Source of the DNA: Actinomycetes bacterium
Lineage (GTDB): Bacteria > Actinomycetota > Acidimicrobiia > Acidimicrobiales > Poriferisodalaceae
Reading direction: 5' to 3'
NCBI GenBank assembly: GCA_024228575.1
Contig: JAAETH010000442.1
Span: 1-60,161 of the forward strand
Length of the DNA stretch: 60,161 nt
A program made the translations under genes and the position numbers. The notes beneath the pieces were generated by a model, which worked only from the letters and a program-made list of their open reading frames with translations, was not told where the DNA came from and did not search any database. Below are positions 1-60,161 of this stretch, one piece after another (the stretch's first letter is position 1; the number at the start of each line of letters is the position of its first letter).

Positions 1-1
1 A

Positions 2-328
2 ACCACCGCAGCCGCGGCGGATACGGCAGATGCGGCAGATGCGGCAGATGCGGCAGATGCGGCAGGTGCGGCAGATGCGGCAGATGCGGCAGATCGATTC
101 TTTGCAGAGATGGACGAACGGCTGCTGGATTGCAGTGACTCATTGGGTCTGCCCGATCGGCCATGGGATACCAGCCACACCGACAGCTTCGAAGATCCAG
201 AGCTGGGTGAGTACATCCGTGTCACCGCCGTCGACGACATCGGGACCGTCTACGTAGTCGGATTCGTTCCCATCACCTGCTCGATCGTCGAGCCCTGGAC
301 GATAGTGACAGGAGACATTGAAGGGTGA
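2..328 (+). CDS. 3' end of an unrecognised protein with Ala-Ala-Asp repeats (partial)
   Basis: The reading frame is open from the window edge to a TGA at 326-328, so only the C-terminal 108 residues are visible. It opens with an Ala/Asp-rich stretch made by about eight 9-bp repeats (positions 20-91), followed by a compact, acidic C-terminal segment rich in Val, Ile, Tyr and Thr, with two Cys. The continuous frame and the different composition of the tail support a real gene. No family was recognised. The repeat probably forms a flexible linker. It precedes the small membrane protein and trxA; trxB, often upstream of trxA in this phylum, is not visible. Confidence 0.55.
   Translation, partial: TTAAAADTADAADAADAADAAGAADAADAADRFFAEMDERLLDCSDSLGLPDRPWDTSHTDSFEDPELGEYIRVTAVDDIGTVYVVGFVPITCSIVEPWTIVTGDIEG
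20..91 (+). repeat. 9-bp tandem repeat GATGCGGCA, about 8 copies
   Basis: Eight consecutive units of GATGCGGCA. The first unit has ACG for GCG and one internal unit has GGT for GAT. The unit is three codons long, so copy-number change would alter linker length without shifting the frame. Confidence 0.85.
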
Positions 329-361
329 CCCATCCCCGTTCACAGGGGTAGGCTTGCACCG

Positions 362-670
362 ATGTCTAGCGAGACCGAATCGAAGAACACTGCAAACACC
401 GACTGGAGTGTCCAGTCGACCGACAAGCTGGTGGGTCTGATCGACCAGGTTCGTGTGCAGACAACGGGCAGATTGCTGACGGTAGCCCGCGCAATCGTCT
501 ACGGCATCGTCTTGATCGTCGTCGCGGTGGCTGCATTGATTCTGCTCATCGTCGGGATGGTCCGCCTGGTCGATGTGCTGCTACCTGGGCAGGTGTGGTC
601 CGCCCACCTGCTCATCGGGGTAATCTTTTGCCTGGGCGGGTTCGTCCTCTGGCGCAAGCGTGCGCCCTAG
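362..670 (+). CDS. small two-TM membrane protein of unknown function
   Basis: A 102-residue protein with ATG start and a purine-rich stretch (CAGGGGTAGG) just upstream. Residues 1-40 are polar. Two strongly hydrophobic segments follow, at about 44-74 and 80-96, and the protein ends in a short basic tail (WRKRAP). This predicts an integral membrane protein with cytoplasmic ends. No catalytic motif is visible. It resembles the small holin-like or DUF-type membrane proteins common in Actinobacteria, but no specific family can be assigned. Confidence 0.7.
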   Translation: MSSETESKNTANTDWSVQSTDKLVGLIDQVRVQTTGRLLTVARAIVYGIVLIVVAVAALILLIVGMVRLVDVLLPGQVWSAHLLIGVIFCLGGFVLWRKRAP

Positions 671-768
671 CTGACCGCCAAATTCCTGACCTATCAACTC
701 GGGAATAGCCAACCGCGGGTGTGGGTTGTTATCAACCTGACAAAGAACAGCCGCCACAAGGAGTTCCA

Positions 769-1089
769 ATGGGTGCATCCATCGTCAACCTCGATCAAGA
801 CTCGTTTGACTCGACGATCGCATCGGACACACCCGTTCTGGTCGATTTCTGGGCCGAATGGTGTGGCCCGTGCAAGATGATCGCTCCGATTCTCGAAGAG
901 ATCGCCGGCGAGCACGATTCGATCACCATCGCCAAACTGAACGTCGACGAGAACCCCGACATCGCCATGCGCTTCCAGGTGATGAGCATCCCGACGATGA
1001 TCATCTTCCAAGATGGTGAAGCCGCCAAGCGCCTCGTCGGCGCCAAGCCCAAGGGCGCCCTATTGCAGGAGATCGGGGAATTTCTCTGA
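769..1089 (+). CDS. trxA: thioredoxin
   Basis: A 106-residue cytoplasmic thiol-disulfide reductase with the active site WCGPCK at residues 31-36 and the conserved cis-proline region (MSIPTMIIF), the usual thioredoxin length. An in-frame GTG lies 16 codons upstream, but ATG 769 has an AAGGAG sequence 5 bases before it and gives the standard N-terminus. The stop overlaps the beginning of the next reading frame. Thioredoxin next to a CwlM-like gene and parB/parA is the standard actinobacterial origin arrangement. Confidence 0.95.
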   Translation: MGASIVNLDQDSFDSTIASDTPVLVDFWAEWCGPCKMIAPILEEIAGEHDSITIAKLNVDENPDIAMRFQVMSIPTMIIFQDGEAAKRLVGAKPKGALLQEIGEFL

Positions 1090-2057
1090 TTCGCCCCTTC
1101 GGGGTCCGTAGTCGCGGCGAACACGTCAGCGACCTTCAACGCCGTCTCGCGGGTCTTGGCATCAGCCCAGGGCCCGCTGATGGCGTTTTTGGGGACTCGA
1201 CTCTTGCAGCCCTGGTTTCGTTTCAGGAAACCAACGGTCTCGACGCCGATGGCATATGTGGCTCCGACACGTGGACTTCGCTGGTCGATGCCGGCTACCG
1301 GTTGGGCGATCGCCTCGTCTACCTATCTGCACCAATGCTGCGTGGCGACGATGTCGCAGAACTCCAGACCAGGCTCGCACAGCTGGGGTTCGATCCTGTT
1401 CGTATCGACGGGATCATGGGACCAGACACCACCGCGGCACTCAAGGATTTCCAAGCGAATGCCGGTATGGCCGTCGACGGCATCTGTGGGCCGGCCACTC
1501 TGGCGGTCTTCAAACGCCTCTCCCCTAGGAAGGGCACCGAGGGTGTGGCGGTCTCGAGTCTTCACCAACTCGAGCGGATTCGACTCGGTCCCCGCCATCT
1601 GAGCGGCCGCACCGTCGTCGTGGGCGAGCCGGGCGGTCTCGACTCACTCGTTGGTGCTCTTCGAAGGGCGTTGGTGGAACGCGGTGCAATGGTGCTCACC
1701 ACACACCATCCGAACTGGTCACTACAGGCCGAGCAGGCCAATCGTCTCGACGCAGATGTCTTCGTCGGGCTGGTGGTCAAGGGCGACGAGCAATCGGTTT
1801 GTTATTTCGGCTCCGGAAGCGTCGAGTCTGCCGCTGGGCGCGAGCTGGCAGGTTGCCTCGCAAACGAGCTCACTTCGGTCGTTGGCACCGCCACGATCCG
1901 CTCGATGCGTTTGCCGATCCTTCGCGAGACACGCATGCCGGCGGTCGTGTGCCGGGTTGGATCCGTGAGCGCGGCCGTGCCCAGGGCGGCTTCCATCGCT
2001 CGTGCCATAGTCGAGGGTCTGCAGCTGTGGGTATCACTACCCGCCGTGGTCGATTGA
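1089..2057 (+). CDS. cwlM: CwlM-like peptidoglycan-binding pseudo-amidase
   Basis: Two peptidoglycan-binding repeats (about residues 12-72 and 80-142) precede an Amidase_3-like domain. The fold landmarks remain (ERGA, a leucine-rich AN segment, an LRETRMPAV-like strand), but the zinc site does not: the usual DPGHGG is EPGG, the SIHAN histidine is missing, and the catalytic Glu strand reads CRVG. There is no signal peptide. Mycobacterial CwlM is likewise a cytoplasmic, non-enzymatic regulator of cell-wall synthesis (MurA), so the same role is inferred. The first repeat is encoded from about 1125, yet no ATG, GTG or TTG lies in frame before 1302. The start is probably ATT 1080, CTG 1086 or ATT 1089, downstream of AGGAG at 1067. 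The given start is therefore approximate. Confidence 0.75.
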   Translation: MRPFGVRSRGEHVSDLQRRLAGLGISPGPADGVFGDSTLAALVSFQETNGLDADGICGSDTWTSLVDAGYRLGDRLVYLSAPMLRGDDVAELQTRLAQLGFDPVRIDGIMGPDTTAALKDFQANAGMAVDGICGPATLAVFKRLSPRKGTEGVAVSSLHQLERIRLGPRHLSGRTVVVGEPGGLDSLVGALRRALVERGAMVLTTHHPNWSLQAEQANRLDADVFVGLVVKGDEQSVCYFGSGSVESAAGRELAGCLANELTSVVGTATIRSMRLPILRETRMPAVVCRVGSVSAAVPRAASIARAIVEGLQLWVSLPAVVD

Positions 2058-2102
2058 GTCCGCTCCCGCGCCCACCGTCGATATCTCACTCGATATCAAC
2101 AG

Positions 2103-2134
2103 CTATCCACAGTCATTTCCACAACTGTGGAAAC
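2103..2134. promoter_or_regulatory. DnaA-box-like cluster between cwlM and parB
   Basis: Three box-like 9-mers lie within 32 bp: CTATCCACA (2103-2111), ATTTCCACA (2115-2123) and, on the minus strand, GTTTCCACA (2126-2134). Each differs by one or two bases from TTATCCACA. They sit in the short convergent gap between the CwlM-like gene and parB, about 7.5 kb from oriC. Function is inferred only. No clear terminator is visible in the rest of 2058-2236. Confidence 0.45.
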
Positions 2135-2236
2135 CTTGAGGTTGCCCGTCAGGTCGAGACATCTCGCGCCAAGAGAGGTATCGTCTGCGCGTCGCGTGGT
2201 TGCGATTCAGCTCGTGTTCGCGCTGGGAACTCTCCC

Positions 2237-3133
2237 TCAGCTACCTTGCACGACGCGATAGATCCGCTCGAGATCGTCCAGGTCGGCGAAATCGATTGTG
2301 ATACGCCCCTTGTGGGTACCGGTCTGAATCCGGACCCTCGTCGACAACCTCTCGGCCATCAACTCCTCGAGCTCGAGAAACGCCGCCGGTCGAGTTGCAC
2401 CGGGTGAAGATTCGTCGTCGTCTTGCTCGCTGTTGTCGTCATCGTCATCAGCGTCGGCATCTGCCTGTGCCAGTGCGCGAACCAGCGCCTCGGTGCCCCT
2501 GACAGAGAGGTCGTCCTCGAGAACCCTCGTGGCGGCTTCCTCCTGAGCGTCGGACCCCTCGCAACCGAGGATTGCTCTCGCGTGACCCGCACTCAACTCC
2601 CCGCTCGCAACGTGACGCTGAACACGAGCCGGTAGCTGTAGAAGACGAAGTGTGTTTGTGATCGCGGCGCGCGACTTGCCCATCCGCATGCCCAGTTCCT
2701 CGTGAGTGAGTCCGAAGTCTTCAAGAAGCTGCCGATAGGCTGCCGCCTCCTCGAGGGGATTGAGGTCTTGCCTGTGGATGTTCTCGACCACTGCCTGTGC
2801 CAGCGACGACAGATCGTCGACCTCGCGGACGATAGCCGGGATCATCTCGAGTCCCGCCCGCTGGGCGGCCCTCCAGCGTCGCTCACCCGCAATCAGCTCG
2901 TATCCACCACCGGTCGACGCTCGAACCAAGATGGGCTGCAGCACGCCCAGCTCGCGAACAGACGCGGTCAGGGCGACAAGGGCCTCCTCGTCGAAGTGAT
3001 CACGTGGCTGGTACTGATTCGGAACTATGTCGGTGATCCGAAGCTCGCGGTATACATTCCCGGAATCGGTCAGAGTTTCGGCGGCTGGTATCAACGCGCC
3101 CAGTCCCCTTCCGAGTCCTCCTTGGCGCGCCAT
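2237..3133 (-). CDS. parB: chromosome partitioning protein ParB
   Basis: A 298-residue CTP-dependent parS-binding clamp. The N-terminal GLGRGLGALIP motif is the ParA-interacting tail typical of ParB/Spo0J. The CTP-binding GERRWRA box is at residues 83-89, followed by the helix-turn-helix region (NTLRLLQLPARV) and an acidic Asp/Glu linker before the C-terminal dimer domain. It lies 42 bases downstream of parA on the same strand, and two parS sites lie upstream of parA. It loads on parS near oriC, segregates origins and recruits SMC. Confidence 0.97.
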   Translation of the reverse strand: MARQGGLGRGLGALIPAAETLTDSGNVYRELRITDIVPNQYQPRDHFDEEALVALTASVRELGVLQPILVRASTGGGYELIAGERRWRAAQRAGLEMIPAIVREVDDLSSLAQAVVENIHRQDLNPLEEAAAYRQLLEDFGLTHEELGMRMGKSRAAITNTLRLLQLPARVQRHVASGELSAGHARAILGCEGSDAQEEAATRVLEDDLSVRGTEALVRALAQADADADDDDDNSEQDDDESSPGATRPAAFLELEELMAERLSTRVRIQTGTHKGRITIDFADLDDLERIYRVVQGS

Positions 3134-3175
3134 TACCTCACCCCTTCACGGACGCCGTCGCTGGCGCGAGTTCTG

Positions 3176-3943
3176 TCATGGTGCAGCATCGATGACCTCC
3201 TTGGCCAACTCGCGATAAGCAATCGCACCGCGACTCACAGGATCAAAAACGGTTATCGGTTGCCCAAACGAAGGGGCCTCGGACAGACGCACGGTCCTGG
3301 GCACAACGGTTCGACAGACCTTGTCAGCAAAGTGATTTCTCACCTCGGTGGCCACCTGATCGGCCAACTTCGTGCGGGCGTCGTACATGACGAGCACGAT
3401 CGCTGTGATGACGAGCTCTGGGTTGAGGCTCTGTTGGATCAGACTCACATTGCCGAGGAGCTGACCAAGCCCCTCCAGGGCATAGTACTCGCACTGGATG
3501 GGAATCAGTATCTCCGTTGCCGCTACCAGGGCATTGACGGTCAGCAACCCCAGCGATGGCGGGCAATCGATGAAGACGTAGTCGAACTGGTCGGCGGGTC
3601 CGTCAAGAGCTTGCTTCAAGCGCATCTCGCGCGAGAACATCGGAACGAGTTCGATCTCGGCTCCCGCCAAGTCAAGAGAGGCTGGAGCCACGAAGAGGCC
3701 ACGAACCGAGGTTCCCTCGACACAGTCCTCGAGATCGGCTGACCCCATCAGGACCTCGTACATGGAGCCGTCGAGGGCTCGCGGATCGACCCCAACACCT
3801 GTGGTGGCGTTTCCTTGTGGGTCGAGGTCGACCAGCAGGACCCGATAGCCAGCCTCAGCCAGAGCTGCGGCCAAATTCACCGAGGTTGTTGTCTTTCCGA
3901 CGCCGCCCTTTTGGTTGGCGATCGCTATGACGCGAGAGGTCAT
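3176..3943 (-). CDS. parA: chromosome partitioning ATPase ParA (Soj)
   Basis: A 255-residue deviant-Walker ATPase that moves ParB-bound origins. It has KGGVGKTT (residues 12-19) with the signature lysine, DLDPQGN (39-45) and a DCPPSLG Walker B segment. It starts at ATG with AAGGAA upstream and is read with parB. It is a short, chromosomal-type ParA with no N-terminal DNA-binding extension. Both parS sites lie within 175 bp upstream, so ParB binding there may affect its transcription. Confidence 0.97.
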
Positions 3944-4036
3944 CTAGTTCCTTACGATACTGGCGCGTCATGGTGTCCACTCGCCACACCCACAGGGTGC
4001 CTGAGTGAGACAGATAGGTCAAGCACCGGCGTCGGT

Positions 4037-4052
4037 GGTTCCACGTGAAACT
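4037..4052. promoter_or_regulatory. parS site 1
   Basis: The 16-mer GGTTCCACGTGAAACT is a near match to the consensus TGTTTCACGTGAAACA, centred on CACGTG. It lies in the parA-rsmG gap. Confidence 0.85.
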
Positions 4053-4100
4053 CGACACGTCAGCTCAAACGATGTGCATCCATGAATGGGGTCGTCGGGC

Positions 4101-4116
4101 CGTTTCACGTGGAACA
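4101..4116. promoter_or_regulatory. parS site 2
   Basis: The 16-mer CGTTTCACGTGGAACA matches the parS consensus at 14 of 16 positions. Its centre is 64 bp from parS site 1. Confidence 0.87.
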
Positions 4117-4140
4117 CGCGCCCAGATGGGCATCGTGACC

Positions 4141-4752
4141 TCACCAAAGTGGGCGCCTGGCGGGAACGCCCGCCCTTCGAGGGTACTGACTGCTCAACTC
4201 TCCGACCCTCACAAAAAGTGACAGTTGTGTCGTGGAACCGGCAGTAATCTCAACCAGACCGAGTTGCTGGAGCCCCTCGGTAGGCCATTCTCTGCCTTGA
4301 GGCGGATCTGAGACCACCACAACACCGTCGCGACGACACAGCGCGGAGGCACATTCGAGCGTCGCAGCAGCAGGGCCGAAGCTGCGAGAAACCACGGCGT
4401 CGGCCATACCCCGAAACTCCGGGTTCCGCCCAAGGACTTCCGCCTCGGCACACACAACCTCTACGTGACCACCCACCTCGAGGCCTGCTACACACGTGCG
4501 AAGGAACGCACAGCGGCGTTCGGAACGGTCGAGAAGCACAATCCTCTCCCATCGCTCATCAAGGAGCGCCACAAGACCAGGGACTCCACCTCCTGAGCCC
4601 AGATCGACGACGGTCCCGCCTCCGACCGTGCCGGCCGCCTCAAGCAGTTCAGAGGCGTGCCTTACATGGTCGGCGACGGGACCGTCACCAAGAAATCCGA
4701 GTCGCTGCGATCGCGAGAGCTGATCGCTGACGGCCTCGTATGAAATATTCAC
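4141..4752 (-). CDS. rsmG: 16S rRNA (guanine-527-N7)-methyltransferase RsmG (GidB)
   Basis: A Rossmann-fold SAM methyltransferase that modifies G527 in 16S rRNA. The SAM-binding loop DLGSGGGVPGL and the downstream LLDRSERRCAFL segment are intact. The longest frame starts at TTG 4761, overlapping the jag stop as TTGA. GTG 4752, three codons later, is the other candidate and is used here; it gives 203 residues, close to family size. It follows jag in the conserved parA-rsmG-jag-yidC-rnpA order. Loss of RsmG is a known route to low-level streptomycin resistance in other bacteria. Confidence 0.93.
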   Translation of the reverse strand: MNISYEAVSDQLSRSQRLGFLGDGPVADHVRHASELLEAAGTVGGGTVVDLGSGGGVPGLVALLDERWERIVLLDRSERRCAFLRTCVAGLEVGGHVEVVCAEAEVLGRNPEFRGMADAVVSRSFGPAAATLECASALCRRDGVVVVSDPPQGREWPTEGLQQLGLVEITAGSTTQLSLFVRVGELSSQYPRRAGVPARRPLW

Positions 4753-4757
4753 CTGGC

Positions 4758-5975
4758 TCAATCAGCTGGAAGCAAGACCACCCGGCGGCGGGGCTCTTCA
4801 CCCTCGCTCCTCGAGGACACGCCCTCGACTTCCACAATTGCATCGTGGACGATCTTGCGGTCTACCGAGCCCATGGACTCGAGCGCACGACCACTACCCG
4901 AATCGACGACCGCGGCGGCCTGCTCGGTGGCGAACTCGATCAGGGCTGCACGGCGGAACTCGCGATAACCGGCAACATCAACACGGACCCGCCCACGGCG
5001 TCCATCACCAACGTGGCGCTGCAGAGCAGTCTTTGCTACCTCAGCGAGGGCGAAGACGGTCTTTCCTCCGGGGCCGATCAACACGCCGAGGTCATCGCCC
5101 TGGATCGAGACGTCGATCCATTCGTCCTCAATCGAGGTCACTTCGGCCTTGCCGGTGAGGCCAAACGATTCGACGACGCCGTCGAGGAAGGAGGTAACCA
5201 AACTCCCTTGCTCCTCCAGGCTCACTTCTTCGCTCATTTTGTGGTCCTTGTCTTTGGTGGTTTCAGAACTGTTGTTTTGGTCGAGTCGCCTGATGCGCCG
5301 TGACCTAGTCGTGTCCGCTGCGCTGGCGCCTGTGGCCTCGATGTCGAGCGATGGCACTGTCGGCGTTCGCTCGCCGGTAGGTGCGACATCGGCGGACACA
5401 CCGTTGTCGGGCTCGACGTCTGGCCTCTGCCTTGCCATCCCCTCGGGACCCGAAGGCCCCGCTCCCCTGCGACGGCGACGCACAACACCGTCGGACGATG
5501 CGCTCGTAGCCGCTTCGGCCTTTGACGAGGTTCTCCCTGTGTCGGCGCGCTTGTTGCCGCGGCCCGTGGAGTCCTTCTGATCTCGTTGCTTGGCCGCTTG
5601 TTGCCCCGTGGGTTTCTGCTTGCCAGGCTTCTCTCCCCGAGGTTTCCTGGCCTGGGTCTGCTTCGTTTGCCCTTGTTTGTTAGCAGACGAACCACCGCCG
5701 GACTTGCCCGTCTTCCTCTGACGGTCGCCCTTTTCCGAACGCTTCTTCGCGCGACGTCGCTCGGAGTCTCGGCCTCCCTCACCCGCCTTCGCTGGAGGCT
5801 TCGTGGGGATAACTCTGGCCCGGATCCGCGCGTCTGAACGCCTCAATCCGAACAGGCTCGAAGAGGCTTCCTCGACAACTTGCACTTCTAACTCAGAAGC
5901 GGTAACACCCAAACGATCGAGGGCTAGTTCCTTGGCCTCCTCGATCGAAGAGGCCGCAATCTCGACCCACTCCAT
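4758..5975 (-). CDS. jag: Jag/KhpB-type RNA-binding protein with a long basic insertion
   Basis: A 405-residue protein. The Jag_N domain occupies about residues 1-55. A disordered tract rich in Lys, Arg, Gln and Gly spans about 60-245. A KH domain with the loop IGPGGKT and a C-terminal R3H domain complete it. Gram-positive Jag proteins are usually near 200 residues, so the insertion doubles the size. KhpB-type proteins bind RNA and influence cell division and elongation. It starts 2 bases after the yidC stop and its own stop overlaps the rsmG start region, so the three are translationally linked. Confidence 0.92.
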   Translation of the reverse strand: MEWVEIAASSIEEAKELALDRLGVTASELEVQVVEEASSSLFGLRRSDARIRARVIPTKPPAKAGEGGRDSERRRAKKRSEKGDRQRKTGKSGGGSSANKQGQTKQTQARKPRGEKPGKQKPTGQQAAKQRDQKDSTGRGNKRADTGRTSSKAEAATSASSDGVVRRRRRGAGPSGPEGMARQRPDVEPDNGVSADVAPTGERTPTVPSLDIEATGASAADTTRSRRIRRLDQNNSSETTKDKDHKMSEEVSLEEQGSLVTSFLDGVVESFGLTGKAEVTSIEDEWIDVSIQGDDLGVLIGPGGKTVFALAEVAKTALQRHVGDGRRGRVRVDVAGYREFRRAALIEFATEQAAAVVDSGSGRALESMGSVDRKIVHDAIVEVEGVSSRSEGEEPRRRVVLLPAD

Positions 5976-5977
5976 TG

Positions 5978-7066
5978 TCAGCGCTTCCTCTTCTTCTTGT
6001 TGGAGGAACGATTCATGCCATCGTTGCCTCCCGTACGCGACGTCGGACGCGGCTTCGATGTCTTGTCGGGAGCCGGCTTGCCCCGCGACCCCGATGGGCG
6101 CTTCTTTGGGTCCTTCGATGGGGCCGGCGATGACGCACGACTCTTCGGTCGGGGCTGGGGACGAGGTCGATTGGGTGTTCCCTCACGTTTCGAACGCGTC
6201 GAGGCAGCCCTCGCATCGGTTCGTTTGGGCTTCTGGCCAGTGTCCTTGGCAGGCGCCTTGCGGGGCTTGACATCCGCCTCGTCGATCTCGACCAACGAGT
6301 CCTCGTCAGAGGGCGAGGGCATCTTGTGGTGGATATAGGCCTGCTGGCCCACCCGGTACAGGTTCGACACGATGAAATAGACGACCAGGCCCGCCGGCAT
6401 GAAGAAGGCGAATACCGGCAACATCCACGGCATGATCTTCATGATTGCCTGCTGTTGGGCTGGCATCTCGCCACTTCGTCGCGCTGCCATCTGACGCTGC
6501 TGGTACCACGACGTCAGGGCGGTGATGGCGACCATGATCACGAACGGGATCGACTTCAGGATGTCGTCTTGCACCACCTCGTTCGCCTGCCGGGCAAGGT
6601 CGATACCAAAGGCGAGCATCTCGGACTCGCCGGAGAGGTCCTTGTAGAGCTGGGTTCCCTGATCGAGGTACTTTGGATCGAACTCGACAACACCCTCGGC
6701 GAGGCCAGCGGAGTTTCGGGTCAGTCCTCTCAGAACTTGAAACAAGATGATAAAAACCGGCATCTGCACAAGCATCGGAAGACATCCGCCGAGCGGATTG
6801 ACCCCCTCGGCCTGATACAGCGCCATCATCTCGGTGTTCAGGGTCTGGCGATCGTCCTTGTGCCGACTCTGAAGCTGCTTGATCTGAGGTTGCAACCGCT
6901 GCATGGCCATCATCGACCTGGTGCTCTTCAGCGTCAGGGGCGTGAAAGCCACCATGATGATCAGGGTGAAGACGGCGATGGCAAGGGCGTAGTTGGTCGT
7001 GAACGAATAGCAGAACGCCAGCAATGTGGCGATGCCTTTGAAGATGGGGTCGAACAAGCTGCCCAC
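5978..7066 (-). CDS. yidC: membrane protein insertase YidC/OxaA
   Basis: A 362-residue Oxa1-type insertase without the large periplasmic domain of proteobacterial YidC. The helices at about 10-35, 95-130, 180-200 and 215-240 and the MPVFIILFQVLRGL segment are typical. Residues 275-362 form a strongly basic tail ending in KKKRKR, which in Gram-positive and organellar homologues helps hold the ribosome. The start is GTG 7066, with yidD ending 3 bases before. It inserts membrane proteins co-translationally with SecYEG or alone. Confidence 0.95.
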   Translation of the reverse strand: MGSLFDPIFKGIATLLAFCYSFTTNYALAIAVFTLIIMVAFTPLTLKSTRSMMAMQRLQPQIKQLQSRHKDDRQTLNTEMMALYQAEGVNPLGGCLPMLVQMPVFIILFQVLRGLTRNSAGLAEGVVEFDPKYLDQGTQLYKDLSGESEMLAFGIDLARQANEVVQDDILKSIPFVIMVAITALTSWYQQRQMAARRSGEMPAQQQAIMKIMPWMLPVFAFFMPAGLVVYFIVSNLYRVGQQAYIHHKMPSPSDEDSLVEIDEADVKPRKAPAKDTGQKPKRTDARAASTRSKREGTPNRPRPQPRPKSRASSPAPSKDPKKRPSGSRGKPAPDKTSKPRPTSRTGGNDGMNRSSNKKKRKR

Positions 7067-7069
7067 AGC

Positions 7070-7357
7070 TCAGTCGGCCTTTCCCTCGACACTGAAGCCG
7101 AGACGGTTGTGTTGATTGATGGTGGCCGACATTTCGGCCCGCTCTGGCACAGGGTCCCATCCGGCCGGACCCCATGGGTGGCACTTCCCCACCCTCTTGA
7201 TCGCCAACCAGGTTCCGCGAATTGCCCCATGACGCTCGACTGCTTCCACTGCATATCCAGAGCAGGTCGGGTCGAAACGACATACTGGAGGACGCATTCG
7301 CGGCAGCTTCTGGTAGGCCCTCACCAACGCGACCAATCCCCGACCAGCGAGACTCAT
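7070..7357 (-). CDS. yidD: membrane protein insertion efficiency factor YidD
   Basis: A 95-residue protein of the YidD (Haemolytic, DUF37) family. The diagnostic Cys-rich segment [21 protein letters not shown] is followed by [10 protein letters not shown]. It lies between rnpA and yidC, the usual place, and is thought to help YidC-dependent insertion. Confidence 0.95.
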
Positions 7358-7363
7358 CGAAAC

Positions 7364-7735
7364 TCACCCATCCCCGAGGCCAGAAGCATTGTGAATGGAC
7401 AACGTCGTGTCGATGTCCTCGAGAAGCTGGTCGAACGAGGGTTCGTCAGGAGCTCCTGGAGAACTGCCACCCTTCGCTGAGGATCGTTTCCATCCGACAA
7501 GGTGGATTCCGCCGGGAATCTCGTCGTCTCGCCGCTGAATGGCCGCGCGAAGACGCCGCTTGATGCGGTTGCGGGTGACTGCGTTCCCATTGCGACGGCC
7601 GACAGCAAAAGCGACACGGGGTGGCCGAACCTCGTCGTCGATGACGGACCTAACCCAGATGTGGCGCCCAGACTTGCGGCGTCCCTCATCCTCGAGTCGT
7701 CGAAAGTCCGATCGAGTTCGGCACCTCGCGGTCAA
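7364..7735 (-). CDS. rnpA: ribonuclease P protein component
   Basis: A 123-residue basic protein that assists the RNase P RNA in 5' maturation of tRNA. The RNR motif region [16 protein letters not shown] is intact, with the N-terminal RTRSDFRRL segment typical of the family. The open frame continues upstream across rpmH, but a TTG at 7735 overlaps the rpmH stop as TTGA, lies just after an AAGGG sequence and gives a normal-length protein, so it is chosen. Confidence 0.93.
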
Positions 7736-7866
7736 GCGCTTAGACGCTTGCGGCCCTTGCGGCGACGAGACTTGACGACTGCGCGCCCGGCGCGGTCCGA
7801 CATACGATGACGGAATCCGTGCCGGCGAGCCCGCCTGCGGGTGTTTGGTTGGAACGTACGCTTCAC
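7732..7866 (-). CDS. rpmH: 50S ribosomal protein L34
   Basis: A 44-residue, highly basic protein starting at GTG ([19 protein letters not shown]). The family core [14 protein letters not shown] and the C-terminal [10 protein letters not shown] are complete. GGAGG lies 6 bases before the start. A good promoter is seen at 7971-7999. Its stop overlaps the rnpA start. Confidence 0.97.
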
Positions 7867-7970
7867 GAAAGACCTCCAGGGCAGTCGAGGGGTGACACTG
7901 CCCATCTTCGGGGGACGGTCGGCGGATCAGGGCGCGACCGCGGACATCGGCAGCTGGCCGACGGCCAAAT

Positions 7971-7999
7971 ATGGTAGAGGCATCGCGACCATTCGGCAA
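7971..7999 (-). promoter_or_regulatory. sigma-70-type promoter for rpmH-rnpA
   Basis: On the minus strand, TTGCCG (-35) and TACCAT (-10) are separated by 17 bases, and the expected start gives a leader of about 100 bases before rpmH. The rest of the 317-bp gap 7867-8183 holds two DnaA boxes next to dnaA and otherwise nothing recognisable. Confidence 0.6.
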
Positions 8000-8142
8000 T
8001 CACGACCTTGCGTGGCTTCCCGAAGACGGTGATAGGTTCGCAGATTCCCGGGGTCTTCGTATCGGCTGACGGTCTCAGCGACACCCGCCGACCTCGTCAA
8101 CCGAGCACACGCGAACAACGTGTCGATATTGTCCTCACAGGG

Positions 8143-8162
8143 TTATCCACACCTGTGGACAG
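8143..8162. promoter_or_regulatory. pair of DnaA boxes upstream of dnaA
   Basis: A perfect TTATCCACA (8143-8151) is followed two bases later by an inverted box, CTGTCCACA on the minus strand (8154-8162). Both lie within 45 bp of the dnaA start, fitting DnaA autoregulation or a second part of the origin. Confidence 0.8.
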
Positions 8163-8183
8163 GAAGCCAGAAGGAGGGTCGAA

Positions 8184-9602
8184 GTGAGCACGTCGAGCAC
8201 GCCCTCCCCTCTCGACGATGAGCTCTGGTTCCGCGCCGCCACCACCTTGCGTACCCAGGTCTCCGAAGCTGTCTGGCATTCGACCTTCGCTGACGTGAGA
8301 CCCTTACCGTCTCCCGAAGACGAACTCGTCCTCGCAGTGACCAGCACCATCACTCGTGAACGGATCGAGGATCGCTACCGGCCCATGGTCGAGGCGGCTG
8401 TTCGCGATGCCGGCACCGATTGCCCTGTGCGCATCGTGGTTGACGAGCCACGGGTTCTCGATCCCCCCGAACTCGACCTCGTCGACACCACCGAAGTCTC
8501 ACCGGCGTCGTCGCTTTCTCGCGATCCTGCTCCCCCGCCGACCCCTGGTCGCCATCAGCAGCAACCATCACAGCTCGGTGACAATCTGAGCGAGCGATAT
8601 ACCTTCGAAACGTTCGTCACCGGAACATCGAACCGATTCGCCCACGCTGCTGCGCTAGCCGTGGCCGAGACGCCGGGCCGCAGCTACAACCCCCTGTTCA
8701 TCTACGGCGGTGCAGGGCTCGGAAAGACCCACCTTCTTCAAGCGATAGTGCACTACATAGGGCGCAACTATCCCGGCTTCCGAGTCAGGTACGTCTCGAC
8801 AGAATCGTTCATGAACGAGTTCATCGAGGCCATCCGTACCACCGGGCAAGCCTCCTTCAAGCGCCGCTACCGCGACGTCGACGTGCTCCTCGTCGACGAC
8901 ATCCAGTTCATGGAAGGCAAGGAAGGACTCCAGGAGGAGTTTTTCCACACCTTCAACAGCCTTCACGGCGCAGGACGACAGGTCGTCTTGTCGTCCGACC
9001 GTCCACCGAGATCGATCGCCACCCTCGAAGACCGCCTCCGAAGCCGCTTCGAGTGGGGCCTCATCACCGACATCCAGCCGCCCGACCTCGAGACCCGCCT
9101 CGCAATCCTTCGCAAGAAGACCGAGGTGGAGGGAAGCCGCGTGCCAGATGACGTACTCGAGTTCATAGCGACAAACATCAGGAACAACATCCGCGAACTC
9201 GAGGGAGCACTCATCCGGGTCGGAGCTTTTGCGTCGCTCACCGACGAGCCACTCGACATAGATCTGGCCACAAAGGTTCTCGCCGATATCGTCACCGATG
9301 GCGAACCGAGGCCGATAACGATCGGACGAATCATCGACGCAACCGTCTCCATGTTCGGGTTCGGCCATGAGGAACTTCTCGGAAAACGTCGCCACCGTGC
9401 CCTGGTCACCGCTCGACAGATCAGTATGTACGTATGTCGCGAGCTGACCGACCTGAGCTACCCGTCGATTGCCCGCGAGTTCGGCAACCGCGACCACACA
9501 ACGGTCATCCACGCTGTCGACAAGATCTCGAAACAGATGGCGGAGCGCCGCCAGATCTACGATCAGGTGACCGCCCTCATACAGGACATCAAGGCTCCAT
9601 GA
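8184..9602 (+). CDS. dnaA: chromosomal replication initiator DnaA
   Basis: A 472-residue AAA+ initiator. Domain I covers about residues 1-90, a proline-rich linker follows, then the AAA+ core with Walker A GGAGLGKT (175-182) and Walker [10 protein letters not shown]. Domain IV carries the box-binding signature [14 protein letters not shown]. The start is GTG with AAGGAGGG upstream. It binds boxes on both sides of itself and in oriC. Confidence 0.98.
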
Positions 9603-9878
9603 GTAGCAACCGGTCGCGCGGATTGTGTTCATCGTTGTACACAGCGCGCGAACAAGTTGTGGAAAACCCAGGGATATCGTTCTGGTCCTTGTTGTGGACA
9701 TCTACCGGTATTCCACAGGAAACGTCCGCGTTGGTGTCACTCGTCCCAGGGTTGTGGAAGGCTGGGGATACCGAGGGGACAGATAAATGCCCTCTCATCA
9801 GCGCAAATCTCGGTCTATCCACAATCCACACGCCTACTACCCCTACTCCTTGATTCACCATCCAAACGAGGACCAGTT
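9603..9878. other. oriC: replication origin oriC between dnaA and dnaN
   Basis: This 276-bp gap holds seven DnaA-box-like 9-mers in mixed orientation: TTGTACACA (9635, plus), TTTTCCACA (9658-9666, minus), ATGTCCACA (9693-9701, minus), TATTCCACA (9709, plus), CCTTCCACA (9753-9761, minus), CTATCCACA (9815, plus) and CAATCCACA (9822, plus). The last two share two bases. A dnaA-dnaN position is standard for actinobacterial origins. No long AT-rich unwinding element stands out; the most AT-rich piece is near 9781-9800. Confidence 0.9.
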
Positions 9879-10991
9879 GTGAAATTCAGATGCGAACGAG
9901 ATCTGTTGGTCGAGGCACTGTCGACCGCGGGGCGAGCCGTCACCGGTCGCGGTGGTGCTCTTCCGGTTTTGTCAGGTGTGAAGATTGACGCGTCGAACGA
10001 CCGGCTCGAGGTGACTGGTAGCGATCTCGACCTGACGATTCGCACCTCTGTTGGTGTGAACATCGCTGAATCGGGCACAGCCGTGCTTCCGTCACGTCTG
10101 CTCAGCGACATCGTTCGATCGTTGGACCAGGGTGCGGTCGACCTCGAGGTCACCGGCGACGAAGCCCAAATCTCGTCCGGGCGTAGCCAATTCGCGGTTC
10201 GAACGTTACCCGTCGATGATTTTCCCCACCTGGACGAACCATCGGGTGACCAGGTCAGCGTTGCCGCAGACGAACTTGCGTCCGGTCTCAAACAGGTTGT
10301 TCTCGCCGCCAGTTCCGACGACGCCAGACCCATTCTCACCGGTGTGTTGATGACCGCCGAAGAGGGTGGTCTGAGGCTGGTTGCCACCGACTCGTACCGG
10401 CTCGCTGTTCGTGATCTTCCCGAGGCGACCGTGCTCGGTGAGGGACAGAAGGTACTGGTTCCCTCTCGTGCTCTGGGAGAACTGATCCGGGTTCTCGGTC
10501 ACGCGAAGGAGGTGAACGTCCGTCTAGGCGAGCGCGACGTGACCTTCTTCGTCGAACCAGAGGACGGTGTTTCGGTCGAGCTGACGACACGTCTCATCGA
10601 AGGCGAATTCCCGAACTACCGACAACTTATTCCGGCCAGCTACCCCAATGAGATGCGAGTCGGCCGCGAACAACTTCTCGATGCGGTTCGGCGGGTGAAA
10701 CTCATGGCCAGAGAGGCCACCCCCCTTCGTTTGACCCAGCGAGACGGGTCTCTCGAGCTGATGGCCGTCACCCAGGACGTCGGTCAGGCCCACGAGGAAG
10801 TCGACGCCGTCTACAGCGGTACCGACGAACTGACCGTTGCCTTCAACCCCGACTTCTTGATCGCCGGCATCGAGGCCGCTACCGGTGACGAGGTCGTTCT
10901 GCAGACTCTCGACGCTCTGAAGCCTGCGGTAATGCGTTCGACCGAAGGTTCCGACTACCTGTACCTCCTCATGCCGGTACGTGTGTCGTGA
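9879..10991 (+). CDS. dnaN: DNA polymerase III beta subunit (sliding clamp)
   Basis: A 370-residue clamp. GTG 9879 gives the canonical N-terminus MKFRCERDLLVEAL, although the open frame runs back into oriC. Three clamp domains are complete, including the DSYRLAV segment and the conserved C-terminal YLLMPVRVS. It tethers polymerase III to DNA. Confidence 0.97.
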   Translation: MKFRCERDLLVEALSTAGRAVTGRGGALPVLSGVKIDASNDRLEVTGSDLDLTIRTSVGVNIAESGTAVLPSRLLSDIVRSLDQGAVDLEVTGDEAQISSGRSQFAVRTLPVDDFPHLDEPSGDQVSVAADELASGLKQVVLAASSDDARPILTGVLMTAEEGGLRLVATDSYRLAVRDLPEATVLGEGQKVLVPSRALGELIRVLGHAKEVNVRLGERDVTFFVEPEDGVSVELTTRLIEGEFPNYRQLIPASYPNEMRVGREQLLDAVRRVKLMAREATPLRLTQRDGSLELMAVTQDVGQAHEEVDAVYSGTDELTVAFNPDFLIAGIEAATGDEVVLQTLDALKPAVMRSTEGSDYLYLLMPVRVS

Positions 10992-11058
10992 CCCGTCCGT
11001 GAAACCTCCGGCTCCGGAGGCCGATCGACGACTTCTTCCTCCGGGATCTACTCGCGAT

Positions 11059-12156
11059 GTGGTCCTGCGATCCATCAGTATCGAGGATTTCCGAAATCAC
11101 GCATCCACGGCTCTCGAGTTTGATCGTGGTCTGACCGTCGTCAGCGGCGACAATGGTGAGGGAAAGACGAACCTTCTCGAAGCGATCGGCTGGGTGGCCA
11201 CCCTCGCCAGCTTCAGAGGAGCCACCACCGACACGATGATCAACGTCGCCTCCGACAGCGCTGTCATCAGGGTCATGATCGAGGTGGGCGGTCGAGAGCA
11301 GACGATCGAGGCCCAGCTCAATCGTCGCGGCAGAAACCGGATTCTCGTCAACAAACAACCACTGAGGAAAACACGCGATCTGCTCGGGACCATCAGGGTG
11401 ACGGTCTTCTCTCCCGACGACCTCTCGCTCGTCAAGGGGGGGCCGGGCGAACGGAGACGCTTCCTCGACGAGACCCTGTCTTCACTGCATCTACGTCACC
11501 ACGCCGATCGTGCAGATCTCGATCGTGTGCTCAGGCAGAGGAACACGGTTCTGAAGCAGGCGGCGGGCCGCCGAGGGGGCGACATCGATGCGACGCTCGA
11601 TGTCTGGGACACGAAGATGGTGCAGGTGGCCGAACGAATCGCGACCGATCGCGAACATCTGGTCGAGTGTCTGTCTCCAGTGGTCGAAGAGGTCTATCGG
11701 AGCCTTGTCGAAGATTCGACGAGAGTCCAGATGAACTACCGGCGATCGTGGACCGGCGAACTGACGGCTGTGTTGGCCGAGGTACGCGACGAGGACATCA
11801 AGAGGCGGGTGACAACCGTGGGTCCTCACCGCGACGATCTAGAGATCGTCTTGAATGGGTTCGCGTCACGAACCCATGCATCGCAGGGAGAACAACGAAC
11901 CATCGCCCTCGCCCTGCGCCTTGCATCGCAGCGCGTGATCACGACCACAATCGGAGACGAGCCCATCGTGTTGCTCGACGATGTGTTCTCCGAACTGGAC
12001 GAGCAACGTACTCGGGCGCTGATGGACCAGCTACCGGCGGTGCAGACCATCCTGACAACAGCGACGGGCAGTATCCCCGAAGGTGTGTTGTCGTCGCTTC
12101 ACTATCGGGTCAGCAACGGACTGGTCGAACCCGACGAGGCTGGGCGATCGGCGTGA
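11059..12156 (+). CDS. recF: DNA replication and repair protein RecF
   Basis: An SMC-like ATPase that helps load RecA at gaps. Walker A GDNGEGKT is at residues 30-37, the ABC signature region (SQGEQRTIALALRL) and Walker B (EPIVLLDDVFSELD) are intact. GTG 11059 gives MVLRSISIEDFRN, the normal beginning. In-frame GTGs at 10999 and 10981 would add a proline-rich extension that overlaps dnaN and is unlike the family. Confidence 0.94.
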   Translation: MVLRSISIEDFRNHASTALEFDRGLTVVSGDNGEGKTNLLEAIGWVATLASFRGATTDTMINVASDSAVIRVMIEVGGREQTIEAQLNRRGRNRILVNKQPLRKTRDLLGTIRVTVFSPDDLSLVKGGPGERRRFLDETLSSLHLRHHADRADLDRVLRQRNTVLKQAAGRRGGDIDATLDVWDTKMVQVAERIATDREHLVECLSPVVEEVYRSLVEDSTRVQMNYRRSWTGELTAVLAEVRDEDIKRRVTTVGPHRDDLEIVLNGFASRTHASQGEQRTIALALRLASQRVITTTIGDEPIVLLDDVFSELDEQRTRALMDQLPAVQTILTTATGSIPEGVLSSLHYRVSNGLVEPDEAGRSA

Positions 12157-12446
12157 CCGAGCCTCAGCAGTTGGGGGCCTCACTGGCCAGGCTCGTCGGT
12201 GGGCTGACGTCGTCATCGGCAAAGATGATCGACCTTCTCGCCCGGTGGGAGGAAGTCGTCGGCGAGTCGCTCGCTGCTCATTCGCGACCTGTGCGTATCG
12301 ACGGAGCGGTGTTGATCGTCGAGGTCGATGATCCGCGGTGGGCGACGCAGATGAAGTTCTCCAGATCAGCGATTCATGATGCCGTGGCGACGATCTGCAA
12401 TGTCGTGGTCGATAGGATCGAGGTCAAGGTCGGACGTCTCCGGTAG
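12153..12446 (+). CDS. dciA: DciA-family (DUF721) protein
   Basis: A 97-residue protein. The DUF721 core (ARWEEVVGESLAAHSRPVRI, then LIVEVDDPRWATQM) is clear. GTG 12153 overlaps the recF stop as GTGA. DciA proteins are thought to assist DnaB helicase loading in bacteria without DnaC. The recF-dciA-gyrB order is standard in Actinobacteria. Confidence 0.92.
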   Translation: MTEPQQLGASLARLVGGLTSSSAKMIDLLARWEEVVGESLAAHSRPVRIDGAVLIVEVDDPRWATQMKFSRSAIHDAVATICNVVVDRIEVKVGRLR

Positions 12447-12548
12447 ATCATTCCCTCAGGATTGATACTCGCTGAAACGACCAGCAAGCCCGCCCGATAG
12501 ACGACCAATACCCCCCTACACGCTGATAGACTCAATTCGTTACACAAG

Positions 12549-14605
<2,057 letters not shown>

Positions 14606-14632
14606 TCATCGACCACTGGACGGATCACACAG

Positions 14633-17167
14633 GTGAGTGAAGACACCACACCAAACGACGGTGTAGCCCAAGACGAAGACGACGAGATACGCATCTCGGT
14701 CAGCGACATCGAAATACAGCAGGAGATGGAGCAGTCGTTCCTCTCCTATGCGATGTCGGTAATCACGACTCGCGCTCTCCCCGATGCCCGCGACGGGCTC
14801 AAGCCGGTGCATCGGCGAATCCTCTGGTCGATGTTCGACTCGGGATTGCGGCCCGATCGTCCCCACAAGAAGAGTGCGACCGTTGTCGGCGACGTCATCG
14901 CCAACTATCACCCGCACGGTGATGGGGCGATCTACGACGCCCTGGTTCGTATGGCCCAACCGTTCAGTCTCGGGCATCCCCTCATCGATGGGCATGGCAA
15001 CTTCGGCAGTCCCAGCGACCCGCCCGCCGCCTATCGATACACCGAGTGCAAACTCGAGTCGTTGGCGATGCACATGGTCGCCGATATCGATCAAGACACC
15101 GTCGATTTCGCCCCGAACTTCAACGCCGAGCGCGATGAACCAGAGGTTCTTCCCTCGAGGTTCCCGAACCTGCTGGTCAACGGCAGTCAGGGAATCGCCG
15201 TTGGCATGGCCACAAACATCCCGCCTCACAACCTCGGCGAGGTCATCGATGCCACCAAACACCTGATCGACAATCCCGAGTCCACGGTCGAAGACCTGAT
15301 GCAGTTCGTTCACGGTCCCGACTTCCCGACCGGTGGCCTGATCATGGGCCGCTCTGGCATCCATCAGGCTTTCACTACCGGCCGCGGATCCGTGCGAATA
15401 CGGGCAAGGGCCGAGATCGTCGAAGGACGCACCTCCGACCAGATCGTCGTCACCGAGATCCCCTATCAACAATCGGTCGAGAACATCGAGACCAAGATCG
15501 CCGAGGCCGTCGACCGCAAGGTCATCGACGGAATCAGGGCACTGCGAAACGAGTCGGCCAAGGGAAAGACCCGTTTTGTCATCGAGCTGAAGCGCGACGC
15601 GCCGGCCCTGGTTGTCCTCAACAATCTGTACAAACACAGTCCGTTGCAGAGCAGCTTCGCGGTCAACACCGTGGCCCTGGTCGACGGCGTTCCTCGGACG
15701 CTCGATCTCAGGGCCGCATTGGTTGCCTACGTGGCTCACCAGGTAGAGGTCCTCACCAGGCGAACCGAGTACAGGCTCCGCCAGGCACGCGATCGCTCCC
15801 ACATCGTCGAGGGCTTGCTGAAGGCTCTCGACCTGATCGACGAGATCATCGCCACCATCAGGGCGAGCGACGATCGAGCGGGGGCCCTGGCGGCTCTACA
15901 GGTTCAGCCTTTCGAGTTCTCCGAACGTCAGGCGAACCACATTCTCGACATGCAGCTGGGACGTCTCACCAGGCTGGGGCGAACCCAGCTCCAGGACGAG
16001 CTCCAGAAGCTTGCCGCCGCAATCGCCGAACTCGAGGCGATTCTCGGCGACGATCAGCTGCTGCGCAGCGTCATCAAGGACGAACTCGACGAGATCCGTA
16101 GTGCCCACTCCATCGAACGGCGCTCGGAGATCACCTTCGATCCGGGAAACATGGAGGATGAGGACCTCATCGACGACGAACCGTTGGTGGTCACTCTTTC
16201 GGACCGCGGATACATCAAGACCGTCTCGATCGATGCCTTCCGCACCCAGAGCCGCGGAGGACGTGGGGTACAAGGAGCCCGGCTCAAAGACGAGGACGTG
16301 CTCACCCACGTCGTGACGACTACGGCGCATGCTTACCTGTTGTTCTTCTCGAACAAGGGCAAGGTATACCGCCTCAAGGCTCATCAGATCCCGATGATGG
16401 AGCGCACCGCGCGCGGTACTGCCGTCGTGAACTTGTTGCAGCTCGATCCCGACGAACACCTCCAGGCCATCATCGATACGCGCGACTACGAGACCCACAA
16501 ACACCTACTGTTCGCGACCCGCAACGGTGTTGTGAAGAAGACTCTGTTGACCGAGTACGACAAATCGCGAGCCGATGGGCTCATCGCTGTCAACCTCCGC
16601 GATGGGGACGAATTGGTCAGCGTTGTGCGCACTACGGGCACCGATGACATCTTCATGGTTGCCAGCACTGGTCAGACGATCCGGTTCGCCGAGTCCGATG
16701 TGAGGGCCATGGGACGCGCTGCCGCGGGCGTCAGAGGAATGAAGCTCCGCAACGGCGACTTTGTGGTTGCTTGTGATGTTGGTCGCGAAGGGGTGAGCCT
16801 TGTCATCGTCGCAGATGACGGCAACGGCAAGCGGACCCTTCTCGACAAGTATCCCCGCAAGGGAAGGGGAACGATGGGAGTTCGCGGCATGCGCCTTCGT
16901 GGCCCCGAGGTCCGGGTCGTCGCAGCACACATGATCGAGGACGAGGACGAGATTGTCCTGGTCGCTTCTGGTGGGACCCTCATCAAGACTCGTGTCAGCG
17001 ACATCTCGTTGCAGGGCCGCGATGCGTCGGGTGTTCGGGTCATGAACGTTCCCGCCGGTGAGGTCGTCGCTGCGGTCGCACCATCACCAGCCGGCGACCA
17101 CGACCTCGCCGAGGACGACGATGAGGCGGTCCAGGCCGACGAGTCGGCGATGCCAGAAGGCGACTGA
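14633..17167 (+). CDS. gyrA: DNA gyrase subunit A
   Basis: An 844-residue breakage-reunion subunit. The catalytic tyrosine is in AAYRYTE and the C-terminal beta-pinwheel carries the GyrA box variant QSRGGRGVQGA. The acidic C-terminal tail resembles mycobacterial GyrA. In the quinolone-resistance region the sequence is HPHGDGAIYD, with Gly where E. coli has Ser83 and M. tuberculosis Ala90, while the Asp (E. coli 87) is kept. It lies 27 bases after gyrB. Confidence 0.98.
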   Translation: MSEDTTPNDGVAQDEDDEIRISVSDIEIQQEMEQSFLSYAMSVITTRALPDARDGLKPVHRRILWSMFDSGLRPDRPHKKSATVVGDVIANYHPHGDGAIYDALVRMAQPFSLGHPLIDGHGNFGSPSDPPAAYRYTECKLESLAMHMVADIDQDTVDFAPNFNAERDEPEVLPSRFPNLLVNGSQGIAVGMATNIPPHNLGEVIDATKHLIDNPESTVEDLMQFVHGPDFPTGGLIMGRSGIHQAFTTGRGSVRIRARAEIVEGRTSDQIVVTEIPYQQSVENIETKIAEAVDRKVIDGIRALRNESAKGKTRFVIELKRDAPALVVLNNLYKHSPLQSSFAVNTVALVDGVPRTLDLRAALVAYVAHQVEVLTRRTEYRLRQARDRSHIVEGLLKALDLIDEIIATIRASDDRAGALAALQVQPFEFSERQANHILDMQLGRLTRLGRTQLQDELQKLAAAIAELEAILGDDQLLRSVIKDELDEIRSAHSIERRSEITFDPGNMEDEDLIDDEPLVVTLSDRGYIKTVSIDAFRTQSRGGRGVQGARLKDEDVLTHVVTTTAHAYLLFFSNKGKVYRLKAHQIPMMERTARGTAVVNLLQLDPDEHLQAIIDTRDYETHKHLLFATRNGVVKKTLLTEYDKSRADGLIAVNLRDGDELVSVVRTTGTDDIFMVASTGQTIRFAESDVRAMGRAAAGVRGMKLRNGDFVVACDVGREGVSLVIVADDGNGKRTLLDKYPRKGRGTMGVRGMRLRGPEVRVVAAHMIEDEDEIVLVASGGTLIKTRVSDISLQGRDASGVRVMNVPAGEVVAAVAPSPAGDHDLAEDDDEAVQADESAMPEGD

Positions 17168-17227
17168 CCCTCGACTTCGTACATCACTTCCCCCACTCGA
17201 TATGAACCCTTCGAATGGGAGAAGTGA

Positions 17228-17860
17228 ATGTATTCGCGAAGTGATGCAGAGCGCGGATCGGTTTCGATCGTGATGGTTGCCGTTGTTGCCGTGGCCGCCT
17301 TGATGCTCGCTGGAGTCTCTCGCGTTGGCGACGACGCCGTATCGGCCGCCAGGGCTCGGGTCGGTGCCGACGCCGCTGCCCTCGCGGCTGCCCAGGACGG
17401 TGATACCTCGGCGCGGCGTGTTGCCGCTGCCGACCGTGTAGAGCTCGTCTCTGTGCTGTCGGCCCGAAACGAAGTGACCGTGGTTGTGTCGGTCGACGGG
17501 CACCAGGCTGTGGCAACCGCCAAGCGGGTGTTGTTTGCCCGCGAGACCGGAGAACGGCAGGGTCTGGCGCCGGCGATGTTGGCTGCACTGGCGCGGGTCG
17601 ACGAACTTCTTGGATCGCCTGTTCCGGTGGTTTCGGGATACCGAAGTCCGGCGCATCAGCAGCGACTCTGGGATGTGCGCCAGTCGAATCCCTACCCTGT
17701 GGCCCGACCCGGAACGAGTCGTCATGAACTCGGACTTGCTGTCGACGTGCCACTGTCGTTTGTGTCGCGCTTGGTCGAGATCGCGAGTACGGCTGGCCTC
17801 TGCCACCCACTGCCGGTCGATGATCCCGTACACTTCATCGTGTGCCCGAATCCACGGTGA
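17228..17860 (+). CDS. TadE/Rv3654c-like N-terminus fused to a VanY-type D,D-carboxypeptidase
   Basis: A 210-residue protein. Residues 8-60 resemble the TadE/Rv3654c secretion-pilin-like segment: basic start, a hydrophobic helix and an Ala-rich stretch (ARVGADAAALAAAQ). Residues 115-210 are a VanY-like peptidase with SGYRSPAHQQRLW, PGTSRHELGLAVDV and DPVHFIV, giving the His, Asp and His zinc ligands; the usual Glu of EPWH is Asp. Export and trimming of peptidoglycan stem peptides are inferred. The stop overlaps the DUF3566 gene start. Confidence 0.7.
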   Translation: MYSRSDAERGSVSIVMVAVVAVAALMLAGVSRVGDDAVSAARARVGADAAALAAAQDGDTSARRVAAADRVELVSVLSARNEVTVVVSVDGHQAVATAKRVLFARETGERQGLAPAMLAALARVDELLGSPVPVVSGYRSPAHQQRLWDVRQSNPYPVARPGTSRHELGLAVDVPLSFVSRLVEIASTAGLCHPLPVDDPVHFIVCPNPR

Positions 17861-18687
17861 ACACAGACAGCGCCACGGCGGCCACTCATACGGTTGCAGG
17901 TGAAGAGCCAAAGGCACGCGAGGACGCCACGTTCGCCGCGGCTATCGGCCTCACTCCGCCGGCCGGTGCGGTGGGTTCCAAGTGGTCGCTGCGACGCAAA
18001 CAAAGGATCGATACGTCCGGACGACCATTGGTGACCGCCGAGACCGCCAGCCGTGCCGCCGCCGCCGCTGGAGCCCAGAGCGCCACCTTGGGTCCGGCCG
18101 CGGTCGGGTCCGAGACTTCGACGATTGGCGACCTGACGCAGAACCGGGTCGGCGAGCCGACGGGACCGGTGCCGACCATCTCACAACCGGGACCGATGGT
18201 TCAAGAAGCACCTGTGACGACTCCTGCCAGGGCTGCACAACCCCCGCTTGTCGGAGTCACTGCTGCGCCCACCAAGGAATCGACGCCGCTCGCCTGGTGG
18301 CGGAGGCGTCGCATGCGTGTCAGGCGCGTTCGTCGAACGATCAGGCACGTCGACCCTTGGTCGGTGTTCAAGGTCTCGATCATCTTGTTCGCATGTATGT
18401 ACGTTGCCGGCATGGCTTCCGGAGTTCTGTTGTGGAGCGCGGCGGTCGAGTCGGGAATCGTCGATCAGCTCGAGTCATTCATCGAAGACGTCGGAGTGTT
18501 CGAGACCTTCGAAGTCGACGGCGAAACCATCTTCCGCGGAGCTTCGATCATCGGTGTGGTTCTCGTAGCAGCCGGCGCCGCGCTCAGCGTGGTGTTTGCG
18601 ATCCTGTTCAACCTGATCAGCGACCTGACCGGGGGAGTGAGGGTCACCGTACTCGAGGAAGACCTGGGTCGTCCCGAACGACGGTGA
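17842..18687 (+). CDS. DUF3566 membrane protein
   Basis: A 281-residue protein. A long Ala/Pro/Thr-rich, disordered N-terminus (about 1-150) is followed by an Arg-rich stretch and two transmembrane helices separated by a loop (VDPWSVFKVSIILFACMYVAG, then IIGVVLVAAGAALSVVFAILFNLISDLTGG). This is the DUF3566 family, which typically follows gyrA in Actinobacteria. Its function is unknown. GTG 17842 lies inside the previous gene; GTG 17857 is also possible. Confidence 0.85.
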   Translation: MPESTVNTDSATAATHTVAGEEPKAREDATFAAAIGLTPPAGAVGSKWSLRRKQRIDTSGRPLVTAETASRAAAAAGAQSATLGPAAVGSETSTIGDLTQNRVGEPTGPVPTISQPGPMVQEAPVTTPARAAQPPLVGVTAAPTKESTPLAWWRRRRMRVRRVRRTIRHVDPWSVFKVSIILFACMYVAGMASGVLLWSAAVESGIVDQLESFIEDVGVFETFEVDGETIFRGASIIGVVLVAAGAALSVVFAILFNLISDLTGGVRVTVLEEDLGRPERR

Positions 18688-18730
18688 CCCGAGGCTCGAC
18701 TGTCAAAGCTCCGAAATCCAGATTTTGGGT

Positions 18731-18758
18731 TTGACTGTCATCGATGTGCGGGTACCAT
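18731..18758 (+). promoter_or_regulatory. promoter of tRNA-Ile
   Basis: TTGACT at 18731-18736 and TACCAT at 18753-18758 are separated by 16 bases, and the tRNA begins 13 bases later. Confidence 0.7.
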
Positions 18759-18770
18759 CTTCGCTTCCGC

Positions 18771-18844
<74 letters not shown>

Positions 18845-18902
18845 CGTCCCGCACATCTTCGAATCCACCCAGAGGGTGGATTCGCCACGAGGGGTTGATG
18901 CC

Positions 18903-19043
18903 GTGATCAGACTCGTTCGCAGGGCCATGCTCGCCATGGGAGTCGGTTCGATTGTGGCCGCAGTCCTTCGCCTTCGTGGCAGCGGTGGGGTACCTCCTCG
19001 CCAGGGTGGGTGGCGCGAACTGACACCCACGGACTTCGATTGA
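18903..19043 (+). CDS. small protein of 46 residues with an N-terminal helix
   Basis: GTG start with GAGGGG about 11 bases upstream. The N-terminus is basic, followed by a hydrophobic helix (about 8-23) and a polar tail ending in TPTDFD. Tiny proteins of this layout occur beside tRNA-Ile in Actinobacteria (the DLW-39 type), but the C-terminus does not match that family closely. The stop lies 1 base before the next gene, suggesting translational coupling. Confidence 0.6.
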   Translation: MIRLVRRAMLAMGVGSIVAAVLRLRGSGGVPPRQGGWRELTPTDFD

Positions 19044-19044
19044 C

Positions 19045-20016
19045 GTGCGAGTAGCCGTAATCGGTGTCGGCAATGTCGGCACACGAATTGTTCGTCAGCT
19101 GGTCTCCAATCCGGCCATCGACGAGATTGTCATTTCCGACACGCGACCGGGACGGGTCGACGAGGTCGTCAAAGCGATCGACGACCGTGTCGAGCCAGGT
19201 GGCCCAGACGGATCCGCCATCGTGGTGATCGCTTCGACAGCTGGTGGGCATGTTGATATTGCGCGAAGGGCCCTCGACACGGGCGCCGATATTGTGTCGC
19301 TGGCGGATTCGGTCGACGACACCCGCGGCTTGCGAGGACTCGACGCCGAAGCACGCGAGGCGGGCCGGTCGGTTGTCATCGGCGCCGGTTTGGCGCCGGG
19401 ATTCTCGGACCTCTTGGCCAAACAGGCGGCTGTCGGTTTCGATCGGGTGGACGAAATCCATGTTGCCAAGGCGGGCACCGGCGGGCCTGCTTGTGCTCGG
19501 CAACACCACAGGGCCCTCCGTGGCGATGCCGTCGATTGGCGAGATGGTGTCTTCATAGACCGGCGGGGGAGAACCGGGCGCGAGCTTGTCTTCTTTCCCG
19601 AGCCAATCGGTGGCCGCGACTGCTACAGGGCCGCGATTCCTGATGCCCTCTTGTTGGCGCCCGAGTTCCCGGGGGTTTCTCGGGTGACAGCACGTATGTC
19701 AGCAACGCGGCGCGATCGCATAACGGCCCTTCTTCCAATGATGCGTAGGCCGCACATGGACGGAGGTCCCGGCGGGATCAGGGTCGAGCTTCGCGGTTAT
19801 CGTGGTGATGAACACGTCGTCGAAGTTTTTGGCGCAGTGGATCATCCATCTGTCGCCGCAGCCGTGGTGGCTTCGGTGGCGGTGGACAATGTCGTCGCTG
19901 GTACCTGGGGCACACCCGGTGCTCGTGGCCTTGGATCCGTTGAGGACCCGGCGACGTGGTTGGTCGAACTCCATCGCAGGGGTGTCAGGGCCGCCGCGTT
20001 CACCGGTTCTACCTGA
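19045..20016 (+). CDS. saccharopine-dehydrogenase-like NAD(P)-binding protein
   Basis: A 323-residue protein beginning with a Rossmann fold (VAVIGVGNVGTRIVRQL) and an acidic second strand end (ISD). The middle holds GAGLAPGFSDLLAK, typical of saccharopine dehydrogenase-like oxidoreductases. The C-terminal half is not typical of lysine-pathway enzymes, so the substrate is unknown. It lies just upstream of a sigma-factor gene, which starts 130 bases later. Confidence 0.75.
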   Translation: MRVAVIGVGNVGTRIVRQLVSNPAIDEIVISDTRPGRVDEVVKAIDDRVEPGGPDGSAIVVIASTAGGHVDIARRALDTGADIVSLADSVDDTRGLRGLDAEAREAGRSVVIGAGLAPGFSDLLAKQAAVGFDRVDEIHVAKAGTGGPACARQHHRALRGDAVDWRDGVFIDRRGRTGRELVFFPEPIGGRDCYRAAIPDALLLAPEFPGVSRVTARMSATRRDRITALLPMMRRPHMDGGPGGIRVELRGYRGDEHVVEVFGAVDHPSVAAAVVASVAVDNVVAGTWGTPGARGLGSVEDPATWLVELHRRGVRAAAFTGST

Positions 20017-20124
20017 TCGGGAACTTCCTCCTTCTTTTCCTCCTCTGTGTCAGCACAAAAGGTAAAGAGAACACCTGCGCGTGCCGATGGTTCTCTGGCG
20101 GGTCGAACATGACCCGAGTCATAC

Positions 20125-20142
20125 CAACAGAGGGAGCTGTTG
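20125..20142 (+). promoter_or_regulatory. hairpin presenting the Shine-Dalgarno sequence of the sigma-factor gene
   Basis: CAACAG (20125-20130) and CTGTTG (20137-20142) form a perfect 6-bp stem around the loop AGGGAG. The loop holds both the ribosome binding site and a GGA triplet, the minimal CsrA recognition core. CsrA control is inferred. Confidence 0.45.
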
Positions 20143-20146
20143 CTGA

Positions 20147-21010
20147 ATGGGCGAGGACAAGGATGTCGTGGCCCGGATAGAAGCGAACTTGCCGCTTGTG
20201 AAACACGTTGTGTTTCAGGTGGCCGTTCACTTCCCCCGGCATGTCGAACGCGAGGAACTTGCTCGAGCCGGCGCACTAGGTCTCGTCGAAGCGTCCCAAC
20301 GCTACGACGAATCACGAGGTGTGCCGTTCGAACGATTTGCAGCACAACGAATCAGAGGTGCAATCCTCGATTCGGTGCGGGCGGCCGATTGGGCGCCACG
20401 TTCGGTACGAAATCTGGCCCGCAAGCTGGAACAGGCCGAGCAGCGAATGGCCAACCGACTAGGTCGACTTCCGTCGGCTGACGAGTTGGCCGAAGAGCTG
20501 GACATGGAACGAGAACGACTCGATCGACTTCAAGATCGCGTTCACCGTTCCGTAGTGTTGGCTCTGGATCACTACGTTGCGCCAGATGATGACGAAGAGC
20601 TGACACTGGTCGATGTGCTTTCCGACCCGGTGACACTCGAACCCGACGCAGACGTCGAACTGAGGGAGATGCGCGGCTATCTACGTGACGCCGTGCACCT
20701 CCTACCGGAACGCCATCGCGCCGTGATCGTGGGTTACTTCCTGGAAGGTGCAACATCATTGGAGCTGGCTCGGTATCTCGGCGTGACCGAGAGTCGAATC
20801 AGCCAGCTTCGGTCAGAAGCGCTGATCATGTTGCGAGAGGGCATCGAGGCCCAGTACGACGGAACCGTGCAGTCACCCGATGAGGTCAAGGGCCGAGTCG
20901 CACGACGCAAGGCGAAGTACGCAACTGCGATCAACGAGGCGAGTAGCTGGAAGGGTCGCGTTGTCGACCTTCAAAGCCACGAGAACCTCGACGTAGACGT
21001 CAGAAGCTGA
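20147..21010 (+). CDS. FliA/WhiG-family RNA polymerase sigma factor (first copy)
   Basis: A 287-residue sigma-28-type factor. Region 2 (FPRHVEREELARAGALGLVEASQRYD, then GVPFERFAAQRIRGAILDSVR) and region 4 (LPERHRAVIVGYFLEGATSLELARYLGVTESRISQLRSEAL) are complete. It has a C-terminal extension of about 50 residues that is absent from typical FliA. FliA and WhiG recognise TAAA-N15-GCCGATAA-like promoters. With the second factor at 45247-46146 it is a candidate for flagellar gene control. Confidence 0.92.
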   Translation: MGEDKDVVARIEANLPLVKHVVFQVAVHFPRHVEREELARAGALGLVEASQRYDESRGVPFERFAAQRIRGAILDSVRAADWAPRSVRNLARKLEQAEQRMANRLGRLPSADELAEELDMERERLDRLQDRVHRSVVLALDHYVAPDDDEELTLVDVLSDPVTLEPDADVELREMRGYLRDAVHLLPERHRAVIVGYFLEGATSLELARYLGVTESRISQLRSEALIMLREGIEAQYDGTVQSPDEVKGRVARRKAKYATAINEASSWKGRVVDLQSHENLDVDVRS

Positions 21011-21728
21011 ACGCCCGGGACCAGTCATCGAGCTGGCTGGAATCGCCGAAGATCTCCACATCGGGTTGAACCGGACGATTCCACACGACAAGAACAAGTG
21101 ATGATGCACCACCGCGGACAGCGGTGGTGCTCTTCGCGTGGGCGTGTTCGACCTCGATGTGATCGCTGTGCCGGGTAATGACCCACTCGCCGGCGGCATC
21201 GGTCGCGTGCAAGTGCAAGGTTCGCTCTTCGGCGTCGGCGAACGCGTCTGGCGCCGCGTTGCCGACAACCACTTCGAGGAACTCATCGATCATGTCGACT
21301 GCGAACTCGGGATCGAAGGGTTCGGACAAGCCCGCTCCGTGGGAGGCATCCCATCTGTGAACGGCCGTCTCCGCTGCTATGCGGCGTGGCCAGAACGATG
21401 CCGGCTTGGGCCCAGCGAACGACCAGGTCTTTGATGTGCCATCACTGTTTGTGATCGCGGCGAGTAGTTCACCCAATCCGGTCGAGATCCAGTCGCTCAA
21501 CGAGGTCGAATCGGGATCGAAGCGTTCGATCTGAGGTCGACCCTTCACCAGCTCGTCGCCTCTCAGAGCTGCGGCACCCATCCGATGGACGCTCGATGTG
21601 TGCACGGCCAGATCGTGCAGCGACCAGTCGCCACATGTGGGAACTGGTGACTCGGGGCCCACCGATGTGAGCAGCTCGGCGATCCGGTTTGTTTGTGTCT
21701 CGATGATTGCCGGGTAGTCGATGGTCAC
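21000..21728 (-). CDS. TIGR03083-type (maleylpyruvate isomerase-like, mycothiol-linked) family protein
   Basis: A 242-residue DinB-fold protein. The N-terminal helix motif (CGDWSLHDLAVHTSSVHRM) and the central AAETAVHRWDA segment provide the His/Glu metal site seen in mycothiol-dependent maleylpyruvate isomerase relatives. GTG 21728 overlaps the stop of the upstream ATPase gene as GTGA, which favours it over the longer frame. The substrate is unknown. Its 3' end overlaps that of the sigma gene, on the opposite strand, by 11 bases. Confidence 0.85.
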   Translation of the reverse strand: MTIDYPAIIETQTNRIAELLTSVGPESPVPTCGDWSLHDLAVHTSSVHRMGAAALRGDELVKGRPQIERFDPDSTSLSDWISTGLGELLAAITNSDGTSKTWSFAGPKPASFWPRRIAAETAVHRWDASHGAGLSEPFDPEFAVDMIDEFLEVVVGNAAPDAFADAEERTLHLHATDAAGEWVITRHSDHIEVEHAHAKSTTAVRGGASSLVLVVWNRPVQPDVEIFGDSSQLDDWSRAFSF

Positions 21729-24070
21729 TGTCGCCTCACAATGGATGGTCTGGGGTCTATTCGGCTGGCTATCACCCACACGAGGCTGGCACCGATCCCC
21801 GAGGCGACGGCCATGGTCACCCAGTGGATGGTCGGGGGAGCGTCGAGTTCGAAGAACTCGCGCATTGGTGGGATGGCACTGATGACCGTGTAGGCAGCGG
21901 CCATGGAAGCGATCAGGATCGCTCGCCTCTTGTTGATGGGCCGAGCCGCTGCGCTCAGGATCGCGAGTCCGACGGTCAGCAATACCACGGTGGCGGCGGT
22001 CCTGGCTTCTGGAAGGGTGGCGTCGCCGCGCCGGATGATCTCGTAGGCCACGAACGTGACCGCGGCGGCAATTGAGCCTGTCGGAAGGGCGACCGACACG
22101 ATTCGACGAATGAAGCCGGAGCGAGCCCGCGTGTCGTTGGGGGCCAGGGCGAGGAAGAACCCGGGAACACCGATCGAGAAGGTTCCGATCAGCGTCAGAT
22201 GGCGGGGGAGGAAGGGGAAGGGTGATCCGATGGCTCCCGTGGCCAGGGCCAACAAGACGGCGTACGTGGCCTTGGCCACGAACAGAGTCGCTACTCGCTC
22301 GATGTTGTTGATGACCTTTCGGCCTTCGGACAACACGAGGGGAAGAGTCGAGAATCGGTTGTCGAGAAGGGTGAGCTGGGCGACAGCGCGACTTGCCGCC
22401 GAACCCGAGCCCATGGCGATGCCCATGTCGGCATCTTTTAGTGCGAGCACGTCGTTGACACCGTCGCCGGTCATCGCGACGACGTGACCCTGGTTCTGTA
22501 GTGCCCTGACCATCGCCCGCTTCTGGTGAGGGGTCACCCGACCGAAGACGGCTGAGGTGGCCAAGATGTTCGCCAACTCCGATTCGTCTTCTGGCAGGCT
22601 CCTGGCGTCGAACCCCGAGGTCGCGTCGGGGATGCCGGCGCGCGCGGCCACCGCCGCGACTGTTGATGGATGGTCGCCTGAGATGACCCGAAGGCCGATG
22701 CCTTGCTCGATGAGAAAACGGAAGATCTCCGGCGCGTCGGGACGAACCTCGTCCTCGAGTAGTACAAGGGCTCGAGGTGTGACGTCTGCGGGCAGGGCTG
22801 GTTCAGCAGTATCGATGGCACTGGGCGACGACGCCAACAGGACCACCCGACGCCCCCGGGCCGTGTGTGTCGCAAGACGCTCGGCCTCGGCTCCGGGAGC
22901 GACCATTTCCGGTGCGCCGAGGTACCACGCGCCCCAGCCGTCGAATTGTGCAGCCGCCCACTTCCTCGCCGAACTGAAGGGGACTACCGCTGTCGATTCC
23001 CATGTGGGTGCAGCGGCATGTGCAGTTGCGATGGCGGCCAGTGTCGGATTGGGATTCGGGTCGACCGCTGCCAGGGAGGCGAGCGCGCTCTCGATTTCGG
23101 AGCCGGGGCCTTCCAGGAGATCGAGATCGCTGTAGGCGATTTCCCCCGTTGTGATGGTTCCGGTCTTGTCGAGGCAGAGGATGTCGACCCGGGCGAGTAG
23201 CTCGACCGAAGCCAGTTCCTTGGCCAGGGCTTGGCGTTTGGCCAGGGCGAGGATTCCAACGATGAACGTGATGCTGGTCAACAGCACGAGACCATCCGGC
23301 ACCATCGCTACCGCTGCTGCGACGGTGCCTTGAAGTGCCAGCTGCCATTCCGGCTCGGCATCGAGCAGTCGCCACAGAAGCAAGATCGATACGGGAGGAA
23401 TGATGAGCGTGAGCCATTTGAGGATCATCGAGATCCCGTTGCGTAGCTCGCTGTTCACGAGGGTGAAACGTTTGGCTTCCTCGGCGAGGCTGCTGGCGTA
23501 GCTGCCGCTGCCGATGCGGGTCGCCCTGAAGACACCCGAGCCCGAAGCGACAAAACTGCCGGACAGGACCTCGTCTCCGGCCGTCTTGGTGACGGCGTCG
23601 GATTCGCCGGTCAGCAGGCTCTCGTCCATGTCGAGCCCGATTGTTTCCAGCACGGTTCCATCTACGACGACCTGGTCTCCGGGTCCCACAACGAGCAGAT
23701 CGTCTGCTACCACTTCCTCGACGGAGATGTCGTGTTCGGTGGCGTCGCGACGAACTCTGGCGACGGGAGCGTTCAGTAGAGCTAGCTGATCGAGGGTCTG
23801 TTTGGCGCGGACCTCTTGGATGATGCCGATGACCGAGTTCGAGATGATGACCCCGGCGAACAGTGCGTCGCCCGGTTTTCCGGCCACGAGGATGAGGACC
23901 AGCAGGGTCCCGATGATCAGGTTGACCGTGGTGAAGATGTTCGCACGAATGATCTGACCGATGGTTCGGCTCGGGCTTGCAGGAACGGCGTTGATCCTGC
24001 CGTCTCGTCGGCGCTCTGCCACCTGGTCGGAGCTCAACCCCGTGCTGATGTCGGGTCCGGCCGAAGACAT
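21725..24070 (-). CDS. CtpE-like P-type cation-transporting ATPase
   Basis: A P-type ATPase of 781 residues from ATG 24070; an in-frame ATG at 24097 would add nine. It has the actuator loop LLTGES, the phosphorylated Asp in DKTGTITTGE, the hinge TGDGVND and the membrane motif PDGLVLLTS, close to the PEGLVLL of mycobacterial CtpE, an uptake pump linked to calcium. The usual metal-binding N-terminal domains of copper pumps are absent. The ion is not decided by sequence. Confidence 0.9.
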   Translation of the reverse strand: MSSAGPDISTGLSSDQVAERRRDGRINAVPASPSRTIGQIIRANIFTTVNLIIGTLLVLILVAGKPGDALFAGVIISNSVIGIIQEVRAKQTLDQLALLNAPVARVRRDATEHDISVEEVVADDLLVVGPGDQVVVDGTVLETIGLDMDESLLTGESDAVTKTAGDEVLSGSFVASGSGVFRATRIGSGSYASSLAEEAKRFTLVNSELRNGISMILKWLTLIIPPVSILLLWRLLDAEPEWQLALQGTVAAAVAMVPDGLVLLTSITFIVGILALAKRQALAKELASVELLARVDILCLDKTGTITTGEIAYSDLDLLEGPGSEIESALASLAAVDPNPNPTLAAIATAHAAAPTWESTAVVPFSSARKWAAAQFDGWGAWYLGAPEMVAPGAEAERLATHTARGRRVVLLASSPSAIDTAEPALPADVTPRALVLLEDEVRPDAPEIFRFLIEQGIGLRVISGDHPSTVAAVAARAGIPDATSGFDARSLPEDESELANILATSAVFGRVTPHQKRAMVRALQNQGHVVAMTGDGVNDVLALKDADMGIAMGSGSAASRAVAQLTLLDNRFSTLPLVLSEGRKVINNIERVATLFVAKATYAVLLALATGAIGSPFPFLPRHLTLIGTFSIGVPGFFLALAPNDTRARSGFIRRIVSVALPTGSIAAAVTFVAYEIIRRGDATLPEARTAATVVLLTVGLAILSAAARPINKRRAILIASMAAAYTVISAIPPMREFFELDAPPTIHWVTMAVASGIGASLVWVIASRIDPRPSIVRRQ

Positions 24071-24136
24071 CTGGCAGAACCTATCAGCCGACCACATCGG
24101 GAAGTTCTACCCCCACGGCTAGGGTTCATCCCGGTG

Positions 24137-24967
24137 ATGAGCTATCTGCTTCTGTCCATTCCGAGCCCATCGTCGGGTGTTCTCGAGATCGGTCCGATAC
24201 CCCTACGTGCATACGGGATCTGTATCGCCCTCGGTGTGATTGCCGCTGTTTGGTTGGCCCAGCGGCGCTGGGAGGAACGTGGTCACAATCCCGACGACAT
24301 GGCTGCGGTTGCTATGTGGGCGGTGCCGGCGGGAGTTGTCGGTGGACGGGTGTATCACGTCATCACCGACAACCAGCGTTTCCGGGGGCAGTGGTTCGAG
24401 GCTGTCAAGATCTGGGAGGGAGGGCTCGGGGTCTGGGGTGCCGTGGCTGGCGGAGTAATCGCCGCCTATGTGTTGGCGCGGCGCCGTGGCTTCGATCTCG
24501 GCGATCTGTTCTACGCAACCGCTCCGGCAATCCCTCTGGCGCAGGCAATTGGGCGATTCGGCAACTGGTTCAACCAGGAACTGTTCGGCCGTCCGACCGA
24601 CCTCGTGTGGGGGCTCGAGATCGATGTGTCGCACCGACCCACCGGCTTCACCCAGTTCGAGACGTTCCACCCGACGTTCCTCTACGAGTCGTTGTGGAAC
24701 CTCGCCGTTGCAGCGACCGTCATCTGGGTGGTGCCCCGGCTGTTGCCCCGGCTCAGGTTGGGCTACTACTTCGCTGTCTACGTGTTTCTCTACACCGTTG
24801 GTCGCCTCTGGATCGAGCTGATACGCATCGATAGCGCCAACAGGATCCTCGGCGTGCGCGTGAATGTGTGGACCAGCATCACGGTGGGATCGATAGCCCT
24901 GGTTGCGATCTGGTGGGGTCACCGCGAACAATCGAGCGAGGCAGCGGAAACCGCTTCGATCAGCTAA
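24137..24967 (+). CDS. lgt: prolipoprotein diacylglyceryl transferase
   Basis: A 276-residue polytopic membrane enzyme that transfers diacylglycerol from phosphatidylglycerol to lipobox cysteines. The Lgt signature GRFGNWFNQELFGRPT, the preceding VVGGRVYHV and HPTFLYESLWNL are all present. The open frame extends upstream across the divergent ATPase gene, but ATG 24137 (or GTG 24134) gives the normal N-terminus. Confidence 0.96.
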   Translation: MSYLLLSIPSPSSGVLEIGPIPLRAYGICIALGVIAAVWLAQRRWEERGHNPDDMAAVAMWAVPAGVVGGRVYHVITDNQRFRGQWFEAVKIWEGGLGVWGAVAGGVIAAYVLARRRGFDLGDLFYATAPAIPLAQAIGRFGNWFNQELFGRPTDLVWGLEIDVSHRPTGFTQFETFHPTFLYESLWNLAVAATVIWVVPRLLPRLRLGYYFAVYVFLYTVGRLWIELIRIDSANRILGVRVNVWTSITVGSIALVAIWWGHREQSSEAAETASIS

Positions 24968-24990
24968 ACCGACCCACAGAGCGGTCGACG
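24965..24990 (+). promoter_or_regulatory. candidate flagellar sigma promoter for flgB
   Basis: TAAA (24965-24968, including the lgt stop) is followed after 14 bases by GGTCGACG. This resembles TAAA-N15-GCCGATAA. A closely similar TAAACCGA-N-GGTCGAC arrangement sits ahead of flgN. The predicted leader to flgB is about 90 bases. Confidence 0.3.
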
Positions 24991-25089
24991 AACTCTGTAC
25001 CACACAGATGTGGAGTCGGGATCTAGGTCTCGGGTCATGTCTGTCACGGATCGATCAGATCGGCAGGGAAGCCGAAGGCAAACCTGTTC

Positions 25090-25494
25090 ATGCCTGCTGT
25101 TCCGGCAGGCGATGCGATCGGAATCGATATGGCTGGTCTCGCAATTGGCGACGGGCTACTCGACATCACTTCATATGCCCTGAACGGGCTCTCGCGCCGC
25201 TCTGAGGTGCGCGCGAACAATGTCGCCAACGCCGCTACCCCCGAGTTTCTCGCCTCGACGGTCGATTTCGAGACCGCTCTGAGATCGAAGATCGATGACC
25301 GCGACTTCGACGCGATGGCTGATCGAGACCACGCCGTCATGCTCGCCGATGGCTTCATCGATGAACGCGGAAACAGCGTCGATCTCGAGAAGGAGTCGAC
25401 TGATCTGGTGCAGGACAACCTGTTGTTCCAGGCAGTCATCAATGGCTTCAACTACAAGGTTGGCGTTCTGCGCACGGCGATGGGCAACGCATGA
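25090..25494 (+). CDS. flgB: flagellar basal-body rod protein FlgB
   Basis: A 134-residue proximal rod subunit, exported through the flagellar type III system. The NNVANAATPEF motif near the N-terminus and the C-terminal coiled segment (VINGFNYKVGVLRTAM) are typical. It is the first gene of a plus-strand flagellar operon. Confidence 0.93.
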   Translation: MPAVPAGDAIGIDMAGLAIGDGLLDITSYALNGLSRRSEVRANNVANAATPEFLASTVDFETALRSKIDDRDFDAMADRDHAVMLADGFIDERGNSVDLEKESTDLVQDNLLFQAVINGFNYKVGVLRTAMGNA

Positions 25495-25528
25495 TTCCGA
25501 CAACGAAGATGGATTCGGGTGGTGGACG

Positions 25529-25924
25529 ATGAGCGGACCCTTTGGTGCGATTGAATTCGCGGCCACAGGTGCCTCGATGGCGAGCACCTGGATGGACGTG
25601 CTCGGCCACAACCTGGCCAACGTCAACACGACAACTCCGACCGACGGTGAGCCGTTCCGTGCCAAGTACCTGGTGGTCAAGGAGAACTCGTTGTCGCAGG
25701 GTGTCGACATGGCCGAGATCGTGTCGGTCTCGGGAGACGCACCACTGCTCTACGACCCCGACAATCCGATGGCCGACGAGGACGGACTCGTCCAAGGGGC
25801 ATTGATCGATGTGGCTGGCCAGATGTCGGACATGATCATCGCGAGCCGGCACTACCAGCTCAATCTGCAGGTTGTCAGGACTGCCGAGGAGGCCTACCAA
25901 GCAGCTCTCGGGATCGGGAGGTAG
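25529..25924 (+). CDS. flgC: flagellar basal-body rod protein FlgC
   Basis: A 131-residue proximal rod protein. The N-terminus carries GHNLANVNT, and the C-terminus SRHYQLNLQVVRTAEEAYQAALGI is the characteristic rod helix. ATG 25529 is chosen over the upstream open frame because it aligns with the family. Its stop overlaps the GTG that precedes fliE. Confidence 0.93.
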   Translation: MSGPFGAIEFAATGASMASTWMDVLGHNLANVNTTTPTDGEPFRAKYLVVKENSLSQGVDMAEIVSVSGDAPLLYDPDNPMADEDGLVQGALIDVAGQMSDMIIASRHYQLNLQVVRTAEEAYQAALGIGR

Positions 25925-25926
25925 TG

Positions 25927-26217
25927 ATGATTCCATCCATCGCAGGTGTCGCAGCAGCCGGTTCACCGATGAGCGTCGGCGCAGCGGCAGAATCCGCGGG
26001 CGGCTTCGGTGAGACGCTCCAGAGCGCACTTCAATCCGTCTCGGACAAGGAACGAAACGCCGACTCGTTGGTCACCGCCCTCGCTGCGGGCGAGGATGTC
26101 GAGCTCAGTGATGTTCTCGTAGCGACCACCGAAGCCGCATTGACCGTCGAGTTGCTGGTGACGGTTCGTGACCAGGCCGTATCGGCCTACCAGCAGATCG
26201 CGAGCCTCCAGCTGTGA
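25927..26217 (+). CDS. fliE: flagellar hook-basal body protein FliE
   Basis: A 96-residue MS ring-rod adapter. The C-terminal helix (TEAALTVELLVTVRDQAVSAYQQI) is diagnostic. GTG 25924 would add one residue. The stop overlaps fliI as GTGA. Confidence 0.9.
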   Translation: MIPSIAGVAAAGSPMSVGAAAESAGGFGETLQSALQSVSDKERNADSLVTALAAGEDVELSDVLVATTEAALTVELLVTVRDQAVSAYQQIASLQL

Positions 26218-27569
26218 TCGCCCTGGACCATGTTGGAGTGGGCGCGGCGCCTCGTCGTCATCCCATCGAGGTGGTGGCCGACGTTGCGCGTCGAGTCGCC
26301 TCGTCTGACACGGTCGATCGTCGGGGACGCGTTTCTCGGGTCACCGAGGGACGTGTCGAGGTTCGTGGTCTCCACGTACGTCACGGCGAGATGCTCTCGA
26401 TAGACGGCTTCGCCGGCCCTGTGCTCGCTCAGGTCATCGCAGTGACGCCTTCGGGAGCCGTTGCCGCCCTGTTCGATGTAAGCGAAGGGCTTGGACAAGG
26501 AGATGAGGTCCATACCATCGATGACCCGCCCGTGCGCGTCAGTCCTTCGCTGCTCGGCCGTGTGATCGATGCCCTCGGACGCCCCCTGGACGACAAGGGG
26601 CCGATTGTCGGCGAGAGGGTCGAGCTCCGGAATGAGCGACCGAATCCGCTTCGGCGCAGCAGGATCGAACACCCGCTGTCTACGGGTGTTCGTGTCATCG
26701 ATGTGATGACACCTCTGGCCCGCGGCCAGCGCATGGGGCTCTTCGGCGGCTCCGGTGTTGGCAAGTCGACCCTGCTCGGGATGATGGCGCGCGGTGTCGA
26801 CTCCGACCTGAACGTGGTCGCGCTGATCGGCGAGCGTGGTCGAGAAGTACGCGAGATGATCGAGGATGAGCTGGGGCCCGAAGGAATGGCCCGTACCGTT
26901 GTTGTCGTCGCGACATCAGATGAACCCGCAATCATGCGGAGGCGAGCTGGTGAGCTGGCGGTCCGCCTTTGTGAGTACTTCGCCGATGCGGGTTCGGACG
27001 TGACACTCTTCTTCGACTCTCTCACCCGCCTGGCGATGGCCGAGCGAGAGCTGGGCCTGGCCGCAGGTGAACCCCCTACCGCCCGCGGATATACACCATC
27101 GGTGTTCGCCCTCCTGCCTGCTCTGTTGGAACGAACCGGCCCGCGCGAACGCGGTTCGGTCACGGGCTTGTTCACCGTGCTTGTCGATGGTGACGACATG
27201 AACGATCCGATCGCCGACAGTGCCCGGTCGATCCTCGACGGTCACATCGTGCTCGATCGGCGCCTCGCTCACCAGGGCCGCTATCCAGCCATCGATCCTC
27301 TCGCTTCGATCAGTCGTTTGGCCGCATCGACGAGCCAGGCAGAGGACCTCGAGGTGGCCGCCGTGTTGCGCAGTGTGCTCGCTGCCGTTGAAGACGTCAG
27401 GGACCTTGTTGAGGTCGGTGCCTACGTCCCAGGAACGAACCCGGTCGCCGACATGGGTCTGCTGATCGAGGGCGATGTCAAGGACCTGCTCGGTCAAAGG
27501 CCCGACGACCTGACGCCGGCCGCTGAGGCACGTGAGCGCGCTCGCTCGATTGTGGAGCGCGTCGGGTGA
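26214..27569 (+). CDS. fliI: flagellar export ATPase FliI
   Basis: A 451-residue F1-beta-like ATPase. Walker A GGSGVGKST is at 178-186, followed by LIGERGREVREMIE and the type III ATPase segment GLAAGEPPTARGYTPSVFALLP. It energises substrate delivery to the export gate with FliH and FliJ. Its partner fliH sits far away with fliF and fliG on the minus strand. Confidence 0.96.
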   Translation: MIALDHVGVGAAPRRHPIEVVADVARRVASSDTVDRRGRVSRVTEGRVEVRGLHVRHGEMLSIDGFAGPVLAQVIAVTPSGAVAALFDVSEGLGQGDEVHTIDDPPVRVSPSLLGRVIDALGRPLDDKGPIVGERVELRNERPNPLRRSRIEHPLSTGVRVIDVMTPLARGQRMGLFGGSGVGKSTLLGMMARGVDSDLNVVALIGERGREVREMIEDELGPEGMARTVVVVATSDEPAIMRRRAGELAVRLCEYFADAGSDVTLFFDSLTRLAMAERELGLAAGEPPTARGYTPSVFALLPALLERTGPRERGSVTGLFTVLVDGDDMNDPIADSARSILDGHIVLDRRLAHQGRYPAIDPLASISRLAASTSQAEDLEVAAVLRSVLAAVEDVRDLVEVGAYVPGTNPVADMGLLIEGDVKDLLGQRPDDLTPAAEARERARSIVERVG

Positions 27570-27582
27570 GGAGGTCATTGCA

Positions 27583-28020
27583 ATGAGTGACAACTCTCGT
27601 CTCGATGTCGTCGCGCGTATCCGGCGCTTGAGAGAACGCAGTGCCCAGCGTCAGCTGGCCGATGCCCAGCTCCGCTATCACCGCGCCCACGAGCGGATCC
27701 AGGAATTGCGCCGACCCACGTATCAGGGTGACGATGACCGACTTGACGTTGTGCGCCTCATGGCTCTGCGCGCTCAAGGCGTTAGGAGCGCCGAGGAGTT
27801 TGCTCTCGTCAACGAGGAACTGAAGAAGACCAACGCCGAGGTCGCCGAGGCGATGGAGGGTGTACGCCGCGCCACGAGCAAGCGCAAGGCAGTGGAGAAC
27901 CTCGCCGAACGACGCCGCTTGGCCACCGCAGCAGTGGCTGCGCGTGCCGCACAAGCTTCTCTCGATGAGCTCGTCATGATGCGTCGAGCGATGAAGGACA
28001 GGAGCTTGGCCGATGACTGA
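27583..28020 (+). CDS. fliJ: FliJ-like flagellar export chaperone
   Basis: A 145-residue, almost entirely alpha-helical and charged protein in the FliJ position directly after fliI. ATG 27583 has GAGGAGG upstream. FliJ sequences are poorly conserved; the call rests on position, size and coiled-coil character. Confidence 0.7.
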
Positions 28021-28648
28021 GATCTCCCGGATTGGTGCGGTCGCGGCAATGCCGAGTCTTTCCCAGACGAAAGGTCTGGTTCGATTCTCCGATCTCTTGG
28101 CGGCGGCGCGACCGGTCGGCCCCACACTCGATCTTGCTGACAAGCTCCAGCAACAACCGACGCTCGCTTCGCCGTTCTCCCTCTCGACCGCTGCCGGCGC
28201 CTATGCCAGTGGCAGTAGCTCACTTTCCGCTTCGGCCGTAGGGTCGCTGCCCGAACGTGCCCAGCAGTGGATCTCCGATATCGAAGCAGCGGCTTCGCGG
28301 TACGGGCTAGACGCCAACTTGTTGACGGCTCTGGTCTGGACCGAGTCAGCGTTTCGTCCCGACGCCGTATCTCCCGCCGGTGCAATCGGCCTCGGCCAGT
28401 TGATGCCGGGTACCGCAGGTGGCCTCGGCGTGGACCCCAACGATCCCGTCCAGAACCTGGACGGAGCCGCGCGCTATCTGCGCGCCCAACTCGACCGGTT
28501 CGGCTCGGTCCAGTTGGCTCTGGCTGCCTACAACGCCGGTCCTGGACGTGTCGAAAGGTCAGGTGGAGTGCCCAACATCCCCGAAACACAGGCATACGTG
28601 AGAATCGTGTCGTCTCGCGCTGAGGAGCTGGCGGGAGGAACGTCATGA
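28013..28648 (+). CDS. lytic transglycosylase (SLT domain)
   Basis: A 211-residue protein. About 85 low-complexity residues precede an SLT fold with the catalytic Glu in [26 protein letters not shown], the AARYLRAQL helix and [13 protein letters not shown]. It overlaps fliJ by 8 bases and fliK by 4. Flagellar SLT enzymes open the murein for rod passage. No signal peptide is obvious, so export through the flagellar system is likely. Confidence 0.88.
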
Positions 28649-30051
28649 ACGCAGCTGTTCCCACCCTTGCCGTAGTTCCCTCTGCGCCGGTGGATTCACA
28701 GGAATCTGGTTCCTCGGAGACGGGATTCTCGACAGCCTTGGACAACGCCATGGCCGGCCCGGCGGCTCGTCGCGGGGCCCGAGCCAGCGACGGCGCGACA
28801 ACAAGCACCGCTCCGACCGGTGATGTGGCAACCACAAAGCACGCGTTGTCGGCCAACAAGGATGCGGGAGACCTGACGGCTCCTGACGGCGGAGCGGCTA
28901 TGGCCGACGTCGTTGCTGCCAGTCTCGTCGGCCGTGCCCACGAGGCACCGACCTCACGGGTCGTGATCGGTTTCGTCGCGATTGAAGGCGCTGTCTGCGA
29001 CACAGCTGACAACAACACCGATCTCGCTGCCGCAAAGACTGCGGCTCCCACCTCGATGAGCTCTCTCCCTCTCACCGACGAGGGCGACGTCCACTCTGCG
29101 CCGATGACTTCCCCCGACGCGGGGGCGGTGGGTGCCGATGGTTGGCGAACCGTGGATTCGGCCCCCAAGACTGTCGTTCAGCGCGCGATGCAACGCGCTG
29201 CCGGGGACGTCGAGGGCGAAGTTTCGGGCAGCGACAGCGACGAGATCGTCGCAAGAAGCACTGACATCGTCGCAAGAAGCCCCGAGATCGTCGCAAGAAG
29301 CCCCGAGGTGGTGGAAGTAGCCAGGTCCGAGATCGCTTTCGTCGGCTCTGCGGGTCGCTCGATCGCGGCGGCAACAACATCGGAGATGCCATGGGCGGCC
29401 CATTTGGGTGTCGAGACCCCAATGGATCGTGGCCACGGGGACATTCACCCGAAGGACACCACCGAGACGATCGACTTCACAGGCCGGGTGCTCGACCCAG
29501 CGACAGCGTCGACGGCTGAACAAGGTGATGCCCTGTTGGTCGACATCAGCGAAACCGAGACCTCGGGCCTTGTCCCAACCCTCGATGCCGGCCCCGCACT
29601 CGATCTTGTCGAGACCGATCTCATTCCCGACATGACGAGCATCCAAGCGGTGCAGTCGCGAGTCACTCCCACGGGCCTCGACGTTCCCAACCCGGCGGGT
29701 TCCCGAGCTGAGGTTCACGCCATCGAGCAGGTGCTCGACGCGGTGGATCGGGTCGCGTCGATGACACCGCCGCGATCCATGACCATCGACCTCGAGGAAT
29801 TGCACGGAATTCGGGTGCGGATTGTTGCCGAGCCTGGCGGCGTCAGCGTGACCGTTGACGATGCGGGCGCCGGATCGGCCGACGCCCAGCAGTGGCAGCG
29901 CGATCTCTCGGATCTGCTCGATCAGCGGCGCCAGAACCAGGACCCCGACCAGGCGGCTTCGGATCCCGCGACGGTCGGCCCGTCGGCTCTACGGACGATC
30001 TCGCAGCCGGCTTCCAACTCGACCAACAGCGCCTTCGACCGGCGTCTCTGA
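28645..30051 (+). CDS. fliK: FliK-like hook-length control protein
   Basis: A 468-residue, low-complexity, Ala/Thr/Asp-rich protein with GGGAGGA ahead of ATG. Its compact C-terminal part (about 370-430, [23 protein letters not shown]) resembles the FliK substrate-switch domain. A short heptad-like repeat lies at about 200-220. Position between fliJ/SLT and flgD is typical. FliK acts as a ruler and switches export from hook to filament subunits. Confidence 0.78.
29242..29304 (+). repeat. three 21-bp in-frame repeats inside fliK
   Basis: Three consecutive units beginning GA(G/C)ATCGTCGCAAGAAGC encode (E/D)IVARSx. The spacing is a multiple of three, so copy-number change would alter protein length only. 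Confidence 0.85.
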
Positions 30052-30063
30052 CAGGAGAATCCG

Positions 30064-30465
30064 ATGATCAGTTCCGTGACACCAGGACTTGTGTCAAACG
30101 AGGGCTCTACCGGGCTCGGTGCCATGAGTACCGATCTCTTCCTCGAGCTGCTGGTCGCCCAGCTCCGGCACCAGAACCCGATGGAGCCCATGGATGGTGG
30201 TGCCCTGCTCCAGCAAACCAGCCAGCTCGCAAACGTTGAGGCGATTCAGCAGTTGGCCGATCTCCAGTCACACGTTGTCGGAATCGGTCAGTTCAGCACT
30301 GCGTCATCGATGATCGGCCAGACCGTAGTGGCCGACCACTCCGGTGTCGGCGAGGTCGAGGGTGTCGTCTCAGGCGTACGCGCTTCGGCATCGGGGCCGT
30401 TGCTCCAGGTTGGTCCCTACGAGGTATCGATCGACGAGGTCGTATCGGTCCAGGCGACCGAGTGA
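30064..30465 (+). CDS. flgD: flagellar hook capping protein FlgD
   Basis: A 133-residue hook scaffold. The N-terminal FLELLVAQLRHQNPMEPMDGG motif is diagnostic. AGGAG precedes ATG. It is shorter than enterobacterial FlgD and lacks most of the tudor-like domain. Confidence 0.93.
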   Translation: MISSVTPGLVSNEGSTGLGAMSTDLFLELLVAQLRHQNPMEPMDGGALLQQTSQLANVEAIQQLADLQSHVVGIGQFSTASSMIGQTVVADHSGVGEVEGVVSGVRASASGPLLQVGPYEVSIDEVVSVQATE

Positions 30466-30513
30466 ACCTTGGGGCGAATCGCCTTCGAAGATCTCCAATA
30501 GTCCACCAGAAAA

Positions 30514-30548
30514 CCAGAACCCCCAGCAAGCCAGAACCCCCCAGCAAG
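30514..30548 (+). repeat. direct repeat in the flgE leader
   Basis: CCAGAACCCCCAGCAAG (30514-30530) is repeated immediately with one extra C (30531-30548), just before the flgE ribosome binding region. Confidence 0.75.
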
Positions 30549-30565
30549 GAAAGAAGCAGCCACCC

Positions 30566-31795
30566 ATGATGCGCTCAATGTTCGCCGGAGTAAGTGGTCT
30601 CCGGAGCCACCAGACGATGATGGACGTCGTTGGCAACAACATCTCGAATGTGAATACTGCGGGCTTCAAGGCCAGCACCGTTACCTTCGCAGAATCGATC
30701 TCCCAGGTCCTGCGAGGTGCCGCGGGCAACTCAGTCGATCGCGCCGGTATCAACCCGGCCCAGATCGGCCTCGGTGTGAAGGTCGCCCAGATCGAGGGGG
30801 TGTTCACCCAGGGTGCTAGCCAGGCGACAGGGAGAAACACCGACCTGGCGATCCAGGGTGATGGCTTCTACATCGTCGATGACGGCGCTGGTGGTCGGTC
30901 ATACACGAGGCTTGGCTCGTTCACATTCGACGAACTGGGGATGCTCGCAACCGGGGCGGGTTCGTTCGTTCAGGGCTGGCAGGCGGACTCCACAGGCGTG
31001 ATCGACGACAACACTCCGGTCGAAGATCTGCAGATTCCTCTCGGTCAAGTCATCGATCCGATCCAGACCGGCGAGGTGACCCTGGGTGGCAGCTTGTCGT
31101 CGGACACTGCGATCGGTGATATTGCGACGTCCTCGATTGAGGTCTTCGACTCCCTAGGTGTGTCGCATGAGTTGATGATCACGTTCACCAAGGTCGCTCT
31201 GAACGACTGGGACATGACCGCAACCATTGACACGAGCGCAGTCACCCTGGTTCCTGCCAGCGTCCAGTTCGACACCGATGGTCAGTTGATCAGTTCAGCC
31301 ACCCTTGCGGCGTCGGGCTACACACCGCCGGGAGCCTCCGCCATGGCCTTCGACATCGAGCTGGGAAGCAGCCTGCGCCTGGTCCAGTTCGGTGGCGATT
31401 CGACGATGGAGGCGAAGAACAAGGATGGGCAGGCGATCGGCAATCTCACGGGCTTCTCCATCTCCGATACCGGGATAATCGAAGGCCAGTTCTCCAATGG
31501 GCAGAGCAAGACTCTCGGTCAGATCGCTATGGCATCGTTCAGCAACCCAGCGGGCTTGTTGCGGTCGAGCGACTCGACGTTCCAGACATCGGTCAACTCC
31601 GGCGAACCTCTGATCGGCCTATCGGGCAGCGGCAATCGCGGGCTGATGTCGAGTGGAACCCTCGAGATGTCGAACGTCGACCTATCACGTGAGTTCACGA
31701 ACCTCATCATCGCTCAGCGTGGATTCCAGGCGAACTCACGTGTCATCACCACAACCGATGAGCTCCTGGCCGACCTGGTCAACATCAAGCGGTAG
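30566..31795 (+). CDS. flgE: flagellar hook protein FlgE
   Basis: A 409-residue hook subunit. It has the N-terminal rod-hook motif (FAGVSGLRSHQ, then NNISNVNTAGFKAS), the FlgE/F/G core AIQGDGFYIVDD and the C-terminal helix NLIIAQRGFQANSRVITTTDELL. ATG 30566 or 30569 is preferred over the longer upstream frame that crosses flgD. Confidence 0.95.
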   Translation: MMRSMFAGVSGLRSHQTMMDVVGNNISNVNTAGFKASTVTFAESISQVLRGAAGNSVDRAGINPAQIGLGVKVAQIEGVFTQGASQATGRNTDLAIQGDGFYIVDDGAGGRSYTRLGSFTFDELGMLATGAGSFVQGWQADSTGVIDDNTPVEDLQIPLGQVIDPIQTGEVTLGGSLSSDTAIGDIATSSIEVFDSLGVSHELMITFTKVALNDWDMTATIDTSAVTLVPASVQFDTDGQLISSATLAASGYTPPGASAMAFDIELGSSLRLVQFGGDSTMEAKNKDGQAIGNLTGFSISDTGIIEGQFSNGQSKTLGQIAMASFSNPAGLLRSSDSTFQTSVNSGEPLIGLSGSGNRGLMSSGTLEMSNVDLSREFTNLIIAQRGFQANSRVITTTDELLADLVNIKR

Positions 31796-31926
31796 TAGGT
31801 AGGCCTTGATCGACCACGGAAAGTGCCTGATCACAAGTTCTGTTTGCGTCGAACTGCTTATGCGCTCAATCGCAGCGTCGACGGAACTTGGGAACATGGA
31901 CGTTCTTGTTAACACGGAGGTGACAG

Positions 31927-32172
31927 ATGATTCTCGTGCATCGGCTTAAGGGTGAGCCCATGTATATAAACGCCGATCTGATCGAGTTCATCGAGGCCAC
32001 ACCCGACACGGTCATCACACTTGCTGATGGCCGAAAGATGGTGGTGGCCGAAGCTCCCCACGAGATTGTCGAGCGTTCCAAGATGTTCCGGGCATCGGTG
32101 ATTGCCGTCACCGAGCAGCTACGGCAGGAGTCGGTGCCGACACTCAGTCTGCTGCGCTCAGAAGAGGAGTGA
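31927..32172 (+). CDS. flbD: FlbD-family flagellar protein
   Basis: An 81-residue protein matching the FlbD family (IxxxRLxGxxxxxNxDLIExIExxPDTxIxLxxGxK). Family function is unclear, but it nearly always sits between flgE and motA, as here. The 131 bases upstream carry no clear promoter. Confidence 0.9.
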   Translation: MILVHRLKGEPMYINADLIEFIEATPDTVITLADGRKMVVAEAPHEIVERSKMFRASVIAVTEQLRQESVPTLSLLRSEEE

Positions 32173-32178
32173 TCCCAC

Positions 32179-32964
32179 ATGGATCCTCTTTCTCTGATCG
32201 GCCTCGGCCTCGTCTTCGTCGCCATCATCATCTCAACGGTGATGGACGGCAACTCGTTCGCTCCGTTGATCGGTCCGTCGTCGTTTGTGCTGGTTCTCTT
32301 CGGGTCGCTCGGAGCGGCGCTCTCGGGATACCGCATGGGCGATGCCAAACGCTTGCCAAAGGCGTTCATCGTCGCTTACACAGGAGCACCCGAAGACCCT
32401 GACCAACTCGTCACTCAGCTGATGAACTACGCCGAAGCGGCGAGGAGAGAGGGCATCTTGGCCCTCGAGGAAGGTCTCGACGATCTCGAGAACAAGTTCT
32501 TGCGTTCGGGTCTGCAGATGGTGGTTGACGGTCTCGAAGGCGAAGAGGTTCGACAGGTCATGGAGGCCGAGGTCATCGCCATGGAGACCCGGCACGATTC
32601 GCTGATCGGCCTCATGAAGAAGATCGTCGAGTACTGCCCGACCCTGGGCATGATCGGCACCGTCATCGGCCTCATCAACATCCTGGGCAACCTGGCCGAT
32701 CCTTCGGCCCTCGGCACCGGTATGGCGCTGGCCTTGTTGACCACGTTGTATGGAGTGTTCTTTGCCAACGTCATCTTTGGCCCCATCGCCACCAAGCTCA
32801 CCGTGTTGAACGAGCTCGAGCTCGCTGCGAAGGAGCTGACGGTCGAGGGAATCCTCGCCATTCGCGAGGGTGCAACACCGAGGCATCTGGTCGAGCGACT
32901 CGAGGCCTATCTCGAGCCAGAGCTTCGCGTCGGTTCGAAGGCCCGGCTCGAGAAGTCCGCCTAG
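32179..32964 (+). CDS. motA: flagellar motor stator protein MotA
   Basis: A 261-residue four-helix stator subunit. The LNYAEAARREGILALE-like cytoplasmic loop, the TM3 segment CPTLGMIGTVIGLI and the TM4 ALLTTLYGVFFANVIFGPIA are present. GAGGAG lies upstream. Confidence 0.95.
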   Translation: MDPLSLIGLGLVFVAIIISTVMDGNSFAPLIGPSSFVLVLFGSLGAALSGYRMGDAKRLPKAFIVAYTGAPEDPDQLVTQLMNYAEAARREGILALEEGLDDLENKFLRSGLQMVVDGLEGEEVRQVMEAEVIAMETRHDSLIGLMKKIVEYCPTLGMIGTVIGLINILGNLADPSALGTGMALALLTTLYGVFFANVIFGPIATKLTVLNELELAAKELTVEGILAIREGATPRHLVERLEAYLEPELRVGSKARLEKSA

Positions 32965-32973
32965 GAGACTGTC

Positions 32974-33924
32974 GTGGCCAAGCGCCAGAAGAAGACAGAA
33001 GAGGGTGGCGATGGGTTCATGACGACCTACGCCGACATGGTGACCCTGCTCATGGCGTTTTTTGTCATGTTGTTCGCCATGTCGTCGGTGGACGATACGA
33101 AGTTCCTGACGATGCTGAAGGGCCTCGAGGAGGCGTTCGGCAACTCGGCGTATCAGCAGTTCATTCTCCAGGGTGGCCCGTCGGTGATCGGAGCCAACCA
33201 GCCAGATGGTGCCGACGTTCCTTCCGTCGGTGGTGCAATCACCGTGGTCGCGATCGACAGGGATCTCTCCGAACTCGTCGAGGCTGTCAGTGGAGCCGAG
33301 ACCTCCGTCGAGAGCCCATCCGATGGGCAGAATCCCGACGAAGTAGACGACCCACACGTTCTCGATCTGTCCGAGTTGGCTGAGGTCGAGGCAGCGATAA
33401 TCGACGCCACCACAAGGCTCGGCATTCAGGATCTGGTCACCACCCAGATCACTCCCGATGGCCTTACCATCGTGTTGTCGACAGATGACATCTTGTTTCA
33501 GAGCGGCAGTGCCGACCTCGCGGACGGCCTCGGTCGAGAGTTCGTCGGTGTGGTCGCCGGCGTTCTCCAGGGCTTCGACAACCCGATCAGGGTGCACGGT
33601 CACACCGATGATGTGCCGCTCGGTGACTCTGGATACTCGAACTGGGACCTGTCAGCGGCTCGCGCGATTGCCGTGAACGACCTGTTCATCGACGAGTTCG
33701 AGATCACACCCGCTCGCCTCGAGGTGATCGGCCATGCCGACACCCGGCCGCTCGTGCCCAACGATTCCGACGAGAATCGGTCCAAGAACAGGCGCGTCGA
33801 GATCGTCGTCTCGGTCGATGCGCTCGAACAAGCAGCGCTGCGAGTCGACGAGGCGACACAACCTGGTGAAGATCCCGTCGTTGGAATCGACCCCGTCACC
33901 CTCGCCGAGGAGGTTCTCGGCTGA
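32974..33924 (+). CDS. motB: flagellar motor stator protein MotB
   Basis: A 316-residue peptidoglycan-anchored stator. The N-terminal helix TTYADMVTLLMAFFVMLF contains the ion-binding Asp21. A long linker leads to an OmpA-like domain (HTDDVPLGDSGYSNWDLSAARA, then GHADTRP and NRRVEIVV). GTG start with AGGAG. The Asp environment alone does not settle proton versus sodium use. Confidence 0.95.
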   Translation: MAKRQKKTEEGGDGFMTTYADMVTLLMAFFVMLFAMSSVDDTKFLTMLKGLEEAFGNSAYQQFILQGGPSVIGANQPDGADVPSVGGAITVVAIDRDLSELVEAVSGAETSVESPSDGQNPDEVDDPHVLDLSELAEVEAAIIDATTRLGIQDLVTTQITPDGLTIVLSTDDILFQSGSADLADGLGREFVGVVAGVLQGFDNPIRVHGHTDDVPLGDSGYSNWDLSAARAIAVNDLFIDEFEITPARLEVIGHADTRPLVPNDSDENRSKNRRVEIVVSVDALEQAALRVDEATQPGEDPVVGIDPVTLAEEVLG

Positions 33925-34001
33925 CGCGAAACCGCTGAACTGGTGGTCTCCGCGGCCGACTCTTCTGTTGTTCAGATGTATCGACATCGCAGGAGACACT
34001 G

Positions 34002-34493
34002 ATGGCCGACGACAAAGATGGTGACGACGGCGGCAAGGAAGGCGGCAAGGGCGGCCTCATGGGCAAGCTCAAGTTCGTCATCGTTGGTGTTGTCGCGCTG
34101 GGCGCCGGGTACTTCCTCTTCGGTGGAGGTGGTGGCGAGAGCAGTGCCGGACCCACGACGACCATTGCTCTGGAGGACCTCAACGACGGAGCGATCCTGG
34201 CCGTCGGCACCCTCACGGTCAACCTCACCGATGAGCAGCCACACTTTGGTCGTGTCGCCTTCTCCGTCGTTCTCGTCGAAGGAACCGATCCTCTCCCGAT
34301 CGAACCGCAACTTCCCCTTCTTCTCGACGCAGCCCTGAAACGTTTGTCCAGCTACACCGCCGACGAACTGCGAACCACGCAGGGACAGGAACGTCTGCGC
34401 AACGAACTGTCTTCGGACGCGATCGAACTCCTCAATGATGAGACGGACCGGGTGGTGAAGCGCGTGGTGCTGACCGACCTGCTGGTTCAGTGA
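34002..34493 (+). CDS. fliL: flagellar basal body-associated protein FliL
   Basis: A 163-residue single-pass protein: a charged cytoplasmic N-terminus, a helix at about 25-43, a glycine-rich linker, then a periplasmic FliL domain. FliL rings surround stators. AGGAG before ATG; it precedes fliM directly. Confidence 0.88.
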   Translation: MADDKDGDDGGKEGGKGGLMGKLKFVIVGVVALGAGYFLFGGGGGESSAGPTTTIALEDLNDGAILAVGTLTVNLTDEQPHFGRVAFSVVLVEGTDPLPIEPQLPLLLDAALKRLSSYTADELRTTQGQERLRNELSSDAIELLNDETDRVVKRVVLTDLLVQ

Positions 34494-35401
34494 TGGCCCG
34501 AGCGGTCACTTCCGCGGTCCGTTCTCCCGGAACCCTGATCGAACCCTTTGATTTCAGACGTCCGAGCAAGTTCTCGCGCGAACACATGCGCGGATTTGAG
34601 GCCGTACACGAGGTCTTTGCGCGGCGTGTCTCGAGCGGTCTCAGCCACCGGTTGCGCACCGTCGTGACCGTGTCACACTTCTCGACCGACCAGATCACCT
34701 ACGAGGACTTCCAGCGTTCGATGCCGACGCCTTCGGTCGTTGCGACGATCGATCCAAAGACACTCCCCGGCGTCGTGATCTTCGAGATGAGTCTCCAGCT
34801 TGCTCTCGCCTTTGTCGACCGGGTGCTCGGTGGCGCAGGAGACACCGCCCCGCAACGGGGCCCGACCGAGATCGAGGCAGGCCTCATTCGTCAACTGATG
34901 GGGCCGATCGTCGATGCGTTCGAGGAGACCCTCGAACCGGTCAAGGCGGTCGAACCCGAGGTTGAGTCGATCGAGTTCAATCCTCGTCTTGTTCAGGCGA
35001 TCCAGCCGAACGACATGGTCCTGCTACTCACCTACTCGGTCGCCATGAACGGTGGTGCCGAAGGCCTCGTGAGTATCTGTTATCCGTTCGACACGATCGA
35101 GCCGGTGCTCGACCGGCTGGACCGCAAGGTCCGGATTCAGGGTGCGTCCGCCGACGACGGTGCGGCGACCATCGAACCCCTGGTTCCCGAGGTCATGGTT
35201 CCTGTTTCCTTCCAGCTTCGATCGGCACTCATTCCCGCAGGCGAACTCGCTGTGCTTGCGCCAGGCGATGTGATCAAGACCGATCATCGTGTTGACGAAC
35301 CAGCGGTGGGTGTGGTCGGTGGCGACGAAGTCTTGTTGGGTCGACTGGGTCGCAATGGCCGTCGGCTCGCTGTTCAGATCTCTAGTTGGAGGACCCCGTG
35401 A
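34493..35401 (+). CDS. fliM: flagellar motor switch protein FliM lacking the CheY-binding N-terminus
   Basis: A 302-residue switch protein. The FliM core starts at once (FDFRRPSKFSREHMRGFEAVHE), then the middle CheC-like domain and a C-terminal SpoA domain. The usual N-terminal LSQxEIDALL peptide that binds phospho-CheY is absent, and no in-frame start lies farther upstream. Confidence 0.93.
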   Translation: MARAVTSAVRSPGTLIEPFDFRRPSKFSREHMRGFEAVHEVFARRVSSGLSHRLRTVVTVSHFSTDQITYEDFQRSMPTPSVVATIDPKTLPGVVIFEMSLQLALAFVDRVLGGAGDTAPQRGPTEIEAGLIRQLMGPIVDAFEETLEPVKAVEPEVESIEFNPRLVQAIQPNDMVLLLTYSVAMNGGAEGLVSICYPFDTIEPVLDRLDRKVRIQGASADDGAATIEPLVPEVMVPVSFQLRSALIPAGELAVLAPGDVIKTDHRVDEPAVGVVGGDEVLLGRLGRNGRRLAVQISSWRTP

Positions 35402-36207
35402 AGACTGCTTCGACCTCTGGTCTCAAGCTCAGGTTGATGCTCGGATCGGTCAATGACGCCGTGGAGGCGATCGCCGTGTTCACCGGGCTGGCGCTCGCAG
35501 GCGACGAAGCGCGCGAGGTTGCGCCAGACGATGTTGCCCTCGCGGAGATGGTCTTCGTGAGGACCACAGGGCCGACGGGTGAGGTGATCGTTGGTGTGTC
35601 CGAAGACCTCGCCAAGTCGGTGGTTGTCGGTGCCGGTCATGATGCTGACGATGCCGACGCCTCCTGGACCTTCATCGCAGACATGTGCCTCGAATCGGCT
35701 CGCGCTTTTGTGGGATCGATGTCGGCCGGTGGAGCCCTCGTGGGGCCCGTCGACACGGCATCTCCACTCGAGGGGATTTCCGCGCTTGGTGACACCGTTC
35801 AACTCGACGGCGTGTTGTTGAACGTCACCTCCTCCGACGATGCCGCCGGCTCGGTTGTCTGGTTCATTCCAGAGGAAGAAGAACCGGCAGAGGCCGAAGA
35901 GGTGGTTCAGCCGGTGGAATATGCCGAGTTGGGTAGAGGGGTCGAGGCAACGTCGGCCTCTCCGGTCTCGTTTCTCTCCGATGTTTCGCTCGAAGTCACG
36001 GTCGAACTGGGTCGTACATCGATGAGGTTGAAGGATGTTCTCGGTCTCACCGAGGGAAGTGTTGTTGAACTCGACCGTCAGGTCGGAGCTCATGTCGACG
36101 TCCTGGTCAACGGAAGCCTGGTCGCTGCTGGTGAGGTCGTCGTGATCGACGATGTCCTCGGCGTGCGCATCACCTCGGTCCACGACGTCGAGGGCGGCAT
36201 TGGCTGA
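35398..36207 (+). CDS. fliN: flagellar motor switch protein FliN with extended N-terminal domain
   Basis: A 269-residue protein. The C-terminal SpoA domain (FLSDVSLEVTVELGRTSMRLKDVLGL, then VLVNGSLVAAGEVVVIDDVLGVRI) is classic FliN. The N-terminal 150 residues have a CheC/CheX-like look but without the E-x-x-N phosphatase motif. FliY proteins of Bacillus have a related fusion. GTG overlaps the fliM stop as GTGA. Confidence 0.9.
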   Translation: MKTASTSGLKLRLMLGSVNDAVEAIAVFTGLALAGDEAREVAPDDVALAEMVFVRTTGPTGEVIVGVSEDLAKSVVVGAGHDADDADASWTFIADMCLESARAFVGSMSAGGALVGPVDTASPLEGISALGDTVQLDGVLLNVTSSDDAAGSVVWFIPEEEEPAEAEEVVQPVEYAELGRGVEATSASPVSFLSDVSLEVTVELGRTSMRLKDVLGLTEGSVVELDRQVGAHVDVLVNGSLVAAGEVVVIDDVLGVRITSVHDVEGGIG

Positions 36208-36662
36208 TGCTCACGTTTGAGGTCGTCCTGCGACTTGTGGTGGCGCTTGTCATCATCGTGGGTGGCTTGTTGTTCGTCCGATGGTGGACCCTTCGCGGTG
36301 GCGGTCGCGCCCGTGGCATCGATGTGGTCGCGCGCGCACAGGTTGGTCGATCGTCCTCACTGGTGGTCGTGGACGTCGCTGGACGCCGGTATCTCGTCGG
36401 AGCAGCCGAGCAATCGGTGAACCTCATCGCCGAACTCGACGCCGAGGCTGAACTTGGTGCCGAGTTGATCAGAACTGTTGAACAGTCCTCAGGAGCGCCG
36501 GATGGATCCGAAGCTTCCTCGGGATTTCTTTCCCGCTCGCAGAAGGGCGGGGGCAGATTGAATAGAAGTGAGAAGCCACGGATCGGCGTTCTTGCCCAGC
36601 TGCGTCAGATGACGACGCGTGTGCCGCAGGGTGTTCGGATCCATGGCCTCGACAAGCACTAG
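36207..36662 (+). CDS. fliO: FliO-like flagellar biosynthesis protein
   Basis: A 151-residue protein with one N-terminal helix (about 8-28) and a small FliO-type domain (VVARAQVGRSSSLVVVDVAGRRYLVGA). It lies directly before fliP, which it overlaps. FliO assists FliP ring assembly. Confidence 0.82.
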   Translation: MLTFEVVLRLVVALVIIVGGLLFVRWWTLRGGGRARGIDVVARAQVGRSSSLVVVDVAGRRYLVGAAEQSVNLIAELDAEAELGAELIRTVEQSSGAPDGSEASSGFLSRSQKGGGRLNRSEKPRIGVLAQLRQMTTRVPQGVRIHGLDKH

Positions 36663-37587
36663 CCGGATCGCTCATCGCACGCTGAAGGTGTTGGCAAAGG
36701 TCGCAGTCTTCTTGGTCGTGTTCATCATGACCATGGCGTTCACCTCCGGCGTCGCCGCTCAAGAGATCGACATCGACCCGATCTTCGACGGTGGCGGCTC
36801 GACCGAGACGCCTGCGGCTGCCGATGAACCAGAACCGTCCGGACTGCCGGCGAGCGCCGACCCGGTCTCCCCAGATGACACCAGCTTGATCCAACCGACC
36901 GAGCCGACCGAACCCGACGAACCAGACGTCGGGATCTCGATCGAATCGTCGAGCACGGGCCTGACCCAGACCGTGGTGATCATCTTGTTGCTCACGATCG
37001 GGTCGGTCGCCCCTTCGCTGCTGCTGCTGGCCACATCGTTCACCCGGTTCGTCATCGTGCTCGGTCTGACTCGCAACGCCATGGGCACCCAGCAGATACC
37101 GCCAACCCAGGTGTTGACCGGGCTGGCGCTGATCCTGACGTTCTTCGTCATGGGCCCGACATTCTCGGAGATCAACGAGGTTGCGGTTCAGCCCCTGCTC
37201 GCAGGTGAGATCGAGCAAGGTGAGGCCTTTGATGCCGGTTTCGCACCGTTGCGTGAGTTCATGCTCGCCCAGACCGACGACGAGGACATACGGCTATTCC
37301 TCGACATCAGAGACGAGCAGCCCGCTTCGGCCGAGGAGGTCAGCGCCTCCGTGCTCGTTCCAGCGTTTGTTCTCAGTGAGCTGAGAACTGCTTTCACGAT
37401 CGGTTTCGTGATCTTCATTCCCTTCCTGGTGATCGACCTCGTCATCTCGTCGGTGCTCATGTCGCTCGGCATGGTCATGTTGCCGCCGGTGTTCGTGTCG
37501 CTTCCTGTGAAGCTGCTCTTGTTCGTGCTCGTCGACGGGTGGGGACTGATAGTCGTCTCGCTCGTCTCGTCGGTGAACACCACCTAA
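36643..37587 (+). CDS. fliP: flagellar export gate protein FliP
   Basis: A 314-residue export-gate component. A signal-like helix (about 10-40) is followed by an acidic, proline-rich extracytoplasmic linker of about 60 residues, then the FliP core (SFTRFVIVLGLTRNAMGTQQIPPTQVL, ELRTAFTIGFVIFIPFLVIDLVISSVLMSLGM). The linker is longer than usual. Confidence 0.95.
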   Translation: MASTSTSRIAHRTLKVLAKVAVFLVVFIMTMAFTSGVAAQEIDIDPIFDGGGSTETPAAADEPEPSGLPASADPVSPDDTSLIQPTEPTEPDEPDVGISIESSSTGLTQTVVIILLLTIGSVAPSLLLLATSFTRFVIVLGLTRNAMGTQQIPPTQVLTGLALILTFFVMGPTFSEINEVAVQPLLAGEIEQGEAFDAGFAPLREFMLAQTDDEDIRLFLDIRDEQPASAEEVSASVLVPAFVLSELRTAFTIGFVIFIPFLVIDLVISSVLMSLGMVMLPPVFVSLPVKLLLFVLVDGWGLIVVSLVSSVNTT

Positions 37588-37603
37588 CCAGAGGACGGTT
37601 CAT

Positions 37604-37870
37604 ATGACAGATGCAACGGCAGTACAGATAGCAACCGATGCCCTGGTGGTGGGTGCCAAACTCGCGGGGCCCGCCCTCGTGGTCAGCCTTGTGGTCGGTG
37701 TTTTTGTCAGCCTCATCCAGACGGTGACCTCGGTGCAGGAGATGACCCTGACCTTCGTTCCGAAGCTGATCGGCGTGGGTCTCATCATTGTCCTGGGTGG
37801 TAGCTGGATGCTCGCCGAACTGACCGGGTGGGTAGAGGACCTGTGGACCTCCATCCCGCTCATCACCTGA
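37604..37870 (+). CDS. fliQ: flagellar export gate protein FliQ
   Basis: An 88-residue two-helix protein with the FliQ motif (LVVSLVVGVFVSLIQTVTSVQEMTLTFVPK). A purine-rich AGAGGACGG precedes ATG. Confidence 0.95.
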   Translation: MTDATAVQIATDALVVGAKLAGPALVVSLVVGVFVSLIQTVTSVQEMTLTFVPKLIGVGLIIVLGGSWMLAELTGWVEDLWTSIPLIT

Positions 37871-37886
37871 CGGCTGGGTTCACTCG

Positions 37887-38651
37887 GTGACAGAGCTCAC
37901 AGTCGACGCCGAATCGGTGGCCGGCCTGCTGTTCGCGATGACGCGTGTATCGGGGGTCATGCTCGGCGCGCCCCAGTTCGCTCGGCGCCTGCCCATTCCT
38001 GGACGTGTTGCGATGGCGACGACTCTCGGCCTCTTCCTGGCCGTGCCGTTGCCTGCCGCCTCGATGGGCTTCGGTTCGCTCATATCGGGTGTGACCGTCA
38101 ACATGGTCGTCGGGTTGATGCTCGGATTTGCGTCGACCCTGATCTTCCAGATGTTCATCGTCGCCGGTGGCCTGCTCGACCTCTCCTCGGGTTTGGGTGT
38201 GTCGGCCATCTTCGACCCTCAGGCCGGTCGATCATCGACGGTTTTTGAGCGAACGTTCGACCTGACTGCGATGACGATGTTCTTCATCCTCGGCGGCCCC
38301 CACCTGCTTGTCGCGGGCATCAGCGGATCGCTGGCTGTTGTGCCTCTTGCCGAAGCTCCCCAGTTCAGCGACGGCATCGCCGATCTTGTTCTCGACACCA
38401 CGGCGAGGTTCTTTGTCGCCGGAATCGAGATCGCGGCACCAGCACTGGCGGCCCTGTTCTTGACAGAGATCGTGTTCGGCGTCGCGGCGCGAATGTTGCC
38501 AGATGCAAACATCTTCTTGTTGGGCCTACCGGCTCGTGTGCTCGTAGCCATCATCGGAGCGAGTGTGGTGCTGCTCACCTTCCCGACCTACGTCACCGGA
38601 GGCCTCTCCGAAATGCAGGACACCCTCGAAAATCTCCTCCGAATGATGTGA
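37887..38651 (+). CDS. fliR: flagellar export gate protein FliR
   Basis: A 254-residue polytopic protein with the FliR core (FAMTRVSGVMLGAPQFARRLPIPGRV, GGLLDLSSGLGVSAIFDPQ). GTG start. It forms the FliPQR export channel. Confidence 0.94.
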   Translation: MTELTVDAESVAGLLFAMTRVSGVMLGAPQFARRLPIPGRVAMATTLGLFLAVPLPAASMGFGSLISGVTVNMVVGLMLGFASTLIFQMFIVAGGLLDLSSGLGVSAIFDPQAGRSSTVFERTFDLTAMTMFFILGGPHLLVAGISGSLAVVPLAEAPQFSDGIADLVLDTTARFFVAGIEIAAPALAALFLTEIVFGVAARMLPDANIFLLGLPARVLVAIIGASVVLLTFPTYVTGGLSEMQDTLENLLRMM

Positions 38652-38703
38652 ATCTTGTCGTTGGTGCTCAATCGGGAAAGCGGCGCGTCGACTGTCTACC
38701 GTG

Positions 38704-39006
38704 ATGCCAGCGACTTCACGAGATATCGATAGCCAATTGGTCCGCGAGGTTGAAGGCCTGTCGCGCTTGTTGCGCGATTCGAGCTATTCGGCCGTGGTTC
38801 TGAGGGACGGAGTCGCACGTTCGACCGGACGCCAGTGTCTCGAGGCTCTTGAGCTGCTCGCCTCGACCTCTGGGTTCGAGCGGCTCAAGCTGCCTGTGAA
38901 CGGCTTGCTCGACGCCTGGCACGATGGTTCCGCAACCGTCGAGGTCATCGATCTTCGTCTCGACGATGTCGAGATTGCTGCCCGAGACGAGCGCCTCAGC
39001 ACTTGA
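38704..39006 (+). CDS. unknown 100-residue protein between fliR and flhB
   Basis: ATG 38704 or GTG 38701. It is soluble, mostly alpha-helical, with acidic and leucine-rich stretches. No family was recognised. Its place inside the export-gate run suggests a flagellar role. Confidence 0.5.
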   Translation: MPATSRDIDSQLVREVEGLSRLLRDSSYSAVVLRDGVARSTGRQCLEALELLASTSGFERLKLPVNGLLDAWHDGSATVEVIDLRLDDVEIAARDERLST

Positions 39007-39102
39007 TCCATGGATCGATCTGTCGACTGAAACCCTTGCTCGAGCCGCGCATGGAAGCACGGTCCTGACAGCCACGATGGCGCGGCCTCATTCGAGGGGT
39101 GA

Positions 39103-40170
39103 ATGGCTGATCCCCAGAAGGATCAAAAGACCGAGAAGCCCACGGCGAGGCGCAAACAGCAGCACCGCCGTGAGGGAAAGGTCGCTCGCAGTCGTGACGT
39201 TCCGGTCGCGCTGTCGCTCATCGCCGCCCTGATTCTCGTCCGCTACATCGGTCCGATGATCTTCGAGACGATGTTGCGTGGAACCCGTTCATTCCTCGTC
39301 GGTTCCCAGAAGGGACTCGAGGCGCCGGCGATCACCGAAGAGCTTCCCCGCATGATCCTGGTCGGCATTGGTCCGATGCTGGCTCTGGCGATGATCATGG
39401 GTGTTGTCGCGAACCTGGCACAGGTTGGTTTCGTCTTCTCGCCGCAGGCTGTGAAGCCCAAGATGTCGAAAGTCAGCCCCAAGAACGGCATGGCGCGGTT
39501 CAAGCCGAAGAAGATGTTGTGGGAGACCAGCCACCTCATCTTGAAGATCGGTTTGCTCGTATTGGTCCTCGTCGGCCCGATTCGTGAGGCCACTGGATAT
39601 GTGGAGTCGGCTCGCGGACTCAATGAGTGGCTCCTACTCATCAACGATTCGTTGAGAACCCTCCTGAGCAGGGCGGCCGCACTGGCCGTAATCATCGCTG
39701 GGGCCGACTTCATCTACAACAAGCGCGAGACGATGTCGCAGATGAAGATGTCCAAACAAGAGATCAAGGACGAGTCCAAGCAGCAGGAAGGTGATCCAAT
39801 GCTGCGGGGGATGAGGCGCTCGAAGGCTCGCGAGTTGAGCCGCAACCGCATGATCTCCACGGTTGCCGAGGCCGACGTGGTGCTCGTCAACCCGATCCGA
39901 CTGGCGGTCGCCCTGCGCTACACCGACGGTGATCCGGCCCCGATCGTGGTTGCCAAAGGAATGGGTGTCATGGCCAGACGCATCAGGGCTGAGGCCTACC
40001 GCAACGGCGTCTCTGTACGCCAGGACAAGCCACTCGCTCGTGCCCTGTTTCGCCGCTGTCGTGTGGGCCAGCAGATTCCACCCGAACTGTATGAAGCGGT
40101 CGCCGTCATCCTCGCGGCCGTGATGCGCCAGCGCACCCGTAAACGCCGACCCGCCCTCGTGGCCTCGTGA
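39103..40170 (+). CDS. flhB: flagellar export switch protein FlhB
   Basis: A 355-residue protein with four helices and a cytoplasmic domain. The N-terminal KTEKPTARRKQQHRREGKVARSRD motif and MSKQEIKDESKQQEGDP are diagnostic. The autocleavage motif, normally NPTH, is NPIR at residues 263-266. Cleavage at Asn-Pro changes export specificity from hook to filament. Confidence 0.95.
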   Translation: MADPQKDQKTEKPTARRKQQHRREGKVARSRDVPVALSLIAALILVRYIGPMIFETMLRGTRSFLVGSQKGLEAPAITEELPRMILVGIGPMLALAMIMGVVANLAQVGFVFSPQAVKPKMSKVSPKNGMARFKPKKMLWETSHLILKIGLLVLVLVGPIREATGYVESARGLNEWLLLINDSLRTLLSRAAALAVIIAGADFIYNKRETMSQMKMSKQEIKDESKQQEGDPMLRGMRRSKARELSRNRMISTVAEADVVLVNPIRLAVALRYTDGDPAPIVVAKGMGVMARRIRAEAYRNGVSVRQDKPLARALFRRCRVGQQIPPELYEAVAVILAAVMRQRTRKRRPALVAS

Positions 40171-40181
40171 GATGAGCTGAG

Positions 40182-42230
40182 ATGAGTTCCCGCTTCGCCA
40201 ATATGTTGTTGCCGCTGTTCGTGCTCGGCGCGATCGTGATGATGATCGTCCCGGTCTCACCGGTGGTGCTCGACCTCTTCCTTGCGTTGAACATCGCTCT
40301 TGGCATCCTGTTGCTGCTGACCGTCATCACCCTGTCGGACACACTCGATCTGTCGATCTTCCCCGCGTTGTTGCTCGTCATGACCCTCGTCAGGTTGGCG
40401 TTGAACGTGTCGTCGACGAGGCTGATCTTGTTGCACGGATATGCGGGCAAGGTCATCGAGACCTTCGGCAACTTCGTGGTCGGTGGCTCCGTCATTGTCG
40501 GTCTGGTCGTGTTCTCGATCCTGATCGTCATCCAGTTTGCAGTGGTGACCAATGGTGCCGGTCGTGTTGCCGAGGTCGCTGCGAGGTTCACCCTCGATGC
40601 CATGCCTGGCAAGCAGATGGCGATCGATGCCGACCTCAGCTCGGGCTTGCTCGACGAGACCCAGGCACGCGACAAGCGCGAACGTATCGCCAAGGAAGCC
40701 GACTTCTACGGCGCCATGGACGGTGCATCGAAGTTCGTCAAGGGTGATGTTCTCGCCGGTGTCATCATCGTTCTCATCAACCTCTTTGGTGGGTTGGCGA
40801 CGGGCATGCTCACCCATGGCCTCAGTGCGGGTGAGGCGGTTTCGACCTACACCCTGCTGACCGTTGGTGACGGCCTGGTCAGCCAGATCCCTGCGATCAT
40901 GACGTCGATCTCGGCCGGTCTCCTCGTCACGAGGGTCGGTGGGGACGAGGACCTCGGCGTAGCGCTTGCCGAGCAGTTGCTGAACGCCAGGCGTGCGATG
41001 CGTCTGGCTTCGTACGTCATCGGCGGTATCGCCTTGCTTCCTGGGCTTCCATGGATTCCCTTCGTAACCGTTGCGGTGACGCTGTGGATTCTCAGTGGTC
41101 GGGTGCCGACCGAGGTCGTGACCGAGACGGAGGACGAGATCGTCGTCGAGCCGGGTTCGACCGAGGCGATCATCGACGACATGAGGGTCGAACCACTCGA
41201 GTTGCGGCTTTCCTACGACGTGCTCGACCTGGTCGACGCCGGCCAGGGTGGAGACCTGCTCGATCGGGTGAAGGCTCTCCGGCGTCAGATAGCGATGGAA
41301 CTCGGCATCGTGATGCCGCTCGTTCGAACCCGCGACGATGTCGGCCTGGCGACGTCGACCTATGCGATCGAGGTCGATGGTGCCGAGATCGCTACCGGTG
41401 AAGCTCCTCGCGGTCAGGTCCTGGTTCTGCCGGCGTCCGACGGGGACGACCTACGTCACCTGGGGGGCATCGAGACCGTCGAGCCAGCCTTTGGGCTGAA
41501 GGCCTGGTGGGTCCCGGAGTCGGCGTCGGGTCAGGCTTCTGCCCTCGGGGCGACAGTGGTGGACCGATCGACGGCGGTCGTAACCCATCTTGCCGAGGTG
41601 GTCAGAGGAACCGCGGATCGGCTGCTGACTCGCCAGGACGTACAGATGCTTGTTGATGGTCTGCGTTATGACCATCCGATCCTTGTCAAGGACATCGACA
41701 ACGATGTCGTGCCGCTTGGGACGCTGCACCGAGTGTTGCAGGCGTTGTTGCAGGAAGGTGTCTCGATTCGCCAACTGGCCCGGATCGTCGACGCTGTGTC
41801 GGGCACCGCGGACCAGCCTCTCGACGACATGGTTTCGGCCGCACGCGTGGCGCTCGGAGGTGTGATCGTCAGGTCGATCGATCCGCAGAGTCGACTTGCC
41901 TCGATCACCATCGACCCGATGACCGAGGTGGCGTTGCACGAAGCACTTCGAGACATCGACGGCGAACGACGGTTGGTACTCGATCCCGATATGGGCAGTG
42001 AGATCATCCATCAGATCCAGAGTGCTGTGGCCAGCCGTATCTCAGGCGATCCGGCACCGGTGGTCATCTGTGGACCAGGTCTCAGGAGGCCACTGCAGCG
42101 GTTCCTCGTTGCGCACGGCATGGACCTTCCGGTGCTTGCCTACCCCGAGATTCCGTCGACAGTGAACATGACGGGCATTGCCGTGATCGGTACAGCCACA
42201 CAAACACCGATGCTGGAAGTCGGTTCGTGA
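40182..42230 (+). CDS. flhA: flagellar export protein FlhA
   Basis: A 682-residue export-gate protein. Eight helices in the N-terminal half include the FHIPEP-type segment RFTLDAMPGKQMAIDADLSSG. The cytoplasmic nonamer-forming domain follows. ATG lies 12 bases after flhB. Confidence 0.97.
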   Translation: MSSRFANMLLPLFVLGAIVMMIVPVSPVVLDLFLALNIALGILLLLTVITLSDTLDLSIFPALLLVMTLVRLALNVSSTRLILLHGYAGKVIETFGNFVVGGSVIVGLVVFSILIVIQFAVVTNGAGRVAEVAARFTLDAMPGKQMAIDADLSSGLLDETQARDKRERIAKEADFYGAMDGASKFVKGDVLAGVIIVLINLFGGLATGMLTHGLSAGEAVSTYTLLTVGDGLVSQIPAIMTSISAGLLVTRVGGDEDLGVALAEQLLNARRAMRLASYVIGGIALLPGLPWIPFVTVAVTLWILSGRVPTEVVTETEDEIVVEPGSTEAIIDDMRVEPLELRLSYDVLDLVDAGQGGDLLDRVKALRRQIAMELGIVMPLVRTRDDVGLATSTYAIEVDGAEIATGEAPRGQVLVLPASDGDDLRHLGGIETVEPAFGLKAWWVPESASGQASALGATVVDRSTAVVTHLAEVVRGTADRLLTRQDVQMLVDGLRYDHPILVKDIDNDVVPLGTLHRVLQALLQEGVSIRQLARIVDAVSGTADQPLDDMVSAARVALGGVIVRSIDPQSRLASITIDPMTEVALHEALRDIDGERRLVLDPDMGSEIIHQIQSAVASRISGDPAPVVICGPGLRRPLQRFLVAHGMDLPVLAYPEIPSTVNMTGIAVIGTATQTPMLEVGS

Positions 42231-42262
42231 TGAGTGGACATCGGTGACGGGGGAGGAGTGAC

Positions 42263-43456
42263 ATGACAACACGAGATGATCTACAACAGCGACCCGACGG
42301 CACCGTCGTGGTCGAGGCTCCGAGCGTCGAGGCTGCACTTGAGGCCGTCGAGAATCGGTTTGGACCCAACGCCACCATCGTTGATGCCGAGCGGCTGAAT
42401 ACGCGTGGAGTGGGTGGCTTCTTCTCCAAGCAGAGCTACCGCGTCGTGGTCAAGGCCGACACCGAAGTCGGCCGGCCCGGTATCCCCGAAGGTGCCTCGG
42501 CTGTTGGGCCGTTCGGAGACATCGACTCTGCTGCCGTGGATCATGTTCTGGCCCAGATCGAGCAAGGTGATGCCGAGGATGGGCGAACCTTCGGTGAGGT
42601 TCTGAGGGCACAACTTCAGAACCGCCCGGTCCTCGATGGCAGTTCGATGGCACCCACCGAGGCGATCATCGACCTGCGCGATACTCGAGTGTCATCGCCT
42701 TCGGACCCCTTGGCCGGACCTCCTCGTGTGGGTATCCGGCAACCGTTTCGACCCGACCAAAAAGTGCCCGATCAGGCGATCGCAGAGGAATCTGCTTCTG
42801 CCCCTGCTCCTTCCCATTGGCCCGCAACCGCTGCTGCCGCACCGATCGATAAATCGCGCGAACTCGAAGTGCAGGCCTCGCCGAGGCAGCCTCTTGCCCG
42901 CCCTGTCGACAACTGCCCCGAAGGGACCGGTCGCGTCATCTGGTCGGTCGATTCGTTGTCGCGTCTCGGTGTGCCTTTCCGGCTCATCAACCAGCTCTCG
43001 GACCTCGATCCCTGCGATGATCTGGCCTGGGTTTATCGGATCAGCGAAATCGCCGCTGTTCTCTGTGGGCCCATGCCAGAGAAGGGATCGGTGTTCGTCG
43101 GTCGTTCGTCGGGCGAGCTGGCCGAGATGCTCGGGGTCGAGGCATTCACGGAGTCTGACATTCCCGAGTTCGAAGGTGATATCGCAGTCTCGGGTGACTT
43201 CGATGCCGACACGGCCTCCTATGCCGCCAAGGTCAGCGCCGGACGGGGCATCCACCTCGTCATCGACGACGGTCCGCTGCGGATTCGTGGTGACATCGCC
43301 GCTGTGTCGTGGACCGATGACACCCTGAGCGAGGCCCTGCATGTCGCCCTGTCGACGGGGGCAACCCTCGGTTACCGCTTCGACACCGACGGTGCCACTC
43401 GGGTCACACCTTTTGAGCTCGCTCTGTGTATCAGAGCACTTCTTCCACGGGAGTAG
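42263..43456 (+). CDS. FlhF-like protein with degenerate GTPase domain
   Basis: A 397-residue protein after flhA, the usual flhF position, with GGGGAGGAG before ATG. Residues 15-65 resemble the FlhF N-terminal motif (VEAALEAVENRFGPNATIVDAERLNT). The remainder aligns only loosely with an SRP-GTPase: at about residue 275 the strand-loop reads VFVGRSSGELAEML where FlhF has GPTGVGKTTT, and no DTAG or TKxD is seen. GTP binding is not expected. Confidence 0.65.
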   Translation: MTTRDDLQQRPDGTVVVEAPSVEAALEAVENRFGPNATIVDAERLNTRGVGGFFSKQSYRVVVKADTEVGRPGIPEGASAVGPFGDIDSAAVDHVLAQIEQGDAEDGRTFGEVLRAQLQNRPVLDGSSMAPTEAIIDLRDTRVSSPSDPLAGPPRVGIRQPFRPDQKVPDQAIAEESASAPAPSHWPATAAAAPIDKSRELEVQASPRQPLARPVDNCPEGTGRVIWSVDSLSRLGVPFRLINQLSDLDPCDDLAWVYRISEIAAVLCGPMPEKGSVFVGRSSGELAEMLGVEAFTESDIPEFEGDIAVSGDFDADTASYAAKVSAGRGIHLVIDDGPLRIRGDIAAVSWTDDTLSEALHVALSTGATLGYRFDTDGATRVTPFELALCIRALLPRE

Positions 43457-43459
43457 AGA

Positions 43460-43678
43460 GTGGGTCAGATCCGGCGTTTCGTAACGCTGCTGGGAATGGC
43501 AGCCATCGGTCTGATTGGTTATCAGCTCATCGTGGGCGACCTGTCGCTTCCCGATGCCGGCGTGAGGGCACTGGGTGTCCTGATCGCCGTGATCGTGGTG
43601 ATGAAGCTGGCTACCGCTGGTGTGAAGGCCCTGGCCGACTCACTGACGAAGCCGTCGACGTCAGCCGTGTCCGACTAG
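43460..43678 (+). CDS. small two-TM membrane protein
   Basis: A 72-residue protein, GTG start with GGGAG upstream. Hydrophobic helices at about 8-25 and 35-55. No family recognised. It is the last gene of the plus-strand flagellar block, converging on the HD-GYP gene. Confidence 0.6.
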   Translation: MGQIRRFVTLLGMAAIGLIGYQLIVGDLSLPDAGVRALGVLIAVIVVMKLATAGVKALADSLTKPSTSAVSD

Positions 43679-43689
43679 CTGCCGGTCCC

Positions 43690-45231
43690 TCACACAGCAG
43701 CCATCAGCTCGTGAAGCGCCCCGTCGCGGATGATGGTGATTCCGGTCCAGACGACAGCCGGGTCGTGTCTCGAGCCCGATGATTCCTCCAGTTCCCGCAC
43801 CATCTGATCACTCGAGGCACCCCGTTCGAGAAGTTCGTCGATGTGTTCTGCCATCGTGATGACCCGCGCCATGAGGGGAATCTCCTCACCTTCGAGGCCG
43901 TCGGGGTATCCACTGGCATCCCACCGTTCGTGGTGGTGCCTGATCGCCTGGACGATCTCCTCGCCGGTCGAAAGTGACACGAAGGTTGCGCCGACAGCGG
44001 CGTGACCGTTGTGTTTCTCGAGGTCGTCTCCGGACAGGTCTGCGGGGTTGCGGCCGACGATGTTCTCGGGGAACGAGATCATTCCGACGTCGTGGATTCG
44101 TGCGGCGAGTCGTAGCCGGATCAGCTCGATTCCATCGACGCCCAGCTCGCGACCGATCGCCACTGCGATCTTGGCGACTCGCCGGTGGTGGCCCTCACCG
44201 TAGTAGTGGTGACTGTCGACCCACTCGGTCATCGCCTGGATGGCGTCGTTTTCGGTCGAGTTGGCCTCAGACAGGGCCAGCTCGTCACCGCTGACAACTG
44301 TCCCGCCGTGTGCTTGAGCGGCTTCGACGGCTCGCGTTGCGAGCTCTCGCAAAGTTCTGGGTTCGTTTGCGACCTCTGGTCCGGCATGACCGATCGCGAG
44401 TTGGAGAGGAGCTGCACCCGACGGGGCGAAGCCTCGGGCTATGGTCACGAGAGTTTTCCCGAACTCGTCGGCTTCGCGAAGTGTCATCGATTGAGAGATG
44501 AACGCAAACTCGAGATCCTCCATCTGAAACAGCTCGATGGGACGTCCTGCCAGGACGTTCTGAAACTGAAGCACGAGTCGTCGCCTGACCAAGTCGAGGG
44601 CGTGTCGATCGAGCCTTCCGAATGCTTCGCGCCGGTTTGCGACCCTGATGAATCCGATGCGCGGCAAGCTCTCGAACTGGATCATGTCGGCGAACCGCAG
44701 GGTGAACGCCGCGCTGAGAGGGAGGCGGGTCACAGCGTCGACGCTGCTCGCGAGGCGGCCGCCGGTGGTGGATGTGTCGAGGGCATGTGTGTAGCCGCTG
44801 ACGAGGGGCTCTGCATCTGGTTCGCGGGCGGGGAGTTCTTGGCCTTCCTCATCGACTGGGGGTTTCCCCGGAGGTGAATCGGGCAGGTGACGGCGGATCG
44901 TTGCCTCATTGCCCTCGGCGACGATCATCGTCGCGCCGAGGCGCACCAGATCAGCGGCTGTTTCTTCCCCGCCGGCGTGGCAGATTGCCACTATCGGGCA
45001 TTCGGCGATCTCGAGTAGGCGCTGCATGACCGATGCCATGCGGACCCGGGGCAGTCGGGTCGATATCAAGACGAGGTCCGAAGCACTGGCGGCTTCTACT
45101 CCGTCGGAGATCTTCGAGGCCATCGCACCCTCGACGCGCTCGCGCGACGCGGGGGATAACCAAAGGGATGCTATTGACGCGGGCTTTCCGCCCGACGGTC
45201 TCTTCGGCTTCTCAGATGCCGCATCGGTCAT
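43690..45231 (-). CDS. HD-GYP domain protein with degenerate receiver and GGDEF-like regions
   Basis: A 513-residue protein. The N-terminal 120 residues have a receiver-like pattern without the phospho-Asp. A GGDEF-like middle region lacks the signature. The C-terminal HD-GYP domain keeps HDVGM, HHHERWDASGYPDGL and EHIDELL. HD-GYP enzymes hydrolyse cyclic di-GMP. The gene lies 15 bases downstream of a sigma-factor gene. Confidence 0.82.
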   Translation of the reverse strand: MTDAASEKPKRPSGGKPASIASLWLSPASRERVEGAMASKISDGVEAASASDLVLISTRLPRVRMASVMQRLLEIAECPIVAICHAGGEETAADLVRLGATMIVAEGNEATIRRHLPDSPPGKPPVDEEGQELPAREPDAEPLVSGYTHALDTSTTGGRLASSVDAVTRLPLSAAFTLRFADMIQFESLPRIGFIRVANRREAFGRLDRHALDLVRRRLVLQFQNVLAGRPIELFQMEDLEFAFISQSMTLREADEFGKTLVTIARGFAPSGAAPLQLAIGHAGPEVANEPRTLRELATRAVEAAQAHGGTVVSGDELALSEANSTENDAIQAMTEWVDSHHYYGEGHHRRVAKIAVAIGRELGVDGIELIRLRLAARIHDVGMISFPENIVGRNPADLSGDDLEKHNGHAAVGATFVSLSTGEEIVQAIRHHHERWDASGYPDGLEGEEIPLMARVITMAEHIDELLERGASSDQMVRELEESSGSRHDPAVVWTGITIIRDGALHELMAAV

Positions 45232-45246
45232 CTGTACCTATCGGTA

Positions 45247-46146
45247 TCAACCGGCGACGCGTTGACCCTTTTCGTCTGGATCTGCTGCTTCGAGGCGGGC
45301 GAGCCAGGTCGACCTGGTGGCCATGGTGGCGAGATACGACGCCCGTCCCCTGCGCCCAGGTGCGTCTTCGGGCACGTCGGCAACGTCCTGGTAGATCGTG
45401 GTGAAGAAGCTGCGCATGGCGTTCACGGCCTCGGCGCGGATCTGCGAGACGCGGGCTTCGGTGACCCCGAGGCTCGATGCGATCGTCTGAAGCATCTCGC
45501 CTTCGAGGTAGTAGCGACGCACGACGTCTTGTTGAAGCTCCGGAAGGCCCTCTATCGCAGTACGTAGGGTGCCGACCATCTCACGGTTGGCGAGGTGTTC
45601 CTCTGGGAGCCGTTCCGACTCCTCCTCGACGATTCGTTCGCCGAGCGATACCCGGTCGGGGTCCTCTTGGTCGAGGTGAAGCAATGACGACACCGCTGAG
45701 GCTGCTCTTCGCTGCTCGACCTCCTCAGGGGTGATCCTCAAGGCGGTGGCGACCTCGTCGTCTGTGGCGTGACGACCTTTGGTTGTTTCGATGTGCTGCT
45801 CGGCTTCGTGCAGCTCTCTCATCTGGCGGCGCAGTGAACGAACTGCCCAGTCGCGTTTGCGAGTCGAGTCGATCATCGCTCCACGGATACGAATTGATGC
45901 GTAACGGTTGAACGGCACCCCCGTTTCGGGGTTGTACGACCTCGATGCTTCGACGAGACCGATAGAGCCAGCGCTCCACAGCTCGCTGCGATCAACGTGT
46001 CGTGGGAAACGGGATGCGACTTGGGTGACGATGGGGTGAATCAGATCGATGTTTTGAGCCGCGAGCGAATTCGGATCATCGAGCTCGGTGGTGTCCTGCG
46101 AGCGTCTTGGCACTGCAGCCGCCCTCCCTCCAGGGTTCCGGGGCAT
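45247..46146 (-). CDS. fliA: FliA/WhiG-family RNA polymerase sigma factor (second copy)
   Basis: A 299-residue sigma-28-type factor from ATG 46146; longer starts (e.g. GTG 46191) are possible. Region 2 (FPRHVDRSELWSAGSIGLVEASRSYNPETGVPFNRYASIRIRGAMIDS) and region 4 (LPELQQDVVRRYYLEGEMLQTIASSLGVTEARVSQIRAEAV) are complete. It is inside the flagellar region and upstream of an HD-GYP gene, so it is the better candidate for the filament sigma factor. Confidence 0.93.
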   Translation of the reverse strand: MPRNPGGRAAAVPRRSQDTTELDDPNSLAAQNIDLIHPIVTQVASRFPRHVDRSELWSAGSIGLVEASRSYNPETGVPFNRYASIRIRGAMIDSTRKRDWAVRSLRRQMRELHEAEQHIETTKGRHATDDEVATALRITPEEVEQRRAASAVSSLLHLDQEDPDRVSLGERIVEEESERLPEEHLANREMVGTLRTAIEGLPELQQDVVRRYYLEGEMLQTIASSLGVTEARVSQIRAEAVNAMRSFFTTIYQDVADVPEDAPGRRGRASYLATMATRSTWLARLEAADPDEKGQRVAG

Positions 46147-46337
46147 ATGGCCCTGGTACTGATGCGTGGTGTTTGTCGGACGATCGGTCACGGAGTTGAG
46201 GCGTTCTGCCACATTTTGTCGGATCGTTGATCGCACCCCAAGTGTGCCTGACCAGAGGACCAATTCGGTGGAGCTTGTCCGATGGGCTCAGCGGTCGACA
46301 AAACGCTCATGGAAACGGGGAGATCGGACGATCGTCC

Positions 46338-46973
46338 ATGAGTGTCTCGGACGTCATGTCGCGTATCTCGGCAATTCAGGGAAGGTTCGGGTATTCGTCG
46401 ATCGGATTCATCGCGTCTCCCGACGTGTCGCAGTACATCCCTCTCATCGACGAGGAGCAGCTGGCGACCTCTCCGATCGCCGAAGCCGCTGCGGTAGGGG
46501 CACCGATGACCGCCGAGCTCCTCGAGTTGTTGACCGTCCAGCGTGGTGATGCCGGGCTCGTCCAGACTCCGAGTTCGGTGCTTGCCCAGCGGTTCTTTCC
46601 CGTCGCCGGCGAGGAGACGGGTTCTGGCTTCGGTGTGAGATCGGACCCTTTCACAGGTGAGGAACGAATGCACCGAGGAGTGGACATCGGCGCAGCACAA
46701 GGAGCTCCTGTCCTTGCAAGTGCGGCGGGTGTTGTGAGCTGGGCCGGAGAGCGTGGCAGCTACGGCCAGCTCGTCAAGATCGATCATGGCGATGGCGTCG
46801 AGACAAGGTATGCCCATCAGAGCCGGATTGACGTTAGCGTCGGCGATATCGTCGAGGCTGGACAGCAGATCGGAGCGGTCGGCTCGACCGGTCGTTCCAC
46901 TGGACCCCACCTGCATTTCGAGGTCCGTGTCGGCGGTGACGCAGTTGATCCTGCAGTCTGGTTGGGGGCGTGA
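46338..46973 (+). CDS. M23 family metallopeptidase (LytM-type)
   Basis: A 211-residue protein. The M23 core carries the zinc ligands in HRGVDIGA and HLHFEVR, with YGQLVKIDHGDGVETRYAHQS. No clear signal peptide is present. A 12-bp palindrome (GGACGATCGTCC, 46326-46337) abuts the ATG. Its setting suggests a role in local peptidoglycan opening for flagellar rod or hook assembly. Confidence 0.88.
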   Translation: MSVSDVMSRISAIQGRFGYSSIGFIASPDVSQYIPLIDEEQLATSPIAEAAAVGAPMTAELLELLTVQRGDAGLVQTPSSVLAQRFFPVAGEETGSGFGVRSDPFTGEERMHRGVDIGAAQGAPVLASAAGVVSWAGERGSYGQLVKIDHGDGVETRYAHQSRIDVSVGDIVEAGQQIGAVGSTGRSTGPHLHFEVRVGGDAVDPAVWLGA

Positions 46974-47437
46974 TGGTCGAGTTTGTGGATCCTTCCAGCC
47001 AGGCAGGTGCGGATCTGTTGGGTGCTCTGGATCGCGAGATCGAGGCGCTGGACCTCGTGGTGCTCAGGGCACGAACCCTGATGCTCATCCATGCGACAGG
47101 ATCGATCGAGTTTGCAGGGCGCGCCGCGGCCGAACTGGACCAGGCCTCGGTGTTGCTCGACCGCTGCTCTCGTGAGCGGTCACTCGCTCTCGATGGTGCC
47201 CGCACTCAATGGGATGTGAACCCCGCGACGGCCAACGAACTGGTCGATGCGGCACCGGGAGAGGCAGGACCTCTGTTGTCCGCGCGGTTCGACCGGGCCA
47301 GGAGCCTGGTCGATGAGTACATGGCCGTCAACGAGACCATCCAGCGGCTGGTCGAGAAGCGATCCGAGGCCGTTCAACGGCAGCGATCGGATCTGGACAG
47401 GGCCCAGCGCGGAGACGTCACCTACCGGGCAAAGTAG
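46973..47437 (+). CDS. FlgN-like helical protein
   Basis: A 154-residue, all-helical protein after the M23 gene (GTG 46970 is an alternative start). Pattern and length fit the FlgN type of export chaperone (LDREIEALDLVVLRARTLML, NETIQRLVEKR, ending VTYRAK). A second FlgN-type gene lies ahead of flgK, so the two roles cannot be separated from sequence. Confidence 0.55.
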   Translation: MVEFVDPSSQAGADLLGALDREIEALDLVVLRARTLMLIHATGSIEFAGRAAAELDQASVLLDRCSRERSLALDGARTQWDVNPATANELVDAAPGEAGPLLSARFDRARSLVDEYMAVNETIQRLVEKRSEAVQRQRSDLDRAQRGDVTYRAK

Positions 47438-47493
47438 CCGCCGGAACCCGAGGGGCTCTAGGACGGTGAGTCGGTATTCAGCCATCGCACGCG

Positions 47494-47511
47494 TTTCGCT
47501 GTGAGGCGAAA
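47494..47511. terminator. hairpin between convergent flgN-like and csrA genes
   Basis: TTTCGC (47494-47499) and GCGAAA (47506-47511) form a perfect 6-bp stem with loop TGTGAG. It has no U-tract, so a terminator role is weakly supported. Confidence 0.35.
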
Positions 47512-47531
47512 GGCGCCCGGACCCGAAGGGT

Positions 47532-47768
47532 TCACCCTTTGGGACGTGGAGCCTTGCGATTCAACAAGGGAGACGCGATATCGGCAGAACGAGCGGCCGC
47601 CGCGTTCTCTTCAACCACCTGACGGTAGACCTCTTCGCGGTGAACCGGCACCGAGCGGGGAGCGTCGATGCCAACCCTGACCTGGTCGCCGCGGATGTCG
47701 ATGACGGTCACCGTGATCGAGTGGCCGATGATGACCGCCTCGCCCTTTCGGCGCGAAAGAACGAGCAT
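47532..47768 (-). CDS. csrA: carbon storage regulator CsrA
   Basis: A 78-residue translational regulator (MLVLSRRKGEAVIIGHSITVTVIDIRGDQVRVGIDAPRSVPVHREEVY); the Leu4 and Arg44-type RNA-binding residues are kept. The start overlaps the fliW stop. CsrA represses flagellin translation by binding GGA hairpins near the start codon. Confidence 0.97.
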   Translation of the reverse strand: MLVLSRRKGEAVIIGHSITVTVIDIRGDQVRVGIDAPRSVPVHREEVYRQVVEENAAAARSADIASPLLNRKAPRPKG

Positions 47769-48223
47769 CAGGCGTCCGCCAGATCGACTCGAGCTCTGAC
47801 CGGATAGTCCGAATCGGCGAGGACGACCTGACGGGCTTTGAGGGTGTCGAGGTTGACGACGAAGGGGCCGAGCAGGTTCACGAACACACAACCTTCCTCA
47901 CCGTCGAGGGTCACCGGATTGAACAGGGTGACGTCGGATTCGCTTGTGGCTCCGATGCGTTCGAGTTCGGACTCGGGAACGTCGGGTGCGTAGTCGGGGA
48001 ACAGAATCCACGGCTGGGTCACGACCAGTGATAGCTCTCCGTCGAGCGAACGAAGCAGCTGGAACAATGCGTCCTCCGGCGCGTCGGGTGCAACCTGGGT
48101 GAGAACGAACTGGGTAGTAGCCGGCAATCCGATGATGCCGTCTTCGAAGTTCAGAATCGTTGGATCGTCGGTGTTCACGATGTAGCCATTGTCTCGCGAA
48201 AGTTGGGTCGATGTGGTGATCAA
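47768..48223 (-). CDS. fliW: flagellar assembly factor FliW
   Basis: A 151-residue CsrA antagonist (FEDGIIGLPATTQFVL, NPVTLDGEEGCVFVNLLGPFVVN, SDYPVRARVDL). TTG start overlaps the flgL stop as TTGA. FliW binds either flagellin or CsrA, linking flagellin export to its translation. Confidence 0.95.
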   Translation of the reverse strand: MITTSTQLSRDNGYIVNTDDPTILNFEDGIIGLPATTQFVLTQVAPDAPEDALFQLLRSLDGELSLVVTQPWILFPDYAPDVPESELERIGATSESDVTLFNPVTLDGEEGCVFVNLLGPFVVNLDTLKARQVVLADSDYPVRARVDLADA

Positions 48224-49104
48224 CGGAGAAAGTTGAGCAGCGAAGGTTGGATCGCTCTCCCGATCGCTCCAAGCGTTGTCTGGAGTGCGATCTCCTCGGT
48301 GTTCACCTTCATGATCGCTTCGGCAATGTCGACATCTTCGACCTGTGAGACCTGACGCTGGAGAGTCTCGTCGATCTCGAGATTTCGGCCGAGGGCGACC
48401 TCGATGCGGTTGCCGGCGGCTCCGAGGCGGGCGAGGCCCGTCTCGATCCTGCCGGTCACCCGATCGATGGCGTCCAGGCCGTTCGACACAGCCGTCGTGT
48501 TGCCCGCTGTCACGTCGGTTGCCAATTGGTCGAGAACATCGAATGCGGTCTCGCCGTCGTCGAACCCGAGGATGTCGCTTCCGAGCAGGTTCACCGAGAT
48601 GGTTTCGGTCGTACTGATTCGGCGCTGGAGGATCCCGTCATCGCCGGTATAGGTCCATGTGCCGGCGACGTCGGCAACTGCGTCCCCTGCAGCGGTGCCG
48701 GCGAACAATCCGTGTCCCAGGAAGCTGTTGTTCGAGAGCTCGACCATCTCGTCTCGAATCGAGGTGATCTCTTCGGAAATGGCGTTGCGTTCGCTGGGCT
48801 GGAGTGTGCTCGCGCCACGGATGGCGAGGTCGCGAGCCCTGCGCATGGTCGACAACATCGCCTGAAGTTTCGAGTCGGCCAGATTGATGCGTGTGCTTGC
48901 GTCGTTTGCGTTGCGGTTCGCCTGTTCGACCGAACGCCGCTCCGATCTGAGGCCGAGAGCGGTGTTCATACCCGAGACGTCTTCTGACGCGTTCAGGAAG
49001 ATCTTTCCACTCGAGAGCTGGTTCTGGGCCCGGTCGAAAGACGCGAGACGGCTCTGCAACCTGTTGAGCGTCTGGGAAACCATCGTTTGGGTTGTGATGC
49101 GCAT
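48220..49104 (-). CDS. flgL: flagellar hook-filament junction protein FlgL
   Basis: A 294-residue flagellin-like protein. The N-terminus (MRITTQTMVSQTLNRLQSRLASFDRAQNQLSSGK) and C-terminus (VEDVDIAEAIMKVNTEEIALQTTL) are typical of FlgL. GGAG upstream of ATG. Confidence 0.94.
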   Translation of the reverse strand: MRITTQTMVSQTLNRLQSRLASFDRAQNQLSSGKIFLNASEDVSGMNTALGLRSERRSVEQANRNANDASTRINLADSKLQAMLSTMRRARDLAIRGASTLQPSERNAISEEITSIRDEMVELSNNSFLGHGLFAGTAAGDAVADVAGTWTYTGDDGILQRRISTTETISVNLLGSDILGFDDGETAFDVLDQLATDVTAGNTTAVSNGLDAIDRVTGRIETGLARLGAAGNRIEVALGRNLEIDETLQRQVSQVEDVDIAEAIMKVNTEEIALQTTLGAIGRAIQPSLLNFLR

Positions 49105-49117
49105 GGTCTACTCCGGA

Positions 49118-50482
49118 TCAGCGGCCGACAATGCCGGTTCGGTTGATCAAGGTGTCGAGTGCTTGGTCTGCTGCAGTTATTACCCGCGCCGCCGCTTCAT
49201 AGGCTCTCTGGTAGGTGATCAGGCTCACCATCTCCTCGTCGATATTCACTCCGGTTGTGCCGGATCTCTGCAGTTCGGCAGATAGCTGAAGGTCTGCGTT
49301 GGCAGCTGCCGCTGCCTGGGCCTGGGCTGTTCGGCCGCCGATTTCGGTGACGAGACCCCGTGCCGACTCGAGCAGGATCTTCGATCCGGCTCCGACAGGA
49401 TCGCCGCGCAATGCAGCCATGTATCTGGCGTTGTCGCCGTTGTGGACTGGAAAGGGTGTCGCATCGACAGCAGACACTGCCAGATCGTCGATGCTGGCGA
49501 TCGTTGTGGCGAGGGTCCTGGCCGGATCGGTGACGTCGTAGCTGTACAGGGTCCCACCAGCGACACCACTGTCGACGAACCCGGCGGCGTGCCGGGTGTT
49601 CATGGCGTCGTGGATGTCGATGGCGAGCTGGTCCAGCTGGTTGTTGATGGCTGCGGCGTCGTCGACGATGAAGTTCTGGAATCCTCCGATCGATCCCCCT
49701 GCGCGCAGGGTTGTTCCGCTCTCGTGGAGCAGCTCGAGGTTCGTTGCGTCCCAGCTGACGTGGCGAGTGCTCTGCCCGTCGACCAGGGCAAGGCCGTTGA
49801 GGCTGACGCGTACCGATTCGTTGTCGAGCTGGGTCACGTGGACGCCCAGCTCCTCGGAGAGGGTGTCCAACAGCAGGTTTCGCCGGTCGAGGAGATCGTT
49901 TGGTGTGGACCTCGATGCGATGACCTGCTGGATCGATCCGTTCAATTCGGCGATCTCATCAATGACCAGGTTGATGTCCGCGAGTTGGGTCGTCAGCTGG
50001 GTCCCGGTGTCTGCCACCAGATCGTCCATGCCCTCTGCGATGGCGTTGAAGCGAGCGGCGACGACCTCGAGGTCGTTGATCACAGCCGTTCGTTTTCCGG
50101 CGTCGCTCGGATCGAGAGAAAGATCCTCGATGCCGTTCCACAGGTCGTCGAGGGCGGCCGTGATGCCGTAGTCGGGATCTCCGAGGAGGCCCTCTGCCCT
50201 TGCCAACAACTCGGCGTTGGCAGTGTGTCCGGCCGTCTGGGATCTTGCGTCACGAACTCGTGCGTCGAGGAACAGGTCGCGCGCTCCCGTGATGTCCTCG
50301 ACCTCGACACCGGTTCCCAGCCTGCCGGCGATGATGTCGATCGTGGGAAGCTGTCTTTGATCCACACGCTGTCGTGTGTAGCCCTCGGTGTTGGCGTTGG
50401 CGACGTTGTTCGAGGTCGTGTCGATCCCGATCTGGGCGACGCGTAGGCCGGAGTAACCGGTGTGCAAGGACTGGATCGGCAT
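49118..50482 (-). CDS. flgK: flagellar hook-associated protein FlgK
   Basis: A 454-residue junction protein. The N-terminus carries LHTGYSGLRVAQIGIDTTSNNVANANTEGYTRQ and the C-terminus GVNIDEEMVSLITYQRAYEAAARVITAADQALDTLIN. The order flgN-flgK-flgL-fliW-csrA matches Bacillus. Confidence 0.96.
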   Translation of the reverse strand: MPIQSLHTGYSGLRVAQIGIDTTSNNVANANTEGYTRQRVDQRQLPTIDIIAGRLGTGVEVEDITGARDLFLDARVRDARSQTAGHTANAELLARAEGLLGDPDYGITAALDDLWNGIEDLSLDPSDAGKRTAVINDLEVVAARFNAIAEGMDDLVADTGTQLTTQLADINLVIDEIAELNGSIQQVIASRSTPNDLLDRRNLLLDTLSEELGVHVTQLDNESVRVSLNGLALVDGQSTRHVSWDATNLELLHESGTTLRAGGSIGGFQNFIVDDAAAINNQLDQLAIDIHDAMNTRHAAGFVDSGVAGGTLYSYDVTDPARTLATTIASIDDLAVSAVDATPFPVHNGDNARYMAALRGDPVGAGSKILLESARGLVTEIGGRTAQAQAAAAANADLQLSAELQRSGTTGVNIDEEMVSLITYQRAYEAAARVITAADQALDTLINRTGIVGR

Positions 50483-50489
50483 GGTTACC

Positions 50490-51080
50490 TCAGGCCCTGT
50501 GGTCCAGCAGGCGGGGGTTGGCTACGGCGGGCTCCTGGTACGTCACCTTGTGTTCCTTGCTGCCGATCAAGGCGTCGAGCGACTGCATGATCAGGAGGTG
50601 ATTTGACGCGACCATCCCTCCACCCCTGGCGAGCCGATCCCGGGTGGTGGCCACGAGGACTTCCAGCTCGCGCAGCTGCTCGGCTAGCTGGGAGCGGCGA
50701 CTGTCGGGTGAACTGCCGACGAGGTCGGCCAGGGTCTGTTGAGCCGCCGTCATACCAAACGATGCCGAGACCCGGCGTGAAGTATCGATTGCCGTTTCGG
50801 CTGCGATTCTGAAGCGCCTCAACGAGGCGGCCATCTCCTCGCTGAGCAGATCGAGATGTGTCCGATCATCACTCGCCGCGTGCAACGCGAGGACGGTCGA
50901 GCGGTAGTTCAGCTCGTCGAGGCTTTCGCGCACCGTATCGACCTGGGAGGTGAGTACTTCGAACGGCTGAGAGGGCGCGTCCGGTTCACCGATGGCTATA
51001 TCGCGGGCGGATGCCTCACCGTGTAGACCGTGTGGTGTCACAATGGTGCTGTCGACCGTTCGGGCCTCTCGGTTTAGCAC
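50490..51080 (-). CDS. flgN: FlgN-like export chaperone upstream of flgK
   Basis: A helical protein of up to 196 residues; GTG 51080 is the farthest start, GTG 51041 another. The C-terminal half (LRELEVLVATTRDRLARGGGMVASNHLLIMQSLDALIG, then VTY) fits FlgN. Position ahead of flgK, 7 bases from it, supports the call. A promoter-like element overlaps the first codons, so the true start may be the later one. Confidence 0.65.
   Translation of the reverse strand: MLNREARTVDSTIVTPHGLHGEASARDIAIGEPDAPSQPFEVLTSQVDTVRESLDELNYRSTVLALHAASDDRTHLDLLSEEMAASLRRFRIAAETAIDTSRRVSASFGMTAAQQTLADLVGSSPDSRRSQLAEQLRELEVLVATTRDRLARGGGMVASNHLLIMQSLDALIGSKEHKVTYQEPAVANPRLLDHRA
51051..51076 (-). promoter_or_regulatory. 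candidate flagellar sigma promoter for flgN-flgK
   Basis: On the minus strand, TAAA and GGTCGAC are separated by 15 bases, and the six bases after CTAAAC also match the flgB element (TAAACCGA). It overlaps the longest flgN frame. Confidence 0.3.
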
Positions 51081-51093
51081 GTGAAATCAGGAC

Positions 51094-51118
51094 GAAGGTT
51101 TCCTTCGGGAAACGCTTC
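51094..51118 (+). promoter_or_regulatory. stem-loop with TTCG loop in the divergent gap
   Basis: GTTTCC (51098) and GGAAAC (51108-51113) form a 6-bp stem around the stable tetraloop TTCG, extended by GAAG/CTTC across a one-base bulge. It could be a leader hairpin of the following gene. Confidence 0.4.
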
Positions 51119-51134
51119 AGCGGGCCGTGTGGCG

Positions 51135-51157
51135 GTCGACAGTGAATCACTGTCGAC
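51135..51157. promoter_or_regulatory. 23-bp perfect palindrome, candidate operator
   Basis: GTCGACAGTGA (51135-51145) is followed by a single A and its exact complement (51147-51157). It lies 50 bases before the degenerate GGDEF gene in the gap with the flgN operon. The form suits a dimeric regulator. Confidence 0.6.
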
Positions 51158-51207
51158 GCGACACATCGACGTAGACGACGTCGATCGTCGACGCAGGGAG
51201 GGATCCA

Positions 51208-51789
51208 ATGAAAGACGACACCATGGAACTGAGCACCACAGAGGAGAAGCAGAGGGAGCGAATCCGCGACCTCGAGAGTGAGAACGCCCACCTGCGGCTT
51301 CAGTTGGCGATCATGTCATCGACCGATCCGGTTACCGGCTTGGCCAATCGGGCAGGCGTCGTCGACTCGATCGAGGTTGCGCTGAACCGCCTTCCGCGTA
51401 TGCGCGAACCCTTCGCCGTGGTCGGAGTCCGGTTCCCGCAGATCGCCATACTCGACGACGAGGATCTTCGGGTCGACGCCGTGCGCGACCTCGGTGCCCT
51501 GTTGGCGGCGGGCCTTCGAAACGTCGACCGGGTGGGGCGCATAGACGACACGACGTTTATTGCGATTCTGGCGAATATCCCGGCCGACCACGTCTCGACC
51601 GTGACAGGTCGCACCCGGGAGATGCTCGGCTCGCTCGTCGAAGTAGCGGGATTGCCGGAGTCGACTCTGAAGCCGGGACTGTGCGCCGTTTCAGTGGTTG
51701 ACCCTGAAACCGAGAGCAACCCGATGACCCTGCTCGACACCGTGTCGACCCGCCTCACCGATGGCTCCCAGGATCTCCTCATAATCTGA
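51208..51789 (+). CDS. degenerate GGDEF-domain protein
   Basis: A 193-residue protein with GGGAGGGA before ATG. Residues 8-35 form a coiled coil. The GGDEF-type fold shows DPVTGLANRAGVVDSIE, but the signature strand reads RVGRIDDTTFIAIL where active enzymes have R-GGDEF/GGEEF. It is probably a cyclic di-GMP-binding or regulatory protein rather than a cyclase. Confidence 0.78.
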   Translation: MKDDTMELSTTEEKQRERIRDLESENAHLRLQLAIMSSTDPVTGLANRAGVVDSIEVALNRLPRMREPFAVVGVRFPQIAILDDEDLRVDAVRDLGALLAAGLRNVDRVGRIDDTTFIAILANIPADHVSTVTGRTREMLGSLVEVAGLPESTLKPGLCAVSVVDPETESNPMTLLDTVSTRLTDGSQDLLII

Positions 51790-51797
51790 GGAGCGAA

Positions 51798-52442
51798 CTA
51801 CAACTGCTGGGTGGCGTCATCGATGATTCGTCGGATCGCCGCCCAGCCCGCCTCGCGGGTGACTTCGGCCATCGCCCATTCACCCCGAATGTGGGCTTCA
51901 CCTGGTTGTATCGTCGGGTCTGCGGTGACGACAATTCCTTCGTCCGGTAGGGCGCTTGCGACTGTGGTCACGTCGTCGGGGTGGACTTCGATCGTCACCG
52001 GCCCCGCCTGAAGTGACTCGAGTTCGGTCTTGATCCGATGCACGAGGGCTTCACCACCGTCGTGTGGGGTTCTGTCCATCACCCGGCTGGCGATCGAGAT
52101 GGCCAGATCCAGAAGGGTTGCTGTCGCCTCGCGCCTCGATCTGTCGTCCAGCTCCGAGATCGCCTGGGACGCAGTGGCGATGCTCTGCGAAAGCTGATCG
52201 AGGCGTTCGGTCGCTCGTGTGTGACCTTCGGCGAAACCTCGGTCGTAGCCCAAGGCATGGGCTTGTTCGAGCCTTTGGTCGAGCTCGGCCGCGACGGCAG
52301 GGTCGAGTCGAACGATCTCGTCGAGCCCTGGCTGGGTGACTGTGCGCGGCCCCGACGAGGGGTGTTCTTGTGTCGGGGTGAGTGTCTCCATTGGGGCGAG
52401 TCGTGCCCGACGAACGATTCCGGGTCCCGAGCGGCTGCTCAT
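51798..52442 (-). CDS. fliH: flagellar assembly protein FliH
   Basis: A 214-residue regulator of the export ATPase. The middle coiled segment (AHALGYDRGFAEGHTRATERL) and C-terminal V-ATPase-E-like domain (LDLAISIASRVM, VTIEVHPDDV, ADPTIQPGEAHIRGEWAMAEV) fit FliH. It overlaps fliG as ATGA and has GGAGG upstream. Confidence 0.88.
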   Translation of the reverse strand: MSSRSGPGIVRRARLAPMETLTPTQEHPSSGPRTVTQPGLDEIVRLDPAVAAELDQRLEQAHALGYDRGFAEGHTRATERLDQLSQSIATASQAISELDDRSRREATATLLDLAISIASRVMDRTPHDGGEALVHRIKTELESLQAGPVTIEVHPDDVTTVASALPDEGIVVTADPTIQPGEAHIRGEWAMAEVTREAGWAAIRRIIDDATQQL

Positions 52443-53452
52443 TCGATGAAGCCTCCGTCGGCGCCGGCACGCATCGTGACACGCCCCTCCTCTTCGAGGC
52501 GCCTGATGACGGCAACGATCGAGGTCTGGGCCGCTTCCACCTCGCTGACCTTGACCGGTCCGAGGAACTCGATCTCGTCCTGCAACGACTGGGTGGCGCG
52601 TTCGGACAGGTTCCTGAACACGGCGTCCTTGACCTCGTATTTGACACCCTTGAGGGCGAGGGCGAGTTCCTTGGTGTCGACGGTTCGCAGGGTCTCCTGG
52701 AGGTCCTTATCCGACATTCCGACGATGTCCTCGAAGATGAACATCAGTGTCCTGACCTCTTCGGCGAGGTCGGGGTCAGCGTCTGCGAGATGGCCAAGAA
52801 TGTTCTTCTCGGTTGTGCGGTCGGTCGTGTTCAGCAGGTCGGCGAGTCCTTCGGCGCCCGCGGCGCCCGAAGAAAGATCGGCGCCCGTCACGTTTCCGAG
52901 TCGTGTGCGCAGGCTGATCTCGACCGAACGGATGACGTCGGGGCTTGCCGGTTCGAGTCGAGCGACACGAACCGCTACGTCGCATTGCAGGTCCTTTGGC
53001 AAATTGGCGAGGATCTTGGCGCCAAGGGTCGTCGGCAGGTGGCTGATCACCAGCGACACTGTCTGGGGATGTTCATCGATGATGAACTGGAGGATGTGGT
53101 CTGCCTCGAACTGTGCGAGGAACCCGAACGGCCTGTTCTGGGCGGCGTCCAGCAGTCGCTGGATCATCTCCTCGCTGCGGCCACCTCGCCAGCTCTCGAG
53201 CAGGGTTCTGGCGTAGTCGATGCCGCCGACCGAGTTGACGTTTCCGCTTATCGCATCGGCGTAGAACTGCTCCATCACCCCGTCGAGGGTCGCGCTGGGA
53301 ACACGACCGAGGCGAGAGATCTCCTGGGCGACAGCCTCGACCTCGGTTTCGTCCATGAAGGCGAGGACCGTTGCGGCCTTGTCCGGCCCGACGGCTATCA
53401 GGAACGCGGCCACCTTCTGGCGGGCCGTCATCTGTTCGAGTTCGGTGGTCAC
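52439..53452 (-). CDS. fliG: flagellar motor switch protein FliG
   Basis: A 337-residue protein with the three FliG domains: N-terminal FliF-binding, middle (EHPQTVSLVISHLPTTLGAKILANLP) and the C-terminal charged torque helix (LKGVKYEVKDAVFRNLSERATQSLQDEI). GTG start. Confidence 0.97.
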   Translation of the reverse strand: MTTELEQMTARQKVAAFLIAVGPDKAATVLAFMDETEVEAVAQEISRLGRVPSATLDGVMEQFYADAISGNVNSVGGIDYARTLLESWRGGRSEEMIQRLLDAAQNRPFGFLAQFEADHILQFIIDEHPQTVSLVISHLPTTLGAKILANLPKDLQCDVAVRVARLEPASPDVIRSVEISLRTRLGNVTGADLSSGAAGAEGLADLLNTTDRTTEKNILGHLADADPDLAEEVRTLMFIFEDIVGMSDKDLQETLRTVDTKELALALKGVKYEVKDAVFRNLSERATQSLQDEIEFLGPVKVSEVEAAQTSIVAVIRRLEEEGRVTMRAGADGGFIE

Positions 53453-53460
53453 GGGTGTGT

Positions 53461-55023
53461 CTAGCCTTCAGCCAGCCAGCCCCGAAGCAGGGTGGCGATG
53501 TCTTCTGGCTGGCGTTGCACGAGATCGATCACTTCGGTCCGTACGGACACCTCTTCTTGATCCCTGTCCGCGTTGCCCTCGTGGAGTTCGCCGGCTGCAG
53601 CCATTGCAGCGGCAAGGGCGGGAGTACTCTCCTCTCCTTGGACGTCGTCATCGGCCGAGGACTTCTTGCGGCCGACCAGGATCAGGCCGACCGCGGCGAT
53701 CAGGAGTGCCAGAGCACCGGCAACCTGGGGGATCAGGTCGAAGATGCTCGAGGCCGGCGCGGCCGATTCGGTGGCGATGGGGGTGCCGTCACCCTCCTCG
53801 ATCTGGGCAAACGGGGTGGCTGTCACAACCAGCGTGTCGCCACGCTCGGGAACGACGCCGATGCTTGCGGCGATCAGCGACTGGAGTGTCTCTGGTGTCG
53901 GAACGGTCAAGCCGGTGATGGTGCCGTCATCGACGACGATGCCAACGTGAAGCGACTCGACTTCGCCGGGAGCTTGCACCGTGCTGGTGACGACGTTGTT
54001 GATGCCGTACTCGGTTGCCGTGTCCTGTTTCTGGTAATCGATCGTGCCGTCGGTTTCGGTTGCGCTCTCGTCTACTCCATCAACCCCGGCAACACCCCCA
54101 GGCGCGGCGCTGCTCGGGCCGGTGAACGTTTCGGTCGAGTTGCTCTCACGGATCGGGGTCGCCGATTCGGCTTCGAAGACCTCTTGGCGAGACTCGACCT
54201 GGTCGAAGCTGAGGTCTGCTCTGACCATTACGGCTGCGCGGTCGCCGGCCCCGGCGGTGATCAACAGTCGTGTGACATCTTGCTCGAGTTTCTGTTCGAA
54301 CTCGAGGGTTCGCAGGACGTCGCGCCCATTTGATGAGGCCGGGCCGGTCCCGTCATCCGCCGCTTTCAGGGTTCGTCCCTGGAGGTCGATCACGCTCACG
54401 GCCGCGATCTCGAGATTTTCGACAGCGCCGGCGACCAGCTGGGCCACGGCGTCGGTTTCGGCGAGCGAGAAGTCGGTGGGTACGTCGATGATGACCGACG
54501 CTTCGGCCGAGCCGGAGTCGCCGAACAGTCCTGTGTCGGGGATGACCAGGTGGACGTTGGCTGCTTCGATACGGTCGAATTCCCTCAGGGTTCGAGCGAG
54601 TTCGCCTTCCAGAGCGCGTTGCACGTTGATGCGCTCGAGGTTGCTGCTGACCGCAAGCCCTTGATTGTCGAGTAGCTCGTAGCCGTCGCGACCGGAGCCC
54701 TCGACCACGTCGAGGCCAGCGGCGCTCAAGGCCACCTTTGCCGTGCCCAGTTCCGAGCGGCTGACCATGACCCGTGTCCCGGCCGCCTCGACCCGATAGT
54801 CGACACCGAGACGGTCGAGTTCGGTGGTGATGTCAGCGAGATCGGCTGCAGGAACGTCCGATGCCAGTACCGAGTAGGAGGGGCTGGAGATCCAGTTGAA
54901 GAAGAGCACGGCGACCAGAGCGAACGCGGCGACTGCTACGCCCACCATGATCCGGTGAGCAATCGGCATCGCCGTACCTATGGCGACCAGTCGTTCTCGA
55001 GCGCTTGAGGATGAATCGGCCAT
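53461..55023 (-). CDS. fliF: flagellar MS-ring protein FliF
   Basis: A 520-residue ring protein with two helices (about 20-45 and 425-445) flanking the periplasmic RBM regions (SPSYSVLASDVPAADLADITTELDRLGVDYRV). The C-terminal tail binds FliG. ATG 55023 with GAGG upstream is preferred over a start seven codons earlier. Confidence 0.96.
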   Translation of the reverse strand: MADSSSSARERLVAIGTAMPIAHRIMVGVAVAAFALVAVLFFNWISSPSYSVLASDVPAADLADITTELDRLGVDYRVEAAGTRVMVSRSELGTAKVALSAAGLDVVEGSGRDGYELLDNQGLAVSSNLERINVQRALEGELARTLREFDRIEAANVHLVIPDTGLFGDSGSAEASVIIDVPTDFSLAETDAVAQLVAGAVENLEIAAVSVIDLQGRTLKAADDGTGPASSNGRDVLRTLEFEQKLEQDVTRLLITAGAGDRAAVMVRADLSFDQVESRQEVFEAESATPIRESNSTETFTGPSSAAPGGVAGVDGVDESATETDGTIDYQKQDTATEYGINNVVTSTVQAPGEVESLHVGIVVDDGTITGLTVPTPETLQSLIAASIGVVPERGDTLVVTATPFAQIEEGDGTPIATESAAPASSIFDLIPQVAGALALLIAAVGLILVGRKKSSADDDVQGEESTPALAAAMAAAGELHEGNADRDQEEVSVRTEVIDLVQRQPEDIATLLRGWLAEG

Positions 55024-55060
55024 ACACCAGACCTCGACGGGCAATATCCGTCGGCATGAG

Positions 55061-55124
55061 GCTCATCCATGAGCTGTTGGGTTCCTGGTGTCTCGTCGGC
55101 CGGATGTTGTGTCACTCAAGTGAC
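55061..55124. other. two short palindromes upstream of fliF
   Basis: GCTCAT-CC-ATGAGC (55061-55074) and GTCACT-CA-AGTGAC (55111-55124) lie in the 124-bp gap before fliF. Loops of two bases make RNA hairpins unlikely; DNA-binding sites are possible. Confidence 0.35.
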
Positions 55125-55147
55125 CATCGGTGAGCGATTCGTCGGAT

Positions 55148-55441
55148 TCAGCCCAGCCCATCAGCGACGAGATAGGCCTTGTGAACCTCGGTTGCACGCC
55201 GGGTTTCCTTTGCCTGTTGACGGTTGGCGTCGAGACGTTCAAGCAGTGCGCCGGCGGCTACTGCGGCGTGGCCTTGCAGCTCCCGGAAGCGGGCAACCTG
55301 GGCCTGTGACGGAGGTTCGACATCGCCGACGGGGGGCACGAAGTCGGGTGTTTCCACGATCGCGCCGGTATCGAGCGAACGCGTGATGCGGCGGATGCGT
55401 ACCTCATAGTCATCGAGCAGCTCATCCCACCCGAGGTTCAC
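55148..55441 (-). CDS. small FliT-like protein after fliD
   Basis: A 97-residue protein; GTG 55441 lies just after the fliD stop, suggesting coupling. A conserved-looking N-terminus (NLGWDELLDDYEVRIRRI) and a charged C-terminal helix fit small flagellar chaperones. It is in the position of FliT, the FliD chaperone, but sequence similarity is not evident. Confidence 0.5.
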   Translation of the reverse strand: MNLGWDELLDDYEVRIRRITRSLDTGAIVETPDFVPPVGDVEPPSQAQVARFRELQGHAAVAAGALLERLDANRQQAKETRRATEVHKAYLVADGLG

Positions 55442-55442
55442 G

Positions 55443-57335
55443 TCAGCCACTTGTCGTCGGCGGCAGCACACCGCTCAGATAGTTGCCCTGGGCCTGGAGC
55501 CTGGCCAGTGCGGTTTCCATGGCGGTGAATTCGCGACGCAGTTGGGTTTCGCGCAGGCTCATGCGCTCTTCCATCGTGGCGATCGAGTCATCGATGCTAC
55601 TGATGCGGGTGTCCCACTCAGATCGGGCTCTGGAGATCTCGCCGTCGATCCCTTCGAAGCTGTCGAGCCAGGCATCGAGACGTCCACCGAGACCCTGCGA
55701 GATGGTCACGCTGCCAGCGGTGTAGTTGCCGCCACCGACGTCACCTGAGGTGGCGGTGACCTGGACGGAAAGACCCTCGGAGTTCCCGGCGGTGCCGGTG
55801 AGAGTCCTGCCGCTGCCTGAGGCTGCTTGACCACCGATGGTGCCGGTGACGTCAGCACCGCTCGAAATGCCGTTCAGGCCGAATTCGCCGTCGTTCCAGA
55901 TCGCTAGCTCGTGGACCGAACCGTAGGCATCCGGAACGCTGACATGAAGGGCATCTCCACCCGTGACCGCAACACTGCCGACCAGCACGTCGGTCAGGCC
56001 GTAGGAGGCCAGGTCCGAACTGATCGAATCGATGGCCTGCAGGAGGGTTGCGTTCTTCGAGACGGTGACGAGAGCATTGATCCCGCCGTACTGGATGTTG
56101 AACTCCTCGAGGTTCGCCGGCGATTCGAACATCGAACCCTCTAGCTCGGGAATACTCGCAGCCGTGTCGACGACGACCTCGTAGGTGCCCGGCTGGGTGG
56201 CCGAGGTCGCGCTCACGTAGCCGACCTGGCCGCTGTCCGACGAGCCGCCTCGGGCGAACAACGAGATGACGCTGTCGAAGTCGGTCGTCAGTGCGTCGGT
56301 GAGCTTGGACTCGTCGATGGAGTACGAGCCGTCGCGCTCGAACTCGATACCGATGTCGATGATTGTGTTGAACGAGCCGCTGTTGGCGACGACCTCGCTC
56401 ATCGAGTTGCGCAGCGAGATGACCATGTCGCGTGCCGTGCGATCGTTCGTCAGTGGCGAAGCGGTGTCGGACTCTGCGTTGTAGGAGGTCTGATTCTCGA
56501 GCTCGGAGAGAAGTGAGTTGGTGGCGTTCACCATCGATGTGATGGCTGTGGCCGCAGACTCGGTGTCCCTGACGATAGCGACGGTCGCGGGAGAGGCCGT
56601 GATCTGCTTGGCCTCGATCTTCACGCCCTCGATGACGTCTTCGAAGGTGTTGCTCGAGCGGGTTATCTCGAGACCGGTCACGGGGTCACCGAGGCGGATC
56701 GTGGCATCTGCACCCGCTGCGACCACGTCACTCGATGCGAAGCCACCGAGGTTGCTGGTGACCGTGAACTGCGAATCCGAACCGCTGTCGGCCGATGTCA
56801 GCAGCAGGCGATAGTCGTTGAGGCCTACTTCGATGACCGAGGCGGTCAGTCCGCCGTTTGCGCTGTTGATCTGCTGGGCGAGCCCCTCGAGTGTGGTGCT
56901 CGAGTCGGCTGCGACATCGACAGAACCGGTCGATGTCGTGATCGAGAAATCCCCGGTTCCCACGAGTGCGTCCGAGGAGGTGAAGCCCGATCCGGTCGAA
57001 ACCTGATGGTTCGACGCAAGCTGGGTGACGTTGATGCTCAGCGATGCTGTTGCGGGAGTCCCCGTGACGGAGACGCTCACAGCATCTGTGTTCGAGCTGC
57101 TGGCTTTGACGAAATTCGCGAACTCACTTGTCGACTGGAGATCGTCGACCGTGTTGCGCAGCTCCGAGACCTTGGTGTTGATGGCAGTCCAGGAGTTGAG
57201 CTTCTGGTCGTACTCGTTGCGCCGGATCTGCATGCGGGTGATCGGAGCGCGTTCGACCGACATCAGGGTGTCGACCAGGGTGTTCGTGTCGAGTCCTGAT
57301 GCTATTCCACTGAACGATACCGTTGGTGAAACCAT
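55443..57335 (-). CDS. fliD: flagellar filament cap protein FliD
   Basis: A 630-residue cap protein. N-terminal FSGIASGLDTNTLVDTLM and the C-terminal coiled segment (RSEWDTRISSIDDSIATMEERM) are diagnostic. The variable middle is larger than usual for the family. Confidence 0.95.
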   Translation of the reverse strand: MVSPTVSFSGIASGLDTNTLVDTLMSVERAPITRMQIRRNEYDQKLNSWTAINTKVSELRNTVDDLQSTSEFANFVKASSSNTDAVSVSVTGTPATASLSINVTQLASNHQVSTGSGFTSSDALVGTGDFSITTSTGSVDVAADSSTTLEGLAQQINSANGGLTASVIEVGLNDYRLLLTSADSGSDSQFTVTSNLGGFASSDVVAAGADATIRLGDPVTGLEITRSSNTFEDVIEGVKIEAKQITASPATVAIVRDTESAATAITSMVNATNSLLSELENQTSYNAESDTASPLTNDRTARDMVISLRNSMSEVVANSGSFNTIIDIGIEFERDGSYSIDESKLTDALTTDFDSVISLFARGGSSDSGQVGYVSATSATQPGTYEVVVDTAASIPELEGSMFESPANLEEFNIQYGGINALVTVSKNATLLQAIDSISSDLASYGLTDVLVGSVAVTGGDALHVSVPDAYGSVHELAIWNDGEFGLNGISSGADVTGTIGGQAASGSGRTLTGTAGNSEGLSVQVTATSGDVGGGNYTAGSVTISQGLGGRLDAWLDSFEGIDGEISRARSEWDTRISSIDDSIATMEERMSLRETQLRREFTAMETALARLQAQGNYLSGVLPPTTSG

Positions 57336-57470
57336 TGCCGTGTTGGTCTTCTACTAGAGGTGCTGTTCCTGTCGGCACGTCTTCGGGAGGGCTTGAAGCC
57401 TTTTTGTCTTCGTCACACAAGCGTCATCACTCTGAGTGATATCTCGCTGCGGGTCGTCTTGTTGAGTGAA

Positions 57471-58295
57471 CTACTGGCTCAGCAGCGAGGCCACTGTTTG
57501 TGGCATCACGTTCGCCTGGGCAAGCATCGCCGTACCCGCCTGAGACAGGACCTGGCTGCTCGTCAGCGAGACCATCTCGAGGGCCATGTCGGTGTCGCGA
57601 ATCCGACTGTCGGATGCGGTCAGGTTCTCCTGTGCGACCAGGAGGTTGTCGATGATGTGTTCGAGTCGCCCGGTGGCGGCACCGAGATCGCTTCGCATCG
57701 ACGAGACCTCGTCGATGACCCCATCGATGATGGAGATTGCCGCGTCAGGGTCGACAGAGAGGTCGATCGTTGCGAGGCCACCTCCAGCGAGCACTGCGGG
57801 ATCGAGCCTCAGGTCACGGTTGATGCTGAGCTCATCACCGGGCGACGAACCAATTCCGATGTGGAACACCAGCGGATCGACAGTCAGGTCACCGAACACC
57901 GGCACGCCGCTGAATGTTGTTCGCTGTTCGATCGCCGTGATCTCCTCGCGCAGGGCATCGAGCTCGACCTGCTGGGCCACCCCGTCTGTGGAGGCGGTGC
58001 TGGCTGCGTCGATGGCCAGGGTGCGCATGCGCTGAAGAAGGGCGTGGACCTCGCCGAGAGCTCCCTCGGTGGTCTGCAGGAAGCTGACCGCGTCCTGAGC
58101 GTTGATGGTCGCCTGTTTGGTGCCGCTGATGGCCGAGCGCAGACCCTCAGATCTCACCAGGCCGGCTGCGTCATCGGCTGCGCGATTGATCTTCTCGCCC
58201 GAAGACAGGCGTTCGAGTGAACGGTTGAGATCGATATTGGTCGTCGTCAGGTTTCGGTAGGCGTTGAAAGCCGACGTGTTCTGGTTGATCCGCAT
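57471..58295 (-). CDS. fliC1: flagellin 1
   Basis: A 274-residue short flagellin lacking surface D2/D3 domains. N-terminal MRINQNTSAFNAYRNLTTTN, LSSGEKINRAADDAAGL and C-terminal [33 protein letters not shown] are conserved. ATG 58295 has GGGAGGG upstream. It is the last of three flagellin genes on this strand. Confidence 0.96.
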   Translation of the reverse strand: MRINQNTSAFNAYRNLTTTNIDLNRSLERLSSGEKINRAADDAAGLVRSEGLRSAISGTKQATINAQDAVSFLQTTEGALGEVHALLQRMRTLAIDAASTASTDGVAQQVELDALREEITAIEQRTTFSGVPVFGDLTVDPLVFHIGIGSSPGDELSINRDLRLDPAVLAGGGLATIDLSVDPDAAISIIDGVIDEVSSMRSDLGAATGRLEHIIDNLLVAQENLTASDSRIRDTDMALEMVSLTSSQVLSQAGTAMLAQANVMPQTVASLLSQ

Positions 58296-58424
58296 CCGGG
58301 TTCCCTCCCTCGATTCGGCCCGACACCGTCGTGGTGTTCGGTGCATTCCGAATTCGAAGGGCCGGTCGACCCGATTGCAGCGTGCTTAAGCAGTGTCGTT
58401 TTGGCCCTCGTGCTGAGCCTTCGG

Positions 58425-58802
58425 CTATGAAGGAGCGCCCACGGCTTGCTCCACGCCTTCGTACCATGCTTCGCGAAGCTCGCCGATGATCTGGCGGACG
58501 GTCGCCAGACCATCGCCCGACTTCTCGACATTGGCCTTCACCAGGATTTCGTAGCAATAGTCGTACAAGTCACGCAGGTTGGTGGCGATTTCGCCTCCCG
58601 CCTCATGATTGAGCGAGAATCGGAGCTCGTCGAGGATCAACTGTCCCCTCACCAGTTCGGCGTGTGCCGAGCCGGGATCATCTCCCGTCTCGAATACCGC
58701 CACCGACCTGTCAAGGCCGAGTAACAGCCGGTCATACAGCATCGTGATCAGGCGAGCCGGGCTCGCCGTTGCCACTGACTGTCGTACGTACTCAGCGCGC
58801 AC
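58425..58802 (-). CDS. fliS: flagellin chaperone FliS
   Basis: A 125-residue four-helix chaperone (YVRQSVATASPARLITMLYDRLLLGLDRS, then ELRFSLNHEAGGEIATNLRDLYDYCYEILVKANVEK). GTG start. It lies between two flagellin genes, its clients. Confidence 0.94.
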   Translation of the reverse strand: MRAEYVRQSVATASPARLITMLYDRLLLGLDRSVAVFETGDDPGSAHAELVRGQLILDELRFSLNHEAGGEIATNLRDLYDYCYEILVKANVEKSGDGLATVRQIIGELREAWYEGVEQAVGAPS

Positions 58803-58833
58803 TCTGCCTCGCTTGTCCGATCATTGCTTCGCC

Positions 58834-58852
58834 TCTGCACCAACGGTGCAGA
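58834..58852. other. hairpin between fliC2 and fliS
   Basis: TCTGCACC, AAC, GGTGCAGA form an 8-bp stem with a 3-base loop in the 199-bp gap. No T-tract follows, so terminator function is uncertain. The rest of the gap shows nothing clear. Confidence 0.4.
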
Positions 58853-59001
58853 AGCGTCTGAAACTGTCTCCTGCGGTTCAGATTCCCAGGCCAGTCGAAA
58901 CTGCCTCTGGGTGTCTGGCGCTGGACCCGGTTGAGCCGCTGGTCTCCCGTCGGCGGGCTCCGCCCCGAATCAAGGGCATCACCCGTGCGAGCCCACTTCG
59001 C

Positions 59002-59823
59002 CTAGCCGAGCAGCGACAGGATTGACTGTGGCTGGGCATTGGCTTGGGCGAGCATCGACGTGCCGGCCTGGACCATGATCTGGTGTCGTGTGAACGAGAC
59101 CATCTCGAGGGCCATGTCGGCGTCGCGAATACGACTCTCCGAAGCAGACAGATTCTCCTGTGCGACCTGGAGGTTCGCAATGGTGTGTTCCATCCGGTTC
59201 TGGGTTGCACCGAGTTGGGACCTGACCTGCGACACGTTGCCGATGGCGGTGTCGAGGGCGGTGATCGCCGCGTCAGCGCCGGTTGTGACGTCGATCGTGG
59301 AGATATCGGCCCCGAAGACGGCATTTGATGCCATCGTCAGGTCGTTAGTGATCTGCATCCGGTTGATAGCGCCGGCGTTTGGGCCCACGTGGAACGTCAG
59401 AGCGGTCACACTGTAGTCCTGGAAGACCTGGTTGCCGGCGAACGTCGAGCGGGCACCGATTGCGTCGAGCTCTGCAAGGAGTTCGTCGATCTCAGCCTGC
59501 TGAGGTACGCCGTCCGAGGTGGCCGTGTTGGCCGCATCGATCGCCAGGGTGCGCATGCGTTGAAGCATGGCATGGACTTCCGACAGTGCTCCTTCAGCGT
59601 TCTGCACGAAGCTGATGCCGTCCTGAGCGTTCTGGATCGCCTGGCGGCTGCCATTGATCTCAGAGCGAAGTCGTTCGGACTTGACCAGTCCGGCAGCATC
59701 GTCTGCGGCACGATTGATCCGGAAGCCTGACGACAACTTCTCGAGGGTCTTGCCCATCAAGATGTTGGTGCCGGACAGGTTCCGGTAGGCGTTGAACGCC
59801 GCTATGTTCTGGTTGATTCTCAA
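59002..59823 (-). CDS. fliC2: flagellin 2
   Basis: A 273-residue short flagellin, very close in form to flagellin 1 ([58 protein letters not shown]). A GTG two codons farther up would lie 3 bases after GGAGG, too close. TTG 59823 lies 6 bases after it and gives MRINQN, the same beginning as flagellin 1, so it is chosen. Confidence 0.95.
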   Translation of the reverse strand: MRINQNIAAFNAYRNLSGTNILMGKTLEKLSSGFRINRAADDAAGLVKSERLRSEINGSRQAIQNAQDGISFVQNAEGALSEVHAMLQRMRTLAIDAANTATSDGVPQQAEIDELLAELDAIGARSTFAGNQVFQDYSVTALTFHVGPNAGAINRMQITNDLTMASNAVFGADISTIDVTTGADAAITALDTAIGNVSQVRSQLGATQNRMEHTIANLQVAQENLSASESRIRDADMALEMVSFTRHQIMVQAGTSMLAQANAQPQSILSLLG

Positions 59824-59825
59824 CA

Positions 59826-59839
59826 CACACCTCCGTGTG
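59826..59839 (-). promoter_or_regulatory. candidate CsrA-binding hairpin over the fliC2 ribosome binding site
   Basis: On the minus strand, CACAC and GTGTG form a stem around the loop GGAG, so that ACACGGAGGT matches the CsrA consensus ACANGGANGT. The GGAGG is also the Shine-Dalgarno sequence. csrA and fliW are encoded 12 kb away. Confidence 0.7.
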
Positions 59840-59979
59840 ACGTGTTTGAGCCGATTCCGTCCGGCTCCGAGATGGTTCGTCGACAGAGGTCGGGGCTGGG
59901 CAAGTGTTTGTGCCAGACAATTCTGAAAAACCTGTTATCCGTCTCTCTGGGGAGCCCATTGGGATCGTCGCGAAAACGC

Positions 59980-60011
59980 CTGAGGGCGCCGCCCGTAGGC
60001 GGCGCCCTCAG
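59980..60011 (-). terminator. strong hairpin terminator after flagellin 3
   Basis: CTGAGGGCGCCGCC and its exact complement (14 bp) flank the loop CGTA. In the minus direction the stem is followed by GCGTTTTCGC. A second inverted repeat, CTCAGAAGA-G-TCTTCTGAG (60007-60025), shares its first bases with this stem. Confidence 0.75.
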
Positions 60012-60031
60012 AAGAGTCTTCTGAGGCTACG

Positions 60032-60161
60032 TCAGAGAAGCGACAGGATTGACTGGTGCGAAGCGTTCGCCTGAGCGAGCATCGAGGTACCGGCTTGGGC
60101 CATGATCTGGTGGCGTGTGAACGACACCATTTCCATTGCCATGTCGGTATCACGGATGCGG
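60032..60161 (-). CDS. flagellin 3 (3' end, partial)
   Basis: The last 42 codons and the stop of a third flagellin gene; the window ends inside it. The visible C-terminus ([32 protein letters not shown], ending SILSLL) is nearly identical to flagellin 2. Confidence 0.93.

Follow-up and report, generated by a model that had tools for sequence, protein, structure and literature searches.

The leader of the flagellin gene fliC2, located in the 60,161-nt stretch of actinobacterial DNA analysed here (the window), raises the question of whether flagellin synthesis in Actinobacteria is controlled at the RNA level by CsrA and FliW. In Bacillus subtilis, CsrA binds the hag mRNA at two sites, one of them over the Shine-Dalgarno (SD) sequence, and FliW releases CsrA (PMC7652899, PMC6529632). 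A 2020 review assigns to B. subtilis CsrA one major function, the control of hag, plus ahrC (PMC7430163). In Campylobacter jejuni, the 45-nt flaA leader contains two ANGGA stem-loops, the second of which lies on the ribosome binding site (RBS), and CsrA binding, a footprint and repression have been reported for this leader (PMC4894983). On the basis of gene presence, it has been proposed that Actinobacteria may use FliW to act on CsrA (PMC4682653). In the actinobacterium Actinosynnema pretiosum, a swrD-motA-ompA-fliL operon has been described, and fliW and csrA are adjacent in the flagellar table of the same account, the accessible portions of which do not discuss CsrA targets (PMC9019756). 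CsrA and FliW appear only as search queries in the portions of PMC10746217 available to us, while csrA is named as a stress gene in PMC8602919. In the open-licence literature, we found no study of CsrA targets in Actinobacteria and no RNA target named.

An earlier note on this DNA had proposed that the fliC2 leader forms a CsrA-type hairpin with a 5-bp stem and a GGAG loop that masks the SD sequence. The 14 bases on which the proposal was based, CACACGGAGGTGTG, were found exactly at the claimed position, as the minus-strand reading of window positions 59826-59839, and the RBS, GGAGG, is located inside them, as claimed. The features of this region are as follows.

59002..59823, minus strand: flagellin gene fliC2, with Flagellin_N and Flagellin_C domains and a TTG start assigned by alignment
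59830..59834, minus strand: SD sequence GGAGG of fliC2, read from the sequence, 6 nt before the TTG at 59823
59828..59839, minus strand: BS2, the SD-overlapping CsrA-type site CAC-ACGGAG-GTG, with a hexaloop ANGGAN and a 3-bp stem, defined by the sequence and the conserved register

Alignment with relatives places the fliC2 start codon at the TTG 59823-59821 (protein N-terminus MRINQN), 6 nt downstream of GGAGG; the alternative start would be a GTG at 59826. The inner ten bases of the 14-mer, ACACGGAGGT, match (A/U)CANGGANG(U/A), which we take to be a form of the CsrA consensus. The earlier claim of an exact fit to the SELEX consensus holds for this form, whereas the published SELEX consensus reads RUACARGGAUGU.

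Taken alone, the motif proves nothing, as its occurrence in 60 kb is not beyond chance. The 10-base consensus has 15 matches in the window (7 on the plus strand and 8 on the minus strand), compared with approximately 6.2 per strand in shuffled sequences, and the exact form drawn in the earlier note (GGAG loop, 5-bp stem) occurs once, on the minus strand, compared with approximately 3.1 expected per strand. Motif matching alone was thus dropped as evidence, and a comparison of leaders was adopted because the motif counts were no rarer than chance. What does exceed chance is the location of the site on the SD sequence, together with its conservation. Two more hairpins of the ANGGAN type, whose stems are 6-7 pairs long, are located at window positions 9108 (minus strand) and 12303 (plus strand); chance alone would produce about one on each strand. 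A search of window positions 57000-60161 against Rfam 15 returned no match at gathering score and two weak sub-threshold matches to unrelated families; likewise, no Rfam 15 family reached the gathering score at 13 selected loci.

The predicted fold of the isolated 14-mer is the one drawn in the earlier note, at -5.4 kcal/mol; in longer stretches, the predicted fold at the SD site varies with the chosen ends. An 81-nt leader stretch folds no better than its shuffles (z -0.79), and its centroid keeps the SD site open; the predicted fold of a 42-nt stretch that includes BS2 and the upstream hairpin BS1, described below, has a z of -3.36. Because the fold shifts with the ends and the 81-nt centroid leaves the site open, the SD stem alone is not a firm mask. 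Of the proposal that a hairpin masks the SD sequence, the placement of the site on the SD stood; the masking would probably be exerted by bound CsrA and not by the weak stem.

The earlier note held that its reading would fall if the stem or the GGA were not kept in close relatives; both were checked, and the reading survived. Flagellin matches were obtained in six genomes of the same family, that of the window included. Three of the other family genomes encode close relatives of fliC2 (82-91% protein identity) with a readable leader. In G001, which belongs to the same genus, the 14 bases are identical to those of fliC2, while in G010 and G016, which belong to another genus, the site reads CACATGGAGGTGTG, with one loop base different. 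The sole flagellin with a readable leader in G008 is of another type (57% identical), and its site, CC-ATGGAG-GG, keeps the GGA with two stem pairs. A further genome of the family, G013, contains several flagellin-like genes of another type and has no CsrA, FliW or FlbD match.

For a broader comparison, flagellin genes were gathered from searches of relatives, of the class and of the phylum, together with one scan of named genomes and fetched stretches. With E thresholds of 1e-3, 1e-10 and 1e-15, flagellin matches were present in 10 of 61, 70 of 395 and 54 of 396 genomes, respectively; a few weak ones may be FlgL. The resulting 223 distinct leaders comprised 161 from Actinobacteria, 57 from Bacillota and other phyla, four from G013 and one, L297, that was discarded because it is not a flagellin start. 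After redundancy removal, 142 of the 161 actinobacterial leaders were retained (<80% identity, 80 nt or more available upstream), and 139 of these were used in the SD analyses, the other three having no recognisable SD. Leader L082 (identical to L127) is counted as actinobacterial; the flagellin tree and the control with 101 SDs described below predate its transfer from the other-phyla set.

The SD site was anchored on the GGA of the SD only, and pairing was ignored. Across the 139 leaders, the SD flanks pair in one register, that of a stem closing a hexaloop A-N-GGA-N. Pair 1 is formed in 88% of the leaders (shuffled 78, maximum 83), pair 2 in 88% (shuffled 44, maximum 55) and pair 3 in 56% (shuffled 36, maximum 47), according to 500 shuffles that, like the tree null below, ignore relatedness; pairs 4-7 are close to chance. 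Because these nulls ignore relatedness, slid registers and the SDs of other genes were added as controls. The hexaloop register is paired in 0.77 of cells, while registers slid by 1-3 have means of 0.30-0.63. The 5-bp stem with a GGAG tetraloop of the earlier note corresponds to the +2 slide, which pairs in 0.34 of cells, and had to be replaced as the conserved register by the 3-bp stem closing the hexaloop ACGGAG. As to the other genes, an SD stem of at least three pairs is present in 66 of the 139 flagellin leaders, and thus missing in 73, compared with 5 of 101 SDs that belong to other genes of the window and the loci; additionally, an A is located two bases before the SD GGA in 94% of the flagellin leaders and in 34% of the other genes. 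Clear cases of the SD site are GAGATC-AAGGAG-GATCTC (L223), CCAATC-ACGGAG-GATTGG (L133), GTCAAC-AAGGAG-GTTGAC (L112) and ATCATC-AAGGAG-GATGAT (L216). These characteristics agree with those described for selected CsrA sites, which are mostly hexaloops with the flanking AC/GU paired and at most four contiguous pairs (PMC7652899).

The second pair of the SD stem is realised as A-U, U-A, C-G, G-C, G-U and U-G. On a flagellin tree built from the N-termini of 138 leaders' genes (37-110 residues each), 29 double changes preserving pair 2 were inferred (null mean 6.0, maximum 16), with approximately 15 breaks (null mean 27.5). For pair 3, there were 13 double changes (null 5.1, maximum 13) and 23 breaks, and compensatory change supports this pair only moderately. 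The covariation of the stem that the earlier note suggested seeking in a leader alignment is thus present across the phylum. A plain SD whose flanks pair by chance, since CAAGGAGG tends to pair C with G, would account for pair 1, which base composition largely explains (0.88 compared with 0.78 in shuffles), and for a 10-base consensus that is common in the window. Nevertheless, pairs 2 and 3 are above every shuffle, the stem is found on only 5 of the 101 SDs of other genes, and a chance pairing would not predict the 29 double changes that preserve pair 2. We regard this explanation of the SD site as very improbable, close to excluded.

Upstream of BS2, the fliC2 leader contains a second CsrA-type hairpin, BS1, which was not reported in the earlier note and is stronger than the SD hairpin.

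59848..59867, minus strand: BS1, the upstream CsrA-type hairpin GAGCCGG-ACGGAA-TCGGCTC, with 7 bp including a G-U closing pair
59877..59884, minus strand: GTCGACGA, a putative sigma28-type -10 element
59971..60011, minus strand: terminator-like sequence behind fliC3, a strong inverted repeat with TTTT next to it

The distance between BS1 and the SD site, from GGA to GGA, is 24 nt, and the median in relatives is 33 nt. We searched the zone 14-90 nt before the SD GGA with a strict rule (hexaloop ANGGAN, at least four pairs). A strict upstream hairpin was present in 70 of the 142 leaders and missing in 72, compared with a mean of 1.1 (maximum 4) after dinucleotide shuffling and with three leaders for the most successful of the remaining 63 trinucleotides in the loop. 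When pairing was ignored, the ANGGA nearest to the SD could be located in 115 of the 142 leaders, and its pairs 1-7 were formed in 86, 79, 78, 70, 68, 59 and 52% of them, compared with 37-61% after shuffling 114 of those 115 leaders. The stems are unrelated in sequence, as illustrated by GATCGC-ACGGAA-GCGATC (L008), GCCCGAC-ACGGAT-GTCGGGC (L082), GTAGC-AAGGAT-GCTAC (L048) and CCGCCGG-AAGGAA-CCGGCGG (L093). With a loose rule (loop of 4-9 nt, stem of at least five pairs), an upstream site was found in 92 of the 142 leaders (shuffled 21.3, maximum 29). Only under this rule, with its shuffled yield of 21.3 upstream sites, do 112 of the 142 leaders carry the SD site, the upstream site or both; 44 carry both.

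These hairpins could also act without CsrA, if weak stems held the RBS or shielded the 5′ end from nucleases and were opened by temperature or translation. Such a role is compatible with the folds in which the SD site is in a predicted stem, and with the few leaders in which the upstream hairpin is retained but its loop contains no GGA. However, a general stem would need no A-N-GGA-N loop, and the base before NGGA affects the presence of a stem of at least four pairs, which was found on 73 of 150 ANGGA sequences, compared with 2 of 81 CNGGA, 0 of 62 GNGGA and 0 of 25 TNGGA; moreover, none of the 63 other trinucleotides exceeded three leaders. We consequently judge a CsrA-free function of the hairpins to be quite unlikely, and CsrA recognition remains the preferred reading of both sites.

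An upstream hairpin is retained, but its loop contains no GGA, in L087, L193, L215, L239, L044 and the leader of fliC1 in the window (upstream of 58309), whose SD site is as follows.

58298..58309, minus strand: fliC1 SD site GGG-AGGGAA-CCC, accompanied by its own upstream hairpin without a loop GGA

L087, L193, L215, L239 and fliC1 perhaps represent genes that left part of CsrA control. In the same genome, the upstream site of fliC3 (L006) is good, whereas its SD NGGA is preceded by a C instead of an A. The leaders of the order-level relatives L168, L170-L172 and L176 have no strict upstream site, and their genomes have CsrA matches. In family f26, five genomes (G073, G264, G318, G408 and G410) have extra CsrA matches, some of them partial, with up to five per genome; the flagellin leaders of these relatives are without a strict upstream hairpin.

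With respect to the promoter, GTCGACGA and YCGAY are presumably sigma28-type elements. In relatives, YCGAY is enriched 5-15 nt upstream of BS1 (29 compared with approximately 4.9 in shuffles; 73 leaders), which is consistent with a sigma28-type promoter directly before the upstream hairpin. Given the position of the -10 element at 59877..59884, the fliC2 transcript start would adjoin BS1. Since the terminator-like repeat lies after fliC3, fliC2 is probably transcribed from a promoter of its own, with a short leader. Our pattern scan did not pick up this inverted repeat (59971..60011), and it returned no sigma70-type promoter before fliC2.

In line with the earlier note, both CsrA and FliW are encoded in the window.

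47532..47768, minus strand: csrA, 78 aa, with a C-terminal extension as in PDB chain 1t3o
47768..48223, minus strand: fliW, immediately preceding csrA, with a one-base overlap

The CsrA of the window aligns to PDB chain 1t3o, which we take to be B. subtilis CsrA, over residues 1-72 of 78, the C-terminal tail included. It also matches 5dmb chain D over 2-75, and the FliW of the window matches 5dmb chain A. FliW binds the extended C-terminus of CsrA (PMC7652899), and this extension is present in the CsrA of the window by alignment. Among the 126 genomes with a flagellin match, CsrA was found in 118 (70 of 77 and 48 of 49) and FliW in 117 (70 of 77 and 47 of 49). Since CsrA is nearly universal in flagellin-bearing genomes, its absence does not provide a clean control. 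The eight genomes without a CsrA match are G013, G176, G253, G271, G275, G327, G397 and G623; four of them (G253, G271, G327 and G397) are less than 90% complete, and G176 and G275 contain flagellin remnants with a stop. The four leaders of G013 include no strict hairpin and one hairpin by the loose rule, and its flagellins are possibly contaminant contigs. In G176, G275 and G327, broken or fragmentary flagellin matches coincide with no CsrA match, which suggests that motility may be in the process of being lost.

The fliC2 leader thus contains two sites with phylum-wide conservation, compensatory changes and A-N-GGA specificity, in a genome that encodes an extended CsrA and FliW. By analogy with C. 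jejuni flaA and B. subtilis hag, we infer where the fliC2 transcript starts, that CsrA binds and bridges the two sites and represses, and that flagellin, FliW and CsrA form a switch, as follows. The fliC2 mRNA would start with a short leader made up of two CsrA sites. A CsrA dimer would bind the strong upstream hairpin (59848-59867) and then bridge to the weaker SD site (59828-59839), where it would block the 30S subunit. During flagellin export, FliW would strip CsrA from the mRNA, while flagellin accumulating in the cell would sequester FliW, and CsrA would repress again. We assign a probability of approximately 0.86 to this reading, i.e., a fliC2 leader repressed by a bridging CsrA dimer and relieved by FliW. 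The CsrA-type control originally suggested for this leader is supported, after correction of the register and addition of the second hairpin.

The elements of a hag/flaA-type leader that were found for fliC2 are an ANGGAN hexaloop, overlap with the SD, a second site upstream, compensatory changes, and CsrA with FliW in the genome. Judged by its sequence, the leader appears to be a further member of this known class. As in C. jejuni flaA, the leader is presumably short and has two hairpins, each with ANGGA in its loop and one of them, the second, on the RBS; compensatory changes occur in relatives, CsrA and FliW are present, and other flagellar mRNAs of C. jejuni are CsrA-bound (PMC4894983). 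The two differ in phylum, and binding and repression, which are predicted for fliC2, have been demonstrated for flaA. The resemblance to B. subtilis hag comprises the two sites, one over the SD, the antagonist FliW and the adjoining fliW and csrA genes (PMC7652899, PMC6529632). The 57 leaders from Bacillota and other phyla, a set in which B. subtilis is not included, differ from the actinobacterial ones in that a regular upstream hexaloop hairpin is rare: the strict hairpin with at least four pairs was found in 2 of the 57, and the loose rule selected 8 of the 57, which is at the level of chance (shuffled 4.6, maximum 9). In E. coli glgC, a strong upstream hairpin also tethers CsrA, which bridges to the SD site; unlike fliC2, glgC is not flagellar, and in E. 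coli it is small RNAs, not FliW, that sequester CsrA (PMC7652899).

Additional CsrA-type sites in the window precede flbD/swrD and a sigma factor gene.

31889..31908, plus strand: flbD/swrD upstream hairpin TGGGAAC-ATGGAC-GTTCTTG, from a whole-window scan
31912..31921, plus strand: flbD/swrD SD site ACACGGAGGT, a consensus match with a 2-bp stem, from the same scan
31927..32172, plus strand: flbD/swrD, followed by motA (32179-32964) and motB (32974-33924)
20125..20142, plus strand: SD hairpin CAACAG-AGGGAG-CTGTTG, 6 bp, of the sigma factor gene at 20147-21010
20156..20167, plus strand: second site, GAC-AAGGAT-GTC, in the first codons of the sigma factor gene

Among non-redundant flbD leaders of flagellated Acidimicrobiia, 15 of 47 had a hexaloop stem of at least four pairs, compared with 0.34 after shuffling (maximum 3) and 1 for the best other trinucleotide; in the phylum-wide genome set, 9 of 30 flbD leaders had one, compared with 0.33 after shuffling (maximum 2). 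Both sets consist of fetched loci or stretches and not of all matches. The 47 leaders were obtained from 51 fetched ones after one with unread bases and three redundant ones were dropped. Several of these hairpins are located on the SD, such as ACAC-ATGGAG-GTGT (L338 and L339) and GCAC-ATGGAG-GTGC (L409). The flbD leader of the same-genus genome, L336, fails the strict rule, and 24 of the 47 and 20 of the 30 leaders are without a hexaloop stem of even three pairs. In C. jejuni, motA showed at least 5-fold CsrA enrichment in one of four table columns only (PMC4894983), in contrast with the many actinobacterial flbD-motA-motB leaders that carry sites.

At the sigma factor gene, stems of 5-7 and 3-4 pairs were present at the two places in all five family genomes searched, although the outermost pairs are variable and sometimes broken; at the second site, conservation of the encoded protein could be partly responsible. 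A phylum-wide distribution of the sigma factor sites was rejected, as they were found in none of seven orthologues outside the family (L361-L367) and in none of the 18 distant homologues listed, whose start codons were only roughly placed. A GCCGATGG element at 20083-20090 is a possible promoter of the sigma factor gene. The proposal that, in flagellated Actinobacteria, CsrA-FliW control extends beyond flagellin to a group of late flagellar transcripts is, in our estimation, evenly poised between true and false.

The occurrence of similar sites on the flbD-motAB and sigma factor transcripts also bears on the outcome of CsrA binding at fliC2. CsrA might activate or only stabilise the mRNA, or the leader might mainly serve as a sponge that titrates CsrA from other flagellar mRNAs, as would be in line with these additional sites and with the C. 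jejuni flaA leader, which is both repressed by CsrA and able to titrate it (PMC4894983). The conserved site on the SD itself, which fits the blocking of ribosomes, argues against these outcomes, and we consider them unlikely as the main role of the leader; a sponge role could nevertheless accompany the repression.

Flagellated Actinobacteria thus probably use the type of flagellin control that has been described in Bacillus and Campylobacter. The leaders described here supply the RNA half of the CsrA-FliW circuit in this phylum, with the exact bases that can be mutated and a usable register. They suggest that the C. jejuni flaA-type leader is widespread and that the regulon includes stator genes. 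If this is true, flagellin export would set, via FliW, both the supply of filament and the supply of the stators that power the motor.
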